NCBI GenBank assembly: GCA_018389105.1
Contig: JACATO010001024.1
Coordinates: 124,001 to 188,000 of the forward strand
Length of the DNA stretch: 64,000 nucleotides
Direction: 5' to 3'
Origin: Nautilus pompilius
Taxonomy: Eukaryota > Mollusca > Cephalopoda > Nautilida > Nautilidae
Numbering within the stretch: the first letter of the stretch is position 1; every line of letters starts with the position of its first letter. The translations under genes and the position numbers were made by a program. A model generated the notes under the pieces. That model made no database searches and was not told where the DNA came from. It worked only from the letters and a program-made list of their open reading frames with translations. Positions 1-64,000 of this stretch are shown here, in pieces.

Positions 1-3000
1 TATCGCACATCTTTGGCCAGTGTGCATACAGTTTATTAAACCAGACTGATAACTAACCAGATAGCTGCCATTCCTAAATATACTACACATCCGATAATAA
101 AGAAACATTTTGCAAACGCGGAAAATGCATTGATTTTTATCCTGAAAAGAAAAAAACAGCGCACAGAAATAGAGAGGATTTACTTTTCTTCCTAATTTAA
201 AAAAAAAAAAAGTTTAATGTATTCAAGTGATTGGATTGACGAATACATCCCCAATTTTATATAGTGGTTTTTCTTGATTACATTTAACTTCTAAATTTGT
301 CGAAAATCAAAAATGTTAATTGAGCGTAGAGTAAGCTTTCATATTGATTCTGAGGAGACACAAACCCATTCGCAGAAATAATACAAAATGGCAATATTTT
401 CTTTGGGTTAAAAAAAAATTAGTTAAATTATATTAATTATTTTTTGTCTTTTACGGCATTTAATCATATTAAATATAAGGTGTAATTTAAATTATACACA
501 GCAGAGTTAATCTTCACGATTGAAGCTTGTTGGTTTTCTTGTATATGGTTGCATTATCTAATATAAAAATTGTCCGGCATTCTGGTAGGTTTACTTATAA
601 CTGACCTAACGACTTTTCCTCCCCCCTTTTTTTGATTCTTTCATTTAAAAATCGATAGTGGATCATGCTTGATCTCTTTATAAACGAAACACAATCTAAA
701 CTTAAATAAGCGTCTGAAGTTCGTATTACTCGCTTTAACATGATATCTCTGGCTTACGTTATATTGCTTAAGATCTCAGGTGACGTAAGTAATAGATAAT
801 GCGCTGAGTGTTATAAAAATGTGACCTTCCGCACTCGTGGCAAAGTAAATCCAATCGCTTTCTTTTCCCTGCTGATGCAGTAACAACGGGTATAATCAAT
901 AAATTATTGAGTATCAGTTATAACGTAACCCTGACAAGACTGTTTATTTACCTTCAATGAAAATATATTCACTTGAATTTTAATAAGCGGCATAAAAGGC
1001 AGAAGAAAATATTTACACGATATTAAAGAGTCATGCAAACATCATGCAAAATGATCTTTTAATTAATTATGTCCATTATTACAGATAAAACAAAGACCCC
1101 CTTTTTATCCAGTACTTGTTTTATTTTGTGAATTCATTTGTTCAGAAACAAGAAAAAATATATATGTGAAGTTGTACATTTTAAAGTTGTTATATTACAA
1201 ATTATGGACAAGAAAATTGTATTCAAAAAGCAACTTTAAAAGAAAATTCTCAAATAAACATAACTGGTATTGGAATAGATTACCGAAATGATACATCTTA
1301 CCTCACTCAGTAAAATATTTTCTTTATATACTCTTCATAGTAAAGAACAGGAAGAACATCTTACATGATATTTGAATATCATTCAATAAAGTAAATGTCA
1401 TTCAAATTATATGCAAAGATCGAGTTTAAGATTTGAAGCAGCTCAGTAAAGAGTAAAATGAAATTTCCTTTTGTTTGTTATGAGTTTTTATTCGGACTTC
1501 AATTTTTTAAAGAAATTCCTCAGAGAAATCAGTGTTACCAAATACATATTTTTATTTCACGCTTTTCACACACACACATACGTAACAGAGACACAAGCAG
1601 ACGCACAGAGAAACACCGACACGAATAGAGACTTCGTGTTTGCGACATCACTTAGACGTCATGTTCTCAACTAACGACCTAGACAGATAATTCGAAATAA
1701 GTAATAATATTAATTTAAAAGTAAATGATTTAAAATTTACAACGACTTACGAAAACTTTAAATATAACCAAATATAATCTTACTCAACTTGCTTCCATAA
1801 ATCTATTTTCTTACGCGAAGTGTATAATTTAGCAATATATATATAGGACCGACCAGTCCCTTTACTACCTCAAATAAAAGTTTAGAATATGAAATGATTT
1901 TAAAAAGACAGAATATTTGCCAATTCTAGAATAACAATTTACAATTAATTTTAGTAGAATATTCATGTAGAAGGCAGGAAACTGTCATTTTTGTTGGCGG
2001 TGATGTTTTAAAATTGGTTATTGCAATTGCATTTCAACGTCATATGTGACAACAGCTTACTGTACGTTTTAGATTATCCTAATTATATATGCCTCTGTAT
2101 CAATCGTCAACTAATCGTTATTCATCAAAGAAAATCCCTGCCACATGAAGGTTCATTAGAAGACGTATATGATGGTTATAATTCATGTTGCATTGAACTA
2201 TGCATTTCTTCCTTTGTCACTTGGTCAGGATTATTATTTCCCTAACAGTTCAGAAAAACAAACCTTACGTGGCAGTAATACCAATAAATACAATTTTTAT
2301 TTGCAGCTAGTGTCGCAATATTTTGTTTTATATTTCCCTTCAGATTTTGTTAACACGTGAGATTTTTTTTTAGAAATTGATTCTGGTTTTCGTTTTTCAA
2401 AACATTTTTCTTTAAATGTTGAAAGAATCAAAGGAAATCATCAAACAAAAGAACAGTGAAAATTTTCTTCAGAAGTAAATAAGCGTAGATAAAGGAATGA
2501 AAAAAAAAAACAAAACTGGAAACATTAAGAAAATTTATACAAAGTTTAACACGGATAACTGATTAAAATATAAATCGAATCCGACAAAAATACATTCTTT
2601 AAAAAGTTAAGTTAAAAATGTAATATAACGAAACAGAAATTTTGCAATTTAAAAAAAAAAAAAACTTTGCTTTTTACAAACATAAACAGTTTAAAGGAAT
2701 GCAAATAGCAGCTTTTAATTTGTCCCGGACAAATATTTTCTTTTTTATCAATGATATGGATATTGATAGTACATTTATTACATCTGGAAGCAAGGAAAAA
2801 AATTTCCATTTTCCTTGTCTTATGAGTAGACGGTGCCAAAAATATTTTATTACAAACGAAGTTTGGTCTTGTGAATCATTACAGAGAAAAATTTCTGTTG
2901 CTATCTTTAGTCTTTTGTCCTCTTTTGGTCTTCATGGTTATTTTAAAACTGTTGGAATTTCCATTGGAATGTTTACGTGATAGCCACATTTCAGAAATAA

Positions 3001-4480
3001 CTGGTAACATCCGACAGAAAAGAAATAAGAAATTCGATCATCCTTTCCAGGTTAACCTCCGGATCAATGAACGCCAGTAGACAAGAAGTGGTCACAACTC
3101 GCAATTTATCTGTGAAAGCAGTTCTTATGAAATGGCTTCGTACTCTCTGTAAAGTTAGATATGAAAGCGTTTCTTCGCCGATGACATAAATGTGTGCTGT
3201 AACAGAGAAACACCGCGGAATTTAAAAAAAAAAAAAATATATATATATATATATGAGAAAAGTTTAGTCAACATCACTTCACTCTCAGATTTGCATAGAA
3301 GAAAACTGAAACATTTTGACTTCCAGTATAAGAAATGCCTCCCGATGCTAATTCGGAGTCATTTTTACCCTAGCAGAGGTGTATGACCTTTATAAAAATA
3401 TGAATCTGCTGTCAAGCATGCCGGTATCAAGAGTTATCCATATTTTACTACATACGATTGTTGTTGATCTTTCTTCTATTTCGTTTTATGTAAAAAGGGG
3501 ACAGGCAGCAGGCACAATACATTTGGAAAACCAAACATGAATCGTTTCATTTTTAATCTCATTCTAACGGTAATAACAAAAATATTTCAAGATAAATGTG
3601 GAATATAACAAAATAAAAAAGTGCGAAGTAAGTTCCCTTGCAATCTTCTAGTTCTATCATCTGGCCACCTTTTTACTACATTTCCCCTACTTGTAGTCCA
3701 AATTAATAAATGGCTAAAAGAAAAAACCTTTTGCAGTTTCTCATCTTAAACAATTCTCTTTCATTGTCTGTGTTTCCTTTGTTTAGGAGAATGATATCAT
3801 AGAGAACATTAAAAAAAATTAATTTAAAGCAAGAAAATTCCTGCAGTCGCAAGTCGATCATTATTCAAATAAAACAAAGACCTGTTTTTTAAGTTTTGAA
3901 GTTTATTAAAGTTAAGTCTGCGATCATTTACAGACAAAGTGGATCTTTGGTTATCGTAACTAATTATTTCCCTACTGTTTGCATACATTCGTTAACAACT
4001 TTTAAAATAAAGTTATGGGTTGTTTAGCAGCTAATACTCTGATTAAACCATCAATAAATGGGTAGATAGATTCGTATAAACACATCAATATACATTTTTT
4101 TTTGTTTTTATTTTAAAAATCGAAACTGATTTTCTTTTTACATTCATAATGGCTTTTTAGGTCATTCCTTGACAACATTTTTCTTTTGATGCCTTTTAGA
4201 GCGATTCTTATGTTTAACCAAATAAAAACATAGGCTAGACAAAATCAGGGCTTTAATGTTTCGGCCACTGTCATGAAAAGATAGGTTCTACTACCCACAT
4301 GTGTCATAAAATCTGTCTGTACACACATTTGTTTGTCGTTGTTTTTTTTTTTTAAACTTAGTGTGAAATTGCTTAATCTTCCAGTAGAAAGACCGGATCC
4401 AAGAGATTAAAGCATATGAAAACCAGGCATCAGCCTGGGGGTCCAAAGCCATTGATAGAAAAAACGATTATTTTTTTTAA
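1..4480. other. No gene seen
   Basis: AT-rich sequence with A- and T-runs. Frames of 60-112 codons are lysine/phenylalanine-rich chance frames. Apart from the A-run/(TA)n at 3224, nothing is recognisable. Confidence 0.6.
3224..3254. repeat. A-run followed by (TA)n
   Basis: Fourteen A followed by about eight AT units. This could be the tail of a retroposed element, but nothing recognisable lies immediately upstream. Confidence 0.85.
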
Positions 4481-4539
4481 AACACGATTTACTGACATTT
4501 CGACCGGGAAATGCGAGTCTTACTGGTGTTCATACAGAA

Positions 4540-4627
4540 ATCAAACTTTCTGACCCGGAACTTACTTGTGTCGCCGACGGACGGAAGTGAGCATGACACG
4601 AATAAGTTCCGGGTCAGTCAGTTTGAT
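4540..4627. repeat. Foldback hairpin with about 33-bp arms
   Basis: The left arm (4540-4572) and right arm (4595-4627) are inverted copies centred on the shared 12-mer TGACCCGGAACTTA, with a few mismatches. The 22-base spacer includes GCCGACGGACGG. It is GC-richer than its surroundings, which suggests an inserted element such as a palindromic MITE end. Confidence 0.7.
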
Positions 4628-5710
4628 TTTACTTGAGTAAAGCAAACGATGCATCTTTCGGGAGCAGAAAAGCGTAAAAAGCAAGAAATGGGAGGGGAAA
4701 TCATGCAAGCTGCAAAGGGCAGCCCTATAAATTGCATTATACTACACAACAGTTTGCGTGTATGTTGTCTTTTTTTTTTTTACATATATAATTTTGTGAG
4801 CTAAAGGAGATAGATCTACAATTAGATGACAAAAATTTGAATACCCTCCTACACAGGAGTAACACGTTTTTTTTAGAAATGAGATAACAGTCAATATGTG
4901 GTGTTTTGTTGATATTTGAAAGGCACTTTTATTCAGTAGTCAGGAAAGGTGATTATCCAGCTCCGACATAGGATTTGAAACAGGCTTTAGGATATCCTGA
5001 TTGTGTTCATTTGAATTGTTTCTGTCATGTTAGGTCAGTCGTTTACTTCAGGGTAACGCATGAAAATACATAGGTACCCTGTGTAATTCATTGTTTCTGA
5101 TCAACACCATGCATAATAAATTAGAGCGGAAAGTTATATCATTTGAAAAATGATGTAGCTTGAGTTATGCAAGCTAATACGGTTCATACAACGGTTATTT
5201 GTTTTTATTCATAAGAAGGTAAAGATTCCGAAAATATATGTTTGTCTAGGGTCCGGTGGTAGGCTAATCCGGCCCAGAAAATGATTAGAAAATGGAAGTG
5301 TTACTAACAAACTGAAAGTAAACAAAGCTGTTTATTTTAACAATTTGAGAGCCATAGTTACGTTATTATTTCGTAGAATTTAGTCTCTTATTAAGTCTTT
5401 GCTTGGAGAACCCTTTCCTAACTTTCGAGGTTAGTAGACATTTCGCAGCGAGGGCGAAGGAAACGTTGTTCTCACATGAACGTTTGGCGTCGTACTCACA
5501 TCTGGGATTGAATTTCTGAATATATTCTGTTTGAAATGATGAATGGCACAAGATATTTAAAGGTGACTCTACAAACCCCTTGAAGCTACGTTACCCAAAG
5601 TCAACGAGACCTATATATAATTAAATACCTTCAGCCAGTTATCTGCTTGTTATTTTTTATTCTCGCTTCAGGTCCCGCAGCAGCGTCACGAGACCTCGCA
5701 AACTGCTACT

Positions 5711-5989
5711 CTATTTCCAGTATTTCTCGTGGGAAATAATACATCCGTATTTTCTCTTCTTCTTTAAATACTTGACAGACTCTAAGCCGCCTCGACTATT
5801 CGTTTGCGGTTCTGCCTGGAATGGATCGGTGCCACACGACGATGGTAATTGTATCGAATATCGTCCGTAGAATTGATGTAGATTAGGTGAACCTTGAAAA
5901 TGCATATCTCTTCCACAGCTCTGCGACTCCTTCCTACTTATATTCTGCGCGACTACTGGCTTCTCTGGTATAAATGGGGTTTGACACAT
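5711..5989 (-). other. Unassigned minus-strand open frame, coding-like composition
   Basis: A 92-codon frame has no simple repeat and a basic segment YLKKKRKYG near its end. It is more balanced in composition than most frames here, but has no recognised domain, no clear splice sites and no homologue I can name. Most likely chance or an old transposon fragment. Confidence 0.15.
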
Positions 5990-6618
5990 GGAAAGAAACC
6001 TACCTTAATTCTGTATTGGGAAATTTATGTGAAAACTCTTCTTGTACGATGGGGTATTTACCAAAAAAAAAAAAAGATTCGAGCATCTTATTCGATGAAA
6101 AATAAAGTCATCTTTAATTTTTTTTTTAAATGCCTACCAAAAAATATCTTTTTTATGTTGCATGTAGCAGACATCAGATGTCTGTACACTGTCAGCCAAA
6201 GGTTGAGAACCAAACAAAGATTTACTTTAAAAGCTTCTAATTAATTGTTCGTGTTATATTAAAATTATGGGTTGAAATGACAATTTTTAAATGACACATA
6301 AAGAAGAACAGAACACTAGAACTTGTCTAGTATCTTTATTCTCAAACACCACTCTCATCGAAATAGAAGCCCTTTTCCCTCTGCATGTATCTAGCAGAGT
6401 CTAGCCATTCTAAATGTTAATTATTCAAAGCAGACCGGTGTTACTTTCCAAGATTTATTGAGATGTTGCCATGAATGCGTTTCGTTACGTATCAACATCC
6501 ATAACCCTTTTCTCTCAATTTCGTCCCCTCATAAATTATTAAATATTTCTTATTTCTTCGTGCGCACTGTTCCATTATACTTGCGCTTATCAGCAACTTG
6601 ATTTCGGGGAAACCCCCC

Positions 6619-6637
6619 CACACACACACACACACAC
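6619..6637. repeat. (CA)n microsatellite
   Basis: Nine CA units after a run of seven C. Confidence 0.9.
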
Positions 6638-8918
6638 CATTATACTACAACTGCTACGTTTCATAATAACTCAGCACTATCCAGAAGACCGGAAGAAACC
6701 AGCTTTTCTCTGGTAACAGCGAGCTGCGCCGTAATTCCAGAGGCTATGACCTCTCTGTTCCGCCAGTTTGATAACAACAATCAGTTCTGCCGTCTTTTCT
6801 ATCTTGGATATTCCAAGAATTCTCGCTACTTTTTAAAAAATAAATATATATAAACAACGTCAAAACTTTAAAGAATTATTTACTTACCTTTGGCTTCTTC
6901 TCAGTGATGACGGCTTGCAGCAGACGCAGTCTCAACCGTGACTTCCGAGATGTGAGACGCCAGTGCTGCATTTATGCTCACAACAGACCCGTTTGTTACC
7001 TGATTGGTCAATTTTTTTCATCAAAACAGCTGAAGTCAATAAATTCTCCGAAGGTGTCGCTCTCAGATTTGCCAAACGCGACTATTTTGACGAGAGTAAT
7101 TTTAGAAGTTTCAAAATACCGAATACTTCATTTTTTTGTTTGTTTTCACTCTTGTGATATTTTCTAAATATGATATTTAACCAATAGTTTCAAAATAATA
7201 TCTATTGTTGACGTTTTCCACTGAATTTACATTTGCTTTTGCTTCCAAAGGTTTGGCTTGTGGCGAATTTTCCATTTTAAAAATCGCCTGCTTCTTAATC
7301 CTATTAATTAGTCCCACAGTAAACATCACGTTTATTCCGGCGACAGACATCTTGTTCCTTTGGCAGTTTGAAACTAAAAGAATTCCGCCGTGTAGAGGTC
7401 GTTTAACTTTTTTAAAGAAATTCATTGGCGCTGCTTCTTTACGGTAGTTTTGCCAAAGTCCCCCTCCATCGTTTGCTGTTTATGCGTTTACCTTCTTTAT
7501 GGCAAATCGTCGTCGAGAGTAAAGTCCATCTCTAACAGTCTACTGTTCGTCACAGAAATACGGTTACAGGCCCCCAGGATAAAAACTAGGAGCGCCGCAG
7601 TGTGTCGCTGGTGGACTGCATCTATAGAAATGTATTTCTATATCACGGAGGTGTATTTTCACATGTGCTGAGATGGCTATTTCTTTATTAGGCAATCCAC
7701 GACAGTGATCTTCACGTTATCTCCATCTCTATATCGGCCATTAAGGATGAAGCAGTCATTAACACAGACGTGATATTATAAGTCTGCGTGTACATAGAGT
7801 GAAGAACTGAAAATCAAACTTTAAAAAATCCTACTGCTAATTAAAGATTTAAAAAAATAAATTATAAATCATCTTTGTTATATCGATCTATTTTCGGAAA
7901 CTTGGTTGACGAGTGAAGGTTTGCTCACAGTGTTATTATCTCACTTTGATCTGGTACTGCTTGAATAATTATTATGCAAACTCTCTATTAATAACCGCCA
8001 GTAAATGTGCATAGATGGGATAATCTATCTATTACAGCCTAGAAATAAAAAGAAATTTGAATTAAATTTCGTCTTCCCTTTATCTTTAATGGCTGTCATA
8101 TGCCCTAGAATACCATCTTTGCATGCACAATGCTAAATAAACCGTGTCGACACGGTATTTTGATTATTTATGTCACTTCTAATGGATATACAATTTACAT
8201 TCGTCTCTCTCGCTTGCTCTCTTAGCTTTAGGAATCTTTTCCATAATGCATTTAAACCTGTTCTTAAGGATCTTTGATACATTTGTAAACTTTTTTAACA
8301 TGTTATATATAAATATATATCTCAAAAACACAAAAAAATCATTCAAATGTTTCACTGCTTGTATTTTTCTATTGCCATTAGATACACGCACAGGTGCTCG
8401 ACATTGTGCTTGCTAGTACGACAAGTTTTGCCAGTATTCTGCCCTAGGGGTTTCAGTCAGTTCATCTTTCCTTTATTATACTCGAAGAATAAAGCTAAAC
8501 CATGCACGAGTAGTAGATTCTCCAGCCTCCATAACCAATACAGAATGAAAATTTTAAAATATCCAAGTCTCTACCGAAATCGTGTAACCGAAACGTTATT
8601 AATAGGTGCGGATTCTCTGTATTATAAGCGATATAAATGGTACGCTTAAATTCCACAGATAAGTGGTCAGTAGGCTTTCAGTTTGCTTAGTTTTTGGCCT
8701 TACGTCATCCATTCTGCCTCATTAGGTCATCCAGGACGTGCCCCACAGTAAAATATCATGGCTGTGACGCCAATGATTACCATAACGGTGTCTTTGTTGG
8801 TGTCAGACCATTATATGACTGTTCCTCTTCCAATGGCTGACAGACGTTAGTAATCCACGTAACCTCCTGACAGCCATGAGAGCGATATGTACACTATCGC
8901 AGTCAAGGGTAATGTATT

Positions 8919-9063
8919 ACAGGTCAGGTATCCTTTATCCGTACATCTGAAAACCGAAGGCTATCATCCCGGCCGATTTCCGCCGTATGTATAACATATC
9001 TGAAAACTGAAATTATCCGAATTCCAAAACCACAAGTTTTCTGATAAAGGATACTTGACCTGT
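8919..9063 (-). mobile_element. 145-bp non-autonomous element with Tigger-like terminal inverted repeats
   Basis: The ends are inverted copies: CAGGTCAGGTATCCTTTATC at the left and the complement of CAGGTCAAGTATCCTTTATC at the right. The left end follows TA; the right flank has TG where TA would be expected. Length, lack of coding and ends beginning CAGGT...GTATCC match MITEs derived from pogo/Tigger elements. The interior word CAGATATGTTATACATACGG (8983-9002, minus strand) is shared exactly with the copy at 19.1 kb. Confidence 0.75.
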
Positions 9064-9069
9064 GATTTG

Positions 9070-11490
9070 TACAACATTTTAGTAGAAGAAACTACAAAGA
9101 AAGTGTATAAATATTAATAAATAAACACTCTTTATTTTGCAGTTTATGTTCTTAGTAATAACAGTAACGCATTATCAATAAGTGGAATATCAAAAAACGT
9201 AATTATAGTATTACAAAATATTGTTTTGTAATTGAAATCCATTTGCTTACTCGTATTTTGATTTATCCAAGTTCCCACAATAAATTTCAATTATTAATAA
9301 TTCACACTAATATTTTAACTTATGAAGCAATTTTCAAAGCAATATAAGATCTAACGATAAAAGTGATTACGTAATTACTTTTCTATGCATTAAATGAAGT
9401 TGCACTGCTACATATTACAACGGATATAATACGTTTTTGCTATTCAATTATTAATATTAATCCTAATTAAATTATTATCATCATTAGATTTATTTTTTCA
9501 GAAAAATGCAAGTATTGTTTTCAGTAACTAAATTCATGTACAACTCTCCTATAGCTTTAAGATAATACCAAACAACTAATGAAACATCAAAAACCATAAA
9601 GAATGTATAAGCAAAGTCATATAAAAGCAATAGATACCATATAACACAGAAAGTTATATTTATAATGAGAAAGGCTCTGTTAAGAGGGGTAATAAACAAA
9701 CGAGTAAACGAGTCACAGATTACCCGTATTAACTTGTGTGTGACATCTTTTCTGCTATAGATATTTTATGCTTGTGTAACTGCTTTCACACTTTTGACAG
9801 AAACGATCAAATTTACAGCTGTAATGTGTTTCCATTATTTTGGATGAACCAATAACATTATTCATCTTCGCTGGATGGAATTGGCCACGAGTTCTTAACC
9901 ATCGCGAAATATTAAATCTTATTTGCGGCAAACACAAGAGCCCTTTTAAAAAAAAATATTCTTTGCAGTGTAAGAGAGATTTTTTATATTTTTTAAAAAG
10001 TTACAAATAATAGAAAAAATCCATCCATTAGCGATAGATTTTATTTGAATTTAGTTCATTTCTTTTTCATTTTTAAAAACGTTTTCTTTGCAATCGTATT
10101 TTTAAAGCAAATGAATTGCATTATAAATTCTAAATAAATATTTGATTACGGACAGAATCGAGATAATTAAATTCAAACAAACAGTTAGTTTTCTAAATTT
10201 TAGCGAATAAAAATAAGAAATAATTTATTCTATATTAATAAATTATTTAAACGAGGTTGTTTAGTTAAAGATTTTGTGAATTAATTGCTTTAATGTGTTT
10301 TATACTATTATAAATACTAATAAAATCGCAAACTCAGCGGTTATTTTTTTTTTTTTGTTTGCTTGCCCTTTTCCTTTAATGACTGCATTAAAGACACAAA
10401 CGCTATCTTGAAACGGAATATAGATGACGTTTACTCTCCTACTGAATAGCTTACAATACCCACACAAAGGTGGTAGGCAGCAGTTTTATTCGTCGATGGG
10501 ATTCATTAAGAAGAAAAAAACAAAAAACAGGCTAGAATGCATTATTGACCGCTAGGGAACAAAGATTTCATCGTGTTATTTTATCTAACGAGTATCTCAA
10601 AAACAAAAACAAAAAAAAATTTTTAATATGAATACCTGAATAAATATTTTCAGGAATTTTTTGTATTTTTCCAGGTTAAAATTACTAACTAATGTTACAT
10701 TTGAATTTTCGGATAATTCATTTTCAATTTATTTTGTCTTTTCACAGTTTTGCCTCAGTGTTTTACGAGCGATCTTGTTGTAATTGCATATGATACATAT
10801 ATATTTTTATGGTCGCGCCATCCTTCGGAGCGAAAGCTCGTTATCAAACAAAATTCTTTGAATAATATAAGAAACAAAATCCATTCTTAAGTGTTAGTTT
10901 AAAAAAAAAACCCATTAAATAAGAAAGATATCGTAGCAGGTATAACATTGCCACTGAATATGCAGTAGTATCCTGAGAAAAAAGAAAGAAAATATAAAGG
11001 TTTCTGAGGGAACGAAATACACTTTTAAAAAAAAACAAAAGCAAACTACAATTATTTCTGAGAAGGATTGTTTTTATAGAAGACTGAGTATGTTGGAATA
11101 ACTGGATTTGTTTTCTTGAGAATAGTCGTGTTGAGAAGTTGTACATGTTTAGAAACCAGCCGATTTGGATCATTAATGTCGATTTTTTATGAAACCTTAA
11201 GATTTTATATTTTTTTCCTATTTGAACACAAAGTGAGGATTTCTTCTTATCTCTTGGTCTACTTTTATTTGTTTGGCTTCTTGGCTACTCCATGTTTTAC
11301 CATTCCATTTTTCATCACACCATCTTTGTCTGCTTCTTTAATATACCATTTAACACCTCCTCTTTTGGGGGATCTATTGCCGACCATGACTTCTTTCTTA
11401 TGTTGCCTATGCCTTTCTTCTCTCGCTACTACCATTTCCTTTTTATTCCATTTTCATCTGTAAGCCCCTCACACACTCACTCTGTAATGA
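9070..11490. other. No gene seen
   Basis: Strongly AT-rich between the MITE and the TC/ATC array. Poly-T and poly-A runs only. Confidence 0.6.
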
Positions 11491-11498
11491 CCTCACCT

Positions 11499-11668
11499 TT
11501 CTCTCTCTCCCTCATCATCATCATCATCATCTCTCTCCCTCTCTCATCATTCATCTCTCTCATCATCATCATCATCATCATCTCTCTCATCATCATATCT
11601 CTCTCTCTCTCTCTCTCATCATCATATCTCGCTCTCTCTCTCTCTCCCTCATCATGATCATCATCATC

Positions 11669-11705
<37 letters not shown>

Positions 11706-11807
11706 CATATCTCTCTCTCTCTCTCTCTCCCCTCCCTCATCATCATCATCATCATCATTCTCTCTCTCCCTCTCTCATCATTCATCTCTCTCATCATCAT
11801 CATATTC

Positions 11808-11888
<81 letters not shown>

Positions 11889-11988
11889 CCCTCCCTCATC
11901 ATCATCATCTCTCTCATCATCATCTCTCTCTCCCTCTCTCATCATCATCTCTTCATCATCATCATCATCTCGCTCTCTCTCTCTCTCA
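11499..11988. repeat. Compound TC/ATC microsatellite, about 490 bp
   Basis: Alternating blocks of (CT)n and (ATC)n, with similar composite units such as CCCTCATCATCATC recurring several times. The open frames across it encode only Ser/Leu/His/Ile repeats and are not genes. Confidence 0.95.
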
Positions 11989-11999
11989 CCTATTTTCTG

Positions 12000-14900
12000 T
12001 TAATATCTTCACGTCTCTTTCAAATATGCATTGGTCAAAACTTTAATTTAAACCTGTTATTTAATTACTTTTATCGACATCCAGAGACCGTTTTTGCATG
12101 GTACTTACTGGACATTAAATGTAGAAGAGAGTCATTTTCATACAAATGCCATATAAAGATGTCCTTTACTCTAATGCATCCGTTAACGAACAGATAAAAG
12201 ACTCTTCGTCCTGTGATGCTACTAAGAAAGCTACAAAAATTATTCGCTCTTACTGCCAGTGTCTGTTACCCTGTGTATGCCAAAACTCCGCCGTCCCTAG
12301 ATTCAATCAATAAAATGGTGTTGGAACGTAATAGGACCCAGCTATGTCGTTATATACCTCGATCACCTCACTTATTTACTTTCTGCATCTGAAAACCGCT
12401 CTACGTCGCTTTTTTTACTCTCTGCAGTATTCTTAAGAACAAGGCTCGATGCCTTTCCATCTCATTTAATTAAAAATACTCTACATATCCACAAAACCGT
12501 TGCCTCACCAAAGACGCGTTGCATAAGATGGAGAGAAAAGAAAAAGGAGAGAAAATTACTGGAACCCAATCTGACGTTTAGCATTTATGCATTCACCTTC
12601 AGCGATGTCTTCACAAAACATAATAACGCATTTCATCCAACTTTTAATTCATATCTGGTACTTAAATGGTTCAATTACATTCACGGCAGTAATTCGCAAT
12701 AAGACGTTTGTTAGCGGATTTGTCAGTATACAAAATTGGAATTTTGCACTAAACAGTACTAAAGTACTTTTTTTTTTTTTAGAAAATACCTTTTTCACAA
12801 CGCAACGCGCTATCATTTAATTCTTTAATAAGGTATCGTGTTGTTGTTTATCGCAAAGATTCTGCAGAATGTTTCTAGAATCGTCCCGTCTCTAGATCAA
12901 TAGCCAGCAGCTGATGAGTGCCAGGAAGCACCCAGGGATCTTGGGTGACCTTTGACTTGCTTGCGTACGTTTATTCTCTCCCCCTTTTTTTTGTCATGGC
13001 TGTATTACTATTTCTGCGATCCATTCCACTAACCCCGGTTCTCTGCATAATATCTGTAAGCTAAGATTGGAATTTTAGATTCACGTCTGCCGGTACAAAT
13101 AACGCTGTCGGGAGGCAATATTAAAGCAAAAGGGAAAACGAATGGAGGGGGAAGAACTCCCCCCGGAGAAACAACAATGGATATAAGTAATTTTGCCGGA
13201 AAGATATCTTATTGATAGTTTTAAACTTTTATCACACGTTTTTAAAAGAAATTACGTTCATTTAAATAAGATATGAATGGTACACCGGGAGACAAATTCT
13301 ATCGGGTTTTGTGTCATAAAATGTATTCATTGCTCTAACAAAGGACGGTGACGGTGGCCCAGAAAAGATGCTTATGTAAAAATGAACGTATCCCTTTAAA
13401 TATTGATGTTTACGTCTTGTCGCAAAAATTCGATTCGCAATAAACAAAAATTGAAGGCCACAACAGTGGTACTGGTGATGATTCCGTGGCAATTGTTGCC
13501 AGACACAGCAACTCATTCCCTTTCGCAGATTTTCTTCTTTTTTTTCACTTCCAGGAACTGGCGTACTGCAAAGTTCCCGTTTAGTGAAATTTACTGTTAG
13601 ACTGCCCTGTAGTAGGCGCATCTTCTCGAGAGATTACTGCATCGAGGAAGATGCTTAGTATGACGGCGTTCATAACTGTCTTCAGTTGGCTTTGTTGTTG
13701 GAGACACTTTTACGAGGTGGCCCACAACGGACACTCAGCCTGTTGTCAACAAACATAAAGTTAAGGCATGACCAGCTGCCACTGTAGTTATACGTGCAGA
13801 GATGCACATTTCCATAGCCAATAATAAAACCACGTGTGAGAATAAAACAATCGCATCAAGAAGTTTTTGCAAATTCTAGACAGTCATTCAATACGGCGTT
13901 TTTCGAGATGAGTTTACAAATATAAAAGAGAGAAGGCGATAAATTTGCGCAGTAAATTTTGTAGAATCATTGAAGGAACTAAAGTGCGAGATTGTTCAAT
14001 TCTGTTTCCACACCTTTTTTACTATTATCGCAAAGTTCTGAATGTGCATATGCGTTACATTCAGTAAGTAGTACACATGCATGATCAAGGTTATGAAACT
14101 TTTCAAGTATCTTAGCATTAACTTAATTTGCATTTGCTAACTAAAATACGCAACGAACATAAAGAATGTGATCCGCGTGTAATATCGTGGCGTGCATGCA
14201 TTTTAATGAAGCACAGAAATGGCGGATTTGGGCTATAAAAGAAGCAGACTGTTTACAACACACTTTTATCTATCATCTGCGGTTCAGATACATGGAAACC
14301 AATAAATACTCTTGGCAATCGTCCTCCTTTTTAAGGGCCAAAAAGAAGACCGACACACGCATTGACATTAGTACCATCAGGGAATCTGCAACTTAGATTT
14401 TTAAGCACACGCTTAGCCACATGTTATTCATTATCAACGGCTCTTTTGTGAATAAGAAACAGATAAATTTACCGAAATTCTTTTACTGGTATATCGAATG
14501 AAGAGACCATCTTCACGCGGATTTTACGCGGAGTTACATATGACAGACATCCAGTGTAAATATCTTTCCCTGACAGTTTTCTGGTTCTTTACGTCTGCCA
14601 TAGGAGAAAATGGAGAAACGACATTTTGTGTTTCGCAATTCCTTTATCATGTTTTTCTTGTGATTTCCCTGCTGACCTCATTGTCAGTAGAAAGTGGACA
14701 TAATAATGGCAGAAAAACTATCTTGACTTAGTTTTTCACAACCAAAATAAATAAAATGAAATATCATATGGAGACCTACTCTTCGTTTAGTTCATGTCTA
14801 CCGCATGTTTTTCACTTCTTTCCAATGTGCTGCAAAATTCTTGTAGTAAATTTGATCTCTGCTGTGAGGATAGTCATTACAACCACGTGGTCATAGCTAT

Positions 14901-15380
14901 AAGTTAAGCACAGGTTTAGTATCGCTTGATAATGTCGAAGTACAATACTGCTTTTAAAAGGAAAAATGGTCCGATCTTGTACTGATTACTGATGCTGAAA
15001 ATAATTTTTGAAAATTGCAGTCATAAGCATTTCCCTTCGCCGTATTTGGTCTTCAGGCTGATTTTAATAACTAAATTAACGCTATAAACTATGTTTGTGA
15101 ACTTATTGTCTCTTTTCTTTTGTTTAAATCCATTTATTAGTAAATTTGCGTTTATATGCATATGATAATCCCATGAACATTAGAACTGTCATAGAATACT
15201 CAGTAGAACGTAGTAATCAATTCTTCGTCTTGGCGGGACAAATTGAGTTAGAATTATCAATTTTATTATTTTGTTTGTTCAATTTCACAGAAATGTATCT
15301 GATAGCGGGGATCACTTGTGAAATTTCTGTTAGCGATCCTGCCTAAACTTGATAGTTATTCCGGCTCGGAAGACGACGTA
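12000..15380. other. No gene seen
   Basis: Unique-looking AT-rich sequence. Short frames have no recognisable domain and no paired splice signals were found. Confidence 0.55.
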
Positions 15381-15390
15381 GCTTATTATG

Positions 15391-15735
15391 TGACATTCTG
15401 TAAGACCTTCGACAAGCGGTGGGAGCGATTTCTTCGCGATGCGACTTGTGATGGCTTTAGACGCGCAGCTTAGATCGTGAAATCAAGATCTTCGATTACC
15501 GAGAAACTCCGAAATCAAGGAGCTTCTAATATACATATAAGAATCTGACCGAAGCCATGGGTTAGCTAGCGCACTACGTAGTACGCTTGCTCCTCACGAC
15601 AACGGTTGTGTTCCATTCTCGGTCACTCCTGGTTGTGTTGGCGATCTTCTCTGCCGGCCAGTTCCGCATCGGTCTCATTCATCTTCTTGTCAATAAAGTT
15701 CTACTAGATTACGTCTGTTAAATGCTACGCTAGTA
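15391..15735 (+). mobile_element. LTR-like segment (possible solo LTR)
   Basis: A GC-richer 340-base block begins near TGTGACATTC and ends near GCTAGTAACA, with AATAAA at 15692 about 40 bases before the end. This is the layout of an LTR with U3, polyadenylation signal and short U5. No target-site duplication, primer-binding site or pol sequence was seen. Confidence 0.25.
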
Positions 15736-15824
15736 ACAAGCCTGCGTGAACGGAAAGAGTCAACTGGAAGACCAGGCGCTGTATCGCACACGTATAAAGA
15801 GAAATCAAAAAAGGAAATATAAGA

Positions 15825-15878
15825 TTCTCTCTCTCTCCCTCCCTCCCCTGACGTCATATCTCTGTCTCTGCAATGACG

Positions 15879-15927
<49 letters not shown>
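15825..15927. repeat. TC microsatellite with embedded CRE palindrome
   Basis: (TC)n is interrupted by CCCCTGACGTCATATC (palindrome at 15849-15856) and CAATGACGCTATC (15871-15883), then a long pure (CT)n. It has the same motif combination as the 18.14-kb array. Confidence 0.75.
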
Positions 15928-15932
<5 letters not shown>

Positions 15933-15939
15933 AAACTTA

Positions 15940-18900
15940 GAATATGTTTGTAAGGAGTTATGCTAAATTATGGCCTTCTAAGTAATTGGATAGGTAAAGA
16001 GTCCTTGGAGATACCATATTCTTTTACACAATAACAAAGAAAATAGAATTGGTTTCGCACACCATTACAATGGGCATAGATGCAAAAAAGGCGCATGCTG
16101 CAAGGTATTTCATTTATTCCTGTTGTATTGTTCACTTCATGGAGAAGTATGCTACAAAGAAAAAAGAAGTTTTCGAATTCTTTTGATTTACCTGTTGTTG
16201 TTTTTTTTTTCATAAGGATGAAAAATTAAAGGTACTTTAACACGTTCTGTGTTTTATAAACGTGGTAATTCTTTCTACATAAAGCGAAAGTGCTTTGAAA
16301 ATATCGATTATCCGCTGTCATGCCCCTATCTCTTTCTCAACATCTGTACAATGACATGATTATTCTCAAAGGAAATGTGATTGATTCTTTCTCGGCAGTT
16401 TATATAACACGAGCATTAGATGCACGAGTGTAAACCATTCCAGTCTTATTGAACCTGAATGAATGAAGTGGCCGTTAAGGAAAGATACAGATTCTGCTGA
16501 CATTCTAGGATGTTAGTGAAGAATAGAGAGAGGGGGGAGTGGAAGTGATGGTTACTAGAAGTGCAACTAAAAAACGATTTTTCAGTCCGAGTTTGGATAT
16601 TAGTAATTTGACAATATTATTAACCAGTTAAACTTAGATAATGATAAGGTTCACACTACAAAATGTCGTCCATTCTGAGTCATTAAAGTCTACCTTTATC
16701 CTTTTTCTGTAAAATGTGCGGGTAACAGCATAACATTTACCAGCGTTTAACGATGAAGATACATTTTACATTATATTTGCAGGTACACAAAATATTTCTG
16801 CCATTGTGTGAGAATAGCAGTAAACGATATACATTATACAAGGTTTAGTTTCTAATTGTATTCCTCTGGTAAAAAAAAAGCATCTGAAAACTCTGTTGAG
16901 TAGTTTTATCGCGTGCGATATCTGAGTAATTCATTTTGGTTTAATCTCGTGTTAACTAAATTACCCTGTGCCCTAACAAGAGCTAGTTCGTTCACTGGAC
17001 AGTCTCGGTGTATTCAACAACAGAAGCCTGTCACAAAGATGTCTGTCTTCGGCCGAGGTATACCAGCGTTTAATCTGCAAACATTCGCCTGGTATCCGTT
17101 AACATTCAGACAGGTGTAATCTATTTTTTCCTATACACCAGAAAACTCCGTTTCCTTTCCTATATTAATTCAACAGTCATAAACTTTAAATAGAATTTTA
17201 ACTGATGATTCTTCAGCGACTAAATGAAAAAAATGAATTAATAAACATACATTTCAATATTATTTTACTTTTAAAATAATAGATCGAATTCTCTTTTATT
17301 GTTAAATTTTTTGAAAACAATTTTCTGATAATGATTCTTTGTAGTAGCAACGAATGACAACGTACTCCATCACCTGTAAGAAATAAAAATAATTTATTGA
17401 GAGCGTACACGAATAAATAAGAATAACCAGAGCATTTATGTGCATTGTGATGTTTCTAGTTGGCTGTCTGAGGGATATAACTTTTGTCGTATCTAAAGAT
17501 AAATTTGTTAAGACCACAGCCTGAGTTTTGATGCTAACAGTTCACCCGAATATTTGTGATGGATGATCTCGCAAGGTCATCGTCCGAACATTCCACCTTT
17601 AGCGAAACAAGAAACAAAGATAAAATTTATTAATTTCATTTTGATTTTAAAAGATTAACTCTGAAGCAAAGAGTAGAAAATATGATATAGACTATTTTAT
17701 TTCTTTTTTATTAATCTTATCTATATTAGTATTTTTGGTAGATTATACTTATGTCTAATTTAATACGTATGATTTATAGGTTTATTTTTTATTCCTTAAT
17801 TTATTTCTTGCCAAATACGGAAAAGCGTATAAATGGTCAGAGGAATAAATGCAATAAATATTTCCTGTAACTTTTATCATCTTAGACTAGAGGCGTAACG
17901 ATGGATATCATCCGGCTCCTTTGCCAAATATATTTTACCCTAAATTATTACCGTTAATATTGATGAATAGTTAGCTAATTACTGATATCTGTAAACTCTG
18001 CTAAGATATAAAAATAATATCAAAGAAACGCTTTTATTTTGGTTTTTTGCGATTGAATGTATTTATTTGAAGCAAATACCTTCTGAACCTAATGTTTACT
18101 GAAAAACTCGTGATGAATAAGCTAAAGAATAACATTTTCTCTCTCTCTGTACTGACGTCATCTCTCTCTGTACTGACGTCATTTCTCTCTGTACTGACGC
18201 CATCACTCTCTGTACTGACATCATCTCTCTCTCTAGCTCTCTCTCTCTCTCTATCTCTCTCTGTCTGTCTGCCTCAGACTGATTGTCAGTTAATATACTA
18301 TTTGCATCTAACGATGCTAAGTGCCACCCTGACTTCACCTTTAAAGTTTTAATTAAAGCATCAAAAGACCATCTCTATGTGAAATTTTTATGGCATACAT
18401 GAATGACAGTAAGCGCTATGCAACTGTCACGCAACGACTCTTCGGTAGTTGATGCATTCATCAGATTAGCTTTACAAAGCAAAAATAATGCAGCAAAAGA
18501 CGCTAAAATACTTAAATACGAACTAAACATTACCCAACCTAATCAACAATCACCGTGGCAACGGTTTCCGACAATAAGGGTATTATTAAATCAAATGTCT
18601 GACACAGAGAGAGCGAAAAGCTAAGGTTGCCTGGTATTTGTTATCGTATTTAATTTCACTGTAAATACTATGCAAAGATATCTTTCGAGTTTATATGCCA
18701 GCCAGTGAAGCAAAAGATGAACTCGTTCTACAGTTTTAACCCTGCAGAATGATTACATGTTTGTCTCTGTATTTAATGTCTATAGTTACTCCATATTACT
18801 TGAAAGTTGTGTTATGAAATTTGTTTTAACGTATGTCTAAGGCTAGTGCCACACGTCCTAATCCTGGCAGTGTTGAACATCTCTCTCACAATATCTGTCT

Positions 18901-19140
18901 GTATTTTGTTAGAGGATGACGAACTGGCCAGGTAACGGGATTTGTGCATCGAAGCGCTTTGATTGATTTATTGTACACCTATAAGTTTCAGCATAGTTAC
19001 GCTTCGCAAATCCCTGGCCACTAGGCATTGGATTATGTTGAATGACTTAATGCAGAGTGATTATTGTATCCTTATTGACGTTATCAGCTGCCAATAGTTT
19101 ATGCATACGTGGTAATAATTGTGGTAGTGCTTTTCTTATA
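15940..19140. other. No gene seen outside the 18.14-kb minisatellite
   Basis: A 73-codon plus frame at 18403 lacks any known motif. The rest is AT-rich. Confidence 0.55.
18138..18271. repeat. 21-bp minisatellite carrying CRE palindromes, passing into TC repeat
   Basis: Four units of about 21 bases consist of CTCTCTGTAC followed by TGACGTCAT or a variant. The palindrome is perfect at 18153-18160 and 18174-18181 and mutated at 18195 (TGACGCCA) and 18216 (TGACATCA). The array then degenerates into plain TC repeats. Confidence 0.8.
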
Positions 19141-19144
19141 GAGA

Positions 19145-19235
19145 TGAAGTATCCTTTATCCGAAAAGCTTGGGGGCCGACTGGGTATCGAAATTAGGAAG
19201 ATTTCGGATTCCAGATATGTTATACATACGGTAGC
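19145..19235 (+). mobile_element. Second copy of the Tigger-like MITE, left half only
   Basis: It begins TGAAGTATCCTTTATCCGAAAA, matching the terminus of the 8.9-kb element, and contains the identical 20-base interior word CAGATATGTTATACATACGG at 19212-19231. It lies in the opposite orientation to the first copy. No matching right end is visible, so it is truncated or diverged. Confidence 0.65.
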
Positions 19236-20356
19236 CATTAACAGTATTATTACACGATCAAGTTCATCATTGTTTGGCCTACCCAGAGTTTTTTTCTATT
19301 ATGCAAGAACTTTTGAGGTTCACTTTCACTATACAATTTCAATAATCGCTCTTTCTACTTCTCTAAATCATATCTGCTGGTGACACTCTCAACAGCCCAA
19401 CTTCTTTGATGAGCAAACGATTCCTAGAAATACTGGGTCTGTTTCATCTCCGGTCATCGACATAACTGCAGCTAAGCCGAGCTAGGATAGAACCCAACTG
19501 GAAGGAAATACGGGACGAACATGAGCTTCGTGAATACTACGAAATTGCAACCCAAAAAGTATGAGTTGCAGAGCAGAACTGAGCCCATCAATGCATTCGC
19601 ATGTGTGACGCGACGATTCTGAAATGAACGTTAATCTAATCACATTTTGTGAAGAAATGGAAAAGATTGCAAAATTTTTGTTTACAACTTGAATTAAATT
19701 TTATAACGACGCTCAGTTAAAGGTCTGATTCCAAACCATTGACAATAATGCACCATGTTTACTAACACAGAATAATCAGTTGCAATTTATATATTCTTCG
19801 CGGGTTATTACCGATTATCGCGACTAGTTTCGCTAAGCATTGACAGTGGGCCTTACTGTTTAACATTCTGAACACTAGGGTTTCCTTTACATGAAGCAGC
19901 TGTAGACCACTCTCGCACGCTTTTAATGGCACACGGAATGAACCCGCCAGAATTACCACCGTGAAAGGTCAGCGGTAAATATTTAGCGTATTCCAGTCAA
20001 ACTGTAAATTGGCATCTCGTCGGCATTCCAAAAGCAAGATAATTGAAATGCATTAAGTATAAACTCTGGGCTTGGTACCATTCTTGTACACAGAGACAGC
20101 ACAGCGATGCCGATATTAAATTTGCGATGGCATTTTACGAATAATTCTCCAAACGGAAGCAATTTTAAATAATGGTGTTACTTAATAAGGAAGTTATTAA
20201 CGCATCTCCATTTTGTAGGATTCTGATTAAAATAACGACATTATTGTTATATTCATATAACTTATTTTTGTAATTATTATTCTGTTTAGGTGTATCAACT
20301 TAGGCTTGTTTTCGTTGTTAGATTGGGGATTTTTTATTGGTTTTTTTCTGTCGAAG

Positions 20357-20461
20357 TCGGAAGTGACGGAACACACTGTAGCGTAGGATTGGCAACGCCT
20401 CCTAGCGGACAACCGCGGCGCAGAGCACATCAACGACGAAAGTCACTTCAGTTATAGAGAA
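20357..20461 (+). mobile_element. Body of the same SINE, headless copy
   Basis: CGGAAGTGACGGAACAC, TAGCGTAGGATTGGCAACG and a terminal TTATAGAGAAA align in order and spacing with the body of the 39.1-kb SINE (CGGAAGTGTCGGACCAC, TAGCGTACAATTGGCAACG, TTATAGAAA), at roughly 70% identity by eye. No tRNA-like head precedes it, as expected of a 5'-truncated copy. Confidence 0.65.
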
Positions 20462-22277
20462 ACACTTAATCAGGCAAAATCAGAAGCGTGGAATGGAGAT
20501 CCGGACACTGAAAGAAGTAGCAATTACTTTTTAAAAACAAAAACTTGGTTATCGGCCAAGAGGGTTAGGGTTAACCCTTCGCCAGCCGGTTGGTCGCGCC
20601 CTGCACGGTCACCTCTTAAAATCAATCGAAGTCGACGAGATGTACGACAGAACGTTAAGCTCCATTTATTAAGTTGTGATAACATCGTAGGTCTTTAAAC
20701 ATTTTAAACTGAAAACGGGTCCGGGGAGTGGAAGGGTTCGCTCCAGAAGTAAACAGAAGGGGGTGTTCTTCTAGAAATAACGTAAGTACCAGAGGAACTA
20801 CCAGGCAAGAAAAAATGTAGTTACTAATCCACTCACGATATGTAAAGTTTATTTTTACACGACTCTATAATACCAGTGGAGTCTATTACAAGATCTTTAC
20901 TAGCATTAGAGCCGTGTTTTGTGTCCGCTGCCTATTTATTAACTCATTAAAGATATCTGAGCCCCATCTCTGCGCAGATTTAAAGGAGCGAGAGTTTAGA
21001 CACGATTCCGTCGTCCGCTATTTGTCAAGCTCTGCTTGAGTATCTCCGGAAGTCAGTGCAGGCCAAGCAAAAGTTTGATGTTCGGAAATATTTGGTTTTT
21101 TTTTTTCTTTCTCCGAAGGATTTGTTTGTGACGGAAGTATTCTTTCTGATCGGTGCAACTGACATTATTTAAAGCCTTGATGCTTATAATTATTGATTCT
21201 TAACGGAAATAACTCTGCCTCTGTGGCGATGAGTGTGGAAACAGGTCCAAGAGTAACCGTTTATAGTTGGTAAGCATAACTCATTTTTTATGGCTGAATT
21301 AACTCTGACAGTTGTAGTAGTGCTAGGCTACTTCCTGTCTCTGTATTTTCATCCTCTCAAATGGCCTGCCATCACCTTTTGGGCACGAATCCAACTTACC
21401 CTCTTCGGAAAATTATCCACAAGCTTGTGTATCATCACCATTTGGAACAGACGTGAAATGTGTTCTTGACAATTGAAGTCGGGTGTGACATTGTCCATTT
21501 TAGCATAAAACAGATTTCTTTTTTCAACCTATCAACCAAAATTCACAGGTTGCAAACTCTGGCGTACGGTATTTTGATCCAAAGGACAGAGCAAGAGACA
21601 CTGAAGAACCTAAATGGAGTTATCTTTGTCTCGCAGAATTCTCTTATTCCTGGAACTAGCAGTGTTCTGTAATTTCAGATCTGAGAACGCCTCAAGATAC
21701 CTACCTCTCAAACCTAATTAATTCGATTTCAGGAACGAATACATATAAAGTATCCACTGTCTGTTAACTCTAATTTACCTACATGATAACAGATATAATT
21801 ATTAGAAATAAGATTTTTGAGTAAAAGCATTGACCACTATTTGGTCCACATATGGCAGATAAGAGATTTTAAAAATTAATCCGGTGAAAGTTAATAGCAC
21901 TAAACATTAAATAAATAAAAATATCTTTATTATAGATTAAATTCAACATAAGACATTGACACAAAAAATAAACCGCGTGTAGGATCTTAGATTCAACAAA
22001 CAAATTATACGACACTAAATTTAGGCAACATTTCAAATATTATGCTTATAATAAAGTTATAATGATTCTGATAAACTTTGGTATATATTATATAATATCA
22101 TACACAGTGGTTTAAGAATAAGGACTTTCAGAATAAAATTATCGCATACATTCACCACTTTTCCTTTTCTCGTGTCGGTTGGCTATTTTTTAATATGAAA
22201 GACATCATGCAGTTTTCTTTGTTGGTTGCACTACGTTAGGGCAGATCGCTTTGGAAATAATCAGTAAGGTTTCCTAT

Positions 22278-22418
22278 CTATTCCTCTTTCTTATCGCTGT
22301 TGTCAGCCTCCTTCTTGTATTTTTTTTCTTTTTGTTCATCTATATAAGAAAGCGGTGCCAAAATTCCTTTCCTGATTCTTAGACCTAAAGGGGCTTTCGC
22401 AGTTGGTGAAGATACAAA
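22278..22418 (-). CDS. Candidate small protein of 46-67 aa, function unknown
   Basis: A minus-strand frame starts at an ATG at 22418 (or further upstream at 22481). Reading from 22418, MFVSSPTAKAPLGLRIRKGI is followed by LAPLSYIDEQKEKKYKKEAD and a Lys/Glu-rich tail ending at TAG near 22278. It is more protein-like than other frames here: no simple repeat, and a charged, possibly helical C-terminus. A CCAAT box (22478-22482) and a CACGTG E-box (22513) lie just upstream, and TTTATT (a minus-strand AATAAA) lies near 21930, so a small single-exon gene or processed pseudogene is possible. I recognise no family. Confidence 0.28.
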   Translation of the reverse strand, partial: FVSSPTAKAPLGLRIRKGILAPLSYIDEQKEKKYKKEADNSDKKEE

Positions 22419-22477
22419 CATCTGCCGGCGTTTTGGACAACAAAGCACCGTCTTATTCCGGGTAAGGGCTGAAACAA

Positions 22478-22518
22478 CCAATCGGAGCGTACTTTTGACA
22501 AACCTTTGCTCTCACGTG
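22478..22518. promoter_or_regulatory. CCAAT box and CACGTG E-box
   Basis: CCAATCGG at 22478 and CTCACGTGAC around 22513 lie in a locally GC-richer stretch between a minus-strand small ORF and a plus-strand ATG in good context (GAAATGGAGG, 22565). The arrangement suits a bidirectional promoter, but transcription is not shown. Confidence 0.28.
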
Positions 22519-23385
22519 ACATGTGTTGTTTTTGACTGGGTCCCCGTGTTCGCCGATAGCAGAAATGGAGGACCGTCTTCCCTTTGTTCGCTTCCTCGTC
22601 AGACAGCGCTCACGCTGTTTCGTGTAGACATTTATTACCTACCCTCAGCTGATTTTCAAGAACCAGACGAAAAATCGGAAAATGTACATTTAATTTTGTT
22701 TTCTCGCACATGTTTTTTGTTCTCTTCTAATATAAATTCAAATTTAACTTTAATTTTTGTTCTGTGGAGTCTGCGAATCGCCTCGTAAAGTAATTTTAAC
22801 ATCCTATTTATTTAAACTGCATGCAATAGGAAATGGTTTATTGTTTTCAGTTTATGGACAATATTGCCCTCCTAGACAGATCAATCATTGTTTACCATGT
22901 ATAATGTTGATGGCTGCCATCGCGGCAAAAATAAGCAAGTACTTCTACAAATGTGGTAAGGAGAACTCAGACCCTTTTGCGTTAATATCTATGAACACAA
23001 CAAATTTATTTTGGATGATGGCGAAGTACTGGACACATTGATGTTCAATCAAGTACCTGAAGTCTATTTTGAGCCCACATAATACTTTCGTCCCCCTCTT
23101 TCTCTTTCCTTAAATCTAAAATGATTTTTTCCCCTCTATTTTTCAACTATAATACACAGATGAATGATTATTCCAATTTTGTGGCATCTAGAAACGATTT
23201 ATTTCGTAGTATTATTCGCCAATACTTCTTTTAAAGCTGATTCGTTATGGGGTTCGAGGTAAATAAATAATTTTAAAAAATACTATAAAAAATCAAAATC
23301 TAACAAATCCATAGTCGAAGTCAAAATCACGCGTCCGAGCATTTAAAAGTCTCGTTATCGCAGCCATCATTGTTTATATCTGGTC

Positions 23386-23430
23386 AGCCAATGAGAACAC
23401 AGTGTATCATATCTCTCATCCAATCAGAAC
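23386..23430 (+). promoter_or_regulatory. Paired CCAAT boxes upstream of the Tigger transposase
   Basis: Two similar words, CCAATGAGAAC (23388) and CCAATCAGAAC (23420), lie 32 bases apart and about 190 bases before the transposase ATG. Repeated CCAAT boxes are typical NF-Y sites. They may be the element's own fossil promoter, but this is inferred from position. Confidence 0.35.
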
Positions 23431-23608
23431 TCCCCCATCTCAGTGAGTCAAATTTTTTTGCGTTGCACATCATGTCTCTTTTAATCTTCGCTTATTTTCA
23501 TTAGAATTCGCGTGAATATCGCCTATAATGTGTGGTGAAAGACCTGCAAGTGATGGCGGTTTAAATAAGATAAAAATTCCTCGTTAGAGTATCAGTTTAG
23601 AGTTTAAA

Positions 23609-25160
23609 ATGAATGTGCTGAGACGGTTGGAAGCGGGTAAGCGTCAAGTAGATGTTAACCGATCCTTAAAGTCATCATCATCAACTGTTCAGACAATCTT
23701 AAAATGCGCTGATAACATCAAAGCTTAAAGTCAGACCACAAAATCCGTATCTTCCACTAAGTTAATACGTATCCGAGGCCCGCGGTTGGAAACAATGGAA
23801 AGTAGATTAATAATTTGGATAGAAGACAAAACACAGCGACATACGCTTAAGCCAGGTGTTGATTATGGAATGGGCTCAGGGCATTTCACCCACTTACAAG
23901 AAGAAGCAGAAGACGAGGAATTAAAGACAGAATCGCGGCGAGCCGTGGGTGGTTAGAATGTCTCAAACCCCGTAGTAACTTGAATAATGTACTCATCAAT
24001 GGTGAAGCAGCAACTGCTAGTGAGCGATCATCCCGGTGAATTTCTCAGCGCTCTCAAAGAAATTATCAAACAAGGAAATTAACCTCACCGGTTTGTTTTT
24101 AATGTCGACGAAACTGGGCTTTTTGAAAGCGTCTACCATCTCGAACATTCATCTTGCGAGATGAAAAGCATGCATGCAGATTCAAGGCTGCCAAAGACAG
24201 ACTAACTGTTTTATTATGGGGGAGATAATGCTTCGGGAGATATTAAGCTCAAACCCTTCTCGTCTACCACTCGGAAACACTAGGAACCATGAAGGGTTTT
24301 TCTAAACAACATTTACCTGTCGTATTGATATCAAATAAGAGGCCTTAATATTTTCATCGGTGAAGCATTATTGCATGGAAATTAACCTTGAGACTAGAGC
24401 ACTTTTAGTGCTCGATAACACCCTGAAATCCATGACAACCTTCGTACTTGCATCCCTATCGAAGGGCTGTACCTTCTGCCAAATAAGACGTAATAGATAG
24501 TACAGCCCCCATGGACCAGGTTTTCATATCTAATTTCAAGGCTTATCGCCTTCGTCGTACCTTCAAATCTCTGGTTGATGGCATAGATGACAATTCTGAG
24601 CTGTCGATAAAGGAGTGAGGGAGATCATAAACGTTATGAAATCTGTTGATAATAAGAAGTGCATCGTGAAATGAAGTTACTGACATTTGTATGGACGGCG
24701 TTTGGCGAACATTATGGCCTAGAATATGCAGCGATTACGTAGTATTTGAGGGGCGGAGCAGACACCCACTACTGACATCAGCTGCCTACTCAACCAAGCG
24801 TGGATGGAGTTAATGTCGACAATACGACAGAGGTACTCGAGTGACACATGGAAGAATTAGAGAAAAGGAGAAAGAAAATAATCAGTGCGTACAAGGGGAT
24901 GCCGAGGAAACTGGAAATAGAAAGACTGCGATTGGAAGAAAGTTTTATGCTCACCAACCTCATCAGAAACCATCACTGAAATTACAGAGACATCGGAGAC
25001 CTTTTCTGAAAATAACCAAGACTGCGTAAGCAGCTCCTCGTGAAAAGAGAATATCCTCGTTCGCATCTCGTGCTACAGGTGGGTTCTTCATGAGAGGAAG
25101 AGGTGGGAGGAGGAAACAGCGAACTATAAGCGGATTCTTCAAAAAGAACGGCGGCATCAT
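23609..25160 (+). pseudogene. Tigger/pogo (TIGD-like) DDE transposase, decayed, nearly full length
   Basis: Transposase relic of a Tc1/mariner-superfamily pogo/Tigger element. The ATG at 23609 opens MNVLRRLEAGKRQVDV and continues through the N-terminal HTH (SSSTVQTILKCADNIK) to a stop. Downstream, in changing frames, come VDETGLF with the first catalytic Asp (about 24107), then FKAAKDRLTVLLWG and DNASGDIKLKP. LLVLDN with the second Asp follows (about 24414), but the usual NAPGH has become NTLKS. MDQVFISNFKAYRLRRTF starts at 24511, then LVDGIDDNSELSIKE, GVWRTLWPRICSDY and a charged C-terminus ending SGFFKKNGG. The order and the roughly 1.55-kb length match a whole transposase. Several stops and single-base frameshifts show it cannot be translated. 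Terminal inverted repeats were not identified with confidence. An AATAAA lies at 25268. Confidence 0.88.
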
Positions 25161-25279
25161 TCTCCCACCAAGATGAGGCAGGCCCTGGTCCATTGTCTCG
25201 GCTGTGGGACCTGCCGCCCTGCCTCCTTGTGTTACTGCTGCTCCGATGTTTTGGTGGGTAGAGTACGAATAAAGTAATT

Positions 25280-28200
25280 CAATCATGTTTAGTTTTAATT
25301 TTGTTATCATTTTTCTTTATCGTTATTTTCAGTGGTAATATAGTACGTTTATCGCTGTTATGCCCGATTTCTTTTTTTTATCACTACATTGGTAAGAGAT
25401 AACGCTGTCAGCGAACATCTCGTTACCTGTAACGGTATAATGACCTCAGCGCAGATTCGGTTAGCAACTCCAGTTCCTTGTTTGGGGGTGGGTGGGAGAG
25501 ATAAGCATCTTGGGCGTTCAACGAGTCATTACAAGGTTGTAGCTAGCTGCTCTTCGTTAATGGCTTTAGTTAGAAATAGTATCTGTTGGCGTCGTTGTAT
25601 TAATAATACTAACATCGGGGCAGTATGTGCGGCAAATAACAGAAGCGATAGTGAGGCATACGTTGCGGAGATGACAACAAATAACAGCAGCTGTAAAAGT
25701 TAGTAGCTACGACGGTAAACATAAGTATTAACAGAACAGCATCTGGTGGCCATAATGGACTTCAGGGAAGTCAGCAGCAGATGCGAAATATCGCGGTGTC
25801 TTATTTTTTTCTCACAAGACTGTGTGAATATTACGCGTGGAAACGCGATTTTTGATTTTTGTACAAGGTTAACTTGAATTACTTCCAACTCGTTAATTAT
25901 CTCCTCCCTTGAGGGACCCTTGGGTGGGGGGGGAAATCTCCGCAACTCATCTCAGATCTGATCCCTGAGTCCGTGAAATGCCACAAAGAGCGGAGATGAT
26001 CGAGAGGATTGCACATACAAAACTAAGTTGTGTCCTCAGTCATTTATATATCGTTCTGTTTCGACATTTAATAATGCGTGGAACCTTGAAAAACAGGATT
26101 TACAAATTATTTATTTTTTGGTGGAAAAGATTTATTTCAAAGTTTATAAATATACATGGAAAACACAGCATATATGAAAATAAAGGAATGAAACCAGCAG
26201 AAAATTAATTTTTAAAGGCAGTTATATTTGGAGGCGCCGGGTAAATGCTCACCGATACATTAGCAGATCGATTTTAATCATTTCTGATAACATATCCCTT
26301 CCTCCTTTGCTCTGTATCTCCTCGTCCGATAAAACTTTCGCCCTGTGAAATTTTTTTTTTTTTTTTAAATCCTAATCTCGGAATAAACGATGCAGACGGA
26401 CGTCTTATCTACGACCGAAAAACTTCTGGTAAATTTAATAAATTCCTGCGAGGGGAAATAAATTTTTTATGACCCAAAATTTTCTGACGCGAAGATCCAC
26501 TCCATCGAAAAGTATCAGAAGCTGCCAATTCTCATTTGTCAGTTTCTTTAAAGACCGGTACGTACAAAAAAAATCTAAACGGATCCCCGCAAGAAACTCT
26601 CGACATAATGGTATGCTATCGATCCCGAATGACCAGATAGATAAAATGATCTCCTAAGCAGATCGGACAACTATCCAAACGTTTAAATCTGACTCTAACT
26701 ACGATTTTAAGAGAATCCTCATGATAGACCTAACCCTGAACTTTAAAAATAAATCTAACTTGAGCTAATTAACAATTAACCTTATCGGAATTAAAAGTGT
26801 TCCAGCTAGTTATTTGCCTTGTAAAATTAATGGTGTTTGCTCTGATTGTGCACTGGAGCGAGAAGCGTCAGTTGGGATCAGCCTCCAGTCCCAAGACGTA
26901 GAGAAATTATTCTTGCTTTTGGTGTTCGCCTTAACAGTTCGATGCATTCAATAAAGTTTATATCTATGTCTGTGTCAATGGTCAACCTACTCAAACTTTG
27001 CTGTTTTATTTAGTTTCCAGGCAATCAGGATATTTTAAAATAATATTACCGTTAAGACTAACCGTTTTTCATAAATATATACAGTGACCAACGTTCTGGC
27101 TCTTATAAATAATACTCTTCAGAGTGTTAAGGACAAGATAAACTTTTTACTGTCTTCATCGCTTATCAACTGAAAAATAATAATGCAGCGTCACGTTCTC
27201 AACGTAAAATTGGGGTAAAATCATCTTTGCCAAGAGTTGAACGCCTTTAAAGTGAGTAGTATGTCAGGTATGTTTCAAGCAGTATTATTTATTATAAACG
27301 GTGGAGTGATGTCATAAACATCTGGGAAATGTTTGCATCTACTGGCAGGAAAGAAATCCCATCACACTTAAACGCCCAGAGGTTTACCAGTAAAAAAAAA
27401 TTAATGGACCTTAACTACTTTCAGACGAGAGAAGGGTTGTTATTTCTAACCGAAACAAAACTTGATAAATGAAGGGGAAATAGAGCTGAAGAAGGGATTC
27501 CTGCCGACAGGCGATTTTCTTGTAAATTATTTTTAAATTTTCGATTGGCTGCATAATTTATGTGCCTAAATATTGTAATACGGACGTGTCCTGACGTTTA
27601 TGATACTTGTCGTTCCTATAAGACGTCACAGCGGTCAGATGCTGCACATGTACGAATACACTGACTATGTACTGATAAAATGTAAAAGCCATAGCACCTT
27701 GATATAAAAGAAGACACGGGGCAGAAATTACTATTTCAACGTTTCGAAGATCTTTATGGCGCTACATTTCAGATTTTTTTCTCCTTATTTCACGTGACGA
27801 CTCGAAGTTTGTATTGCTGCGATCAAATAAAGGTGTACAAGAATATTTCATGACTCAAGTGGGTGTTCGCAGGTGATTCCTGGAGCGCTGGTGGAAAGAG
27901 AGAGGAGGTTTCCGTTTCGGAAGCATTCGACAGGAAGGTCTTGCTAGATCTTTTTGATGCTGAAGAGAGGCCCAACGACACAAGCAAAAGAAGGCCTAAA
28001 GAACTTGGTGGCAGTAACCAAAGATGTCATTAGCGGACAGAAGTCGAGGACTTTCACAAAGTAAAAAAAAAAATGTATAAGTTCGAATTCCGTGAAACAT
28101 TAGAGAGAAACGGGAAAGACTTGTGCTACCATTACCAACGACGATTTCGGAGAGTTTATAATTTCCAGCTTGGGAGAAGATTAACATCGTTTCTTCTGAA

Positions 28201-31200
28201 ACTCATCTGGTACACCGATTCCAAAATCCATCCGTGCATACTGTGTCGAAACAAACAAAGAATAACCATGCTTTTTGATTACAGCACTTAGAATGCAAGA
28301 GCAGCCGACAAATCGACAAAACTTAACCAAAATACCATTCTTGCAAAATGTACGCATGTGGTTACACCGGATACTGAATACCGAGAAGACACGTTCGGAG
28401 ATAACAGCATATGCCCGTATCATGACCGCTCACTACCGACCTGCTGGACACAGGACCGATTTGTAATTCTACCGTCAGAGATGTGCGAAGAACATTTCCA
28501 ATCGTCGGGAGAATTTCCGACATGTATCGAGAAATTTTTTTTACTTCTTAAATCGAGAACGCGACCGCTTCGACTATAACACAGTTTGTTCGCAGTGTAC
28601 TTTGACAAAACCTTTTTGACGCTGTCTTCGAGATAACGACGCTTCGGCGTACGATTCTATTCTTCTCTTTTAGTCAGAAATCCAAACGTGTACGTTCTAT
28701 GTGGCTTTACTAAATAAAATATTTTGGTATATTTAACAATATTCTGATGGCGTGTTTTATTCTTTTCTAATCGATATATTTGTCATGGGAGCAAATAAAT
28801 GATTGGGTTTCTACAAATGATCAAAATCTGCGATAGCCATATTCTTCCAAAGCGATCTTTGTTGTACCACCTACTGCTGGTCAGGTTGTTCTTCTCACGG
28901 GCTCTGCTGCTAATCTACCTGGTGATACATCAGTTGGCTCAGCTAGAAGCTAGAAATGCTTTTAGCCACACGACTGAGTGCCCTAATCCTGATAAGGTTA
29001 TGGCAACCTGATTCTCTCTAAAAGTAATCGCTTGGCCTGAGATCATACGTCCTTCCGGTTCTTCTCGCGATGTTTCATGTGGATGCGTACAACTAAAATT
29101 TTTCATCAGCTTTAGAATCTAGACGGTTCGAAGCATGACCATCATCTTCTTTATTTGTTTGCTTCTGCATTCGCAACTGTTTTTGTTTCTTTCCGTAGAG
29201 TTTCAGGTGTCTGTTATCGCAACCTGCAGAATTATTTCAACCTTTGGAGCTGATCATATACCGTCATCTCATTATCGGATTGAAGGTTATACATATCGTA
29301 TTTTGCAAAATTGAACCAAGTAAATCCGCTCCGCGCATGCAGAAGGAAACAATTACAGTATTTTTTAAAGTTTCTTTTCCTTTTCACCATCCCTCCGTGA
29401 AGAGCTTCGTTTTCCTGCCGTGACGTCAGTAGCAGAAGAATGGCTACATTGCATAACTATAAAAGACAATGTGTGCCTAGGACTTTTCGTGCTAATGACT
29501 GTGCTAAGAGGAGTCAAGCCACCTTTTAAGAGACCACGATAAATGCCATTCGGGTGGACACTAGTTTTGGCTTATTTAGCTCTTCTTCAGTCACAGAAAA
29601 AACTTAGACGCTGTTTTCCTTCTGTTACTGACGGCGGTTCTCCAGTCCTTCAGCACCAACAATATTCTTAGTACTATGGTCATTTGGTTATCCGTCGTAT
29701 GTCATTCAGCTCTCTCTATATATACATTTTGTTTTGCCATGTCTCTTGTCAAAGTACCGATCATCAAGCTTTTTCTTTTCGCCAGTCTACAGAGATATCG
29801 GCTATTTCCAAGAATTTTTTTTAAAAATTTCATCCTCTTATGGTTTTTTTGGAGCCAATGGACTTGGTCGGGTATTTCGGTCTGCCGGCTTTCTTTGCGT
29901 TTAACATGAGTTTTCCAAATCTAATAATCGCCTTCATTACGAACATGGTATTATAGACTATCTGAAAGAAGTTGCGGAGACTTGGGGATCTATATATGAC
30001 TCTTCCATCCTTTGTCCTTCTGTCTTTTGATATCATCTTTGACCACTTTTTAGCGTAGCTGCTCTTCCGTGCAGTTTGTATTATCAACCCTGTTTCCAAA
30101 CTATCAACGGATATTTTTCTCTTCTATTTTTACTCTTGCTTCTTTTAGAAACTGTTCTGCCATCCATGTTTCCATATCAGGGTTAAATAAAAATATTAAT
30201 TAAATTTTAGCTTTCAGACTAGTTTCAAGATGTTCAAATACAGGTTCTATAATTCCGATCAAGCCCTTTCTCATTTTTCCGGCTTGTTGCCAATGTAAAC
30301 TTCCCAAATGTTTCTCTTTTTTTGTTTTTATATTACCCCAATTGCCTGATAAACACTTTTATTATTATTAACAAGCATGTACTGGCTGCTTTATCGCTAA
30401 GCCCTGGGTGTTTTCCCAGTGACTCATCCCGACCGGTTCCACGTTATCATCCCAAAAAATCTCCAGCTTCAGACAGCCTCTGTCACGTTTAATCGTTTTA
30501 TTCAGCATTCCATACACCGCCTTATTTCACTTAGGCAAATTAAAAATGATAAAAACCCGCGGACAAGGCAGCCTTCACCTTTTTTAACGAACAACAGCGG
30601 TTATAAAGTATCAGCAGCTTTGTAACAAAAAAAAGTATTTAATAACCATTGATTTCCTGCCTCTGTCGACAAAAGGCGGCGTCTCCGGACGATCGGGTTA
30701 CCGAAAGATACTCAAGCTTCATTGAAAGGTTCTTATTTACTTTGTGGCTTCGGTTTCGTAAAAGAAAATAAAGCAGAATACCAGAAACAAAACAAACAAA
30801 AAAATGATGGGTGGTTTCCGAAATTCCAGGAGAGAAGAAAAAAAAAATGGTCCTGTTGGCAGTTTGAACCTCGTTCGCGACCGACTCGGTTTCCACTCAT
30901 GGTTCGTGCGATTCTTCTTCTCAAGTCTAAAATAAAGGGTTCCATTAGGTGGGGAGGAGGTTAGCCAATCGTGCTGGAGGTTACGCGATTAACCTCTTGA
31001 CCACCGGTCAAAAGCTCCTTCTATCGTACCCAGCTAAATCGCTCAGTCACGAGGGTCGACAACACACCTCTCGCCTTTCTCCATTCCAGCTGCGAGATGT
31101 GCCTACACCCCAAAAGTCAGGCCAGGGTTCCGCAGAATAACTGTCTGAAACAAACCGGCAAAAAAAAAAATAAATCGCGTAAAATTATCATTCTGTTTCG

Positions 31201-32300
31201 TTCTTTGTAGAACACACCTCCGTCCATCCTTGTATTCTTCGGTTGATTACAAAGTCACTCCTATCTAATTAATTACAACCATCGTACAAAACATCGTGCA
31301 AATAAATTGTCCTAATCTTGAATAATTAATATAAAGATCCAAAAAAGGACCATCTTTAGTGCAAGCAATTGCCAAAATTATTCGTATAATCCTTCTAGGA
31401 AAGAAATTTCCGTAATTTCCCCTTCCACTTGCACGTCTATTCCCCCATCATGTTCGGCACCCACTCTCCCGTCTGTTGATCGTTTTCAGCACTTGCTCTT
31501 TAGTCTACCTTTACTTCTTCACCTTCGTGACACTTCTCCAAAGGTAATTATCCCCTCCGGAGCCAGAATGTCCGCCGCAATCCTCGTGTCTTCATCTCTG
31601 ACTTGTATGAAAAGAGTAGTTAATATCTTCTCAAAATGTCTGATGGAAATAAGTGGTTTGTGAACTTCTTTTTAAAAGAAATATGGTTTGGCAGATTCGA
31701 GAACTTCCGCGTTTGAATCTATGACCACGAAACTTGAAATGTTTTCTTTGTCCAGTAAATCAGCCTCAACATTTAGCTTTTATTAAATGTCTGGTTCAGC
31801 TTCTATTTTATGAAACCAACTTCGATAAGACAGTGAAGAACTAATGAATCTGATGTGTTAGTAAATAGAATCCTGAGACCAAGGATTCTTTTTTAGCACT
31901 ACGGCTTTACTTTGCAGTATTAGTTTGTGCACCGAACAGAAACATTCCAGTTGATTCTGAGAACTACCAGAAAAACATAACAGAACTTGGGTTTCTGCTT
32001 TAGACTTTAAATATTAAAATATCAGAGGCAGAAAGGTCCACGTCAATAAGTAACCAAGCGACTGTTTTTACGCCATATGTAATCGTATTTATTGTCTTTT
32101 AATATCATATATATCAAACGATCATCACTATGGCAGCCATTTAAAAACAAGTTAAGATTACCTGAGTGGGTTGTGGTCAATTACAATCGGTAAATTTACT
32201 CGCTGTTATAGTGATATACTTCCTAATAATGTATAAGTCTCTGTTTACACTAGTAGGACTCACGCTAAACTGTTTTCAATTGATTATTTCTTATGTTAGC
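25280..32300. other. No gene recognised
   Basis: Several frames at 28.0-28.6 kb and 29.8-30.1 kb have slightly protein-like composition but no confirmable domain. A short inverted repeat, GAGGTTA...TAACCTC, lies at 30976-30995. Confidence 0.45.
26850..26985 (+). mobile_element. LTR-end-like segment
   Basis: A block with CATTCAATAAAGTTTATA and then TCTGTGTCA has the same arrangement (AATAAAGTT, about 20-40 bases, TCTGT) as the candidate at 15.69 kb. The similarity is short and may be chance. Confidence 0.2.
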
Positions 32301-32310
32301 AACTAGACAG

Positions 32311-32412
32311 ATATATATATATATATCGGGCTTGATAGTGATATTTGCCTCGTCACGCATTCCTGTCGAGTATCGAACCCGGCGTGATTGCGAGGGACCC
32401 TTAACCAGAGTT
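32311..32412 (-). mobile_element. Possible tRNA-SINE fragment ending in a TA microsatellite
   Basis: On the minus strand, TGGTTAAGG, GCAATCACG and CGGGTTCGATAC occur in the order and approximate spacing of tRNA D-arm, anticodon-arm and B-box sequences. About 40 bases later the sequence ends in (TA)8, a common SINE tail. The B box has one departure from consensus. No second copy was found in the window. Confidence 0.35.
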
Positions 32413-35400
32413 CAATTCCGTCGTGTGTGTTTATCAAGCTATCCGTCATTATTGCTTATGGTTTTATCCAGATACACTACAAGTTATATGTGAGCAGCTG
32501 AAGCCTTTTGCTTTCTTTGCTGCCGAGTTTGTGTGTGTGTGCTGTGATGTGACTGCTGTGGCCAATGGGCCTTTATGAATCGTATTTACTTATTTACTTT
32601 TGGAGGTGCTATGAGTATCTATCTGCAAGATGTCATACGAATTTAACTATAGTGCACATATTTGGCAATAAAGTGACGCTGAGTCAGTAATCATTGCTAG
32701 GATTAATAGAAATCCACTAATAAGTGAAAATGATATTTAAAAAACGCGACGTATTTAAATCTTCTTATATCTAAAATAATAGCAAAGAGTTAAGAAATGA
32801 ATTGACTTTTTAAATCAACAAAAATTGTTTTTTTTTTGGAAGTAAAATTCTCACTTCCACACCACATTATTTGGAGAATTCGAGGAATCGTTATAACCTG
32901 GGGCGGAGTGGCTTTGAGAAGCCATTATTTTATTTCAAAAATATCGTGAGGGAGAAGCCACATTAGTCTGTTTAATCAGACTTTCCTTAACGACATTTTC
33001 CTGTGTTTGAGGGGGAAATGTCCATGAAGAGAAAATGAGATTTAAAAACCTTTTTAATTTCTGCAAATTAAAGAAATATTTTGCCAAGATATTCAATGTT
33101 CTCTTAAAATTGCTAAGCTTTGGGGATAAAGCAGAAAAAAAACAATATAATATTAGAATATGCTAAAGCCTTTTAAAAACCGAAAATATAGTGTATACTC
33201 ATTTGAATTTTACTATTTTTCTTTACCTCGTAAAATCAGTCAAATATCATATTTACTTACTAAGGATCACTATTTACATAAAGCTTGCTGGCATTTAAAT
33301 AATTATGGGAACTGAATAATTTTCTAAGCCACATAATTTCTTTATTCTTTATTGTTGTTGTTGGTGTTGTTGATGGTCACGAGATGATGCCTCTAAAAAT
33401 ATGTATTGAAAATATCTCATTTTACGCAGACACCGGTTCGTTTTAGCAAACAAAATATATACGTTAACAGTCCTCCGTTTTTTTATAGCACAGCTGGCTG
33501 AAATAACTAACCAAAAGACGAGGCAATAGCTTTGTGCTTCTGGATATTATTTTCCTAAAAAATCTGGCAGTTTCCTGCTTATTTAAATACCCGGCAGAAT
33601 ATTTGTATTCGAGATATTTCTTCTAATGTATTTACTTTATGCACATCTACACAAGATTGTAAGGAGTAATGCATCTCAATTATTTACAAGAAAGAATCTT
33701 AGATTTTATTCATATAAAATCTCGTTTTTCCTTTTAAAATAACATCAGTATCCTTACTCCACAAGTTACATCACAGTAGTCATTGCAAATGGAATCTACA
33801 TAAATGGAATTTTAAGATGAGGTCCTGACAAAGGAGGAGGAACTCTGAGAGAGTTGGTGAAAGACTGCAGTGTGTGCATGCTGACGTCCCATTAGTTAGA
33901 TCAAAATGTCTGCGGGATAATTTAGTTTTTATCGTAGTTTACCAACTGGAAACGTGAACCATCAAGTGTCGCCAGAAATGAGGATTCTGTGGAAAGGGGG
34001 GGATTGTTCTGGTATTTCCATGAGCTGTGATATTTTGTGTAAATGAACTCGCGGCCTAAGGTTTGTTTTTTTTTTTCTTTCTCTCTGTACTTCGACCACC
34101 CTAACCCGCACATAAAAGCGTAGGGTGGAATTGCTCAAGTTTCTACTAACTACATATTGTGTATAATGAATTGGTAAATTCTATCCCTACATGGTACCTG
34201 GTGACACATGATACATGCATCATTTGTCCTGAGTTTGATTATAACCCCAGGTGCTTCCATACTTCAGCTAAGAATGGAATACACGGGTTAGAGGTCCTTT
34301 GGAATTGTCTCTAAAGTAAAAATGTAAAGAAATTTTTAAACATTTTCATTAAGCACATTTGTAATATTTAAGGTAACTGTTACCTCGGAAATGCTAAACA
34401 ACAGCGGATGAACATTTTTCTGAAGTGATTGCTTCTAAAGAAAACCGAGAAAGGAAGGAATATAAACCAGAAAATCGGCTTACTGCTTTATAGCTTTCGA
34501 GTTAATAGAAAGTCACATTATCGCTGAAATAAACGACCTTCGGAGAATTATTAATAAGATGTGCATGAATTCGTGACGCAATTATTCCCATTATCGTAAT
34601 TAATGATTGCCGATTGACGCTGGTCGAATCAGCGGTTGTCAGTTTGAAGAATGGCGATGATTTGCGATATTCTTGGCGTACACGTTTAGAGTTAATAAAT
34701 CACTGGGTGTGCACAGGTGTCCGCGTAATTCTGGAGCAGAAATGGCTCGGAGAGGAAGGGCCTACATAATGGACAGGTAGCGGGCTAGAAAGAGGCTTGC
34801 CGAAAACTGCTATGCAAACCTAATGAGCGACCAAAAAACGAGCCAATATCGAAGAATGAGATCGATAGCGGCACATGTATAATTTCCAGAAACGAGCGGA
34901 TATGAAAGATTATGATTGATAGGTGTGGTTCAAGCGAAGAAAAGTAAACTTTAAGTTTTGTCAAGTAAGGAGGGATTGAATCCGTTGCGGGCACATGGTT
35001 TAAAAGATGGCAAAGGGAACATTTTAAATGCCGTTTTTGTTAAAGGGTGTACAAGTTCTATATAAAATCCATTTCTCTTAATCAAGCGGCAGAAGAATAG
35101 CAGGGAATGCCTTTTTATGCACTATTTATCTTTCAGATACAGCGAGGTAACAATATTAAAGATTACCGTATATCGATGAATTGCCATCTTATTTATAGTT
35201 ATACAGGAAATAATAAACCACTTCAGAATATTCCTCTAGAAAGTACAAAGCTACACCGTAGCACACGACGCTCACTTAAGATTACCTACTAGAAGAACGG
35301 AGTCACACGTTACATTTTCATCCTCAAACTCTGTAGCTTACCACACTTAGCCTTTTTCTTTGCTTTCTTTATCATTAATCGTTAAAATCTGAAATAATTT

Positions 35401-35499
35401 AACAAGGAAAATATTTATTCCATATCAGGAATTTTGCACAGTGATTTATAAAGACGATTTATGTTTGGGTTGTTTTCTTATTTTTTTTTTATAAATTTT

Positions 35500-36444
35500 C
35501 TTTCTGTCTAATTTAGACGGCTTCCTCCATCGCCGGAGTTATCAGTTTCCACGCCAGAACTTCCAGCTGTTTCTCTAATCGGCGAGAAGCGGGCGTTGGG
35601 GGGGGCGTGAAATCTCTCCGCGCATCCTAAGTTAGAGTCCCCCTCGACATCTCCTTAGCAACACGTGCGACCGTTGTTGTTCTTGGACGCCTTGTTCCCT
35701 TTGCATGCTGCATCTTTCCCTTTTATCGGTATCGGCCCGGCTGATTTGGCCTCTCGCGGCCGACTTCTATGGGAGGGGGGGGGGGCAAAACCATTAAAGC
35801 ATCGCCATATAACAAGGCGGCGGGTCTCCAATACCGCCTCCTGCCATAAACCCGGATTCCGTTCTCCGCCAGCCAGCCAGACTGCGTAGGTGACCCCTCC
35901 CTGGGAACCCGTCAAAGGACGTCCTCACAAAGTTGTAACTTTCAATTAACGGAGAAAGCTAAACAATTAATTATCAATATTCTAATTAACAGCAAGCCAA
36001 ATTTTCGGTAAGTCCTTCCGCTATAACTGGGTGATTTATTGTGCTTTCCCATTTTTAATTAATTAACCCTCCCCCGATGAGGGGGGGTGGGGTTCGTACT
36101 TCGTTGTATTTTTTTGTTTGCTGGTTTATTCGTCGGTGATTTGTGCGTCAGGTCAGAGGTCAGTCGGCGGTAAACGTCACGTGAAACCCTAAACCCAGGA
36201 ACAGCCGTGCGCCTTTATCGTAAGTGCCAGTAGAGATCACGTTGAAGCGTGGGGTTTTACTTTGTCGCTGTGGAGTTCGGAGTGAAAGCAGAAAGGTACG
36301 CCTTTAACAGGTATCCACTCATCCGTAATCCCGGGAAGTGACGACTAACGCTGTTCCTCGCTTGGAATATCTAGGTCATTGTGACCTGAAGCATCAGCAC
36401 GCAAACCCATCGTGACGTCCTAATCCGTCTCGACACGATCACAT

Positions 36445-36447
<3 letters not shown>
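35500..36447. promoter_or_regulatory. GC/CpG-rich segment with G-runs
   Basis: Higher GC than its surroundings, with runs such as GGGAGGGGGGGGGGGC near 35771 and GAGGGGGGGTGGGG near 36078. No convincing exon was found. It may be an isolated CpG island or unmethylated regulatory region. Confidence 0.3.

Positions 36448-36490
<43 letters not shown>
36448..36490. repeat. (TC)n microsatellite
   Basis: Uninterrupted TC dinucleotides over about 43 bases, at the right margin of the GC-rich segment starting near 35500. Confidence 0.95.
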
Positions 36491-36491
<1 letters not shown>

Positions 36492-39022
36492 ACTCTTGCG
36501 AATTTAATGTCTCCTCTCCGATCCATTCAGTTTGTGGACGATGCGGAATTATTATGCAAACGACAGCTGCGCAAAACTAACTACAGTATATAAATAAACT
36601 AACGTAATCAAGCATCGCCAATAAATCTTTGATACAGCAATAACCTTCTATCCTTCTTCTGCGTAATAGTTGCAGGTGACAGACACGTAACTCAATTTTA
36701 GCTCAGAGATTTATTTAACAATAAAAAAAAACAAAGTAAAAATCCTGACATGGCAAGCGATATATTCCTTTACTCTCCATTCCGGCAGCTGCATATCAGT
36801 GAACAATTCCAGATTTTAAAAGCATTCCGCCTTATCGATAATGGCGGGAGAAATTGCGTTTCGACCGGTAATCGAAGTGTTTCGGAAAAAAACTTCGTCA
36901 AATTAGATATTCGTCAGCGTCGACTTTCAGGAAAACGTTGTACGGAAACAATCTAGAAGAACAAAAAAAAAGAAAAAAGGTACGTTAAAAAAATGAACTT
37001 GCAGGGTTAACTTGGTTTCCCACCATTTCGTTTGCAAAAAAAGAAAAAATCGATGAGCTTACGTATTTGAGTCTTCCCCGGTTGCCACCGGTCGAGTTTT
37101 GACCTAAGAAGTGTTCTCCTAGCGCTCGTGTTCCTGAAAGATTTTATTGTCTGAGTTAAGTGAAGGATCAGATGTGAATAGCGGCCATTAGTAATTGGTC
37201 ACCTAGTGGTAGATTGTCGGAACTACTGCTTCTGGAAAAGCTAACACGCCCACTTTCTGGCGTCTTCATGCATCGAGTGGGAACCATTACTCGAAGTAAG
37301 AAATAACTATTTACTTTTGGACACCATCTGTATAATTAGGTCTTTTCGTGTTCTCTGGAAATCCCGATGACCGATCGTCTAAGATCTCTGGAAGTTGATC
37401 GAAAGCTACTTCCACACGTGCGAGTCACATCGGAAAACCAGGCATTTCAATAAATGGTTTTCCTTTGACCAGTTTGATTTCCTTGACCGGAATCCACGCA
37501 TAAGAAACCGCTTATTTGACGCATCTCGCCATCGCCTGACGTACACGAAGATAACTCGCCAATGCGATCTCATTTCGCTGCGATTACGATTGCGGTGATA
37601 ATCCTGTGTGGCTAAAATCCGGCCCATATCGCGCTGAGTAAAGTTGAAACCGGATGATCGCCTGGAAAAAAAACAAAAAAAAACAAACCTTTCGGAAACA
37701 GACGTCAAGAAAATCTGGTATAAACTCGGTTATAGATGACATCGGAGCCGATTTGCGCGACCCGTTGAAGGCGACACGGACGGATATTGGAAATGACGGC
37801 AGGCAGCCAAACCCTGACTGACGTCCGTCGATATCTGAGCGGACAGAGAGATCTCCGCGCGACATTAGTGAGCACTACAACAATTCTCTGATTTATAAAA
37901 GGGAAACAAACGGTTTTTTTTGTTTTTTTTTCCATCTTTAGTTTTGATATTCGGTTTGACGACGCACGTATACCAAATCTGGTATGTCAAAGATTTAAAT
38001 AAAAAGAGATTTTCCCATGCCTTTATTAAAAAAATGGAATTTAAACCAATTGGATTAGGCTATAATTTTGGCAACACCAGGAATCCTAGAACACTGTTTC
38101 CTTATTTATTCTGGTGGTAATCCAATTTTTTTCCGATCATACTCATAGATTCCCTTTATATCGACGTAGTTATGAATCCTGATGTTGGAAACGTTAACCA
38201 TTGTCTGTTGTAAGAATTTAATTGATTCAGGGTTTGGAATTACTAAAATAATTCAAGCGCCTAGGGCACGCTTCATCGATTCTATCCAAGTCCTAAAGGT
38301 TATTTTTCTCCAATTTTCCCCTAAACATATGCATTCTTAGAAAAAAATTGCAATGCCCTCATATATGTTTAATTCTTCATACCTTTTAGGTTAATACCAT
38401 TTATATCGTAATTTAGCCTCAAGGTTTCTGTAAAGAAATAACATATGACCGCAATGCTTCAACTGTTTTAATCTCCAGACATATAAAACGAGGAAAAGAT
38501 ATACATGTTAACAGCCGTCCTTGTTTTCAGACCATTCCTCTATTAAATACAATTTCTATTAGTCATGGAGTTTAGGTTTCTAGAATAATCGGAAAGCTTA
38601 ACCCTATCCACAAGAACTTTTGTTAATAACGCAATTCAATAGAAAAGGTTAATTAACAATCACGTGCGTTGCTATTATTAACATGAGTTTTCTCAGAGAA
38701 TGTTAGATAAAGACAGATTTTTAGCTGGTTAATGAATCAGCAAACAGGTTTTTTTTTGCAGTCGTCGGCTACATCTTACTCCATCCTCTTGATTTCTCTG
38801 ACCAATGAATGTTTCAATTCGTCGCAGCCGTAAGATAACGGAAATTATCTCGACGGTTATTCCCCTTAATCTATAACCGACTGAACACGCAGTAACTTTA
38901 ATTTCAGTACGGAAACCGGATATTTTAAAAGGTACATGGCAATCACCCGCAGGAAAGTCATCTTTAGAAACAACAACAACAACGACGACGACGACGAAAG
39001 GGCGTCAAGTGGCTGACAAATA

Positions 39023-39069
39023 ATCTCCACTTCATCTTTGCTGACTCCATTAAAGAACCAAAATGGCGA
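39023..39069 (+). repeat. Direct repeat flanking the SINE, left copy
   Basis: ATCTCCACTTCATCTTTG...GAACCAAAATGGCGA matches 39610-39656 (ATCTCCACTTCGTCTTTA...GAACCAAAACGTCAA) in the same orientation and spacing. Confidence 0.5.
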
Positions 39070-39085
39070 TCTTTGCACTAAAATG

Positions 39086-39357
39086 GGCGGCTGGTATCCC
39101 ATTGCTTAGAGCTACTGGACTGCCAAAGAAAAAGACACGGGTTCGAATCCCGATGGGGAGCGACTCGATTTGGCGTACTACCGCCCTGGCGTGGTTCCTT
39201 AGCCAGGCCCTTAAGGGTTTTATTTCTACGTGAAAAAATTAAAACGTCCCAGTAGTTTTTCCGGAAGTGTCGGACCACGGATAGCGTACAATTGGCAACG
39301 ATGCCCAACGGATAATTGAGGCACAACGTCCGCCAGCCGTTTTCCATTATAGAAATG
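39086..39357 (+). mobile_element. tRNA-derived SINE
   Basis: A tRNA-like head (about 39086-39162) carries a diverged A-box region (ATTGCTTAGAGCTACTGG) and a clear B box, GGTTCGAATCCC (39140-39151). It does not fold as a complete tRNA. The body (39261-39355) is repeated at 20.36 kb, so this is a dispersed element and not a tRNA gene. A (TA)n array and G-runs follow. The head should supply the internal RNA polymerase III promoter. Confidence 0.7.
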
Positions 39358-39521
39358 TCATCTCCGCGGGGGGTGGGGTGGGGGTGGAACTCTCTCCCTG
39401 ATGTCATGCCCGCAGATGCAAGCGCCGAAATACTCGTGTTTCTATTCCGTCGCGAATCGATTTCATCTTTACTCAACTGCTGACATAAGAACTTTTGAAA
39501 GTAAATCCTACCCACAGTCAC

Positions 39522-39524
<3 letters not shown>

Positions 39525-39561
<37 letters not shown>
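39525..39561. repeat. (TA)n microsatellite
   Basis: About 18 uninterrupted TA units located 170 bases after the SINE body. Confidence 0.95.
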
Positions 39562-39563
<2 letters not shown>

Positions 39564-39609
39564 AGTTTGATAAATATCGCAATGCTCCATTCGGCGCCAG
39601 ACCAAAATG

Positions 39610-39656
39610 TATCTCCACTTCGTCTTTAGTGAATGATGCACGGAACCAAAACGTCA
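39610..39656 (+). repeat. Direct repeat flanking the SINE, right copy
   Basis: Partner of 39023-39069, about 590 bases downstream. The pair brackets the tRNA-like SINE and the (TA)n array. It may be part of the same composite element or an older duplicated host repeat. Confidence 0.5.
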
Positions 39657-39659
39657 AAC

Positions 39660-42060
39660 CGTACATGATATTTGCAGGGTGCTGGATACAAAAGATGGTA
39701 AATGAGACGTAAAGATGTTTTTATCCTGTTGTTAGGCTGAGGACAACTCTTTTAGCGTCCATATCCGGAGCCATACGTATAAAGTCAGCCTTCTTATCTA
39801 GGCCTTCTGTTATTTTATTGGCATTTTGGTGTCGCTGTTAGTTCATCGTGTTTTAATAGCTATTTAAGAAGGGATTCGTACGTTTATATTTAAGCCATTT
39901 GTAAGATTTGCGGAAATTAAAAGTACGCTATAGGTACACGATGAAGTTTCAGCGCCATGATGTAAATATCATACTCTTTATATCGCTTTCTTGTTTTTAT
40001 ATATATCTTTTAAATGAGGGATAAAAAAGGTCATTACTTAGGGCTTTGGGCAGACAAATGTTTTACTCCAAAGAAGGTCGTTCTATTTCCGGAATGTATT
40101 CTGCAGATTCAGACATTGCGCACTAAGTGAAAGAATTTCTGACCTGTTTACAAATGCAACAGCGCAAAGGTCGTATCTAATCTCTGATAGATGGCGGGTG
40201 AAAACCACTCTGTAGTCACTGGCTATGTCGGGCTTTACTTGACATTTACAGGCATATTGAGATCTGCCTTTGACAGAATGAAAAGTCCATCTACAGCAGT
40301 TGCTTAACGATTGAAATAAATTGCCAAACGACGAAGTTTACGCGTCATTTATTCGGCATTAAATATCAAGTATTCTAAAGGTTGTGTTATTATGAGTAAA
40401 ATGTAGTCTTCTGGTTCCTTGTTATTTATTGCACATCTTTCAGCCCCTGTGATGTTAGGAGGAAAAGTGTTAACGAGTGGGTTCGTGCTTCGATGGTATA
40501 TCGGGTCACTTTTCGCGGCAGGTACTAGCAAAGGCGGGCTTTAGATGGCATTTACGTGTGTTGAAGGTCGTATTTCGTCTATATTTCCGACATAGATAGG
40601 GCACATAAAGGATACTGAATGCGCTTTGCCTATTAAAAAATATCTAAGTGTTTGAAATCTCCGTATTATTCTCAGTTACAAAGATTTGGAAAAGCGCCAC
40701 CTGTCTGCCGCTTCTGAACTACCTCCAGGCCTCCGGGGGAGATTTCGATGTCGCATTATAAAACCTGAAGGTTCACAGGTATTGCAGGTTAGATTTGGTG
40801 CGCCATCCAAGTAAGTTACACGGCGAGAGAGACGAGAGGGCAGATTTAGAACAACGCCTTGATTCCAGGTGATTCAAAGGAACAGGTGACGATTGATGAG
40901 TTTAAAAGATGTAAATAAAATCTTCGTATTTTACAGATTTTTATTTCTTAAAATGATAGACAGAACAAATATGGCATTGTCATGCTGATGTAATCAAAGA
41001 GCTATTTCACATTGATTTTTAGAAGATATATTGTTAGAGGCAAAAGAAAACTTATCTTTATTTGGTTATATAACATGGTGGAACATCACTGAACGTTGTG
41101 ACGGCTTATGTAAGACACCGCAGGAAAAAGTAGTTCGGTTTACTGATACAGTTAGAGTTTTGTTAGGGGTTGGGTTCATTAAGAATTATGGTAACCTTAG
41201 GGATTAGGTTAAGTAAGAATTAGGATGAGCTTAGCGATTGCATTATGTAAATAATTCGTGTAGGATTAGAAATTGGTTAGAATTAAGTTATGAATTGGTG
41301 GTAGAGATAGGGATAGTTAATTAATATGGTTAGTTTTACGATTAGGCTATAACAAGGATAGGTACAACTTAGTTTTGGGTCAAAATTCGTTATTTTTTAA
41401 AATGATCTTCACTATCATGATAAACAACTATCGATGGTAATTCATTTTTCCATTTGTATTTATACATCTTTCTTCCGATTTTTCCGGATCCATCACCGTT
41501 CCACTCATGCGCAGAAAGCTTCCGCGGAATTGAATGCGTGGGCTAGGCGATGATGGGCCAGCAGGGGGTGGAGCGCAATGCCCTAATCTGTGACCCACGG
41601 TCCACACGAAGCTTCGTCGTGACTTCAGCTCGCCACGCTAAACACACGCCATATTTGTGATTTGTATGGATTTGTTGTGTCTTTACCACTTTTTTTGACT
41701 ATATCCCTACATCATGGCACCCCCCTCACGTGAAGAAATGCTGATAATGTAAGAAAATGTTTCTTTTTTAATTATCGGGCTGCTTGAGGATGACGAGTTT
41801 GCTGCCTTGCTCGGATGTGTGTAGGACGTCCTACCATACGTACTGATAAGGAGAACGCAGAGCAAATAACAAACGGTACGGCCCAGCCAAGCTCACTAAA
41901 TGCTAGGGAGACGACAAGAGGTAAACATTTTCTGACTGAGAACAACGGAACCTGTAGACGATTTTGGTGAAAGGTAAAAAATCAGTGCCAGATGCCTTTA
42001 AGCTCTGTTGATCAGGGCTTATAGCAAAAAGGAAAGGTACCACGTCGAGTGACAACCCTT
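39660..42060. other. No gene seen; contains the TTAGGG-like tract
   Basis: Unique AT-rich sequence up to 41.1 kb, then the degenerate tract. From 41.5 kb there is GC-richer sequence that may be the 5' part of the second Tigger element, decayed beyond recognition. Confidence 0.45.
41140..41390 (+). repeat. Degenerate TTAGGG-like tract
   Basis: Words such as GTTAGGGGTTGGGTT, CTTAGGGATTAGGTT, AATTAGGATGAG, GGTTAG, GATTAGGC and GGATAGG recur every 10-25 bases on this strand. This looks like an old, decayed telomere-like (TTAGGG)n tract. Confidence 0.5.
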
Positions 42061-42067
42061 ATCAAGC

Positions 42068-43005
42068 AGTAAAGGCTGGTTTTATAAGTTCAGTACCAGC
42101 AAAGATCTTCAGTTAGGGGAGAAGCCCTAACATTTCCAGGCGAAATGAAGGCTCACACCAGAGGTGAGGGTCGCTTGCCACGACGAGTATTCTATGCTTT
42201 TAGAACTGATTTATTTTGGAAGCTGCATCCCCTGAAGAGGAAGACATTAATTTCCAAGGAAGAGAAGTTTCCTCCATATTTAAAGGCAGCGAAAGACAGG
42301 CCGGCTTTCGTCGTGATCTGTGGCAATGCCGAGGTTGATTTTAAATGCGAACTCCTACTTGTTTACGGCTACTAGAATCTAGAATCCCTAAAAAAAAAAC
42401 CTTAATCAGCACGCCCTACCAGTTCAACGGAGATCAGATTAAGAGGACCTGGATAATCGCGCATCGCCTGTCTGGATGGTTCATGAACATTTTCCACGGC
42501 GAGATGGAAAAATACTGCTTTCAGTCCACCATTGCACCCAGGGTTGTAGTCCTTCGTTTGAACTTCCCTGACCACCCTAATGTTAAAGTGGGGTTTCCGT
42601 CTCCTAACGCTATCTTCTTAATCTACCCTCATTGACCAGGGCGTCATATCAAGTTTCGAAATTTCTTATCTAAGGCGGGAATCATCTTAGTTTCTGAATG
42701 CTACGTACGGAGCCAAGAAGCTAACAGTTCGTGAATTCTGGGAAAGCTACAACATTCGGCAGGCCAATGTAAACGTCGTGAAGGTTGATGGGGGGAGGAC
42801 AAAATTCGTATGGGCGCCATGAATAGTAATTAGAGAAGATTGTGGAATAAGTGAGGCACCAACTCTTCGGTATTCGTGAAACCAAAACCTCTGAAGTGGC
42901 CAAAATGTTGGAGGGGACGTGTTCATGGATTTAGACGAGATGGACGTTGTGAAGCTTCTCAGGTCCCCACAGGAGGAATTGTCTGGAAGAGATAGCAACG
43001 AGGGA
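42068..43005 (+). pseudogene. Second Tigger/pogo (TIGD1-like) transposase relic, 5' truncated and internally deleted
   Basis: Shuffled frames give, in transposase order: GWFYKF (about 42074), GEMKAH, then TDLFWK around the first catalytic region, ISKEEKFPPYLKAAKDRP, CGNAEVDFK, and WFMNIFHGEMEKYC. NFPDHPNVKVGFPSPNAIFL follows, with the LDNAPGH box fused to the later HPNVKV segment by a deletion. DQGVISSF then comes after one frame change, then LTVREFWESYNIRQA (42718) and DLDEMDVVKLLRSPQEEL (about 42930). The N-terminal HTH is not recognisable. Its wording is closer to TIGD1-type sequences (CGNAEGDFK, ISKEEK) than is the copy at 23.6 kb, so the two come from different subfamilies or insertions. 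Stops and frameshifts make it non-functional. Confidence 0.85.
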
Positions 43006-43240
43006 CGGGCGAGCGGAAGAGGTGTTTCCATGGTTACAGATGTTCAAAAACTGCAGTGTTTTCGTTACTTCTCTAATTTTAATTTTACACGATATTTATT
43101 GAAAATTACTGATAATATTGGACTTTTCGGGCTACATATAGATTTATCTTTGCATATATGACCATTACTTTCCATTTTGTTGTTATATTTCTGTTTCGTT
43201 AGTATTATTTACCGGTATTTACACGTATAAAAAGAACTTT

Positions 43241-43330
<90 letters not shown>

Positions 43331-43346
43331 TAATAATAATAATAAT
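43241..43346. repeat. (TAA)n microsatellite
   Basis: About 35 TAA units with one interruption (TAAATAA), beginning about 230 bases after the recognisable end of the second Tigger relic. Confidence 0.97.
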
Positions 43347-43359
43347 TCGAGGATAAAGG

Positions 43360-46300
43360 CCATACCTGTTTGCGGGTTACTTTGATTTCTTCTGTCTGTC
43401 ATCGTGAAGTACATGCATGACACTAGAAACAAAACTATTGGAAGTCGGTTCCTTAATATTAAAGACGGACAGATGAATCTCTACAACTTTTGCACGAAAT
43501 CAAATAAGGTGGATGACATTCCGGAGGAGGTGGACGGTCGTGATGGCTGTACGCCGTCTCGAGTAATTCCGTAGGGTTTCTATTTATCTCCTGCTTAACG
43601 AGATCACTCGTTGGCCGCAATTCAATTTAATGGCTGTAGGTGTTCCACTCCATTTAATGCGAGACACAGTTCTCGAGAGTGCCTCGGGATGTGCAACCAG
43701 GAAATAATTTACAGAACTGTTTGCTTCGCGGATAGCCGTTCGCGAGACGGCCTCAGCTGAGTGTAAAGGGTTGAAGTGGAGCACGGAATGCGCCGGCTAG
43801 GCGTTGATGTTATCGGGCGCTGAGTGAATGACATTCGAACTGTTACCAAAGTTCTTCACTTTTGGCAGGTGAACGACAAATCGAAATTTCATGTAGAGTG
43901 CCCTCAACCGCCTCCTCTGCACCTACTTCCACCGCCGTGTTTAATAATAGGATTTCCAAGCTGTGGCTACTTCGTGATGCACGCAGTCGATCAAAGGGGG
44001 AATTTGCCTCAACACTTCAGCCGAGTTATAGCAGCACCCTGACGGTTGCCAATGGCGTACAACTGCAATTTTCAGAGTCTATTTCCTTTTTACGTATAAA
44101 TGATCATAGCATTATTTTATAAGGAATCAATTGCCGCTGCCGCGCTATCCGATGACCATTATGTGGTGCATACACGACATATCGAAAATAAAATATAATA
44201 AGAGTTACAGAAACTCTACGTAGTTACGGTATATTATTTCCCCTCTTCTCTTCTTTTTTATTCCATTTTTGGATGCTCTCTTCAGTAAAGTCTGAAGTTT
44301 ACTTTCGTCTTGTTTTACCAATAAAAACTACATATCTTTAAATGAAAAGAAAAAAAAAGTAACAAAGTTTATTGAAGTAATATTAGTAACGGCACCGTTA
44401 GTATTGGTAATGTTATTTACATTATTAAATAAATAAGAATATCTTTAAACACAATATTGTTGAATATGATTTTAATTGAGCGATTATCATTAAATGTTTC
44501 AAGAAAAACTGATGGAGTAAATATATAAGTATCAGAATTACTAGTGATATTTAAGATTATAAATAAATTTATTCTTCACACACACACATATATAGAAATT
44601 TAGAGATGACTTCCCAATTATCATCACCGATTGAAAACAGAATAGGCATTGCAAATGCATCTTTTAACTTGCTTTGACTTGAAAATAGAGCAGGGGTAGA
44701 ATTTATATTTATTAACAACTGTGGTTACGGAATCATGAAAAACGAATAGAAATCAATAATTCATATTTCTCCAATCCTGTTTAGTGGATTATCTGCTTTT
44801 AGAGTTCTTATTCCTGAAGTAAATCCATAAACTGAAGTCGTTGCGATAACTAAACAGCGAACAGGCCAAAGCCAAAATTATTACATAACCAAAAGAGTAA
44901 TAATTTTCTTTCTTGTTTAAGTGTACCTATACTTATAAACGCTATTATATAATCAAAGTACCCGTTGCTGCAAGCTTTGGATAATACCAATCTATACTCC
45001 TTTGCAATACGGTGTCCACGTCACTTGCGAACGGCCTATAATAATCTTTAGAACGACAAAGTTAGAAAGCGTATTATTATGGTTTACTCAATGTTTGATT
45101 GTATTTTTTTTTTAATGTAATACATCGTTTAAATGTAAAAATAAACAACAAATATCCAAGTCGAATTTTAGGAAGAAACACGCTTTTAATGTTTCATTAA
45201 ATATCATATAAAAACCACCTTTTTATACTTCAGCGAATGAGCAACCCGGAGGGGGGGGGTACGTCCACTGAGACATTAGAAAGTAGATTTTCTAAAAATC
45301 CCCTGCCTATACTAAGTACTGACTTAAAAATTACAGCGATTCTGTGTACAGTAGGTGTAAAATGTCGTTACACTTATCTTCTATTAGGGAAAAGACCCGC
45401 ACCTGACACGACTCGGCATACACCGCATTAACGCCTTGTTTTAAAATATATTATACAGTTCCTGCCAAAAGTATTTCAGCGCCAAAAATAAGAATGTTTT
45501 TTATTGTTGTTGTTTTAGCGGGCGACCAATTCATTGCTGTTTTCGTTCCACATCTAAAAGAAAATAAGGATTTATAGTAAGGACTTTCGGTCTGCAGCTG
45601 ACCGTCAACTCTTTGTGCTTCTCCGCTTGGTTCAGGTAACTGGAACCAGGACGGTTTCTTTAGTAATCGCCGCACGTGCCGATGTCGGCGAGTGAGGGTC
45701 GAACAAGAAAAATACAATATTTTAACTTTATTTTCGGTTTTGTTCATAATTTATCATGTATTAATTCCTTTGGCTAAACAATATTCTTTTAGTCGAAAAA
45801 CGCTATTTGAGAGAGCGCAATCTTTAAGATATGCTGCTTCATCACTGCAAAGTTGCATCTCCACAAGAAGGGACTATGGTAAGGATGCTTATGCACTGGC
45901 TGCTTAATTGGCTCTAACTCATCTCCACATCGTAAACAGGCGGAATAGACGGTTCACATTTCGCTCATGGTCAGGGGGGGGAGGTGAGAATGGACGAGTT
46001 AGTCCTGTCTCTGAATCTAGCCGTTAGTATTGTCATCAAAGTACGAGCTGTGACGTCAACGCATCCTCTCTGTTCATGCTTCGTCAGAGCGGTTACAGCT
46101 GAAAGAAAAGGGAAAACGTCATCTTTACTTATTCCTAAAAGACTGCGAATTAATATATATATATAATTAAACGGCACTTAAATTCCACGTAAATGTGGAC
46201 ATTTAGCAGCACACAGAGCAAATAAATCACTTTTTTCGTCATAGGAAAACTTTGTTTTTTTAAAATAAAAAGCTTAAATTACTTACATATGATATACTGA

Positions 46301-46390
46301 CTAGAATATATGTGTGCTTGTGTGTTACTTTTTTATTTTCCCTTCTAGGAATAGGATTTCCTGTTGAGAACAACATTAATAATCCTGTCG
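43360..46390. other. No gene recognised
   Basis: Somewhat GC-richer at 43.5-44.0 and 45.5-45.7 kb, without a supported exon. Confidence 0.5.
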
Positions 46391-46399
46391 TTCAAAACA

Positions 46400-46897
46400 C
46401 GCAGGACTTTTACCGCATCTTCACGGCGCTCCGCGCACGTGTTTGCTGTAGGCGGTGAGCTGCGACCGGGGAGAGGGTGGTGGTGGTGTATTTAGGCGTG
46501 TTCCCTTAGAACAGCGCGCATCATTCGTGCGATCGAAGTATTTCTGTGGGGGGGAGGCCATGCGAGGCGCGGCCCTTGTCTTGGTGCCAGATGAAGCGTA
46601 ATAGCAGCGCGTGGATTCCAGGGAGATCGTTGCTTGGATCGAACGGAGTCGTTCTGTATTTTCTCCAGTTAAAAGAGCCTCCTGCTAATCACTGCCCAGC
46701 GACGATTTCTCCCTGTTAACTTATTCCTTCCCTAAACATCGGCTGTGTTTGCAGTCGGCTACTGGATCGGTTTGGTGAGGGTGTAGGAGGAAGACGCCCC
46801 GCCCACACGGTTCCACTGTCCCCGAAGCCGTGCAAACGTCTATGGCGAACCGGGCTGAGAAAGAAGAAAACCACGCTCGACCACAGTCGGTGGTGAT
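46400..46897 (+). promoter_or_regulatory. GC-rich island ending at a donor-like site
   Basis: A CpG-rich 500-base block is sharply bounded on the right, where GATCAA|GTAAGG passes into AT-rich sequence. A short frame starts at 46842 (MANRAEKEENHARPQSVV) and runs up to the donor-like site. This could be a promoter with a first exon, but no homologue is recognised. Confidence 0.25.
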
Positions 46898-48534
46898 CAA
46901 GTAAGGCAAATTTAAAAAAAAAAATAAATGGAACATTAATATTAAAATCTCTAATAATTTTTCCCCCTTTCATTATCGGAAAAAAATGCAGGAATATTAG
47001 TTTGCATATATAAATATAATTTGAGCTATACCCAGAAACAAAAGATGACCAAAAGTAAATGGATCTCACTTTAGAAATAATTATAAAAGCAGAATAGAAA
47101 ATTAAAATCAAAAACTGTGATGTACATAAATGTTAATCAGGGGTCCATTTGTGTCTGCTTTAGCAATTTTGTTTGCCTTTTTTTGTAAGAAAACCGAATT
47201 AAAACTGTTTCCTCTTGAAGGAAATTAGATTTCCCACCTAGTTTAACGTGTCTGTATTTTTACATCGTTTGTTTAAGAAGAATTACTGGCAATAATTATG
47301 CATTTTTAACAAGGTTTATATATCAAAATTAATATACTAGAGTATTTTAATGGTAAAAAATGCACCATACATTAACCAAAATATTGTCTTTAGTTATTCT
47401 TTAATGTTGTATTGAAAAGAAAAGAAATATCAGTGCCTAGCATTTCCAAGCTCACGCATTTAATATCATGTAAACATCAAGTAAAGGGGCTCTTCCTTTG
47501 CAACAGTCGCTAGATGATAAATGAAGACAGCTCATTGAAAATAAACAAACGGTTTACTTTTATATCGCTGCTTTAGAATTTCATAATTCTAGAGTATTAA
47601 ATTTTGCTAATTAATTGACATCTTTTAATTATTTAAAATAAACTGCTAATATTTATGTACATATTTAAAACTTTTATTCCTTCTTTTGTACAAGAAATTC
47701 AAATATATTTTATTCGCTTCCAAAAAAAAAAAAAATAAAAATCAAAACCTTCACTTGATTAGAATTTACAAAAACATTCGGTCTTATTGTTTCAGCAGAC
47801 AGAAGCAACAAAAACCAGTGTAGGTCTAGTCGCAGAATTGTAATTAACTTGATATTCCATAAAACCTGCATTAATATTACGGTCTTTGAAATTGGATGAA
47901 ATCAGAATGCCAGTGCCAGTTAATCGGCGATTATATCTAATGATCTCTTTCTTTTAGCCAGAACAATATCCTGGCTAGAGCAGTCTGCCTTCCTAATAAT
48001 GGAAAGTGGCCTTTCTTTTGCCTTTTTATAAACTGTATGCATTTAGTTTCCCCTTGTTCATAGATTTATTTATTTTCGCATTATTGGTGAATATGCGATA
48101 ATTTTCTTTAAAGATCACGCTTTGAAATAACATTTTAAAATTTCTTATAAATAATTTATCTTCCTTACTCTTTAAATTTTGCATTTCATTTTATTTTTTG
48201 CTTAATCACGATAACTGTATGGAAAAAAAAATTAATTACAAAGTTTCATTTACCTGGCTTTCGCTTTTTTATTTCATCTTGTAAAAAAAAAACAAAACAG
48301 ATTATTAGCTTTCCTAAAAGTAATAAAATACCGATAAAAAACAGTAGTTGTTACCTTTAAAATGTACATAAAAGAATCTGTCTCGCTTCATTAGGCCCAT
48401 TTCACGAGACGAAGAGTTAGCTCAATCAACATAATTATCTGCATAATTTTTAATGAAAGGAACAAATGAAAGTGTAGCACAATAATATCAAGATTAATCT
48501 TTTTTCTTTTTTAAATGTATTGTTTGGCATAATG

Positions 48535-48560
48535 CAGGTTAAATATCCTTTGTCTGATTT
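48535..48560 (+). mobile_element. Terminus-like fragment of the same MITE family
   Basis: CAGGTTAAATATCCTTTGTC differs at only a few positions from the 8.9-kb element ends. The interior word and other end are absent, so this may be an isolated remnant or chance. Confidence 0.35.
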
Positions 48561-49532
48561 TACTTGAACGTTCATGAGAATGCATTTTCAATGAGAATTT
48601 ATATATAAGCGCTTTGTGGTATGTAATGATCAGTTTAGCACATGAATTAACAAACCAGAGAAAGAAAGTTATATCTGAATAGATACATTAAACAACCATA
48701 AAAAGAAAACTGAAAAGAGAATTATGTATTTATTTTTTTACAGTGATTTCCTTAAAAATTACAAAAGCAACTTAGTGATTTATGAAGTACAAAGATTAAA
48801 AGTAATGATCGGAACCAAAGGCTTACTTTTTTCTTTGTTTCTAAATCAAAAGATTTCAAGCAAATGATAAAGGAACTTTATTAAAAGTTTCTTTCCATTA
48901 TGAATACTACTTATCCTCTCAACAGCTTAGAACAGCTCGCACTTGCAGGATGATTCATGCGATGGACACACGCCTGCTGTGTTAGGTTAGTCTGGCTTTC
49001 GTGGTGCCAACATTTAGATAAGTAAACCAAAAAAAAAAAAAAACGGTTTTCATTACCCTTGGTTTTATCGCGGAACTGGCATTTCGTTAGGACGCAAGCG
49101 ACACCTAAACTGGGTCACAATGACGCCCCATATCCTGAAGCTGCCCAGGGTTTGCTGAATTATTCCGCCCTCTTTTCGTTCTGTGCGCTGAAATATAAAG
49201 ATTGAATGAATAAATCGACGAAATAAATAACCACAGACGAAAAACACAATTAAGGTGATGAGGACGAGGGGTTTTAGTTTAAAGGATATACCAAAAAAAA
49301 AAAAAAAAATTATAGGAATACTTCCACAGAAGCCATACTAGTATTATGATGGAATATTTGCTCACAATACAAAAGAGACGACGAACCCCTGACGCACAGC
49401 ATGCGAATGAACAACGTTTGATGCGTCTGGTGACGTCATAATGACAACAGATAGTCACACCTGCGCAAGCTAAATTCACATGACCTCAGCAGCATTTGTG
49501 CCGATTTCTTCCACCCTCCGCTACAGCGTAGC

Positions 49533-49666
49533 ACCAACATCTCACAGTTTCCACTAGACACGGCACCAGCATCTCACAGTTTCCACTAGACACGGCACCA
49601 GCATCTCACAGTTTCCACTAGACACGGCACCAGCATCTCACAGTTTCCACTAGACACGGCACCAGC
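49533..49666. repeat. 32-bp minisatellite, about 4.2 copies
   Basis: The unit starts at 49535, 49567, 49599, 49631 and 49663, an exact 32-base period. Copies are nearly identical; the first has CAAC for CAGC. Each unit contains ATCTCACAGTTTCCACTAG. High identity indicates recent expansion. Confidence 0.92.
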
Positions 49667-49806
49667 AATTTGCACAAGACATTGCAGATGCAATCTTCCC
49701 GACATAAAATCACTAACATAAAATAGACACATAATTACGAAATTTTTTTTTAGGGATAGTGCTATTGCGTTAGTATTTATTACATACAGAACTGTTACAA
49801 TTCTTT

Positions 49807-49824
49807 TGTGTGTGTGTGTGTGTG
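49807..49824. repeat. (TG)n microsatellite
   Basis: Nine TG units. Confidence 0.9.
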
Positions 49825-51389
49825 CCAAGAATATAATGGACGCATGGAGAAAATGCGAACACCCATTAGTGATGGTGACCAAACTACAGAGAGACTAAAG
49901 AGAAATCTCACTGCACGAGGTTATAATGAATGTCTGAAATTTACTACCTGCCCGTGTGCGTCTTCCACCTTCCTTTTCTTCGGCGATTAGAGAAATAGAA
50001 GTTTCGATTTATGTAGCGTCTTATCAAATAAGTTATTTATAAAAATTTATCAACATCAAAAAATTGTAGGTAAATAGGTATCTAAATTATACCTACCTTC
50101 ACTGCACAACATAGTAAAAGTTAAGGTATCCTGCAGGTGGATGACGTCTACGGGCGAGATTTTTTTGTGCTTCTCAAACATAGGGGCCATTAAATCGACT
50201 GCTGTAGAGAATCTGATGGATAATATTATCGTGTAGAATACGAAGCTGACAGTGATACATCATATAAATCAGCAACTCCGCACTACCTATATACGAAATA
50301 GATGTTTTGGCGCACACCAACAATTTTCTTTTATTCCTTGCGAAAGAAGTGATTTCTTAAAGGTTTGCCTAGCTGACAATTTTATTAATTCCCTTCCCCC
50401 CCCTGCTTTCTCTCGTGGCACTGCTCACTCCGGGGACAGCAACGTTCGTCTCGGTCATTAATTGGCCACTGGCTGCATCGGCCTTGCGTGGAATAAAACA
50501 TAAAGTCGAAAGAGGATAAACTTTGTTAAAGAATATCAGGACCAAAGCTAAAATGACGTGTGACACTATGCGTTTAAATGCTTGCGAGCGGAAGTTTGAA
50601 TTTTTTTTTTTTTAAAGAAAAGTGAAGAAATAAATACGCGTCACTTCTCTTTTAGTATAAAGTTATTAGTTAAAGACAGACTTCAGCTCGCAGTGGGCTC
50701 ACGAGTCTACTATAGCGCATCGATACTCGGCAGCTGGAAGTCGGAATCGCTGGTGACTTGACCAGTCGCGCCAGTGATCAGAGAAATGACCGTTGTGTTT
50801 TATGCATTTCTAGAGATTTCTTTATTTCGCCATTAGCGGGCTGCAGTTTCCGATCTTTTCTCTTGGACTTTAGCGTCAACAAGACGAGCAACATCGACCG
50901 TCTAAAGCTTACTTTCTTTCTTGTTCTAAATAACTACATCTGAACTGTTAAAATTAACCGTTTTGTCTGCAGATATCGAGTGGTCATGCCACGCACTTAA
51001 AAAAAAACAAACATATTTTACATATTTGGTGAGAATGTCGAGCGATCATGCAGGTGTCTGCTCTTTACCAGAGCTATCTGGAAGATGGTTGGCAGCTTAT
51101 AGATGTTTAAGGCAGATTCAGCAGTTGAGATTTTACTTCTTCCAAATATAGGTGACGTAGTAGCAAGTATGAATTAATTGCTTGGTTTTATGTAGTAACA
51201 GCCATCGCTTCTTCACTAGCTGACTATTTGTTGCTCCTTTCCTTGTCCATGCCTGTAGTTTTCGATTTGTTTTCAAGAATCGCCCAGTTTGTTCTTCGAC
51301 TGTCCTTTAAATTCTAATTCGAAGTGCGCGGAGTCACTGTAGGAGCGACCTCGCCGCTTTCCTGGTCTGACATTGTTTTGATGGTCTGC

Positions 51390-52051
51390 TTTTTAATACA
51401 TCGAGATATTTTCTTGTGTACAAGTCCAATACTCGTATTTATGCTCCTTTCCAGTTAAATGGATAACAAAGTAATTGATGGCAGATCTTCTTCTTTGAGT
51501 AGAGTCTCTTTTGAGGATCACTGCTTTGTTCTTTCCATACTCTGGTGAGCTTTTATTTACGTTGTTATTTTGCATGTCTTCATTCTCGTCAATACCTACA
51601 TAAACAGAGGAGATTCCTAGCTCCAGATGCTGCGCCATGTTGTCTTTTCCGAGCTTGATGTTCTTTGCGCACTTATCCAGACCGAACTTCATTCTAATTT
51701 CTTCAGCCCTCCATCATTCTTGACAAATAACTTTTATTCATTCACTTTAAGGGGATGTATAAGCAAGAACTTTATCTATTTCCACGTTCTGTCGAGATTT
51801 TCTTAGTTTTACACTCAAATGATTTAGTGACGAGCAGAACAGAAATGAGGATGAGTCTTTTGGAATATTCCTTGTCTAAAGTTTATAGTGTCAGTATTTT
51901 TGTTGATGTTCTCATGTGTTATATTTTTCATGGTGCGCCAATGATTTATTGATTTTTTGACAAACTGTGTGGTAGTCAGTGGTAATTTGTATAACGTTAG
52001 GCATTCCAACATCGAGCCATGGGATCAGCTGTCAAAACCTTTCTTGTAGTC
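51390..52051 (-). pseudogene. LINE reverse transcriptase relic (R2/R4-like or related non-LTR element)
   Basis: Read on the minus strand from 52051, changing frames give DYKKGFDS (motif A region), ECLTLYKLPLTTTQFVKKS, INHWRTMKNIT, then INFRQGIFQ followed by a damaged GDSLSP box. KLFVKND and MKFGLDKCAK come next, then YVGIDENEDMQ and a weak stretch ending near EYWTCTQENI. The usual order of non-LTR RT blocks is preserved. The YMDD catalytic box expected just before KLFVKND is missing, apparently through a small deletion, and stops and frameshifts are present. GIFQ followed by MKFGLDKCAK is typical of LINE RTs abundant in cephalopods. The clade name is inferred. Neither an endonuclease nor a 3' end was identified. 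Confidence 0.8.
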
Positions 52052-52606
52052 CTACTACCACTACTAGTAGTGAGATGTTTCACGAAATCAAACAGTTACT
52101 GCTAGACAGATGCAGACAATAAAAAAGAAAACAAAGCAGAAAGGAAATCAGATTATTAGAATTAAATTTTTGTATATATCATTGTCATTCTTCAAGTTAA
52201 AAATAAAATAAAGATATTTCTTTTCGCCTTTATTCAGGTTTCACTGTATTTTATTGTTTTAGTTAGTTTTCTTTATTTTTATTGTTTAATGAATATGTTT
52301 GGTAATGTTTCCACTCCAAATCTGGCACCTCGGTTCTGTTCACTGATATGCCACTCAGTTGATGGCTTGTCTGAATTATCATCTTACGATTCGTTTTACT
52401 ATCCACAAGTCACATTGGATGAAAACAGCCCTAATCTGTCACGTTCGAAAATGACCAAATGCACTGATGCTCCAACTGTGTCTTTGTTTAAACCTGCGAG
52501 GAAGGTCAAAGTGAGTGGAGACATTTGGAGCAAGACCGAGCCATTTACTTTGCAAGATTAAATTTTCTCTTTAGTATTGTCATTATTTTCTTGTCAATAA
52601 CCGCAA

Positions 52607-52620
52607 TACACACACACACA

Positions 52621-52681
<61 letters not shown>

Positions 52682-52893
52682 CTCCATCTCCATCTCTCTA
52701 TCTCAATCTCTCTCTCTCCATCTCCATCTCCATCTCTCCATCTCAATCTCTCTCTCCATCTCCATCTCCATCTCTCCATCTCAATCTCTCTCTCTCTCCA
52801 TCTCCATCTCTCCATCTCAATCTCTCTCTCTCTCCTCCATCTCCATCTCTCTCTCCATCTCCATCTTTCTCTCTCTCTCTCTCTCTCTCTCTT
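52607..52893. repeat. CA then TC/CCATCT compound array
   Basis: (CA)8 passes into (CT)n and then repeated CCATCTCCATCT and CCATCTCAATCT words forming higher-order units of about 50 bases, ending in (CT)n. No gene lies inside. Confidence 0.93.
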
Positions 52894-54159
52894 AGAAATT
52901 CAACACGTTTCCACTAAGAATGTTTTAATTTGTTTAATTTTTCTCAAAAACTGGATTGTATTAAAAATAACGAAGGATATGAAGTTAGTATTTCTTGTTG
53001 AACATTACAAATGTACTCACACTTTTAACATAGAAGAAAATAATCATCTTGACTGCAGGGATGACGCATGGAGATCTTTACAGTAAAAGGGAATTCAATT
53101 TTCTTTCAGTACAGGTTACTGGTATCTTTGAACAATAGACCACTTTTTGCAAAAATCTCATTTTAAAATTTTTTTACCTATCACAACTGTCCAAAAGCAT
53201 TTGAAACATACCATATACTTCAATAATCTGGGGCAGGCCTATTTCCAGCAACGGACTTCAACTGGCTGGTGACGACGACGATATACTTCAATATCAGACC
53301 AAGGCAAAACGATACTAAACGGTAAAGTGCAGTACCTTAAATCTACAATGAAGAGTACTGGAAAATTTCATACCATGTTCCTTTAACTGTAAAAATAATA
53401 TCTGTTTGTTATCTCGGTGTGAATCTTTTGTTGTCGTTAGAGTACTAGATTTATAAGCTTTTACTGCATCTGATCCGCCACTGAGACACCGTCCACACCT
53501 TGTGACCTAAAATGGGCTTAACATTTAAGCAATGAGCGCTTCTCCGAAAGAGTGCGCGAATGAAACAAGTTTGAGAGCGTCTGGAGCGAAACATCCGTTA
53601 TGTATCGAGAAGCAGAGGCAAAACCCGTGCATCTTTAAAATTCTACCGTCAATAGCGATATCGTCCGCGCATATGTGTAGAAATTGTTTACCTTCGTAGT
53701 CCGCAACACACCGGTCAGGGCGTAGTTTTCGCTAATTGCGCTGTTCGCGGAAAAGGCGTTTATCCATTCGTGTCTTTGTTGTTGTTTTCCATTTCGTTCA
53801 CAATGTCTATCCATTTCTACTTTATTGCTTCGTTATGCGATCTTTCTTCATCTCGCCTCGGCTTAGTTCGGCTTGTCGAGCAAGCGCCGTCTTACAGGAA
53901 ACCCGTTCAAGGCGCTTGCTGGCTGACCACGACTCTCCACCGTTTAGCTCGGATGTAGAACGGAAGAGGACGTTTCCAGGAGCGCTAGCCGACCTTTTTT
54001 TCTTCCTCTTCCCAGTCCCAGCCCTCGCTGTCCATATTTCTTGCATCGCTATGCATTATCAGATACTGGTTGGAGCATCTGTTAGTTGATACCCTACGCG
54101 CCCAGAGGTCAATGGCGTAGACTGTTTTCATTTTTGTGCGTGTTTGGAAACGTGGGTAA

Positions 54160-54440
54160 GTTCTTTCGGTGGTGAGGTGGGGGACTGGGTAAACCGGAGC
54201 CTCTCCGGGTTTGGGGGTTTGAAGCATTAGCCCCTGGAGGATCCCGTCAGGCGGGTCTTATGATCCCCCGACCAGAGGCCAGGGACCACGCTGGTGATCG
54301 CTCCCCCAGCTAGGGAGCTCGCCCCCCTCCGGGAATTATGTCCATCGAAGGGGAGCAATGCCGACTGAACGGAAACCTTAACCCCTTTGGGACAAGGTAG
54401 GAAACCTGGTCAGGGACCAGGGCGCTTTGGTCTCAGTATT
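54160..54440. other. Very GC-rich segment with runs of C and G
   Basis: About 280 bases contain many CCCC and GGGG runs (GGTGGGGGACTGGG, GCTCCCCCAGC, CTCGCCCCCCTCCGGG) and several short self-complementary words such as GGTCAGGGACC. Composition differs sharply from the flanks. No credible reading frame was found on either strand. It could be untranslated gene sequence of the downstream receptor or the GC-rich UTR of a retrotransposon. Confidence 0.4.
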
Positions 54441-54653
54441 TCTCTCTTGGCTGGAAAGAGAAAATGCTGCAATTTAAATTATTTTCTTATGTTCACCGTA
54501 AAAATACACGTGCGCGCGCGGACGTACCTTCTTCACAATGCTTCATGATGCCTAATGAAGTGAGCGTTCAGGCGTCGCATACTTTTGACTGCTCCGATAA
54601 TCACCGTGACACTTTGATTTATTGTAGATGAAGAGAATGCAGCAAATATAAAA

Positions 54654-54671
54654 ACACACACACACGCACAC
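54654..54671. repeat. Short (CA)n microsatellite
   Basis: CA units interrupted once by CG. Confidence 0.85.
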
Positions 54672-55234
54672 ATTACAGAATTTCATTTCCTCTGAATTTC
54701 TTATTTTAATTTCTTTATGCTGTCGCTGAAAAGGCGAACTGACTGGACGTGGTTGTGTCAGTATCTACTGAGGCTTCTCGCTGGAGTCGCTTGTAATATC
54801 CAGGATAACTAATCCAGGGAGGTGTCATTATCAGTAGAAACAACGTGTGTGGGTGATATTCATCGGGAAGACCGAAGGTAAAGGGCGGGGGGGGGAGGAA
54901 AGGAACCGACGGACACCAGCGAGGCTGGTAAAGCGGTTCTGGTAACCCTGTCCGGATCGATAAACCCGACGGAACCTTGCCCGTTCGTCGACATACAGCC
55001 GTGAAGTTGACTTCGTTCGGCGGATTACCTTCCTCGAATATATACAGATTCACTAATACTGCATAAATTACCGTTGCCCCGGTTACTCGCAGTACGGGGA
55101 GAGGAGGAGGTTTACGTTGCGTAATGTTCGCCGTTGATATGGTGACCGCAGCACCAAAGTGAAAACGAGGAGCGACCGGAGAGGGGGTGGGGCCGGACCG
55201 GAGCTGGGCGATAGCGCGACGGAGATCGACGCGA

Positions 55235-55393
55235 ATGAACGTTCTTCTTCTGCTCGTCTCCCGGTTAGACCCGTCATCGATTTCTTCGTGTCAACGGAAG
55301 GCTCGATCGTATCAAGGAATTTGGGATATTCTCCGTGTTCTTTCGTTCGTTTTATTATTTAGTGCTTCCGTCGCGCACGCTTCTAGAAGAAGG
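55235..55393 (+). other. Possible alternative first exon or upstream ORF with signal-like peptide
   Basis: An ATG-started frame runs from 55235 and ends in the hydrophobic stretch VLSFVLLFSASVAHA followed by SRR. It then reads into AG|GTAAATAA, where the in-frame stop is formed by the donor-like bases. A hydrophobic segment next to a splice-donor-like site, in a CpG-rich region 300 bp upstream of the receptor start, would suit an alternative leader exon. It may equally be a chance frame inside the 5' UTR. No homologue is recognised. Confidence 0.22.
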
Positions 55394-55697
55394 TAAATAA
55401 CAACGAGGCTAAGAAGAAAATATTACTACTAATAATAATAATATTGAAAGGCCTAAATCTGCCCGAACACGAACGGCCCTCCTCGCCATAGATCGGCCTC
55501 CCGTTGAACTCGATCGCCGCTGAAGGATCCGCAGAACAGGAAAACAGCTGAATTCAAAGACAGCCGAATCTCCGTTAACCCACCACGCGCTTCTCCGACC
55601 GGAGAGACAAAATGCGCATGACCGTCGGACTGTGAATACGGTTCTCACCACATTGGCACAGCGTCAGCGATCCCAGCCGCCGACCGAGTAATATGCC

Positions 55698-55968
55698 ATG
55701 GTCTTAGTTCAGGACTGCTGTTTCGTTTGGCTGGTAATGATAGCAACGGTGAGGTAAGTACCGCGGGAAGTCGTTCAGACGTTTGACCCGATGTAATGAT
55801 GGTAAGTCTCTTCGATCTCCTCCCTTTCCTCCCCTCTTTTCCCTACCTGAATCCTCTTCGTATTTCCTTGTAGCTGTTATGGCACGCCAGGCCGGTTTCG
55901 AAACACGACAAACACCATTGAAAGCTTGCTGAAGGGATACGACATTCGTCTACGACCACAGTTCGAAG
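55698..55968 (+). CDS. GABRB: GABA-A receptor beta-type Cys-loop subunit, 5' end (exons 55698-55753 and 55874-55968)
   Basis: Subunit of a pentameric GABA-gated chloride channel in the plasma membrane. Exon 1 (56 bp) starts at an ATG in good context (gccATGg) with an in-frame TAA 9 bases upstream. It encodes a hydrophobic leader, MVLVQDCCFVWLVMIATV, ending after two bases of a Ser codon at GAG|GTAAGT. The intron is 120 bp with a strong polypyrimidine tract and ends TTGTAG. Exon 2 (95 bp) completes the Ser codon and reads through residues 20-50, ending on the first base of a Gly codon at GAAG|GTAAGT. Residues 34-47, TIESLLKGYDIRLRP with the preceding Thr, match the N-terminal helix and first strand of beta subunits, whose family motif is LLKGYDIRLRPDFGG. 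The NTT sequon at residues 29-31 sits where beta subunits are N-glycosylated. Alpha, glycine-receptor and RDL subunits differ at KGYDIRLRP. Later exons (Cys loop, M1-M4) were not found before 64000. The family call is strong and the beta assignment is likely. Whether the gene is intact cannot be judged. Confidence 0.87.
55754..55873 (+). other. Intron 1 of the GABA-A receptor beta-type gene
   Basis: The donor GTAAGTACC follows GAG at 55753. The acceptor TTCCTTGTAG ends at 55873 after about 60 bases of almost pure pyrimidine. A competing donor-like GTAAGT at 55803 cannot be used by this reading frame, because the frame hits TAA immediately after the first donor. The junction is phase 2. Confidence 0.8.
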
Positions 55969-55999
55969 GTAAGTCGGTCTACACGTCCTTCGAACAAAC

Positions 56000-58900
56000 C
56001 GCCGGTGCCAGTTCTTCAGCGGAACTTGCTGAACATGTAACTCTGATACCCAAATCATCTTCTCTTTAACGTTTTCTTGAGAAATAAATCTTCTAAAATA
56101 GACGTGCAAACCGCTATAACGATCACAGGGAATCGTTAATCTTTCACAATGGACCTTATCATCTTATCTCGTCCATCCATATTTCCCAGAGCTGACAAAA
56201 TAAATCGCACACGCATAAAAAAATAACACTATAGGACTATTTAGATTTGGAAGCCACTAGAATTATACATCTCAACTTGTGTTTGCTGGAATATATGCTA
56301 AAAGTACATTGGTTTATATTTCTCTATCCTTTATCAAACAAGCGGAAAGGATGGGTCAGGTTGTAGGAAATGTTTTTATTTGTAGTCGTGCATCCTCCAG
56401 CAAGACAAGAGCGGTATAGGTGCCACTAAATACACACCTGCTTAACCCAATGAATGCATTAATAACGACAACATTACAAAATATAATCCTCTTTTTCTAA
56501 AAAAAAATTACTACATTTTTTTTGTTTAATTTAATTTAAAGTTTTGCTTTTGGGGAATTTTTAGAATAAATATTCCATTTTTATTTTTTGCTGCCTAAAT
56601 ATTCCTAAAATGATACAAAGAATTTTTTTCAGATTTTAATCGTTACCTTTTTTTTTGGTCTGGAAGACATCTAATTTAAGCAAAAGAGTGGATTACCTGC
56701 TGCTTAAAACACGAACAGGCTGATCGAATTGTTCGTATTTTGCATTTTTACCTGTGTCAACAGCCAACGCAATGCTCAGGTAAAATATTAACGCGCCTTC
56801 CATTGAGATATTAATTGGATCGACCTCTGGCGTCTGCTTGGTCAATACAGGTAAGAAAAGCCCTGTGTGCAGCGTACTCACTAGTCTTTGAATCGCATTT
56901 ACTGACACACCTGTGAAGGGTTTCTCTCAGCGCTTCCCACCCGTCACTGAGCCACGTCTGTGACCGTTTCTATCGGTGTCTCGAAGAACCACTTAATTTT
57001 TACATTCGGGTGCTTAGAAGACGGCAACCGACAAGTTTCGTTTGTGGCCCCAGTTTTAATTTATTACACAAGAAGTAAAATAAAACTTCTGCGTTGATCA
57101 CAGTGGACGCTATGGGAAAAGGGAGTGGAAAAACCGAAAGATGGAGCAAGAGAATAATAAGCACAACGCTGCTTCTAAAATATTTGAGCAACTGTAAAGG
57201 TAATGAACCTGTGCTCGGTGTTTATCACGTGTCTGAAGTAGTCTGCGAACAAGCTGAATGAAAACCAGGAAAACATAAGTAAAAATACCAGAAAGCCCAT
57301 ATACATATATTTACAGTTACTTAGCTACAAATGTGATATTTCACAACGCACATGTCTGAGTCTTGAAGTGCACAAAAACCGAATTTTAACCTGACCTTCA
57401 TTTCTGCCATAAAAACAACAAAGGTAACGTACATGACAAGAAATATGAAGGAAGCAAATGTCAGGTAAATCCCACGTAGCGCTGGTTGTTGTTCAATGCG
57501 ATCATGTAAAAGTAAGTAAAGATAATTTCCGTTTATCGCACACCTGCCCTGAACACAGCCAAATTTTTCACAATGCAACAGAAGCTTTCAAAACGCAACC
57601 AAGCGTCTCGGTCGTAAAGGTACTCAAAAGATCGCGGTATAACTGGGTGACGCAAGTTTTTGGCTTGCTTGTAATTAACGTTTCGCTATGCTTGCTGTGG
57701 ATACATTAACTCTGAGTATAAGCTGATGTTGACATTTTTTTATTGATCCGACCACTATCTCCCAATTTAAGGAACCGTTCGAAATTTTGTTTGTTTTATC
57801 CAGAAAATGTGTATCGCATCTCCACTGCAAAAGAAAAAAGAGAAAAAAAATCAAACCGAAAATCAGAGGATAATCCACAGTTCTGTGTACTTTAAATCCA
57901 TCATCTGTTTATGTAAAGTCAGTTTGGATGTCCTGCTCTCTTTCAATGTATTTCTAATGCTCTGATTTCTGAGTTGAAGAGTGGTGTCCTTATAGTTACT
58001 TCATACCTCCAGCTGTTGACTTTATCAGGAAAATTTACATTAACATTTTGCCCACTGGCACCGTATCTAAGAAACTCTTAGCCGAGAATCTGCTGGTTAG
58101 ATCGATCGCTACTCCACTCGAATTAAAAAAAGAAACGCGGATATCGGTATTCGCATATCGACTATCGCTCGGCAACGATTCGAAAAGCCCCTTCTGCGTG
58201 TTTGTTTTTTTTTTGTCTCTCTCGCTAGAAGCGCCATACTGACTCTTTACGTAATTCTGAGCTGAGGGGTGTGTGGGGGGGGTGACAGAAAATTTACCTT
58301 TTAAGCTTTCATCGACTTCATCAACTCGTCGTTGATTCCAGATCATTTCCATCGGTTGTCCTCCGTCCTCTCACAGAAGCAGGCGAAAGGTCGGAGATAT
58401 TGCTTAAATTCTGAATCGCACCTATACTGCAGAATACATATTGCGGCCAAACATAACCATAGCAATATATATACATTTGTTTTTTTTTTAAATTAAGGCT
58501 AAAAAATGAATCTGAAACTGGATGTTTTACAAACACGGGAGGCAAAAATTAAATAGAAATTAAAATGAAGGATTCTTTTCAAAAAATTGAAACAGCGCTG
58601 TAGTGCAACTGATGTATGGGACAAGACGGATCAGGTCGGCTGATGAAAGAGCATTTCAGCGATATTTCCCAGAGTTTGTGTACCAGTCATAGTACTTATC
58701 TTGTGGAGATGAAACTAGCGTCAATAAAGTCACACTTCCAGGTACGTTTTCGACTAAAGAATATAATTTTAAATAAAAGAAATACATAATTGATAAATCG
58801 GAAAACTAAACGAGTGCTCAAGCATTGCGTTATTGGAGGTATAACTGCGCTTAGAATTAGAATTTTGGGGTCACCAACGTAATGATGATTTTCTTGAATA

Positions 58901-59075
58901 CCTATCTAATCAAACTGAATCGCTTTTTTTTTTCTTTTCTTTAAGAAAAAGTTAAAAGATAAACAAATCTTTATTTATCTGATATCACGGACTCTGGACG
59001 GACATTTAAAACGTTTTTCATAACCACGTCTGTGACTGCATCAGGATAAACCTGAGAAATGTTTGGAACATTTTA
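56000..59075 (+). other. Probable start of a long intron of the receptor gene; no exon found
   Basis: After the donor at 55969 I looked for the expected next short exon, beginning with two bases that complete a Gly codon and encoding a VGxxxxIASxxxISEVN-like stretch. None was seen here or up to 64000. Confidence 0.5.
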
Positions 59076-59078
59076 GCC

Positions 59079-59079
<1 letters not shown>

Positions 59080-59174
<95 letters not shown>
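59080..59174. repeat. (TAA)n microsatellite
   Basis: About 31 perfect TAA units. A poly-tyrosine frame on the minus strand is an artefact of the repeat. Confidence 0.97.
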
Positions 59175-59176
<2 letters not shown>

Positions 59177-59258
59177 ACAATCACATTAAATAAATAGATT
59201 AATAATCTGTGAATAATTATCATGTTGTTTTTTCTAACTCTTCAAGGAGAAATTTTAA

Positions 59259-59373
59259 ATACTACTTTTTAAAGCAATAGTGCTATAAAAAACGTTAACG
59301 AGAAAAATAATTAATTAAACGAATTTTTAAAAATAACGTTTTTTATTGAACTATTGCTTTAAAAAAGTAGTAT
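59259..59373. repeat. Foldback hairpin with about 39-bp arms next to a TAA array
   Basis: ATACTACTTTTTAAAGCAATAG...ATAAAAAACGTTA (59259-59297) is inverted at 59334-59373 with only a few differences and a 36-base AT-rich spacer. The length and near-perfect arms suggest a short MITE or foldback element. It begins 85 bases after the (TAA)n array. Confidence 0.75.
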
Positions 59374-60032
59374 AATCGAGTTAACTGATTTGATCAGGCG
59401 AAGCTCGCGAGAAGTGGGAAGTGGCTCAATAATTTCATAAAAGCCACCTGAATTCTCTTGGCCAAAACTACTTCTTGCCACCTTTCTATATTTAGTTCAC
59501 ACCACATCCCACACACAAAAGGTGTTCCGGTTTTCCCTGTCGTAGTGATCCTAGTAAAGTTATTGTACCCAGAAACACTCTGGAGAATCCTTAAGGATTA
59601 TCTGGTTTTTTATATCTTTAGATTAGATTCCATAGCTGTTGGTGAAAACTTAGCTACGTTGGTTAATCGTATCGACCAGCGGGGTATATCTGGATTAATG
59701 TCTGCGGCAAAGGAGATCAATTGGAAAAGTATCGTACCGAACAAAAGTAGAACAAATACATCTTTAAATGTTCTTCACCAAGTTACATAAGGAAACAAAA
59801 GACCACAGCTACGGGCCACTAAAAGTGTTAGTAAATAGTATTTAAAGATCGGTAAGTGATCTTTTTAACTCACCCAAAAAAACTTTTTTTTTTAAATATT
59901 TTTTGTCGATGGAAGAGAAAATGAAGGAATTACTTTATCTATCATTGATATTTGATTTACCGGACTTTTAAAAACACTAATACTTTATTTAATACATTCT
60001 TTTTTCTACAAAAATACTATCGAAGTTCGAAT

Positions 60033-60060
60033 AAAACGAGGCTGAAAACAGCCTCGTTTT
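60033..60060. repeat. Perfect 12-bp stem with AAAA loop
   Basis: AAAACGAGGCTG, loop AAAA, CAGCCTCGTTTT. The stem is perfect, GC-rich at its tip and followed by T residues. It is too short to be a pre-miRNA. It could be a terminator-like or transposon-end structure. Confidence 0.6.
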
Positions 60061-60786
60061 CACAGCATCCGGTCTGACTTCATGACGTCGTCTCTTACAT
60101 TCGTTTTTTTGCACTGTTTAGAAAGACAGACACTCGCCAAATCTTTAACCACTGACCGTATAAGCAAATGACGAGTTTCGAAGTGTTATTAACTTTAACC
60201 TTTGATTAGTCTAATAAAGGAAATAGTTGTGAATTGACATAATTGCATATAAAATTATAGGACCGTTCTTTTCAGGAAAAAAATTCGAAATAAGGCAATT
60301 TTTTGAGGAAGGCATTTATCTCACACAAGAGTCTTTCTTTTTTTAAAAAATAAAAAAAAGACAGCCCTCGACTAAACATTTTCCTTCTTCAGATTTCAGA
60401 TACAAACAAAAGACTCTACTTGTCACCTACTTCCTTTAATGTTTAAATTCCTGTTCAAAGTTTGTTGTATTTTGAGGTAAAGAGAAGATTCCAATCAGAG
60501 AATGGACGCTAAGTGAATAATTATTTATATATTATAACACTATTTGGACTTAAAATTTATTATTTACAAATTATTATATATTTCATTTAATGTCGTATAA
60601 TTAGTTTGATTTTTCTTATTAGTATTATGTTTAAGCCATATATATTTACTTACGACACATAGTCATATTTTATAACGTCCATTGTCTTTCTTTAAGGAAA
60701 AGAAGGAATATACTGTTATAAGCAGACTATGCTTATCTTTTATTAATTTTTAAACAAGCATTGAAAATCCTATACACAGATTTCTA

Positions 60787-60960
60787 TTAGAGACACTTAG
60801 TTGGATCCGCACCAAAGAGTATCGATTGTAACGTCTCATCAGTCTTTGAGAAACTAAGGAAACTGGATCTAATCCAAATATAAGCCGGCAGGATAACCAG
60901 CAATTCGATTAAGAAAATATTGTTGCAACAGAATGCTAACTGCATTGAATAAACGTATCT
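60787..60960 (-). pseudogene. Possible LINE C-terminal fragment
   Basis: A minus-strand open frame ends with LVILPAYIWIRSSFLSF and then KTDETLQSILFGADPTKCL before a stop. This resembles the end of CR1/L2-like LINE ORF2, where a CPxY...R box is followed by a short spacer and an ILFG-type motif. The Cys and His residues expected before PAY are absent. Alternative: a chance frame. Confidence 0.3.
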
Positions 60961-61225
60961 GTGTATTTTGGCCTGATCCGTGTATCTGAGGGTCCAAAAG
61001 AGGAAAAAAGAAGAGAGGGACATTTGGTCTGATGATGAAGACAACCTAAGGTGTAGATCTTAGGACGTTTTCATTTCTTTGATTACCGCTGTGGGCGACC
61101 TCATTTAGAATTAAACAACTTTTATATTTGCTTTATTTGAGACCTGTATCACTGTTTTTTTCATAATCTTTACGGACTTCCCTGTACGTCAAAATGCACT
61201 GACAGTTTCGCTACGATCGTTAGAA

Positions 61226-61250
61226 TACACACACACACACATATATATAC
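61226..61250. repeat. (AC)n(AT)n microsatellite
   Basis: AC units change directly into AT units. Confidence 0.9.
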
Positions 61251-61549
61251 AACATAAAAATATTGTTGTTCTATCATATTTTCTGTAAACGCTATTTTTA
61301 CCAAATATATCGACCAGGGTTATTTTTCAGTGGTCAATATATTCGAGAGTTGCAAAATCTTTGAAAAACGTTACACGTTTCGTATTATATGCTTCAGATT
61401 CTTAATAAAAGTCTGGGTCTTTTATAGAAACGTTCAAACATGGTAGGAGATAAAAGGTAAAATAAATAAATGAATAAGCGACATTTCTTGACTATTTTGC
61501 TACATGACGATTATTTTAACATATCTACTATTCTACTACTGCTCCACCA

Positions 61550-62780
61550 CAGGGTCATTGATTCCTTAGTACTAGCTAAAGTCTTCACCCGAAGGTAAGT
61601 GTTGTTTTCACTAACAATGATTTCGGTTTTTAAGTTTCCAGAAAGTAGACAATTATTGGAATTTCCATAACTATCCCTCTATATTCCGACATTACGGAAA
61701 CTATTCCGTTCTTAAATTTAATTTCTGTTACAAATAGCTGAACCTCTCCACCCAGAAGCTAGCTATTGTTACTCTGTCTTTAGTTACTCGGAAATATCAA
61801 TTACGAATCACATGTCATGGAGGGTCAACTGCAGTTTATTTTCACTGAAGTAAAGAAACCGAAAAATGACTTTTGTGCAGCAATATCCTGACATTTACTT
61901 TCTTTTATATCTAATGTCAGATAAAAGCCGTGCAAGATGATGACCTCTTGGTTCTTTAAAACGAACTAGGTGAAGATGAAGCCAATCGCAACATTAAAAT
62001 GTGCAAAGTATTTAATAAATTAATGGTACCAGCTGAAAGACATTAACATTTTAATATGTAGGCAAAATAGCAACGAGGCAGATAGAAGGAGGCTTCGTGT
62101 CGAAGATTATACTGGCGTCTTTTGCTCGCCCATCCCACCCAAAGTAAGTTCCAGAAGTTGTTAAAAGTATTTTATTTCTTATTTCTTTCTTTATACGTTG
62201 CCTCTCAAGAATTTTACCTCAGACGTATTATTAGTTTCATTCTTTTTCTGTTCTTGAAAAAAAATTCTGAAATAAATTTTTTGAACGGTTCGCAGAAAAA
62301 TTCATACGCATTAATAAACACAATAAAAACTGTATATTTATCACATTTATTTATCAAAATCTTAATATTTATTTATTTATTGGTGCACATTCATTAACAA
62401 CGTGTTTTGCTTTGCAATTTTCTTTGGTTGTTGTCAGCCGCTAAATTGAAGGATTTTTCCTTTGTTATTAATTGTTATTAATGCAAACAGGACTTTAGTA
62501 TTTACCGCCATTTTGACACCTTCACCTTGAAGCTAATTGCTGTCACTAAAAAAAAAAATATTGCTTTGTTCTTTTCACATTTAGCTTCACTGCTATTGCG
62601 CCTTTTACCGGTTAACCCATTCCTCAGTACAAGCTAATTTCTTCACTCTTAAGCTATCTGTTAACATTCATACTAATCAGATGGTTCAGTTATTATAAGT
62701 ACTATTTTTGTCATTAATGGTTGACCCACTTCAGCTTGAAGCTAACTTTTGAAGCATTCGGTACAGACTAACCTAGTTGA
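61550..62780 (+). repeat. Degenerate dispersed repeat built on an AGCTAA...TTCAC core
   Basis: Segments at about 61553, 61742, 62512, 62614 and 62725 share ATTCCTTAGTAC, AAGCTAA, TTCTTCAC and TGTTAACA-like words in similar order. The best pair is 61560-61615 with 62620-62675. They look like old members of a loose tandem or dispersed family. Confidence 0.35.
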
Positions 62781-64000
62781 CTCAAGGTTAATTATTCTGG
62801 TTTTTTTAAAATAATAAAACTAGAGGTAAAATTGTTTTCAAGTTATTAATGTTTAGATAGTATATATTTGCATGATTTTACTATCTTTATTCTTTGATTT
62901 CATAAAGGTTTATTTTTTGTTTGGTGTGATTATTACTTTAGCACAGTCTATTTCAGTCAGAATACTTTAAACTGTAAGTGGTGGCTCTACTCCATGTTGA
63001 AGTTCACTGTTCTGCTGAAGCAAGAGCTGAAAGCTGTTCTGTTTTGAAAAGTTGGCTACTGTTTCCACAAACAACTTACAAAATTGGCAGCTATGTCTAC
63101 AATGCCCTTTAAAAAAAAACAAAAAAAGTGCTTTAAAAGGATTCCCGGTTAATATGTTATCTTGTACGACAACATTCCAAAGTCGATTATACTGGTTTGA
63201 AATCTGGCAGAAATATTCTTCGAAGGCGTTAGAATGTTGCTGAATTCCACTTCAAAACACATACATTTCTACATATTAATGTTTTTTTAGATACCAATTT
63301 TCGCTGTAACCTCAAATCAGTTCTCTCGAATTCATCTACATTTTCATTATGGTCGCATTCTTTCTGGGCGTGTACCTAAAGAAAAGTGCTTAGTGAACAG
63401 CACTGCAGGGAAATGGTCTGAATATAGTAACTAAATTTCGCTTTAGTAGAAAGCTTCCAGAGTCTAATGGCAGCGAGGCAGTCAGTAAACGACGATAACA
63501 TATTTGTTGTTCTAATTCTTTTCGTAAGGTTAATAATTATTGAAAACTCGGTCTTATAAAAACGTAACACCGATAATTTATCGGTTACAAAGATAGGGGG
63601 GTTTAATCAGTGGTTAAAGTATTGCAAAAAGAACCAAAAAAGGAAAACCGATTTTCATTAATGAATTAAATGGTATTCCTTCGAACCTAATTGATCAGAT
63701 AAATAAGTAAACCATTATATTTCATACGCTTTACTCGGACGAAATTTTAACGATATTGTATGCAAAGGCCTACGTATCGATTGCATTTGACAGTGAGTCT
63801 ACATACGGTATATGGATCATCGAAGAAACATTTACAATTAATCCGCTTACTGAAGACTTATTGACATAAAAAGAAACGTAAAGGTAATTTTAAAAAAAAT
63901 GAGTATAGTTTAAAGCAAGTGACAATACAAAAACTCGTGACTGTTCTCACTTCGACGTCAGCTTCCTTTTATCAGCTGTGATTTCGTTTTGATCTTTGTA

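Follow-up and report, generated by a model that had tools for sequence, protein, structure and literature searches.

GABA receptors are described in PMC11275251 as being among the chief targets of insecticides. According to the same paper, LCCH3 and GRD together make cation channels in several arthropods and lcch3 is located near 8916 or hocas in several arthropods, and PMC2064938 reports that the PAR motif before TM2 is absent from LCCH3. The other arthropod GABA subunits (RDL, GRD, 8916 and HoCas) share their superfamily with the peptide described here. In vertebrate GABA receptor genes, an exon for the signal peptide is presumably followed by an exon of about 92 nt, a layout parallel to the one found here; a literature search on where exons lie in such genes found nothing relevant. 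In the literature, the letters GYDIRLRP lead to a study on human GABA-A alpha4 variants with beta3.

Here, we analyzed 64,000 nucleotides of Nautilus pompilius DNA (the window, by which we mean this whole stretch). Judged from sequence comparison, the locus very probably holds, on the + strand, the 5' end of a gene that encodes an animal ionotropic GABA receptor subunit of beta type (putatively LCCH3-type in arthropod naming). The gene is of an ordinary, well-known kind. ORF lists overlook it because both exons are shorter than 100 bases, whereas its 5' end is now placed; for an insect genome, such a gene model would be of use in annotation.

Structure of the locus

The initial annotation had proposed two small exons that join in phase, and this proposal is borne out: the coordinates are right, and splice signals and phase, which can be read directly from the exon sequences, agree (Table 1). 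Spliced together, the exons yield a 51-residue peptide that is hydrophobic at its N-terminus and contains an NTT sequon followed by the segment LLKGYDIRLRP. The reading frame after joining is MVLVQDCCFVWLVMIATVSCYGTPGRFRNTTNTIESLLKGYDIRLRPQFE(G), the final G being provisional, as two of its bases were taken from past the exon-2 donor. Start context and upstream in-frame stop were also found as claimed, with the start codon at 55698 in GCCATGG and an in-frame TAA at 55689–55691, the third codon upstream of this ATG. Full-consensus donors follow exon 1 (GAG/GTAAGT after 55753) and exon 2 (AAG/GTAAGT after 55968), and the intron-1 acceptor before 55874 reads TTGTAG/C. The polypyrimidine tract is real, with 85% C+T across the 62 bases that end just before the TAG. 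Read without splicing, the frame meets a stop at the first full codon of intron 1, so splicing is required. Exon 2 is unable to start translation alone, since no ATG in frame occurs from the last in-frame stop up to its first codon.

The GC-rich stretch around the presumed 5' end perhaps comprises the promoter and 5' UTR. Its CpG observed/expected ratio is uneven (0.63–1.56); the whole window has 37% GC and a ratio of 1.01, values that many insects would also fit. A second donor-like sequence, GATG/GTAAGT, lies within intron 1 (55798–55807); in-frame stops would remain if it were paired with exon 1. At 55693–55707, a short upstream ORF in another frame (four codons, ATG CCA TGG TCT, followed by TAG) overlaps the proposed ATG, beginning five bases ahead of it. 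Such an upstream ORF could lower translation from the main ATG.

Table 1. Coordinates of the features at the locus (positions within the window)
Feature	Position	Strand	Description
Exon 1, coding part	55698..55753	+	ATG start and putative signal peptide: MVLVQDCCFVWLVMIATV, then two bases of a codon that exon 2 completes
Intron 1	55754..55873	+	120 nt, GT-AG, with in-frame stops and a long polypyrimidine tract
Exon 2	55874..55968	+	95 nt; start of the mature protein, NTT sequon and LLKGYDIRLRPQFE segment; its last base is the first of a split codon
Presumed intron 2, beginning	55969..64000	+	Runs past the window end; chance-level matches only in tblastn and exon-3 scan
GC-rich stretch around presumed 5' end	53501..56000		47–53% GC in 500-base steps vs 37% in the window

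Similarity to GABA-A receptor beta subunits

Similarity of the encoded peptide to GABA-A receptors was observed in phmmer searches of PDB sequences. The joined peptide finds a receptor rather than any other protein as its best match, namely GABA-A beta-3 (E 4.7e-5), followed by beta-1 (1.7e-4) and beta-2 (1.5e-3), whereas alpha subunits lie behind, from E 0.033 (alpha-1). Up to E 10, 36 distinct PDB sequences were matched, every one of them a GABA-A subunit or a construct containing such a subunit. When exon 2 is searched by itself, beta-3, -1 and -2 again rank first (E 4.6e-4 for beta-3 and 0.26 for the best alpha), and nicotinic and glycine receptors are absent up to E 10 in both searches. 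Among the 36 matches of exon 2, 32 are GABA-A subunits and the four weakest are unrelated (three of a tRNA nuclease, one acetyl-CoA carboxylase, E 0.74–1.9). With beta subunits as best matches and alpha subunits well behind, the beta-type identity put forward by the initial annotation is supported.

In vertebrate beta-3, -1 and -2, the matched stretch starts inside the signal peptide and reaches the initial residues of the ligand-binding domain. The N-terminal segment of beta-3 matched the window by tblastn with E 6e-8 at 55887–55970, vs E 0.69 at the second-best place. LLKGYDIRLRP, noted before as diagnostic, is indeed present as an eleven-residue run identical to beta-3 at the corresponding place of the protein. 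The sequon that had been claimed at the expected site exists as NTT, but it is positioned three residues downstream of the NMS sequon of beta-3 in an ungapped alignment; its register presumably agrees with that of arthropod LCCH3. The GYDIRLRP segment is presumably also common to LCCH3 and the window peptide, and the exon-2 peptide reaches a score of 76 with the beta-3 and LCCH3 reference segments, compared with 36 for an RDL segment. Beta-type is the right level for the subunit class; with 51 residues, the finer assignment to LCCH3 is putative.

The joined peptide gave no Pfam match to Neur_chan_LBD (PF02931). This miss is uninformative because the corresponding 42-residue fragment of beta-3 did not match either. 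TERT_thumb (E 0.21), the sole Pfam hit of the joined peptide, is a chance hit.

Search for the remainder of the gene

No convincing further receptor exon was found on either strand of the window by tblastn with beta-3, alpha-1, LCCH3-like and RDL-like segments. Downstream, the + strand rows are at chance level, with E 1.4 at 61235–61342 (containing a stop), 2.3 at 57551–57706, 3.0 at 63303–63359 and 3.9 at 57982–58065. For the long tblastn queries, the best row besides exon 2 was obtained with beta-3 at 33038–33289 (E 0.75, also with a stop). An ungapped scan of the window for exon 3 reached a best score of 25, vs 48–71 among the three reference segments themselves, and exons for the Cys-loop and the four transmembrane helices were not found within the 64-kb window. 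As no convincing further receptor exon was found in the window, intron 2 would exceed 8 kb. A neighboring upstream receptor gene was likewise not seen with the beta-3, alpha-1, LCCH3-like and RDL-like queries.

We infer that the locus is transcribed and contributes to a functional channel. In this gene model, exon 1 would encode a signal peptide that directs the chain into the endoplasmic reticulum, and exon 2 would encode the start of the extracellular ligand-binding domain with its glycosylation sequon and the conserved GYDIRLRP. What remains of this domain would be encoded outside the window, past the intron of more than 8 kb, together with the four membrane helices and the pore.

Alternative explanations

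A peptide as short as this one might come from an open stretch whose resemblance to the receptor is fortuitous, but the eleven identical residues occur at the matching position of the protein and the reversed joined peptide had no matches among PDB sequences up to E 10. Moreover, when all six frames were scanned without gaps (BLOSUM62) for three reference segments (beta-3, LCCH3 and RDL), the score was 76 at 55905 and at most 26 elsewhere, whereas the best scores in 100 dinucleotide-preserving shuffles of the window averaged 29 and did not exceed 48. The match of exon 2 greatly exceeds what chance would give, and we consider the probability of a fortuitous resemblance to be negligible. Exon 1 is likely, not proven, and more weakly supported than exon 2, as its own homology is slight. 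The lower best E-value of the joined peptide compared with exon 2 alone may be taken as a weak sign in favor of exon 1, as the gain comes from a loosely aligned hydrophobic stretch; this stretch fits a signal peptide, which is its putative function. Exon 2 could be real while the true signal-peptide exon is located further upstream, in which case 55698–55753 would be an ORF in the 5' region that happens to be in phase. Across 55.8 kb of upstream sequence, we counted 19 ATG-to-donor candidates in phase with exon 2 (GTAAG or GTGAG donors, coding length <200 nt), the proposed exon 1 included. Four of the 18 alternatives are almost as hydrophobic (means 2.32–2.55), and the proposed exon is without clear homology of its own. 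Still, it ranks first for hydrophobicity, if narrowly (11-mer mean 2.57 vs 2.55 for the next), is the sole candidate within 3 kb of exon 2 and combines a full-consensus GTAAGT donor with a GCCATGG start inside the GC-rich stretch, which makes a more distant signal-peptide exon unlikely.

The 8 kb that remain downstream without a further receptor exon would also agree with a pseudogene fragment, in which exons 1 and 2 of a damaged or incomplete beta-type receptor gene copy are left and the remainder is lost. Both exons are intact, however, both donors have the full GTAAGT consensus and the 5' region of the locus is GC-rich. In addition, neural receptor genes usually have long early introns. A pseudogene is therefore very improbable in our view. 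Another reading would assign the locus to a diverged beta-type GABA subunit that is specific to the lineage and exists as an additional paralogue beside LCCH3. The only hint in this direction is the QFEG of the window peptide, which replaces the DFGG of vertebrate beta-3 in an otherwise conserved segment, and such a paralogue appears highly doubtful. The 5' end of an ordinary beta-type subunit gene is the reading that we prefer.

Rest of the window

The initial annotation had described the window as otherwise non-coding. In agreement with this, none of the 17 ORFs scanned, out of 20 with at least 100 aa, had a Pfam hit at the family cut-off, although small exons are invisible to such a scan. 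The three ORFs outside the scan (11292–11657, 11654–12046 and 52525–52917) are partly or largely translations of simple repeats. Rfam gave no matches at the gathering score in the window, and no tRNA was detected in it by ARAGORN with bacterial settings. Relatives were not confirmed for any of 17 pattern matches in viral contigs or 123 in contigs of prokaryote genomes, as is expected of an animal gene.

Long arrays of simple repeats (TC, TCA, TAA, CT and AAT) are located at 11512–11987, 43243–43346, 52623–52892 and 59079–59175, and the low-complexity ORFs arise from those at 11512–11987 and 52623–52892. A minisatellite with a 32-bp unit occupies 49531–49667 (4.3 copies, 99% matches). Two short imperfect palindromes, at 4538–4629 (35-nt arms, 89% complementary) and 59266–59365 (43-nt arms, 84%), are possibly hairpin-type repeats.
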